From assembly GCA_001804025.1 (NCBI GenBank), contig MHFC01000131.1:301-19373 (forward strand): 19,073 bases of DNA, read 5' to 3'. Positions 1 to 19,073 of this stretch are shown in pieces. The notes beneath the pieces are model-generated. The model did not search any database. It had not been told where the DNA came from and saw only the letters and a list, made by a program, of their open reading frames with translations. The position numbers and the translations under genes are program-made. Position 1 is the first letter of the stretch. The number at the start of each line of letters is the position of its first letter. The stretch comes from Omnitrophica bacterium GWA2_52_8 (GTDB lineage: Bacteria > Omnitrophota > Omnitrophia > Omnitrophales > Aquincolibacteriaceae).

Positions 1-1058
1 CTCTCGTAATCTTCGCGCAATTCTGCCATTTGCCGCTGCATCGTCTGCCGTTCTTCCTCAAATGCCGCTTTAATCTCCAGCAATTCGCCGTGAGTGCGGC
101 TCTGCGCCTGCCCGCTGTCATCCGCCAGTTTGTCATAAGCGGCTTCCAGCGCCTTGACTTTGATCTGCCATTCTTTCTGCGCTTTTTCCCATTCCTGGAT
201 TTCTGCAAGCCGGCGCGACTGCATGGCCTCGTGCTTCAGCAAAACATCTTCGAGCTGATGGATCCGCTGGCGCGCGGACTCAATCCATTGCTGCAGGGAC
301 GGAAAATCCCGCAGCGTGTCCGTCACCCCCTGCAAAAGCTCTGCGATCACGCTTTGATGTTCGCGGATGACGACTTCCCATCGTTCCTCCTCATCGACAA
401 ACAACTGCCAGGCTTCTTTGATGCCGGGCGACGGCGCGTCGGCCGCTTGTTTAATGTGAAGATGCAACGACTTCATAATCTCGAAACGCTGCTTTTGAAA
501 TTGCAAGGTTTCATTGCGGATCCGATTGCTTTTTTTTGTCATATCATCGGCACGCTTGTGCCACACATCCGTACTCTGAAGGCTCGTCAACACTTCTTCG
601 GGAAGAGAAGCCCGTGATGGATCTCCCGCAGCATCAGCCGCGGACTTGCTTCCGTTTTGCTTGTGAACAGCACTTTGATTTTTTACATCTTTCTGTTTTT
701 CCGCGCCCGGAATCTCAGGAGCGTCGATCTCAGGGCCGCTTAAAACACTTTTTTGAAACTGCAGAAATTTGTCGGAACGGCTCCACGATGTTTTAAAACA
801 TCGCCGCACATAGTCGGGATCACAGCTCGCTTGGGCATGAATGCCGGAAACTCTTAAGGCTTTTTGCAGCGCGGTCGCTTCGGCCTCCTGCAGCCCGTCG
901 AACAAAACCATGGGCGTTTTGGCAAGCAGTTTGCGGGAATCATTAAACGATATAAAGAAAAGCTGGGCGACTTTAAGCGCGGTCGGGTATTTTTCGTTCT
1001 TTTCTATCAGCGGAAGGACGATGGTCCAGGATATATTTTGAGGGGCTGTCTCTGACAT
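1..1058 (-). CDS. Partial coiled-coil protein with L7/L12 C-terminal-like N-terminal domain
   Basis: An open frame runs on the minus strand from an ATG at 1058-1056 to the left window edge without a stop (352 complete codons), so the C-terminus is missing. Residues about 9-75 (starting SWTIVLPLIEKNEKYPTALK) follow the alternation of the ribosomal protein L7/L12 C-terminal domain: a strand, a helix with A-x-KV, a second helix ending LLAKTP, then EAEATALQKAL and a final strand. Residues about 105-155 are polar and low in complexity. Residues about 160-352 are rich in E, K, Q, R and L with heptad spacing and are probably a long coiled coil. No signal peptide or catalytic motif is visible. No good Shine-Dalgarno precedes the ATG, so the start is moderately sure. 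Function unknown; a scaffold or regulatory role is possible but only inferred. It is encoded apart from, and in the same direction as, the 1314-1927 pair. Confidence 0.8.
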   Translation of the reverse strand, partial: MSETAPQNISWTIVLPLIEKNEKYPTALKVAQLFFISFNDSRKLLAKTPMVLFDGLQEAEATALQKALRVSGIHAQASCDPDYVRRCFKTSWSRSDKFLQFQKSVLSGPEIDAPEIPGAEKQKDVKNQSAVHKQNGSKSAADAAGDPSRASLPEEVLTSLQSTDVWHKRADDMTKKSNRIRNETLQFQKQRFEIMKSLHLHIKQAADAPSPGIKEAWQLFVDEEERWEVVIREHQSVIAELLQGVTDTLRDFPSLQQWIESARQRIHQLEDVLLKHEAMQSRRLAEIQEWEKAQKEWQIKVKALEAAYDKLADDSGQAQSRTHGELLEIKAAFEEERQTMQRQMAELREDYE

Positions 1059-1313
1059 AATATTAATTTTCAAAGTCCGGCTCAGCATCGGACAAAGACG
1101 GATTTGAATTTTCTTAAGCGGTTCCCTTTAACCGTTGATACTGCTTGCGGTTACATTTACTTTTCCGGGACATTTTCGCACGAAGTAAGCGTGATTAAAA
1201 GGAAAATTATCGCAGGAAAATTATCGCATTCCGGCTGACATTATAAGCAGATCGATCAATCACTTCTTTTATTGATCAGGGGTGGCTGATTTGGGGACGG
1301 CCGGAAGGCTTTC
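1059..1313. other. Intergenic region with a 14-bp tandem duplication and a small hairpin
   Basis: No gene is seen in these 255 bases. They contain two head-to-tail copies of AGGAAAATTATCGC (1200-1213 and 1214-1227) and a 7-bp inverted repeat GATCAAT/ATTGATC (1254-1260 and 1271-1277). No T-run follows the hairpin on either strand, so it is not a convincing intrinsic terminator. Since the genes on both sides point left, the promoter of the coiled-coil gene should lie here, but I cannot place one with confidence. Confidence 0.4.
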
Positions 1314-1688
1314 TCAGTTTGAGGGATTGGAGCTGGCTCTGCCAAATGAAGCATTCCAGGCTTCAAGCGGGGTGCCCGCGGGGTGGATGGTCTCATACTC
1401 CGCCGGCACCGGAAACGGGAATGTCAGGATATCATAAACCCCGGCAAGGATCCGGCTGCCCCCGACGACGATTCCTTGCAAGATACCGCCCGTATAAGCC
1501 GAAAACGAGGTTTCTGATTCGCGCACGCGTGCCGGCTGGAGGAGCAATTCTATAGGAGAGAAAACAATCTGTTCGATCCCGTTTCCCAATTTAATCAAAG
1601 GGTTAGATCCAGCATAAATCGAATCGGAGGGCAAAAAAAATGCACAAAAAAAACCGCACAGGCACATCACCCGGACTGCCGGTTTCAT
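1314..1688 (-). CDS. Exosortase system-associated protein, TIGR04073 family (exported)
   Basis: This 124-residue protein starts with a Sec signal peptide: basic MKPAVR, a hydrophobic Cys-rich stretch (residues 7-19) and a probable cleavage site after SIYA (about residue 26). The mature part has the signature I associate with the TIGR04073 family: KLGNGIEQIVFSPIELLLQ, then a glycine-rich amphipathic stretch GGILQGIVVGGSRILAGVYD, then LTFPFPVPAEYE. The family is often found in genomes with exosortase/PEP-CTERM systems, but its function is not known. The location is probably periplasmic or at the outer membrane. Its ATG (1688-1686) overlaps the stop of the upstream 79-aa gene by one base (TGATG), so the two are translationally coupled. 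No exosortase gene is in the window. Confidence 0.75.
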   Translation of the reverse strand: MKPAVRVMCLCGFFCAFFLPSDSIYAGSNPLIKLGNGIEQIVFSPIELLLQPARVRESETSFSAYTGGILQGIVVGGSRILAGVYDILTFPFPVPAEYETIHPAGTPLEAWNASFGRASSNPSN

Positions 1689-1927
1689 CAGGATGCAAAC
1701 TGTTTGCGGGCCTCTTCAAGAATCGGCAGGATGCCTTCCAGCTCGTCCTGAGTTAATCGCCCGAGTTTGGCAAAGCGGACATTGCCTTCTGCGTCCGTAT
1801 TCTCGCGGGTAATCTGGAGTTTTTTGGCCCCTTGGTTATAGGAAAAGATCCCGACGGAAATTTTCCCTAAATCATTCTCCCAGGTTTTACCCCAAATTCT
1901 CTGGTCTAACTTTGGATCATAAGGCAT
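1688..1927 (-). CDS. Conserved-looking small protein of unknown function (79 aa)
   Basis: A 79-residue soluble protein with a strong Shine-Dalgarno (AAAAGGAG, minus strand, bases 1942-1935) seven bases from the ATG, which makes both gene and start credible. The sequence reads as a compact alpha/beta domain: GKTWENDLGKISVGIFSYNQ gives strands, KKLQITRE a further strand, FAKLGRLTQDELEGILPILE a turn plus C-terminal helix. The pattern of strands followed by K(L)GRLT-x-DE and a helix recalls the small PC4/YdbC type of single-stranded nucleic acid-binding proteins, but I regard that only as a hint. It has no signal peptide or membrane segment. It is first gene of a two-gene unit with the TIGR04073 protein, joined by a one-base overlap. 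Confidence 0.75.
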   Translation of the reverse strand: MPYDPKLDQRIWGKTWENDLGKISVGIFSYNQGAKKLQITRENTDAEGNVRFAKLGRLTQDELEGILPILEEARKQFAS

Positions 1928-2212
1928 TGCGACTCTCCTTTTGAGATGATTTGAAACCGGAATTAAGCTCCGTCCATGTCGACCGATAAAAATGAATGCT
2001 GCGGTCTCCGCAGATTTTCCATGACTTTAAGCGGCCCGGAGCTGATCAACGCTTCCTTTAATCTCGGCGATCTAACCCGCCAACTTAACTTGAAAATCAA
2101 ACGGCATTCATTCCGGACACGGCTGCCGGCTACATTGATGCTTCTGACCGTCCTCCGCTGAGGCCGGAACCCTAACCTTCCGGCCTGATGTTTATGACTG
2201 TATGACTGCTGA

Positions 2213-2405
2213 CTAACCCGCATTTCTCATCACTAATGAGAAATGCCCTCGCGGAGGCTGTGATGCAAATGGGCTTTTTCATTTGTACCTCAGGGGTTGT
2301 CTTTTGCGCCCTGTTAAAACGCGGGCGCAAAACTTTGGATGCAACCCCATGCGTCCAAAGCGGTTTTCTTATCGATTCACCTAATCGATGAGAAAACCGG
2401 ACTAA
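2213..2405 (+). repeat. 193-bp structured dispersed repeat, copy 1
   Basis: This block matches 11213-11405 at 185 of 193 positions without gaps, in the same orientation; the flanks are unrelated. On the plus strand it folds as H1 2220-2230/2236-2246 (11 bp perfect), a small CCTC/GAGG stem 2247-2257, H2 2266-2271/2280-2285 (6 bp), H3 2302-2311/2323-2332 (10 bp perfect), H4 2333-2342/2351-2360 (10 bp with one G-T), and H5 2361-2377/2383-2399 (17 bp with one T-G). The loop of H4 (AACCCC, 2343-2348) is complementary to GGGGTT at 2293-2298, which would form a pseudoknot enclosing H3. There are no terminal inverted repeats, no obvious target duplication and no T-tract after H5. The frame open on the minus strand through both copies changes amino acids at most differences, so I do not call it coding. 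Function is unknown: a non-autonomous mobile element or a structured RNA are the main options. Confidence 0.85.
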
Positions 2406-2536
2406 ATCCGGCACTCGCACGAACCCGCCGAAAAATTTCGTTTAACTCATGCCCGCAGCACCGGATTATAGGACAAGTCAGCCCGCAATTCGCCATAGAT
2501 TCTCTGATTCTGAGCCAGAGAAGTTCCCCAGCACCC

Positions 2537-2566
2537 TTGACCGGCTTCGATAACATCGTGTATCAT
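2537..2566 (+). promoter_or_regulatory. Candidate sigma-70-type promoter of gdhA
   Basis: TTGACC (2537-2542) and TATCAT (2561-2566) are separated by 18 bases, a fair match to the housekeeping consensus, about 65 bases before the gdhA start. It lies downstream of the 193-bp repeat, so if this is the true promoter the repeat is not part of the gdhA leader. Confidence 0.4.
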
Positions 2567-2593
2567 TTGTATAAATATATAGCAAGAAATATC

Positions 2594-2625
2594 ACTAATA
2601 ATCATTAGTTAACCCAGTGGGTTAA
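2594..2625 (+). promoter_or_regulatory. Two adjacent palindromes directly before the gdhA start codon
   Basis: Two small inverted repeats stand shoulder to shoulder: ACTAAT/ATTAGT (2594-2599 and 2604-2609, 4-base spacer) and TTAACCC/GGGTTAA (2609-2615 and 2619-2625, 3-base loop). The second ends four bases before the ATG at 2630 and occupies the place where a Shine-Dalgarno would be expected; none is visible. They could be operator half-sites or an mRNA hairpin that limits ribosome access. Confidence 0.35.
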
Positions 2626-2629
2626 TAAA

Positions 2630-4036
2630 ATGAAGGAAACCAGCTTTCTTGAAGGCCTCGCCAAAATGTTTGACCGGGCCGCCGTAGTTCTCGGAATTCC
2701 CGCCGGCCTGGCCCAGCAAATCAAAACCTGCAATGCGGTCTATCAGATCACCATTCCTGTGGAATTTCGCGGAGATTACCATATCTTTAAAGGCTGGTGC
2801 GCAGTGCACCACGAGCACCGGCTCCCGACCAAAGGCGGCATCCGCTTTTCTCCGACGGTTTCTCAGGAAAGCATTGAAGGCTTGGCGGCCCTCATGACTT
2901 ACAAATGCGCAATCGTCAACGTGCCGTACGGCGGCTCCAAGTGCGGTTTGCAGATTAATCCTCATGAATTTAACGAAGCGGAATTGGAACGTATCACCCG
3001 CCGCTTTGCCAAAGAACTCATCAAAAAAAATTTTATCAGCCCAAGCGAAAACGTCCCGGCCCCGGATATGGGGACCTCACAGCGCGAAATGGCCTGGATT
3101 GCCGACACCTACCGCACCCTGCGGCCGGGTGATATTAATGCCATCGCCTGCGTCACCGGGAAACCGCGTGCGCAAGGGGGCATCGCCGGCCGCGAAGAAG
3201 CGACGGGCCGAGGCGTTCAATACGCTCTGCGGGAATTTTTCCGTCACCCGGACGATGCGTCAAAAGCCCATCAGCACGGTGATTTGACCGGCAAACGGGT
3301 AATCGTTCAGGGATTGGGAAAGGTCGGTTATCACGCCGCAAAATACCTGCAGGAAGAAGACGACTGCCGCATCATCGCCGTTATCGAACGTGACGGCGCA
3401 CTCGTGAATGAAAAGGGGCTGGCCGTTGAAGAGGTGAAAAAATATTTGCTGGAAACCGGCGGGATCGCGGGATACCCCAACGGTCATTATACGGTCGACG
3501 GCAAGACCGTTCTCGAGCATGACTGCGACATTCTCATACCAGCCGCCGCCTCGGACCAAATCACACGCGACAACGCATCACGGATCAAGGCGCCCTTGAT
3601 TGCCGAAGCTGCCAATGCCCCGGTCAGTTTTGATGCGGACGAAATCTTAAAAAAATCAGGAAAGGTCATTTTGCCCGACATTTATCTGAACGCCGGCGGG
3701 GTGACCGTTTCCTATTTTGAATGGATCAAGAACATATCGCACATCCGCTTCGGCCGCATGGACCGCCGCCTGGACGAAAAACGGGGAAGTGAAATCATCA
3801 ATGCGATCGAAAAAACGGTCGGCAAACAGGTCCCGGAAGAGATTCGCGACCGTATCATTCTGGGCGCTGAAGAGATCGACCTTGTGCGTTCCGGGCTGGA
3901 TGACACGATGCGGCTTGCCTATCAGGAAATCCGCGATGTGCTTTTGCTTCGAAAAAATGTCCAGGATTACCGGACCGCTGCCTACGTCGTGGCCATTCAG
4001 AAAATCCTGGCAGCCCATAAGGAAGTGGGCCTTTGA
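2630..4036 (+). CDS. gdhA: Glutamate dehydrogenase (Glu/Leu/Phe/Val dehydrogenase family)
   Basis: This 468-residue cytoplasmic enzyme would interconvert glutamate and 2-oxoglutarate plus ammonia using NAD(P). Visible motifs are LPTKGGIRFSP (residues 65-75, substrate-binding K68), a second substrate Lys in MTYKCAI (K92), PYGGSKCG with the catalytic Lys (K104), PAPDMGT with the catalytic Asp (D146), ATGRG (191-195), the Rossmann fingerprint GLGKVG (228-233), and the late IAEAANAP and NAGGVTVSYFEW signatures. Length and domain order (substrate domain, nucleotide domain, C-terminal helix) are normal, so the gene looks intact. The position after K104 is Cys, where Gly or Ala is usual. Coenzyme preference cannot be read safely. 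The ATG lacks a clear Shine-Dalgarno. It is monocistronic, with its stop only three bases from the stop of the convergent lipoprotein gene. Confidence 0.95.
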   Translation: MKETSFLEGLAKMFDRAAVVLGIPAGLAQQIKTCNAVYQITIPVEFRGDYHIFKGWCAVHHEHRLPTKGGIRFSPTVSQESIEGLAALMTYKCAIVNVPYGGSKCGLQINPHEFNEAELERITRRFAKELIKKNFISPSENVPAPDMGTSQREMAWIADTYRTLRPGDINAIACVTGKPRAQGGIAGREEATGRGVQYALREFFRHPDDASKAHQHGDLTGKRVIVQGLGKVGYHAAKYLQEEDDCRIIAVIERDGALVNEKGLAVEEVKKYLLETGGIAGYPNGHYTVDGKTVLEHDCDILIPAAASDQITRDNASRIKAPLIAEAANAPVSFDADEILKKSGKVILPDIYLNAGGVTVSYFEWIKNISHIRFGRMDRRLDEKRGSEIINAIEKTVGKQVPEEIRDRIILGAEEIDLVRSGLDDTMRLAYQEIRDVLLLRKNVQDYRTAAYVVAIQKILAAHKEVGL

Positions 4037-4039
4037 TGA

Positions 4040-4447
4040 TTATTTCCGGGCACAGTCGACTTTAAGGCATTCCCAGCGCACAAGCCCCTGCTCCGGATCA
4101 AACCAGAAATAAATTTTTGAAGTGCTGAACCACCCCGTGTTTCCAGGTTTATAGACCCATTTAAGCTCATCGCCGTCATTCATGACCAGCACCGGCTCAC
4201 CTGCTATATCCAAAACCTTCTGCATCGTCTGCCCCGAAACAATCTTCCCGTCAACAATGCTTTCCCTTAGCTTTTCAAACTGCCGGGTTTCTTGATTCAG
4301 GATTTTGTCCTGATCCTCGGCATCCGAACTGACAGAGGCCAGCACTCTTAGGTCTTTGATATCTCCCGGCGAAGCGCAGCTGGAAATTACCGGCAGAAAA
4401 AAAGCCGTGAAAACTGCTCTTATCAATCTTGGAAGCGATACGTTCAT
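4040..4447 (-). CDS. BamE/SmpA-OmlA-like lipoprotein
   Basis: A 135-residue protein with a lipoprotein signal peptide: basic start (R7, R10), hydrophobic core VFTAFFLPV and the lipobox I-S-S-C with the lipidated Cys at residue 24. After a charged linker (about 25-65) the segment GQTMQKVLDIAGEPVLVMND, then LKWVYKP and STSKIYFWFDPEQGLVRWEC, has the helix plus strand layout of the SmpA/OmlA (BamE-like) fold: a helix ending in G-x-P, then hydrophobic strands ending in a solvent-exposed turn. BamE assists beta-barrel assembly at the outer membrane, but many lipoproteins share this fold with other roles, so I do not assign bamE. Two Cys near the C-terminus (KVDC and WEC) might form a disulfide. It is convergent with gdhA with three bases between stops. 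No strong Shine-Dalgarno is seen. Confidence 0.75.
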   Translation of the reverse strand: MNVSLPRLIRAVFTAFFLPVISSCASPGDIKDLRVLASVSSDAEDQDKILNQETRQFEKLRESIVDGKIVSGQTMQKVLDIAGEPVLVMNDGDELKWVYKPGNTGWFSTSKIYFWFDPEQGLVRWECLKVDCARK

Positions 4448-4498
4448 TTTATCTGTGCAGCTTTGGCTAAATAACAGCGCACAAGTCTTTTAATGTTA

Positions 4499-4567
4499 TG
4501 TCATCCCCGAATGCTTGTGTCGGGGATCCAGACTCTGGATTCCCGCTTACAATCCGCGGGAATGACA
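4499..4567. repeat. Short palindromic repeat of the TCATCCCC/GGAATGAC class
   Basis: The element is bounded by TGTCAT (4499-4504) and ATGACA (4562-4567), which pair with each other. Inside are two hairpins, CCCCGA/TCGGGG and TTCCCGC/GCGGGAA, with a short TCCAG/CTGGA palindrome between them, so it can form a branched structure. Sequences of this kind (CATTCCCGC with GGAATCCAG) are common intergenic repeats in many unrelated bacteria. Only one copy is in the window. Confidence 0.65.
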
Positions 4568-4626
4568 GCTCACAAATATCAAAAGACTTTTGAACGATTA
4601 CTTAGTCCCTTGTTTCATTACAGTTT

Positions 4627-4713
4627 AGTACCTGTCTGGCATTTAATTTTTGTGGGAAGACGGTACTTTGCCCGTTCGAAATGGCAACGCCCACTTACAA
4701 GCGTCAAGACGCA
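4627..4713. repeat. Modular hairpin repeat, short copy
   Basis: The right block, 4653-4713, matches 18950-19010 at 54 of 61 positions; the left block, 4632-4650, matches 18871-18889 at 17 of 19. The blocks are only two bases apart here but 60 bases apart in the other copy, which carries two extra hairpins between them. A closing stem AGTACC-GTCT (4627-4637, one bulged T) with AGACGGTACT (4658-4667) is present. The 10-bp stem that is perfect in the long copy (CGCTTGAAAT/ATTTCAAGCG) is degraded here. Confidence 0.6.
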
Positions 4714-4785
4714 TTAGCAGGTTTTTTTATAAGGTGACAAGTCCTGTACGGCGTTCCAATTCATCACAATTAAAATGATCAGGTG

Positions 4786-6219
4786 CTAGGTTTGCGGCTG
4801 CCGCTCGATTTTACGGCCGGACATCGAATTGGCAGAAATTCCGTAAAATACTTCGGCTGTTTCCATGAGCGTTTCTGACAAGGTAGGGTGCGGGTGTATC
4901 GATTCGGCAATATCTTTCGCCGTCGCACCCATTTCAACGGCAAGAACACCTTCACTGATTATATCTCCGGCCCCGCTTCCGACAATCCCGACACCCAGCA
5001 CGCGTTCCGTATCGGGATCAAGAATAAGTTTAGTCAATCCGTCCGGCTTGTTGATCGTCAGCGCCCGGCCGAGCGCGGCCCAGGGAAACCGGGCCACCTT
5101 AACTTCAATCCCTTTCGCTTTTGCCTCGGCTTCGGTCAGCCCGCACCATGCCACTTCCGGCTGGGTAAAAACCACGGCCGGCATCACGATGTCTTCAAAT
5201 GCGGTGGCTTCACCACAGAGGTACTCGACAGCAACGCGAGCCTCTTTGACCGCTTTATGGGCCAGCATGACCCCGCCCGCAACGTCCCCGATGGCCAGAA
5301 TGGCCGGGTCGGATGTCTGCTGATGCACATCCACTTTAACAAAACCCTTTTCATCCAATGCTACTTTTGTATTTTTGAGTCCAAGTTCATCGCAATTGGG
5401 CTTCCGCCCTACCGAAACCAAAACGCGGTCGTAAAGCTCTTCCCTTTTTTGCCCCGCCGTCTCGCTGATCACTTTGATTTGTTTGAGGTAAGTTTCCATT
5501 TTCAACACCTTGGAACTTAACCGGACTTCCTCAAAATGCGCCAGGGCAAACTTCATCACGGGTCTGACAAGATCGGGGTCCGCACCCGCCAAAATGTTCG
5601 GCAGTGCTTCCACGAGCACAATTTTACTCCCGAGGGCCGCGTAAACTGTGCCCAATTCCATCCCGATGTAGCCGCCGCCCACGATCAGCAGACGAGCCGG
5701 CACATCTTCCAGTTCCAGGGCTTCGGTGGAGGTCATAATCCGCTTGTTTCCAAGATCGAACGCCTTCGGCATTGCCGGCTCCGAACCGACTGCCAATATG
5801 GCTTTCTGAAACCGGACAAACTTCTGGCCTTCTGTGGTTTCAACCCGCAAAGTCCGAGAATCCTCGAGATAGCCGCGCCCGTGCATGACTTCCACACCGC
5901 GCATTTTCCCCATGGACCGAACACCCTGGCTAAGTTTGCGCAGAATCGAATCCTTCCAGGACCTCAATTTATCGAGATCGATTTTGGCTTCCCCGAAAGA
6001 AATCCCCATCTCTTTCGAATGTCTTACTTCGTTCAAGAGATGCGCGGCATGCAACAGCGCTTTTGACGGGATGCACCCGCGGTTGAGGCAAACACCCCCC
6101 AATTCCAGATCTTTTTCGACGAGAATCACTTTTTTTCCGTGGTCCGCCGCATAAAAAGCGGCCGCATATCCCCCGGGACCCGATCCGATAACAACGATTT
6201 CTGTTTCGATATATTTCAT
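4786..6219 (-). CDS. lpdA: Dihydrolipoamide dehydrogenase (E3 of the pyruvate dehydrogenase complex)
   Basis: This 477-residue flavoprotein reoxidises the dihydrolipoyl arm of E2 and passes electrons through FAD to NAD+. Residues 12-17 (GSGPGG) are the FAD-binding Rossmann motif. The redox-active disulfide is GGVCLNRGCIPSK with C44 and C49. GGGYIGMELG begins the NAD-binding domain, AIGDVAGG is the second FAD motif, and HPHPTLSE near residue 444 holds the His-Glu pair of the dimer interface. All catalytic parts are present and the length is normal. The redox motif has Val and Arg where many family members have Thr and Val/Trp. Its ATG overlaps the E2 stop by four bases (ATGA), showing coupled translation as last gene of the operon. 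The neighbours favour pyruvate dehydrogenase as its main partner, though it may also serve other 2-oxoacid complexes or glycine cleavage. Confidence 0.97.
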   Translation of the reverse strand: MKYIETEIVVIGSGPGGYAAAFYAADHGKKVILVEKDLELGGVCLNRGCIPSKALLHAAHLLNEVRHSKEMGISFGEAKIDLDKLRSWKDSILRKLSQGVRSMGKMRGVEVMHGRGYLEDSRTLRVETTEGQKFVRFQKAILAVGSEPAMPKAFDLGNKRIMTSTEALELEDVPARLLIVGGGYIGMELGTVYAALGSKIVLVEALPNILAGADPDLVRPVMKFALAHFEEVRLSSKVLKMETYLKQIKVISETAGQKREELYDRVLVSVGRKPNCDELGLKNTKVALDEKGFVKVDVHQQTSDPAILAIGDVAGGVMLAHKAVKEARVAVEYLCGEATAFEDIVMPAVVFTQPEVAWCGLTEAEAKAKGIEVKVARFPWAALGRALTINKPDGLTKLILDPDTERVLGVGIVGSGAGDIISEGVLAVEMGATAKDIAESIHPHPTLSETLMETAEVFYGISANSMSGRKIERQPQT

Positions 6220-7565
6220 TTTTTTACTTTGTTTCCTTTTTTAACCGCTAATGGTTTCGTCTCGGAGGATCTTAGCAGAACTTCCGATTCGTCAAATTTT
6301 TCGAGGGCCTGAACCAGATCGCTGATGAAACGGGCCGCATTGCCGCCGTCGATGAGCCGGTGATCATAAGACAGGCAAAGCGGCATCAGCGTCCCGATCT
6401 CGACACGATGATTTTTGACAACCGGTTTTTCGCGCCCCTGGCCGATGCCGAGAATCGCCGACTCCGGCTTATTAACGATCGGCGTGAAATGCGCACCGCC
6501 GATACCGCCCTGGTTTGAAATCGTAAAACTTCCTCCCTGCAAATCTTCCAGCCCGATTTTCCTTTCGCGGGTTTTGCCGGCCAAATCATTGACCTCGCGT
6601 GCGATCTCGAGCATGCTTTTCTTGTCAACATCCTTTAAGACCGGGACAATCAGCCCCTGCTCCGTATCCACAGCTATCCCGATATGAAAATAATTCTTAA
6701 ATACAATTTCCTGGGATGCCCCGTCAATACTCGCATTAAAAATCGGGTGATGCTGAAGTGTCCGCACGACGGCCTTCAGAATAAACGGCGTGAGTGTGAG
6801 CTTCACACCGGCTTTTTCATAAGCGGCCATATGCTTATTTCTTAACGCGAGCAACGCCGAAATCTCGACCTCGTCCATCTGTGTCACTTGCACGACAGAA
6901 CTCCACGACTCGCTCATCTTTTCACTGATTTTTTTCCGGAGATGAGTCATAGGTTCCCGGCGCACCGGACCGAATTTTGAAAAGTCAACCGGCGGACTCG
7001 GGGGTCTTACCGCGGCGGCGGGCGGGTAGGCCGCCGGCGCCGCACCGGCCTGCTGTAACTGCTGAATATAATCCCGCAAATCCGCCAGCGTAATACGACC
7101 GCCGTGTTCCGTACCACGCACGCGCGCGAGATCAATCCCCAGATCCCGGGCGATTTTTCTGAGCGACGGAGAAGCCGGAGGCGGAATTCCGGGCGGCAGT
7201 TGGCCGCCGGCTTGAACCGCTTCATAACGAGCCGGCAAAACGGCGGGCTGCGGCACATTCATAGGAGCCTCACTCGGCGCCGCGGGCGCCTGCCTTTTCA
7301 AAGACTCGCCCTGAGCTTGGCTGTCGCCGCCTTCTTCAACAAGGAGCAGCATCACACTTTGACCGATCGTGACAGCGTCTCCTTGAGCAACTTTGATTTT
7401 TGCCACTTTCCCGGCCGCCGGTGCCGGAATGGGCGCGACCGCTTTTTCAGTTTCGAGCTCAAGAAGTGTCTGATCCTTCTTCACCGCATCCCCCTCAGAC
7501 ACTAAAATGCTGACAACCGTACCGCTGCTAATCCCCTCTGCCAAATGCGGAATCTTTATTTCCAT
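6216..7565 (-). CDS. aceF: Dihydrolipoamide acetyltransferase (E2 of the pyruvate dehydrogenase complex)
   Basis: This 449-residue core subunit transfers the acetyl group from lipoyl-lysine to CoA. Domain order is: one lipoyl domain (residues 1-77; ELETEKAVAPI with the lipoylated K41), an Ala/Pro-rich linker (about 80-130), a peripheral subunit-binding domain (131-168; SPSLRKIARDLGIDLARVRG), a second Ala/Pro linker, and the catalytic domain (about 197-430). The catalytic domain ends in the chloramphenicol acetyltransferase-like motif DHRLIDG (D401-G407) with H402 as catalytic base; GGSFTISNQGGIGG is also typical. There is one lipoyl domain, against three in the E. coli protein. The start is supported by AAAGGA about five bases upstream and by the lipoyl domain beginning right at the N-terminus. 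It lies 18 bases after aceE and overlaps lpd by four bases. Confidence 0.95.
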   Translation of the reverse strand: MEIKIPHLAEGISSGTVVSILVSEGDAVKKDQTLLELETEKAVAPIPAPAAGKVAKIKVAQGDAVTIGQSVMLLLVEEGGDSQAQGESLKRQAPAAPSEAPMNVPQPAVLPARYEAVQAGGQLPPGIPPPASPSLRKIARDLGIDLARVRGTEHGGRITLADLRDYIQQLQQAGAAPAAYPPAAAVRPPSPPVDFSKFGPVRREPMTHLRKKISEKMSESWSSVVQVTQMDEVEISALLALRNKHMAAYEKAGVKLTLTPFILKAVVRTLQHHPIFNASIDGASQEIVFKNYFHIGIAVDTEQGLIVPVLKDVDKKSMLEIAREVNDLAGKTRERKIGLEDLQGGSFTISNQGGIGGAHFTPIVNKPESAILGIGQGREKPVVKNHRVEIGTLMPLCLSYDHRLIDGGNAARFISDLVQALEKFDESEVLLRSSETKPLAVKKGNKVKK

Positions 7566-7583
7566 AATGATCCTTTCACGTCT

Positions 7584-10310
7584 TTAAACAAATGCCGGAT
7601 AGGTTTTCTCCGGATCAATCCCCAGGTCCTTGATCGCAGCCTGTACGACACCGGCCTCCACCTCGCCTTTTTTATGCAGCGCATAGAGTGCGGCGAGAAC
7701 AATCATTTCGGTATCGATTTCAAAAAACCGGCGCAATTTTTCGCGTGTGTCGCTTCGCCCAAAACCGTCGGTTCCGAGAGTCGTCAACCCTCCGGGCACC
7801 CAGGGTGCAATTTGGTCGGCGACCATTTTAAGATTGTCCGTCACGGCAATGAACGGACCTTTTTCATCCTTGAGAATATTTAGCAAATAAGACGACTTGC
7901 GGGCCTCCGAAGGGTGCAGCATGTTCCAACGGTCCGCCTGAAGCGATTCCGAGCGCAGCCGTTTAAAACTGGTGACGCTCCAGATATCCGCCGACACCTT
8001 ATAGCGCTCTTCCAGAATTTTCTGGGCCGCCAACGCCTGAAGCAAAATCGGGCCCGAAGAAAGAATCTGGACCTTGCGCTTATGCTTTCCGGCCGCTTTC
8101 AGATACCGGTACATCCCTTTCAGAATGCCCTCCTCAGCGCCTGCGGGCATGGGGGGCATCTCATAGTTCTCATTGTAAAGTGCCAAATAATAAAAAATAT
8201 CTTCGCCGTTTTGATACATCCGCTTCATCCCGTCTTGAATAATGACCGCAATTTCATAGGCAAACGCTGGGTCATAAGCATAGAGGGTAGGAACCGTCGA
8301 TGCTGCCAACAGGCTGTGAGCATCCTGATGCTGCAGCCCTTCACCGTTCAGCGTTGTACGTCCGGAGGTTGCGCCGAGCATAAAACCGCGCGCCCGGGTA
8401 TCGGCGGCAAGCCAAATCAGATCCCCCACTCTTTGAAACCCGAACATCGAGTAATAAATAAAGAAAGGAAGCATGGACACGCCGTGTGTCGCATGGGCCG
8501 TCCCGGCGGCAACAAAGGAGGCCATGGAACCGGCTTCCGTGATCCCTTCCTCAAGAATTTGGCCATCTTTGTCCTCGTGATAATAGAGCAGCGTTTCTTT
8601 ATCCACCGGTTCGTAAAGCTGTCCTTTAGAAGAATAGATACCGATCTCCCGGAAAAGCGAATCCATGCCGAATGTCCGCGCTTCATCGGGAATAATGGGC
8701 ACGATAAACCGCCCTATTTCTTTATGCCGCAAAAGTTTTCCCAGCATTCTGACAAAGGACATCGTCGTTGACCCCTTGAGATTTCCGGACCCTTTGAAAA
8801 ACTCTGCAAAAAAGCTAAGCTCCGGCACATTCAGCGCCGATGCCTTGACCTGCCGTTTCGGGACAAACCCGCCGAGATGCTTGCGGCGCTCCATAAGGTA
8901 GGTCATTTCTTCACTGTCGAGAGGCGGGCGGTAAAACGGCGTGTCGACGACCTCTTCGTCGCGCAGCGGGATCTGAAACCGCTCCTTGAACTCCCTCAGT
9001 TCCTTTTCGTTCATTTTTTTCTGCTGATGGGTAATATTCCGGCCTTCCCCCGCTTCCCCGAGACCGTACCCCTTGATAGTTTTTGCCAAAACCACCGTCG
9101 GCTGCCCCTTGTGCTCGACCGCAGCTTTATACGCGGCATAAACTTTCAAAGGATCGTGGCCGCCGCGCAGCAGTTTATGCAGCTGATCGTCGGTCAGGTG
9201 GTTGACCATTTCCAGCAGCTCGGGATATTTTCCGAAAAAGTGTTTGCGGACATAACTGCCGGGCTCAACGGAATATTTCTGATAATCGCCGTCCACCGCT
9301 TCCGTCATTCTTTTTAACAGCAGACCTTTGGTATCGCGCTTCAAAAGCTCATCCCAATCCGATCCCCAGATGACCTTGATGACGTTCCATCCCGCGCCCC
9401 GGAAGATCCCCTCCAGCTCCTGGATAATTTTTCCGTTGCCGCGGACAGGGCCGTCCAAACGCTGCAAATTACAATTGAGTACCCAGACAAGATTATCCAG
9501 CTGCTCACGGCCGGCCATCGTCAAAGCTCCAAGCGTCTCAGGCTCGTCCGATTCGCCGTCTCCGACAAAACACCAGACTCTCGGCTCTTCTTCTTTTATA
9601 ATATTGCGCGCTTTCAAATAACGGTTAAACCGGGCTTGATAAATGGAAGTGATGGGCGCCAATCCCATCGATACGGACGGAAATTGCCAAAAATCAGGCA
9701 TTAAATAAGGATGCGGGTAGGAAGACAATCCTCCTTTCTCCGCGAGCTCCTGGCGAAAATGATGCAAATGGTGCGCATCGAAACGCCTCTCAAGAAATGC
9801 CCGGGCGTAATTTCCCGGCGAGGCATGTCCCTGAAAATAAACAAGATCGGCGGTCCGGTCGCCGTCCCCGCCTCGAAAGAAATGATTAAACCCCACCTCA
9901 TAAAGTGTGGCACATGACGCATACGTGGAAATATGGCCGCCCAAACCGGGATGAACACGATTGGCCTTTACGACCATAGCCATGGCATTCCAGCGCACGA
10001 GACTTTTGATTCTCCGTTCGATTTCCCGGTTTCCCGGAAACTCGGGCTGCTTGTCCGGCAGGATCGTATTAATATACGGAGTGTTTACAAGCTGCGGAAT
10101 CGGGATACCATCCTGACGGAGTCGCTGAATCAGCTTCTCAAACGCCATCGGAACGCGCTGCGCATCCTGCTGCTTAAAAAGCAAATCGAGCACATGCTCG
10201 ACCGACTCCAGCCACTTTTGCGGGGACTCCGTCACTGCGGCGTTCGGAACGTGGGCAACGTCCGCACCTTTTGCGGGTGAGGACTTGTCGACTGAATTTT
10301 TTCCCGGCAT
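7584..10310 (-). CDS. aceE: Pyruvate dehydrogenase E1 component, homodimeric type
   Basis: E1 decarboxylates pyruvate with thiamine diphosphate and reductively acetylates the lipoyl arm of E2. The protein is of the large single-chain AceE type, 908 residues from this start, not the split alpha/beta type. The ThDP motif is very clear: VGDGESDEPETLGAL followed by LNCNLQRLDGPVRGNGK and GIFRGAGWNVIKVIWGSDWD. Other family signatures are HPGLGGHISTYASCATLYEV, YFQGHASPGNYARAFLE and a LQHQDAHSLL segment in the C-terminal half. The frame can be extended upstream to an ATG at 10394, adding 28 residues. I prefer the ATG at 10310 because it has GGAG ten bases upstream, the extension has no family likeness, and it leaves about 108 bases for the promoters shared with the divergent lipoate ligase gene. 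First gene of aceE-E2-lpd. Confidence 0.95.
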   Translation of the reverse strand: MPGKNSVDKSSPAKGADVAHVPNAAVTESPQKWLESVEHVLDLLFKQQDAQRVPMAFEKLIQRLRQDGIPIPQLVNTPYINTILPDKQPEFPGNREIERRIKSLVRWNAMAMVVKANRVHPGLGGHISTYASCATLYEVGFNHFFRGGDGDRTADLVYFQGHASPGNYARAFLERRFDAHHLHHFRQELAEKGGLSSYPHPYLMPDFWQFPSVSMGLAPITSIYQARFNRYLKARNIIKEEEPRVWCFVGDGESDEPETLGALTMAGREQLDNLVWVLNCNLQRLDGPVRGNGKIIQELEGIFRGAGWNVIKVIWGSDWDELLKRDTKGLLLKRMTEAVDGDYQKYSVEPGSYVRKHFFGKYPELLEMVNHLTDDQLHKLLRGGHDPLKVYAAYKAAVEHKGQPTVVLAKTIKGYGLGEAGEGRNITHQQKKMNEKELREFKERFQIPLRDEEVVDTPFYRPPLDSEEMTYLMERRKHLGGFVPKRQVKASALNVPELSFFAEFFKGSGNLKGSTTMSFVRMLGKLLRHKEIGRFIVPIIPDEARTFGMDSLFREIGIYSSKGQLYEPVDKETLLYYHEDKDGQILEEGITEAGSMASFVAAGTAHATHGVSMLPFFIYYSMFGFQRVGDLIWLAADTRARGFMLGATSGRTTLNGEGLQHQDAHSLLAASTVPTLYAYDPAFAYEIAVIIQDGMKRMYQNGEDIFYYLALYNENYEMPPMPAGAEEGILKGMYRYLKAAGKHKRKVQILSSGPILLQALAAQKILEERYKVSADIWSVTSFKRLRSESLQADRWNMLHPSEARKSSYLLNILKDEKGPFIAVTDNLKMVADQIAPWVPGGLTTLGTDGFGRSDTREKLRRFFEIDTEMIVLAALYALHKKGEVEAGVVQAAIKDLGIDPEKTYPAFV

Positions 10311-10399
10311 AGAATCAGGGCTCCAAGCCCTAAGCTGACAAAGGTGATAACCTTTTAGACCTTTAAGATGAATCCGATTTAATTTTAAGCTCATTAGGA

Positions 10400-10405
10400 T
10401 ATAAT
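10400..10405 (+). promoter_or_regulatory. Candidate -10 box for the lipoate ligase gene
   Basis: A perfect TATAAT ends 13 bases before the ATG at 10419. No good -35 box is visible at the right distance. If it is used, the transcript would start around 10412 and have a leader of only a few bases, which fits the lack of any Shine-Dalgarno. The surrounding AT-rich stretch (10376-10418) probably also holds the divergent aceE promoter. Confidence 0.35.
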
Positions 10406-10418
10406 ATTTTTAAAAATA

Positions 10419-11138
10419 ATGAAATACTTTAATTTCACATTTGATTCTCCAGCCCACAACCTGGCCCTTGATGAGGTTTTGCTCGATTTGTGCGAGCGCT
10501 CGTCGGGAAACGCCGAAGTCCTCCGTTTTTGGGAACCCCGCACCTATTCTGTTGTCCTTGGCTATTCCAAAAAGTTCCGTGATGAAGTCAACGTCGATCA
10601 ATGTGAAAAAGACCGGCTCCCGATCCACCGCCGGATCAGCGGCGGAGGCACCGTCTTGCTCGGACCCGGATGTTTAAACTATTCGCTGGTCTTAAATATC
10701 ACGCGCCATAACCTCCGCAGCATCACGCTGACCAATACATGGGTGATGCAAAAACTGCAAAGCGCCCTTGCCTCCCTCACCCGCACCAAGATCGAGATTC
10801 AGGGTCATACGGATCTGACCTGCTCGGGTTTCAAATTTTCAGGGAACTCGCAGCGCCGTCTACACCATTCGGTTCTCTTTCACGGTACGATTCTGCATCA
10901 CTTCGACATTGCCGAATGCGGAAAATACTTGGCCCACCCCAAACTTCAACCCCCCTATCGCAGCAACCGGAACCATTCGGATTTTTTGAGAAACCTTGCC
11001 TGCACGCCTGAAATCCTGCAAGACAATATCCGCACCGTTTTTCAGGCTGAAACACCGCTCAACAGCGTTCCTGACAAACTTGTCCACGACCTCGCCAAAA
11101 ACCGCTATGAGTCCGTCGATTGGACCTGCCGCTTTTAA
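10419..11138 (+). CDS. Lipoate-protein ligase A family protein (BPL/LplA/LipB fold)
   Basis: This 239-residue protein belongs to the biotin/lipoate ligase fold. Signatures are the N-terminal MxxDE-like segment (LALDEVLLDL), LRFWEPRTYSVVLGYSKK, the lipoyl-AMP loop RRISGGGTVL (71-80) followed by GCLNYSLVLN, the Lys motif FKFSGNSQRR with K139, and FHGTIL (154-159). It should attach lipoate (or transfer octanoyl) to lipoyl-lysines; the obvious substrate is K41 of the neighbouring E2. It is shorter than E. coli LplA (338 aa) and lacks that enzyme's C-terminal accessory domain, so it might need a partner or act as an octanoyl/lipoyl transferase; I cannot separate these from sequence alone. It is transcribed divergently from the pyruvate dehydrogenase operon. 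No Shine-Dalgarno is seen, but the family likeness starts within the first residues, which supports this start. Confidence 0.85.
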   Translation: MKYFNFTFDSPAHNLALDEVLLDLCERSSGNAEVLRFWEPRTYSVVLGYSKKFRDEVNVDQCEKDRLPIHRRISGGGTVLLGPGCLNYSLVLNITRHNLRSITLTNTWVMQKLQSALASLTRTKIEIQGHTDLTCSGFKFSGNSQRRLHHSVLFHGTILHHFDIAECGKYLAHPKLQPPYRSNRNHSDFLRNLACTPEILQDNIRTVFQAETPLNSVPDKLVHDLAKNRYESVDWTCRF

Positions 11139-11153
11139 ATTTCAGGAATCTAG

Positions 11154-11181
11154 TTTAATTTTTTTGCGGTTAACCTATAAT
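11154..11181 (+). promoter_or_regulatory. Possible promoter just before repeat copy 2
   Basis: A perfect TATAAT (11176-11181) is preceded at 16 bases by a weak TTTAAT (11154-11159). Transcription from here would begin around 11188 and run through the whole 193-bp repeat toward the antiporter operon, or end at the T-run near 11203-11209. It is a single-sequence match in AT-rich DNA, so confidence is low. Confidence 0.25.
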
Positions 11182-11212
11182 ACAGCCTTTGCTGTCCGCT
11201 GGTTTTTTTATC

Positions 11213-11405
11213 CTAACCCGCATTTCTCATCACCAATGAGAAATGCCCTCGCGGAGGCTGTGGTGCAAATGGGTTTTTTCATTTGTCCCACAGGGGTTGT
11301 CTTTTGCGCCCTGTTAAAATGCGGGCGCAAAACTTTGGATGCAACCCCATGCGTCCAAAGCGGTTTTCTCATCGATTCGCCTAATCGATGAGAAAACCGG
11401 ACTAA
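11213..11405 (+). repeat. 193-bp structured dispersed repeat, copy 2
   Basis: This copy has the same orientation and length as 2213-2405 (185/193 identical). The stems are H1 11220-11230/11236-11246, H2 11266-11271/11280-11285, H3 11302-11311/11323-11332, H4 11333-11342/11351-11360 and H5 11361-11377/11383-11399, with the GGGGTT (11293-11298) to AACCCC (11343-11348) pseudoknot option. H5 is perfect over 17 bp here because position 11370 is C, where copy 1 has T opposite G. The other seven differences lie in loops or linkers. It sits between the lipoate ligase stop and mrpE, 170 bases before the mrpE start. Confidence 0.85.
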
Positions 11406-11462
11406 CGGAATTTTCATTTAGCATGTGCTTTTGCGAAACCCGTTTTTATATTAATAACTGAG

Positions 11463-11552
11463 CTTTTGCAAAATGGCCGGCGCCCATAGGGGCAGTGAAA
11501 TATTGAGTGTCCCCTATGGAAAGCACGCCGCCGGCTGGCCATTTTGCAAAGG
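11463..11552 (+). repeat. Nested inverted repeat in the mrpE leader
   Basis: The outer arms 11463-11478 and 11537-11552 pair over 16 bp with a single T-G pair (core TTGCAAAATGGCC with GGCCATTTTGCAA, 13 bp perfect). Inside, CCATAGGGG (11484-11492) pairs perfectly with CCCCTATGG (11511-11519). GC-rich GCCGGCG and CGCCGGC segments offer alternative pairing between the two stems. It ends ten bases before the mrpE Shine-Dalgarno. It could be a leader RNA switch, a transcription attenuator without a T-tract, or a small palindromic insertion. Confidence 0.6.
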
Positions 11553-11575
11553 TTCTGTTAATAAAGGACTTAGCA

Positions 11576-12076
11576 ATGAGCAGGAAGATCCCTTCATGGC
11601 TGCCTTGGCTGCTTAAAACAGCCGCTCTTTTTTGCTTTTGGCTTTTGCTTTCCGGAAAATTTGAATCGTTTTATCTGGTCACAGGCCTTCTCGGGTGCAC
11701 GTTCATCGCATGGATCCATACACCGGCGGCCCAGCCGCGGCTGCCGTTCAGCCGCTATTGTATTCTCGCTTTCGGTTTTGTCTGCTATGCGCTGTGGCTT
11801 ACGGGCCGCATTTTTTTGGCCGCTTATCACGTTGCCATAGTCGTCCTTTCCCCAAAGTTAAAAATTCAGCCTGGATTTATCAAGCATAAAACCCTGTTAA
11901 AGTCCGATCTGGAAAAAGTTATTTTTGCCAACTCCATTACCCTCACTCCCGGAACGATTACGGTAGACATTGACGGCGACTATCTTGTGGTTCACCGCCT
12001 GGATGAAGAATCGTCCGGAGATATCGACACCGGGCTCATGGAAATCGCCATCGCTAAAATTTCGAAACCATCATGA
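11576..12076 (+). CDS. mrpE: Mrp/Mnh cation:proton antiporter subunit E
   Basis: First gene of the antiporter operon, 166 residues. Two or three N-terminal membrane segments (LLKTAALFCFWLLLSGKFES, FYLVTGLLGCTFIAWI, and CILAFGFVCYALWLTGRIFL) are followed by a soluble part with the MrpE signature: FANSITLTPGTITVDIDGDY, then VVHRLDEES. MrpE is a small structural subunit of the membrane complex that exchanges Na+ (or other monovalent cations) for H+; in archaeal Mbh it corresponds to MbhA. I place the start at the ATG at 11576, which has AAAGGA seven bases upstream; the frame is open back to a GTG at 11507, but that part is the leader inverted repeat. The stop overlaps the next start as ATGA. Confidence 0.92.
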   Translation: MSRKIPSWLPWLLKTAALFCFWLLLSGKFESFYLVTGLLGCTFIAWIHTPAAQPRLPFSRYCILAFGFVCYALWLTGRIFLAAYHVAIVVLSPKLKIQPGFIKHKTLLKSDLEKVIFANSITLTPGTITVDIDGDYLVVHRLDEESSGDIDTGLMEIAIAKISKPS

Positions 12077-12348
12077 AAGAAACCAGCCTTTTACTTTTCA
12101 GCCTTGCTTTCTTGCTGCTCTTGATTCCCATCTACCTTTACAGGGCCGTCAAGGGACCGGATTTATTCAACCGCCTCATCGGACTGAACGGCATTGCGAC
12201 AAAATCCATTTTAATTTTGATCTTTGCGGGTGCCTATACGGGCCAACTGGACATGTTTATTGATATTGGTCTTAGTTACGGTATGCTCAACCTGGTGGGA
12301 TCGGTAGCCATCGGGAAATACCTGGAACGCAAAGGAATAAAGGAATGA
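12073..12348 (+). CDS. mrpF: Mrp/Mnh cation:proton antiporter subunit F
   Basis: A 91-residue protein with three predicted membrane helices: LLLFSLAFLLLLIPIYLY, ATKSILILIFAGAYTG and a third around GLSYGMLNLVGSVAIG. The loop after helix 1, VKGPDLFNRLIGLNGIATK, is the MrpF/MnhF hallmark (R-x-GP-x-x-x-x-R-x-x-x-L). It equals MbhB in archaeal complexes. Four-base overlaps (ATGA) join it to mrpE and mrpG. Confidence 0.93.
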   Translation: MKETSLLLFSLAFLLLLIPIYLYRAVKGPDLFNRLIGLNGIATKSILILIFAGAYTGQLDMFIDIGLSYGMLNLVGSVAIGKYLERKGIKE

Positions 12349-12647
12349 TCATCATCAGCGCCGCCTTCATCTTTGCCGGGCTGATATTTTTGACGGCTGC
12401 AGCCGCCGGCGCAATCCGCCTGCCCGATTTCTACACCCGGTCCCATGCCATCGGCGTCACGGACACGGCTGGCAGTCTTCTGCTCATCAGCGGCCTCGTG
12501 TTTTACTTCGGATTGACTCTGGTATCGGCAAAACTGATCTTTGCGATTTTATTTCTCTTTATGGCCAATCCGGCCGTCACTCATGTCCTGTTTCGGGCCG
12601 CGGTCAGGGCGGGACTGAAGCCCAGTTCCGGGAAGCTGCCGTCATGA
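12345..12647 (+). CDS. mrpG: Mrp/Mnh cation:proton antiporter subunit G
   Basis: A 100-residue membrane protein with three helices. Residues 24-45 carry the MrpG/MnhG signature RLPDFYTRSHAIGVTDTAGS, followed by a helix LLLISGLVFYFGLTLVS and a third helix ending in ANPAVTHVLFRAA, where the N-P-x-x-x-H motif is typical. It corresponds to MbhC. ATGA overlaps link it to both neighbours. Confidence 0.93.
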   Translation: MIIISAAFIFAGLIFLTAAAAGAIRLPDFYTRSHAIGVTDTAGSLLLISGLVFYFGLTLVSAKLIFAILFLFMANPAVTHVLFRAAVRAGLKPSSGKLPS

Positions 12648-13195
12648 ACGATTTTCTCGAATGGGCCAATGTGTTTTTAGTCGTGTTTATCTGCATCTCG
12701 GGCGTTGCCGCCGTTTATGTCGGCGAGCTTGTCAGCGCATCGTTCCTCTTAAGCTGTTTCAGTTTTTTTCTTGCAATTCTTTGGACTCTTCTCGGCGCTC
12801 CCGACGTAGGATTTACGGAGGCCGTCGTCGGCAGCAGCGCTTCGACGATTTTTTTTATCCTGGCCCTGTTCGGATCCAAGCATTACGTCCAGAACCGGGA
12901 CACGGCACATCGAGACTTTTTTGCATTTTGTCTCGTGGCCGCGGTCGCGGGTCTTTTTGTCTGGGGCAGCAGCGATCTCCCGCTTTTTGGATCCGGGACA
13001 TCCGCACCGAATGAATATCTTTCCCCCTATTACCTGCTGCACAGCTACGAGCACGCCAAAACACCCAATGCGGTAACGGCCATCGTCGTGGACTATCGCG
13101 GATTCGATACGCTGATTGAATCCACCGTGATTTTCACGGCCGGCATCGCGTGTCTGCTGATTATCCAGTCCCGCGAGGAAAGGATATTAAAATGA
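12644..13195 (+). CDS. MbhD (DUF4040) plus MbhE fused subunit, equivalent to the MrpA C-terminal part
   Basis: This 183-residue protein carries two pieces that in bacterial Mrp systems usually form the C-terminus of MrpA. Residues about 1-80 are an MbhD/DUF4040 domain, with the helix FFLAILWTLLGAPDVGFTEA, then VVGSSASTIFFI. After two more helices, residues about 135-178 match the MbhE part: HAKTPNAVTAIVVDYRGFDT, then LIESTVIFTAGIACLL. In archaeal Mbh and related complexes these are separate subunits D and E. Here they form one stand-alone polypeptide while the ND5-like half of MrpA is absent at this position. It has about six membrane helices. ATGA overlaps on both sides. Confidence 0.88.
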   Translation: MNDFLEWANVFLVVFICISGVAAVYVGELVSASFLLSCFSFFLAILWTLLGAPDVGFTEAVVGSSASTIFFILALFGSKHYVQNRDTAHRDFFAFCLVAAVAGLFVWGSSDLPLFGSGTSAPNEYLSPYYLLHSYEHAKTPNAVTAIVVDYRGFDTLIESTVIFTAGIACLLIIQSREERILK

Positions 13196-13629
13196 TCCAG
13201 CGCCACGACAGCCTGGTCGTCCAGCAGGTCGCCCGTCTCCTGGTTCCCCCGATCCAGCTGTTTGCGTACTACGTCCTCATGCACGGCCATTACAGCCCGG
13301 GCGGCGGGTTTCAGGCCGGGGTTCTGATCGGCGGCAGTCTCATCCTGCAGCTTCTTGTTGCAACAGACCGTCAATTACGGCGTTTTTCGCCGACCCGGGA
13401 ATTCCAGGGGGCCGCGGGCGGGCTTGCCATCTATTTTTTGACGGGAGGCCTGGCGCTATTTTTCGGCGGTGAATTTCTCAACTACGGCAGCCTTGCTTTT
13501 TTTCCGGGGTCGGAAGTCCACAGGCGGTATTACGGAATTTTGACGGCCGAAATCGGGGTTACGATTGTCGTCGCCATGACGCTTCTTCTAATTTTTCAAA
13601 TTCTTGCATTTTTACCGGATGAGAAATAA
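13192..13629 (+). CDS. mrpB: Mrp/Mnh cation:proton antiporter subunit B
   Basis: A 145-residue membrane protein. The hallmark loop HGHYSPGGGFQAGVLIGGSL follows helix 1 (PPIQLFAYYVLM) and identifies the MnhB/MrpB family; three further helices follow. The start at 13192 has AGGAAAGG upstream and overlaps the previous stop as ATGA; a longer frame back to 13150 is open but buried in the upstream gene. It corresponds to MbhF. Confidence 0.92.
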   Translation: MIQRHDSLVVQQVARLLVPPIQLFAYYVLMHGHYSPGGGFQAGVLIGGSLILQLLVATDRQLRRFSPTREFQGAAGGLAIYFLTGGLALFFGGEFLNYGSLAFFPGSEVHRRYYGILTAEIGVTIVVAMTLLLIFQILAFLPDEK

Positions 13630-13635
13630 AACCCC

Positions 13636-14016
13636 ATGAAGATATCCGTCGATCTATTCAATTATGCCGCCGCTATCTTTTTGATTTTTTTCGGGCTTTA
13701 CGCCATGATGACGCGGTTGAATTTGATCCAAAAAATCATCGGCATGTCCGTTTTACAAACCGGGACGATTTTGTTCTACATCACACTCTCCGTAAAAACA
13801 CGGGCGCTCATCCCGATCATTGGGGCGCATGCGCGCCATAACGGTATCGACCCTGCTCAATATGCAAACCCCCTGCCGCATGCCCTCATGCTGACTGCCA
13901 TCGTGGTCGGTGTCGCGACCCTGGGCGTTGCGCTAACGCTTGCCGTGTCCCTCTACCGGCATTTTCACAGCCTCGAGGAAGATGTCATCCTTAAACAAAT
14001 GGAAAGCGATTCCTGA
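13636..14016 (+). CDS. mrpC: Mrp/Mnh cation:proton antiporter subunit C (NuoK-like)
   Basis: A 126-residue subunit of the NuoK/MrpC family with three membrane helices: IFLIFFGLYAMMTRLNLIQK, IIGMSVLQTGTILFYITL and the conserved PLPHALMLTAIVVGVATLGV. An insert of about 20 residues (around RALIPIIGAHARHNGIDPAQ) lengthens the loop before the PHALMLT helix. It corresponds to MbhG. It lies six bases after mrpB and shares one base with mrpD (TGATG). Confidence 0.92.
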   Translation: MKISVDLFNYAAAIFLIFFGLYAMMTRLNLIQKIIGMSVLQTGTILFYITLSVKTRALIPIIGAHARHNGIDPAQYANPLPHALMLTAIVVGVATLGVALTLAVSLYRHFHSLEEDVILKQMESDS

Positions 14017-15476
14017 TGGTCCGGCAGCTTCCTGTTTTATTATTTCTTTCGGCGTTTACCCCCGTGTTTCTGATTCCGTTTGTTTTGCGCTGGAAACGGG
14101 CGCCCTATCTTCTGTCGTGTGCCGGATTACTGCTGTCCGCATGTTTCTCCGTATATGCGCTGGTTTTAATCTCGCACGGCCATACGCAGCATTACTATTT
14201 CGGCGGATGGGCGGCCCCATACGGCATTGAATGGCGCCTGGACGGCCTGAGTGCGCTCATTGCGACCCTGGTTTCGACCGTAAGCTTTTTTGTTATCCTC
14301 GGAACTTCGGGTTTCGTTCAAAAAGAAATGCGCAAAGGGACGGTCCCCTATTACATGATCGCAATGCTGCACATCACAAGCCTGCTCGGCATTGTGATGA
14401 CGGCTGACTTGTTTAATTTATTTGTATTTATTGAAGTCGCAAGTTTAACGGGCTATGCCCTGATTGCGGCAGGAGGTTCAAAAAATGGACTCATGGCAAG
14501 TTACCGCTACGTCATACTAGGAACGATCGGCGCGTCCTTCTATCTTCTCGGCGTCGGTTATCTCTATGCCGCCAGCGGGACCCTGAACATGGCCGATATG
14601 ACGCGAATTCTGACGTCGATTCCGCCGTCCAAAACCGTCATGATGGGCCTGCTTCTTATCCTGCTGGGACTTTGCATCAAGATGGGCCTGTTTCCTTTTC
14701 ACAGCTGGCTTCCCAACGCCTACACGTTCGCGCCCGACGGGGCCTCCGCCCTCATCGCACCTTTGTCCACAAAGGTTATGATTTATGCCTTCATCCGCAT
14801 TTTTGGCTGGATTATTCAGGCGCCGGTGCTCACGGATTACCCGGTAATTTCTTCGCTGCGCCTCCTGGCCATAGCCGCCATTCTCGCGGGAAGTGTGCTG
14901 GCGTTCAAACAAGACCGCTTAAAAAAAATGCTGGCCTATTCAAGCGTCAGCCAAATCGGCCTTATGATGCTGGCCTTCAGTTTTCAAAATCCCGTGGCGT
15001 TAACCGGGGTTCTGCTTCACATGATTTGTCACTCCGTGAGCAAGGCAGGGCTGTTCGTGATTGCCGCAACGGCTCATCACCGTCTCGGAGCGGAAACCTT
15101 GGAGCAGTTTGAAGGGTTCGCCAAGCGCATGCCGGCAGAGGCTTTCTTTTTCTGCATGGCAGGACTTTCGCTGATTGGCATACCGCCGTTCGGGGGTTTC
15201 TTCAGCAAGTGGTATATGGTCAGCGGCGCTCTGGAGTCGAGGCATTTCGTTTCGGCGGCTATCGTAATTTTTTCGGGGTTGCTGACCGCACTTTACATTT
15301 TCAGATTTCTGGAAAAAATGTTTTTCGCCGGCGGCAAGACAACACCTTCCGGCCCGCGGGAAGTTACCGATTTCCCTTTTTTGATTTCGGCCCTGTCGGC
15401 CCTTGGGCTGCTCGCACTGGGAATCACAGCGCCGCTCCTGTTTCGCTGGAGCCTTAACCATGTCCTCATAAATTAG
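14016..15476 (+). CDS. mrpD: Mrp/Mnh antiporter subunit D (proton-translocating, ND2/ND4/ND5 family)
   Basis: This 486-residue polytopic protein has about 14 membrane helices. Key residues of the proton path are present: E140 in LFNLFVFIEVASL (TM5), K222 in CIKMGLFPFHSWLP (TM7), K253 in PLSTKVMIYAF (TM8) and a Lys in HMICHSVSKAGLFV (TM12). The HSWLP and KKMLAYSSVSQIG segments are typical of the family. With the E-F-G-DE-B-C genes before it, it completes the core antiporter and corresponds to MbhH. The following related gene begins eight bases after its stop. Confidence 0.93.
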   Translation: MVRQLPVLLFLSAFTPVFLIPFVLRWKRAPYLLSCAGLLLSACFSVYALVLISHGHTQHYYFGGWAAPYGIEWRLDGLSALIATLVSTVSFFVILGTSGFVQKEMRKGTVPYYMIAMLHITSLLGIVMTADLFNLFVFIEVASLTGYALIAAGGSKNGLMASYRYVILGTIGASFYLLGVGYLYAASGTLNMADMTRILTSIPPSKTVMMGLLLILLGLCIKMGLFPFHSWLPNAYTFAPDGASALIAPLSTKVMIYAFIRIFGWIIQAPVLTDYPVISSLRLLAIAAILAGSVLAFKQDRLKKMLAYSSVSQIGLMMLAFSFQNPVALTGVLLHMICHSVSKAGLFVIAATAHHRLGAETLEQFEGFAKRMPAEAFFFCMAGLSLIGIPPFGGFFSKWYMVSGALESRHFVSAAIVIFSGLLTALYIFRFLEKMFFAGGKTTPSGPREVTDFPFLISALSALGLLALGITAPLLFRWSLNHVLIN

Positions 15477-15484
15477 AGATCGCT

Positions 15485-16969
15485 ATGGAAATCGTTTCGG
15501 TTAAACCGTTGTTGGCCCTATTGATTTCGGCAGCCGCCTCGGTTCTCATTCTCTTCTCGGGCAAGCGTCCGAATCTGCGGGAATTCTGGACCGTCACGGC
15601 CGCCCTCGTCAAAACCGCTTTGGTCTTGTCCTTGTACCCATGGATCCGCTCCGGACATACCGTCGTGTGGAAACTTGGCGAGATCTTTCCGGATACCGGA
15701 ATGTTTTTGCGCGTGGATGCGCTCGGATTCACCTTCGCGGCCGTCGCATCGGCCCTGTGGATTCTAACCTCGGTCTATTCCATCGGATATATGCGCTCGT
15801 TGAAAGAAAAAGACCAGACCCGCTATTTTTTTTCTTTCGCATTGAGCTTATCCGCGACGCTTGGGATTGCGTTTGCGGGCGACTTGCTGACTTTTTTTAT
15901 TTTTTTTGAGATTCTTGCCGTCGTCACCTACCCGCTCGTAACTCACAAACAGACGGATGAAGCCATCAAGGCCGGCCGGAAGTATCTCGTTTATTCCCTG
16001 AGTGCAGGCGGCCTGCTCCTGCTCGCCATTCTCTGGACCTATCACGCCACTGGAAATTTAAACTTTACTCCCGGCGGGTTCCTTTCCGGTCTGAAAGACA
16101 GCCGCATGATTTTTATTATTTTCTTTCTTTTTATCTATGGCTGCGGCGTCAAGGCGGCTCTCTTTCCGCTGCATGCCTGGCTGCCTTCCGCCATGGTGGC
16201 CCCGACACCGGTCAGCGCCTTGCTTCACGCCGTCGCCGTTGTCAAAGCCGGGGTTTTCGGCATCCTGCGCATCACGGGCTTTGTTTTCGGCCCCTCGGTC
16301 CTTAAAGAAACCGGCCTGGGTGACGCGCTCGGCATGATCGCCGGTTTCACGATTCTCGGCGCATCTTTCATGGCCCTCGCGCAGGAAAATTTAAAACGCC
16401 GGCTCGCCTATTCGACCATCAGCCAGCTTTCATATATCATTCTCGGCAGCGCCCTGGCATCCCAAACTGCCTATACCGGCGCGGTTTTGCATCTTGGCAA
16501 TCATGCCATGATGAAAATCGCTTTGTTTTTTGCCGCAGGCGCAATTTACTGCCGCACGCATTGCGAAAATATTTCCGATCTCAAAGGCCTGGGTTATCGT
16601 ATGCCCTTTACATTTACGGCATTTACAATCGGCGCGGTCGGGCTGTCGGGTTTTCCGCTTTTTTCGGGATTTATCAGCAAGTGGATGCTTTGCATGGGCG
16701 CTATAGATTCCCATCACGGGGCCGCCCTTGCCATTTACCTCTCAAGCGCCCTGCTGAATCTGCTTTATTTACTGCCGATCGTCATCATCGGTTTTTCGCG
16801 CTCAGCAAAACATGAGGCCGTTGAAGAAAAACCCTGGACGCTTTGGGTGCCCCCAATCATTGCTGCCGCAGCCGTCCTCGCGTTCGGTTCCGTCCCCGCA
16901 TGGATTCAAATCCAAAAAGGGCTGGCGGATCTGGCAGCAGCTTCCGTCTTCATGGGAGGGATGCCGTGA
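15485..16969 (+). CDS. Second ND5/MrpD-like proton-conducting antiporter subunit
   Basis: A 494-residue membrane protein of the same superfamily as MrpD and NuoL. It keeps E142 (TFFIFFEILAVVTYP), K223 with the HAWLP motif (GCGVKAALFPLHAWLP), K254 (HAVAVVKAGVFG), the AYSTISQLSY segment and a TM12 Lys (LGNHAMMKIALFF). The HAVAVVKAGVF and PTPVSALLHA segments are closer to the NuoL/MrpA N-terminal half than to MrpD, so this could supply the ND5-like function that is missing from the separate MbhD/E protein. It starts eight bases after mrpD. Its stop overlaps the GTG start of the small next gene. Confidence 0.85.
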   Translation: MEIVSVKPLLALLISAAASVLILFSGKRPNLREFWTVTAALVKTALVLSLYPWIRSGHTVVWKLGEIFPDTGMFLRVDALGFTFAAVASALWILTSVYSIGYMRSLKEKDQTRYFFSFALSLSATLGIAFAGDLLTFFIFFEILAVVTYPLVTHKQTDEAIKAGRKYLVYSLSAGGLLLLAILWTYHATGNLNFTPGGFLSGLKDSRMIFIIFFLFIYGCGVKAALFPLHAWLPSAMVAPTPVSALLHAVAVVKAGVFGILRITGFVFGPSVLKETGLGDALGMIAGFTILGASFMALAQENLKRRLAYSTISQLSYIILGSALASQTAYTGAVLHLGNHAMMKIALFFAAGAIYCRTHCENISDLKGLGYRMPFTFTAFTIGAVGLSGFPLFSGFISKWMLCMGAIDSHHGAALAIYLSSALLNLLYLLPIVIIGFSRSAKHEAVEEKPWTLWVPPIIAAAAVLAFGSVPAWIQIQKGLADLAAASVFMGGMP

Positions 16970-17184
16970 ACGCCAAAAAAAAGATCTTCGTTCTGGGGCT
17001 CGCAAGCGCCCTGCTTGTTTTGTCCGAAACCGTGATCGCATGGCACAAAAATCATTCCGGACACGCCATGCTGCCGGGGACCCATTTTATTCTCGGATTT
17101 TTCGGGGCCGCGCTTCTGCTCGCTTTGGCAAAATTGCTGAGCCACAACTTTCTCAGCCGTCCTGAGGATTATTACGATGAATAA
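16966..17184 (+). CDS. Small two-helix membrane protein in the antiporter operon (72 aa)
   Basis: A 72-residue protein beginning with GTG at 16966, overlapping the previous stop as GTGA and the next start by eight bases. GGGAGGG lies seven bases upstream as Shine-Dalgarno. After a basic start (NAKKKIF) there are two membrane helices, about residues 6-23 (FVLGLASALLVLSETVIA) and 36-54 (THFILGFFGAALLLALAKLL), joined by a His-rich loop (WHKNHSGHAML), ending in an acidic tail RPEDYYDE. I recognise no family. Its place between two ND-like subunits suggests an accessory subunit. Confidence 0.75.
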   Translation: MNAKKKIFVLGLASALLVLSETVIAWHKNHSGHAMLPGTHFILGFFGAALLLALAKLLSHNFLSRPEDYYDE

Positions 17185-18868
17185 CCTGCATCCCGCACTC
17201 CCTTTATTCGCTGCCGCACTCCTGGCTTTGGTGCTACCGCACCGGTTACGCCAACTCGTTCAACTGACCGCACCGTTTGCCGCATTTCTATGCGTGAGAG
17301 CCATGACAGAATCCCCGCACGGACTCGGCCTTCAAAGTATGGTCCTCGGTTTCCCGATCCGCTGGGTCCATATCGATGCTCTGGGACTGATTTTTGTCTA
17401 TGCCCTGATTGTATTTACCTGGCTGGGGAATCTTTATGCCCTGCATTCAAAATCACGGCTGACGGCATTTGCGGCTGCGGCTTATGCGGGAAGCTCCGTA
17501 GGCGCGGTGCTTGCCGGGGATTTTTTGTCGCTTTTTTTTTTCTGGGAATTGATGGCGGTTTTCTCGGCCATCCTGATTTGGAATCCTGCGCGGTCCCGTT
17601 CCCTCGGGGCTCTGCTGCGGTATGCGGCTGTCCATTTAATCGGAGGACTTTTTTTCTTTAGTGCGGTGATTTTTATCCAGCTGCAAGGCGGCGCTTCTTT
17701 ATCCGAGCTTGCCGAAGACTCTCCGGCCCGCTGGATGCTTTTGGCGGCATTCCTTGTCAACGCCGCCATCCCCCCCTTTCACGCTTGGCTTCCCGACGCG
17801 TACCCTGAAGGAACGCCGGAAGGAAGCGTATTTTTGAGCGGTTACACGACCAAGGTTGCGGTCTATGCGTTTGCCCGCTGCTTTGCCGGTTCCGACATTT
17901 TAATCGGTCTGGGCGCCACAGCCGCCGTGTACGGGGTCGTCTATGCCTTGATGGAAAATGATATGCGCAAGTTGCTTGCCTATCACATCATCTGCCAGGT
18001 CGGTTATATGCTCTGCGGCATCGGTCTCGGAACGGAACAAGGCATCAATGCCGCTTCCGCCCATGCCGTCGGAAATATTCTGTTTAAAGGGCTTTTATTC
18101 ATGGCAACGGGAGCTATTCTGCATAGGTGCGGGACAGCAAAACTATCCGATCTTGGGGGACTTGGAAAACAAATGCGGCTGCTCTTGGGTTTGTATCTTG
18201 CAGGAGCCCTGGCTATCTCCGGCATGCCGGGATTAAACGGATACATCAGCAAGGGCATGCTGCTGCAGGCTCTCGCGCAGCAGCATGAAACACTTATCGA
18301 ATGGGTCCTGCTAGCCGCGGCTGCGGGAACATTTTTTTCGATCGGGTTAAAACTGGCTTACTTTGCCTTCTGGGGAACGGCCTCAGAAAAAAAGAAAGCG
18401 CCCGGCACGGAGCCGGTCCCCGTCAACATGTATGCTGCGATGATTCTCACGACCGCGCTTTGCGCGGCAGCCGGTCTCTTCCCGGACTTTTTTTATGGCC
18501 TGCTGCCGTTTCCCGTTGATTTTGACGCCTTTCAGATAAATTCAATTTTGGGCTCGTTGCAGTTATTGGCTGGAACCGGCGTTACCTTTGCAGTGGCCGG
18601 AAAACTTTTAAAAGTAAAACCGGAATTGAACCTGGACATAGACTGGTTTTATCGGAAAGGCGCAGGATGGATTTTGACCCGGGTTTGCCGCCCGCTTGGG
18701 GAATTTCACATGCAGGTGCAGTCCCGCTGGACCGCAATGATTGAAGAAATGAACGGCGTTCTTGATCCGGTGCGTTTCTGGAAAGCTTTTAATCCGATGG
18801 AGTTTCCCCTGCTTTTTTTTACGGCGGGCTTTTTGCTCGTGACTGTTATTTTCTTGGCGGGCCGCTAG
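17177..18868 (+). CDS. Third MrpD-like antiporter subunit, long form, lacking the TM7 lysine
   Basis: A 563-residue polytopic protein of the proton-conducting ND/Mrp superfamily. It has E124 in LFFFWELMAVFS (TM5), the family segments FHAWLPDAYPEG, LLAYHIICQVGYM and ISGMPGLNGYISKG, K226 in SGYTTKVAVYAFAR and a Lys in NILFKGLLFMATG. At the TM7 position where the two preceding subunits have Lys (K222, K223), this protein has Asn (N195, in LVNAAIPPFHAWLP). After the antiporter core a C-terminal extension (about residues 470-563) has one helix, a soluble stretch with LDIDWFYRKG, and a final helix FFTAGFLLVTVIFLAG. I recall the same Asn and tail in other long MrpD-like proteins, so this may be a subfamily trait. 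Last gene of the operon. Confidence 0.85.
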   Translation: MNNLHPALPLFAAALLALVLPHRLRQLVQLTAPFAAFLCVRAMTESPHGLGLQSMVLGFPIRWVHIDALGLIFVYALIVFTWLGNLYALHSKSRLTAFAAAAYAGSSVGAVLAGDFLSLFFFWELMAVFSAILIWNPARSRSLGALLRYAAVHLIGGLFFFSAVIFIQLQGGASLSELAEDSPARWMLLAAFLVNAAIPPFHAWLPDAYPEGTPEGSVFLSGYTTKVAVYAFARCFAGSDILIGLGATAAVYGVVYALMENDMRKLLAYHIICQVGYMLCGIGLGTEQGINAASAHAVGNILFKGLLFMATGAILHRCGTAKLSDLGGLGKQMRLLLGLYLAGALAISGMPGLNGYISKGMLLQALAQQHETLIEWVLLAAAAGTFFSIGLKLAYFAFWGTASEKKKAPGTEPVPVNMYAAMILTTALCAAAGLFPDFFYGLLPFPVDFDAFQINSILGSLQLLAGTGVTFAVAGKLLKVKPELNLDIDWFYRKGAGWILTRVCRPLGEFHMQVQSRWTAMIEEMNGVLDPVRFWKAFNPMEFPLLFFTAGFLLVTVIFLAGR

Positions 18869-18869
18869 A

Positions 18870-19018
18870 ACCGTCTGACATTTAATTTTACCGGCGCTTA
18901 TGCGCCAGTACTCAGCGTGTTGGACTAGATGTCCGACTACGCTGATGTATGGGAAGACGGTACTATACCCGCTTGAAATGGCAACGCCCAATTTCAAGCG
19001 TCAAGGCGCACTGGCGCC
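18870..19018. repeat. Modular hairpin repeat, long copy, after the antiporter operon
   Basis: The element begins two bases after the last antiporter stop. A closing stem ACCGTCT (18870-18876) with AGACGGT (18955-18961) encloses GGCGC/GCGCC (18893-18897 and 18902-18906) and a long hairpin 18912-18925/18931-18945 with one bulged T. After it come a perfect 10-bp stem 18970-18979/18991-19000 and a second GGCGC/GCGCC hairpin (19005-19009 and 19014-19018). Parts of it recur at 4632-4713. It could act as a 3' end structure for the operon, but no T-tract follows. Confidence 0.65.
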
Positions 19019-19046
19019 CCCTCACCCTGCTCTCTTGCGTCCCGTC

Positions 19047-19064
19047 CGCCAAACATCGTTGGCG
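19047..19064. repeat. Small hairpin near the right window edge
   Basis: CGCCAA (19047-19052) and TTGGCG (19059-19064) form a 6-bp inverted repeat with a six-base loop. It may be part of a longer element that continues beyond the window. I see no gene in 19019-19073. Confidence 0.3.
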
Positions 19065-19073
19065 TCCTTCGGC

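Follow-up and report, generated by a model that had tools for sequence, protein, structure and literature searches.

A dispersed 193-nt hairpin element of Omnitrophica bacterium GWA2_52_8, probably a MITE moved in trans by an IS1380-family transposase

The window, that is the whole stretch of 19,073 nt that was analysed, carries two copies of a 193-nt sequence at 2213-2405 and 11213-11405. They are 96% identical, align without gaps and differ at exactly the eight positions given in the initial annotation. The element itself is 189 bp long and is accompanied by a 4-bp target duplication of the form YTAR. Its inverted ends of 15 bp read CCCGCATTTCTCATC and TCCGGTTTTCTCATC. The following features were assigned.

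2213..2405, plus strand: element copy 1, with CTAA duplicated at each end
11213..11405, plus strand: element copy 2, with CTAA duplicated at each end
2213..2216 (copy 2: 11213-11216), no strand: left target duplication CTAA, from the left/right agreement of CTAR in 42 copies and from empty sites
2217..2231 (copy 2: 11217-11231), plus strand: left terminal inverted repeat CCCGCATTTCTCATC, shared without change by the IS1380 element L320
2387..2401 (copy 2: 11387-11401), minus strand: right terminal inverted repeat, which on this strand reads TCCGGTTTTCTCATC
2402..2405 (copy 2: 11402-11405), no strand: right target duplication CTAA, from the left/right agreement of CTAR and from empty sites
2215..2298 (copy 2: +9000), plus strand: first half of the predicted fold, with hairpins H1 at 2220-2246, H2 at 2247-2257 and H3 at 2258-2293, and closing stem 2215-2219/2294-2298
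2299..2402 (copy 2: +9000), plus strand: second half of the predicted fold, with hairpins H4 at 2302-2332, H5 at 2333-2360 and H6 at 2361-2399, and closing stem 2299-2301/2400-2402

A search of the host genome with this sequence, as the initial annotation had proposed, gave many more copies than two. The host assembly (G000, a MAG of 2.2 Mb that is 82% complete) has at least 54 matches, of which 41 measure 191-194 nt, with 40 of 116 candidates scored and copy 2 of the window absent from the 41 matches listed. The pattern of the ends, with one mismatch or fewer, occurs 145 times in G000, which at two ends per element amounts to a burst of roughly 70 copies. It occurs 146 times in G041, 31 times in G033, 15 times in G038, once in G011 and not at all in G006. 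The reversed control gave no match in these genomes and a single one, in G012, among 11 genomes of a further pattern search. The element also has shorter and longer forms: four copies of 51 nt, consisting of both ends only as one hairpin, are among the stretches fetched from G000, a form with two extra hairpins exists in G033, and forms with two and about four extra hairpins in G038.

Context is readable for 56 copies in G000, of which 50 lie between predicted frames and six inside one according to simple frame calls; for five of these six the frame is short (91-187 aa). Neighbours are divergent in 14 pairs and convergent in eight, and same-strand neighbours show no orientation preference (13 versus 14). 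The element is gene-less, high in copy number, mostly intergenic and bounded by terminal inverted repeats, as is expected of a MITE. One older copy (L089, 1041-1233, contig C132 of G000) is situated in frame inside an open frame of 697 aa, and its minus-strand frame is open. The net insertion there is 189 bp or 63 codons, about 63 added residues. When 35 homologues were compared, nine aligned two residues or fewer to the inserted stretch, seven of these matching on both sides, and the other 26 aligned through part of it.

The predicted fold has energies of -92.6 and -102.2 kcal/mol for the two copies (z -10.1 and -12.6), and none of 200 shuffles was as good for either copy. In L003, a near-consensus copy, it consists of six hairpins (11, 4, 15, 13, 11 and 17 bp) arranged as two branched halves with closing stems of 5 and 3 bp, and has 158 paired positions. 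The five hairpins with about 108 stem positions described initially do not include the lower part of the third hairpin, a further hairpin or the two closing stems; this lower part is half of that hairpin. The statement that all differences between the copies preserve the fold was wrong, as five of the eight are in stems of the L003 fold and three break a pair. Seven differences had been placed in loops or linkers; 2234, 2274 and 2379 are indeed unpaired, but 2263, 2287, 2290 and 2320 are in stems. The pair is broken at 2263 and 2290 in copy 1 and at 2287 in copy 2, and it is kept at 2320. The eighth difference, 2370, keeps its pairing in the L003 fold just as described. Two closed halves are predicted in G000 and G033; in G041, in its second type L215, and in G031, the ends pair together instead.

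Between lineages, the hairpins covary. Among eight representatives, drawn from six genomes, two-sided change with the pair kept affects 28 of 70 pairs (49 cells), while 500 shuffles averaged 11.5 pairs and never reached 28, and slid versions of the structure gave 2-7. The alignment was fitted to a covariance model, so it leans towards the fold, and the value of 95.6% paired cells is flattered by this. Such two-sided changes were found in each of H1, H3, H4, H5 and H6 (helices 2, 4 and 5-7 of the counted structure), i.e., the covariance model that had been called for reveals covariation with one fold, a property of structured RNA families, in H1 and H3-H6. The counted structure is without H2 and both closing stems; H2 is replaced in it by a four-pair alternative, 86% paired and with no two-sided change. 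By eye, the outer pair of H2 is C-G in G000 and G033, and G-C in L215, G038 and G006. Pairs were counted in alignment A4 (eight chosen sources), since the first hairpin of L215 is misaligned in A2. A4 was fitted to model R1, which itself was built from A2. Copy 1 of the window, L091, L069, L097, L131 and L134, all present in A1, were left out of A2, and G041 is represented there by nine of its 30 aligned copies and by L215 as the tenth row; A3 (55 matches, both strands) was not counted. With a covariance model from 14 members and strict filters, the element was recognized in seven of 384 sampled genomes of the phylum, one of them weakly.

Resident copies of one genome lose pairs as freely as expected. 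Among 42 copies in G000, stems contain 22 of the 28 private changes, versus a stem fraction of 0.84, and seven of these 22 keep the pair, versus about 8.4 expected. Private single changes in G041 produced 12 G-U and 13 A-C. When both genomes are taken together, the pair is kept in 17 of 33 shared variants versus 21 of 73 private ones (p 0.03, with kinship of copies ignored); this is a weak test (p 0.053 for G041 and 0.33 for G000 when each is taken alone), and it counts changes in G000 and pair states in G041. We read this as constraint in transposing lineages and neutral decay in resident copies afterwards. The proposal of the initial annotation that selection or copying acts on structure holds between lineages (28 of 70 pairs), but not in the eight differences on which it was based, three of which break pairs.

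The 42 full-length copies from G000 are nearly identical and lie at unrelated sites. The tetranucleotides to their left and right are CTAA/CTAA in 33, CTAG/CTAG in seven, CTAG/CTAA in one, and CTAA/CCAA in one. Left and right match in full in 40 of the 42 copies and at the last base in 41 (Fisher p 3e-7). L039 contains a pair of copies, separated by 281 nt, with two rare variants in common, yet one is flanked by CTAG/CTAG and the other by CTAA/CTAA; both ends switched together with the site, as target duplication demands. Empty sites with a single tetranucleotide are readable in other repeats, in L017 for the insertion of L021, in L015 (TTAG) for L077, and in L077 for L029. Other empty relatives have a differing base at the site: CCAT in L036, CTTG in L157, CCAA in L017 (for L032) and CGAG in L022 (for L018). 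A duplication of fixed length, also typical of MITEs, is thus found in G000 from these 40 of 42 copies and from the empty sites, and it is off at one base in six of 30 copies in G041. The left end of the G041 copies is TTAG in 28, and the right end is TTAG in 24 and TTAA in six. Copies L116, L117, L123, L131, L133 and L134 have TTAG at the left but TTAA at the right, which is not predicted by a simple 4-bp duplication. Among the matches listed from outside Omnitrophica, 34 stretches have a partner end at a distance of over 40 nt, and 23 of these 34 have YTAR at both ends. In these 23 pairs, the tetranucleotide is identical in 16 and differs in seven; left and right share their last base in 21 (Fisher p 5e-4) and their first base in 17 (p 0.07). 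Duplication of 4 bp is therefore the rule, with exceptions that are only partly explained. Insertion without duplication of the IS200/IS605 type was set aside, given the agreement of CTAR at left and right in G000 and the joint switch in the L039 pair.

The ends of the element were recognized on an IS1380 transposon. L320, from a genome of the host's own bacterial family (G026), is a complete IS1380-family element, 1,733 bp long, with TTAG on both sides and CCCGCATTTCTCATC at each end. Its transposase of 468 aa scores 377.6 bits to NF033539 IS1380. G026 has these two ends and no others with one mismatch or fewer, and is without any 193-nt element. L209 from Planctomycetota has a frame of 647 aa between two such ends (PF13701, 418.9 bits; NF033539 IS1380, 332.1 bits), with TTAG at the left, CTAG at the right, and one mismatch in the right end. 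In L252 from Acidobacteria, a homologous frame, cut by the contig start, lies beside one end preceded by GTAG. The MITE has in common with the IS1380 family (NF033539, PF13701) these ends, identical in L320 and in L209 apart from the one mismatch, and the YTAR target; unlike these transposons, it is gene-less and only 19-20 bp at the ends are common to it and L320.

PF13701 is above its cut-off in 14 of 384 Omnitrophota genomes, and when these 14 IS1380 loci, one per genome, were screened, the ends of the element were present in L320 only. At 11 of the 14 loci, inverted ends of whatever sequence that are flanked by a 4-bp duplication were also sought. L322 and L323 have ends of another kind, L330 has weak pairs, and the other seven besides L320 show no clear inverted ends. 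None of the six element-bearing genomes has an IS1380 gene (PF13701) above the cut-off and G031 has none either, so that element and enzyme were not found in the same genome with this profile; the host has a weak match of 20.9 bits versus a cut-off of 34.7. Since the host MAG has no IS1380 gene above the cut-off, we infer as mobiliser a donor IS1380 enzyme that is absent, lost or unassembled there.

The 18-base end TARCCCGCATTTCTCATC is present in at least 99 contig stretches of a genome collection with 84,980 species, and the 80 titles listed span many phyla. By our own arithmetic, about 15 would be expected by chance with random, equal bases. An inverted partner within 400 nt accompanies the end in 39 of the 99 listed stretches versus 3 of 81 control stretches. 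Because of this number, spread and pairing, elements with these ends may be frequent and have gone unnoticed. An end-like pattern occurs in 12 stretches of viral contigs, which were screened for paired ends, and no relatives of the 193-nt sequence were found in plasmid and phage collections at E 1e-5. L218, L253, L197 and L260 (Chlamydiae, Planctomycetota) are 181-188 nt long and have the same ends, but fold mostly as one long rod and not as a chain.

The repeat is probably a MITE moved in trans by an IS1380-family DDE transposase, with hairpins kept in transposing lineages and decaying neutrally in residents; we give this reading a probability of roughly 85%. One of the two identities offered in the initial annotation, a non-autonomous mobile element, agrees well with the 4-bp duplication, the inverted ends, the empty sites and the IS1380 element with the same ends. 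An IS1380-family DDE transposase would recognise the ends CCCGNNTTTCTCAYC and insert the MITE at YTAR with duplication of 4 bp. The source element of this transposase would have been lost, or it may be missing from the incomplete assembly. The interior of the MITE is a chain of hairpins and does not derive by shortening from the IS that was found. Base pairs would be preserved by compensatory change for as long as a lineage transposes, and resident copies would then decay neutrally.

The other identity offered, a family of structured non-coding RNA genes whose folded transcript is functional and whose dispersal is secondary, is improbable. The strong fold and the covariation speak for it, as do 31 G-U versus 8 A-C cells in the plus-strand fold of the eight representatives, a count biased by the derivation of the structure from the plus strand; against this, private changes in G041 have G-U and A-C in nearly equal numbers, and residents lose pairs as freely as expected. 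No Rfam family reaches its gathering score, and at E up to 1 copy 2 matches only a microRNA family, with scores far under its cut-off. The patchy occurrence (seven of 384 genomes) likewise argues against an RNA gene. A role in transcription or processing was sought in the gene context and was rejected, as same-strand neighbours are without orientation bias. A REP/REPIN-type element moved by a Y1 transposase (RAYT, IS200/IS605-like) that recognises hairpins near a tetranucleotide would account for the hairpins near both ends, the conserved tetranucleotide and the 51-nt hairpin-only copies, and the central stretch of the element is complementary to both ends in the manner of a guide. The host and the six other genomes tested that carry the element, whole or in part, all have Y1 genes, but so do genomes that lack the element. 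The ends of the element flank none of the 19 Y1 loci examined. Target duplication, empty sites and an IS1380 element with these very ends make such an origin very unlikely. A truncated element (L177, 1319-1399, contig C87 of G000) is embedded in part of a Y1 transposase frame, and a complete Y1 gene with inverted repeats of its own directly adjoins it as a separate unit; the truncated element has only one end, and this too does not favour Y1.

Another DDE family with a YTAR-like target might move the MITE, and such a target preference is known for the IS701 and IS5 groups. A DDE_5 element in G038 (L149, 1248-2777, contig C4), which we take to be IS701-like, has CTAG on both sides, so this target is not unique to IS1380. 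Its ends (TTTTACTGTCTGAGTT) differ from those of the MITE, and 30 PF01609/PF13546 loci show the end pattern only with 3 or 4 mismatches and scattered; a mobiliser from another DDE family seems hardly probable. The transposase families searched were PF01609, PF13546, Y1 and IS1380. PF01609 and PF13546 transposases in six genomes were without these ends as flanking pairs, as were the Y1 genes, and were rejected as mobilisers.

The structure of the MITE may be upheld by selection in transposition, by copying of palindromes or by an RNA role. Most likely, the hairpins would help transposition in cis, e.g., as folded single strands or cruciforms. There is perhaps one chance in a few that they are instead kept by copying, through hairpin-templated repair of palindromes, and not by selection; the two-sided changes in all five counted hairpins and the extra hairpin modules in the long form of G033 and the forms of G038 are consistent with this. 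Private changes in residents are uncorrected, so correction would act only during or before transposition. A more specific idea, which we hold only tentatively, is that the chain of hairpins takes part in transposition in cis, the IS1380-type DDE enzyme choosing its substrate by folded strand and end sequence, and that the central stretch may serve both ends and the target as a splint or guide. This stretch is GGGTTGTC together with CTAR ends (G000, G033, G038 and copy L237 of GWA2_47_8) and GG(G)CTTATC together with TTAG ends (G041 and G031). The former pairs with AACCC on the left and GAC on the right, the latter with AGCCC and, with one wobble, GGT. The central stretch tracks the type of the ends, so the closing stems would stay paired via two-sided changes; G006 does not fit this rule, and the two states may stem from a single change. 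If read as a guide, a central U permits the left target base to be A or G, which is the case in G000, and a central C only G, which is the case in G041.

Small structured gene-less MITEs are a well-known kind of bacterial element. Their transcripts have been described as folding into long stem loops (PMC2229807). Pneumococcal RUP, which is linked to IS630-Spn1, resembles the present element in being small, gene-less and intergenic, in its hundred or so copies and in its link to an IS via ends and target; unlike it, RUP depends on another transposase family and a TA target, and no chain of six hairpins is described for it in the available text (PMC2229807). The CIR elements of Caulobacter also have more than one stem-loop arm instead of one end-to-end palindrome, but they are two-armed with a linker (PMC2229807), as opposed to six to about ten hairpins and IS1380-type ends here. 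Rickettsia palindromic elements (PMC10969869, PMC2229807) are likewise palindromic and can be inserted in frame into genes, here seen in one case (L089), while the insertions here are mainly between predicted frames; in-frame insertions of RPE are described in the accessible part of PMC10969869, where IS1380 is unmentioned. GTAG REP sequences of the RAYT system share hairpins with a conserved terminal tetranucleotide (PMC3733652), but in the present case no Y1 gene is flanked by the ends and the target is duplicated.

The IS1380 element IS1247 is described with a 5-bp duplication (PMC3281130), so not all members of the family duplicate 4 bp. IS1380 was presented as the prokaryotic outgroup of piggyBac (PMC10813416). 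One genome was reported to have both an IS1380 element and MITEs, and the consulted portion of that report gives no similarity of MITE to IS ends (PMC3542288). A link between IS1380 and MITEs was not found in the accessible portions of PMC4133298, PMC10813416, PMC3281130 and PMC3542288, nor in what was available of the open-licence literature on IS1380 with MITEs, duplication or non-autonomous elements, and the same literature, as far as accessible, gave nothing on MITEs of Omnitrophica. If the preferred reading is true, a patchily spread MITE family is tied to IS1380 transposases, and the difference between decay in residents and covariation between lineages makes the need of hairpins for transposon movement testable.

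Two other dispersed repeats were observed in the window. A second palindromic element of about 105 bp (11458-11562) starts 53 bp past the end of copy 2. It has 16 matches in the host over at least 80 of 105 positions, with the one in the window included and reverse-strand duplicates uncounted, and on contig C110 it and the 193-nt element lie directly side by side, with one copy of each. A repeat of 66 nt is present at 4653-4718 and 18950-19015 with 86% identity, and a stretch resembling it (GGGAAGACGG) flanks the insertion in L021.
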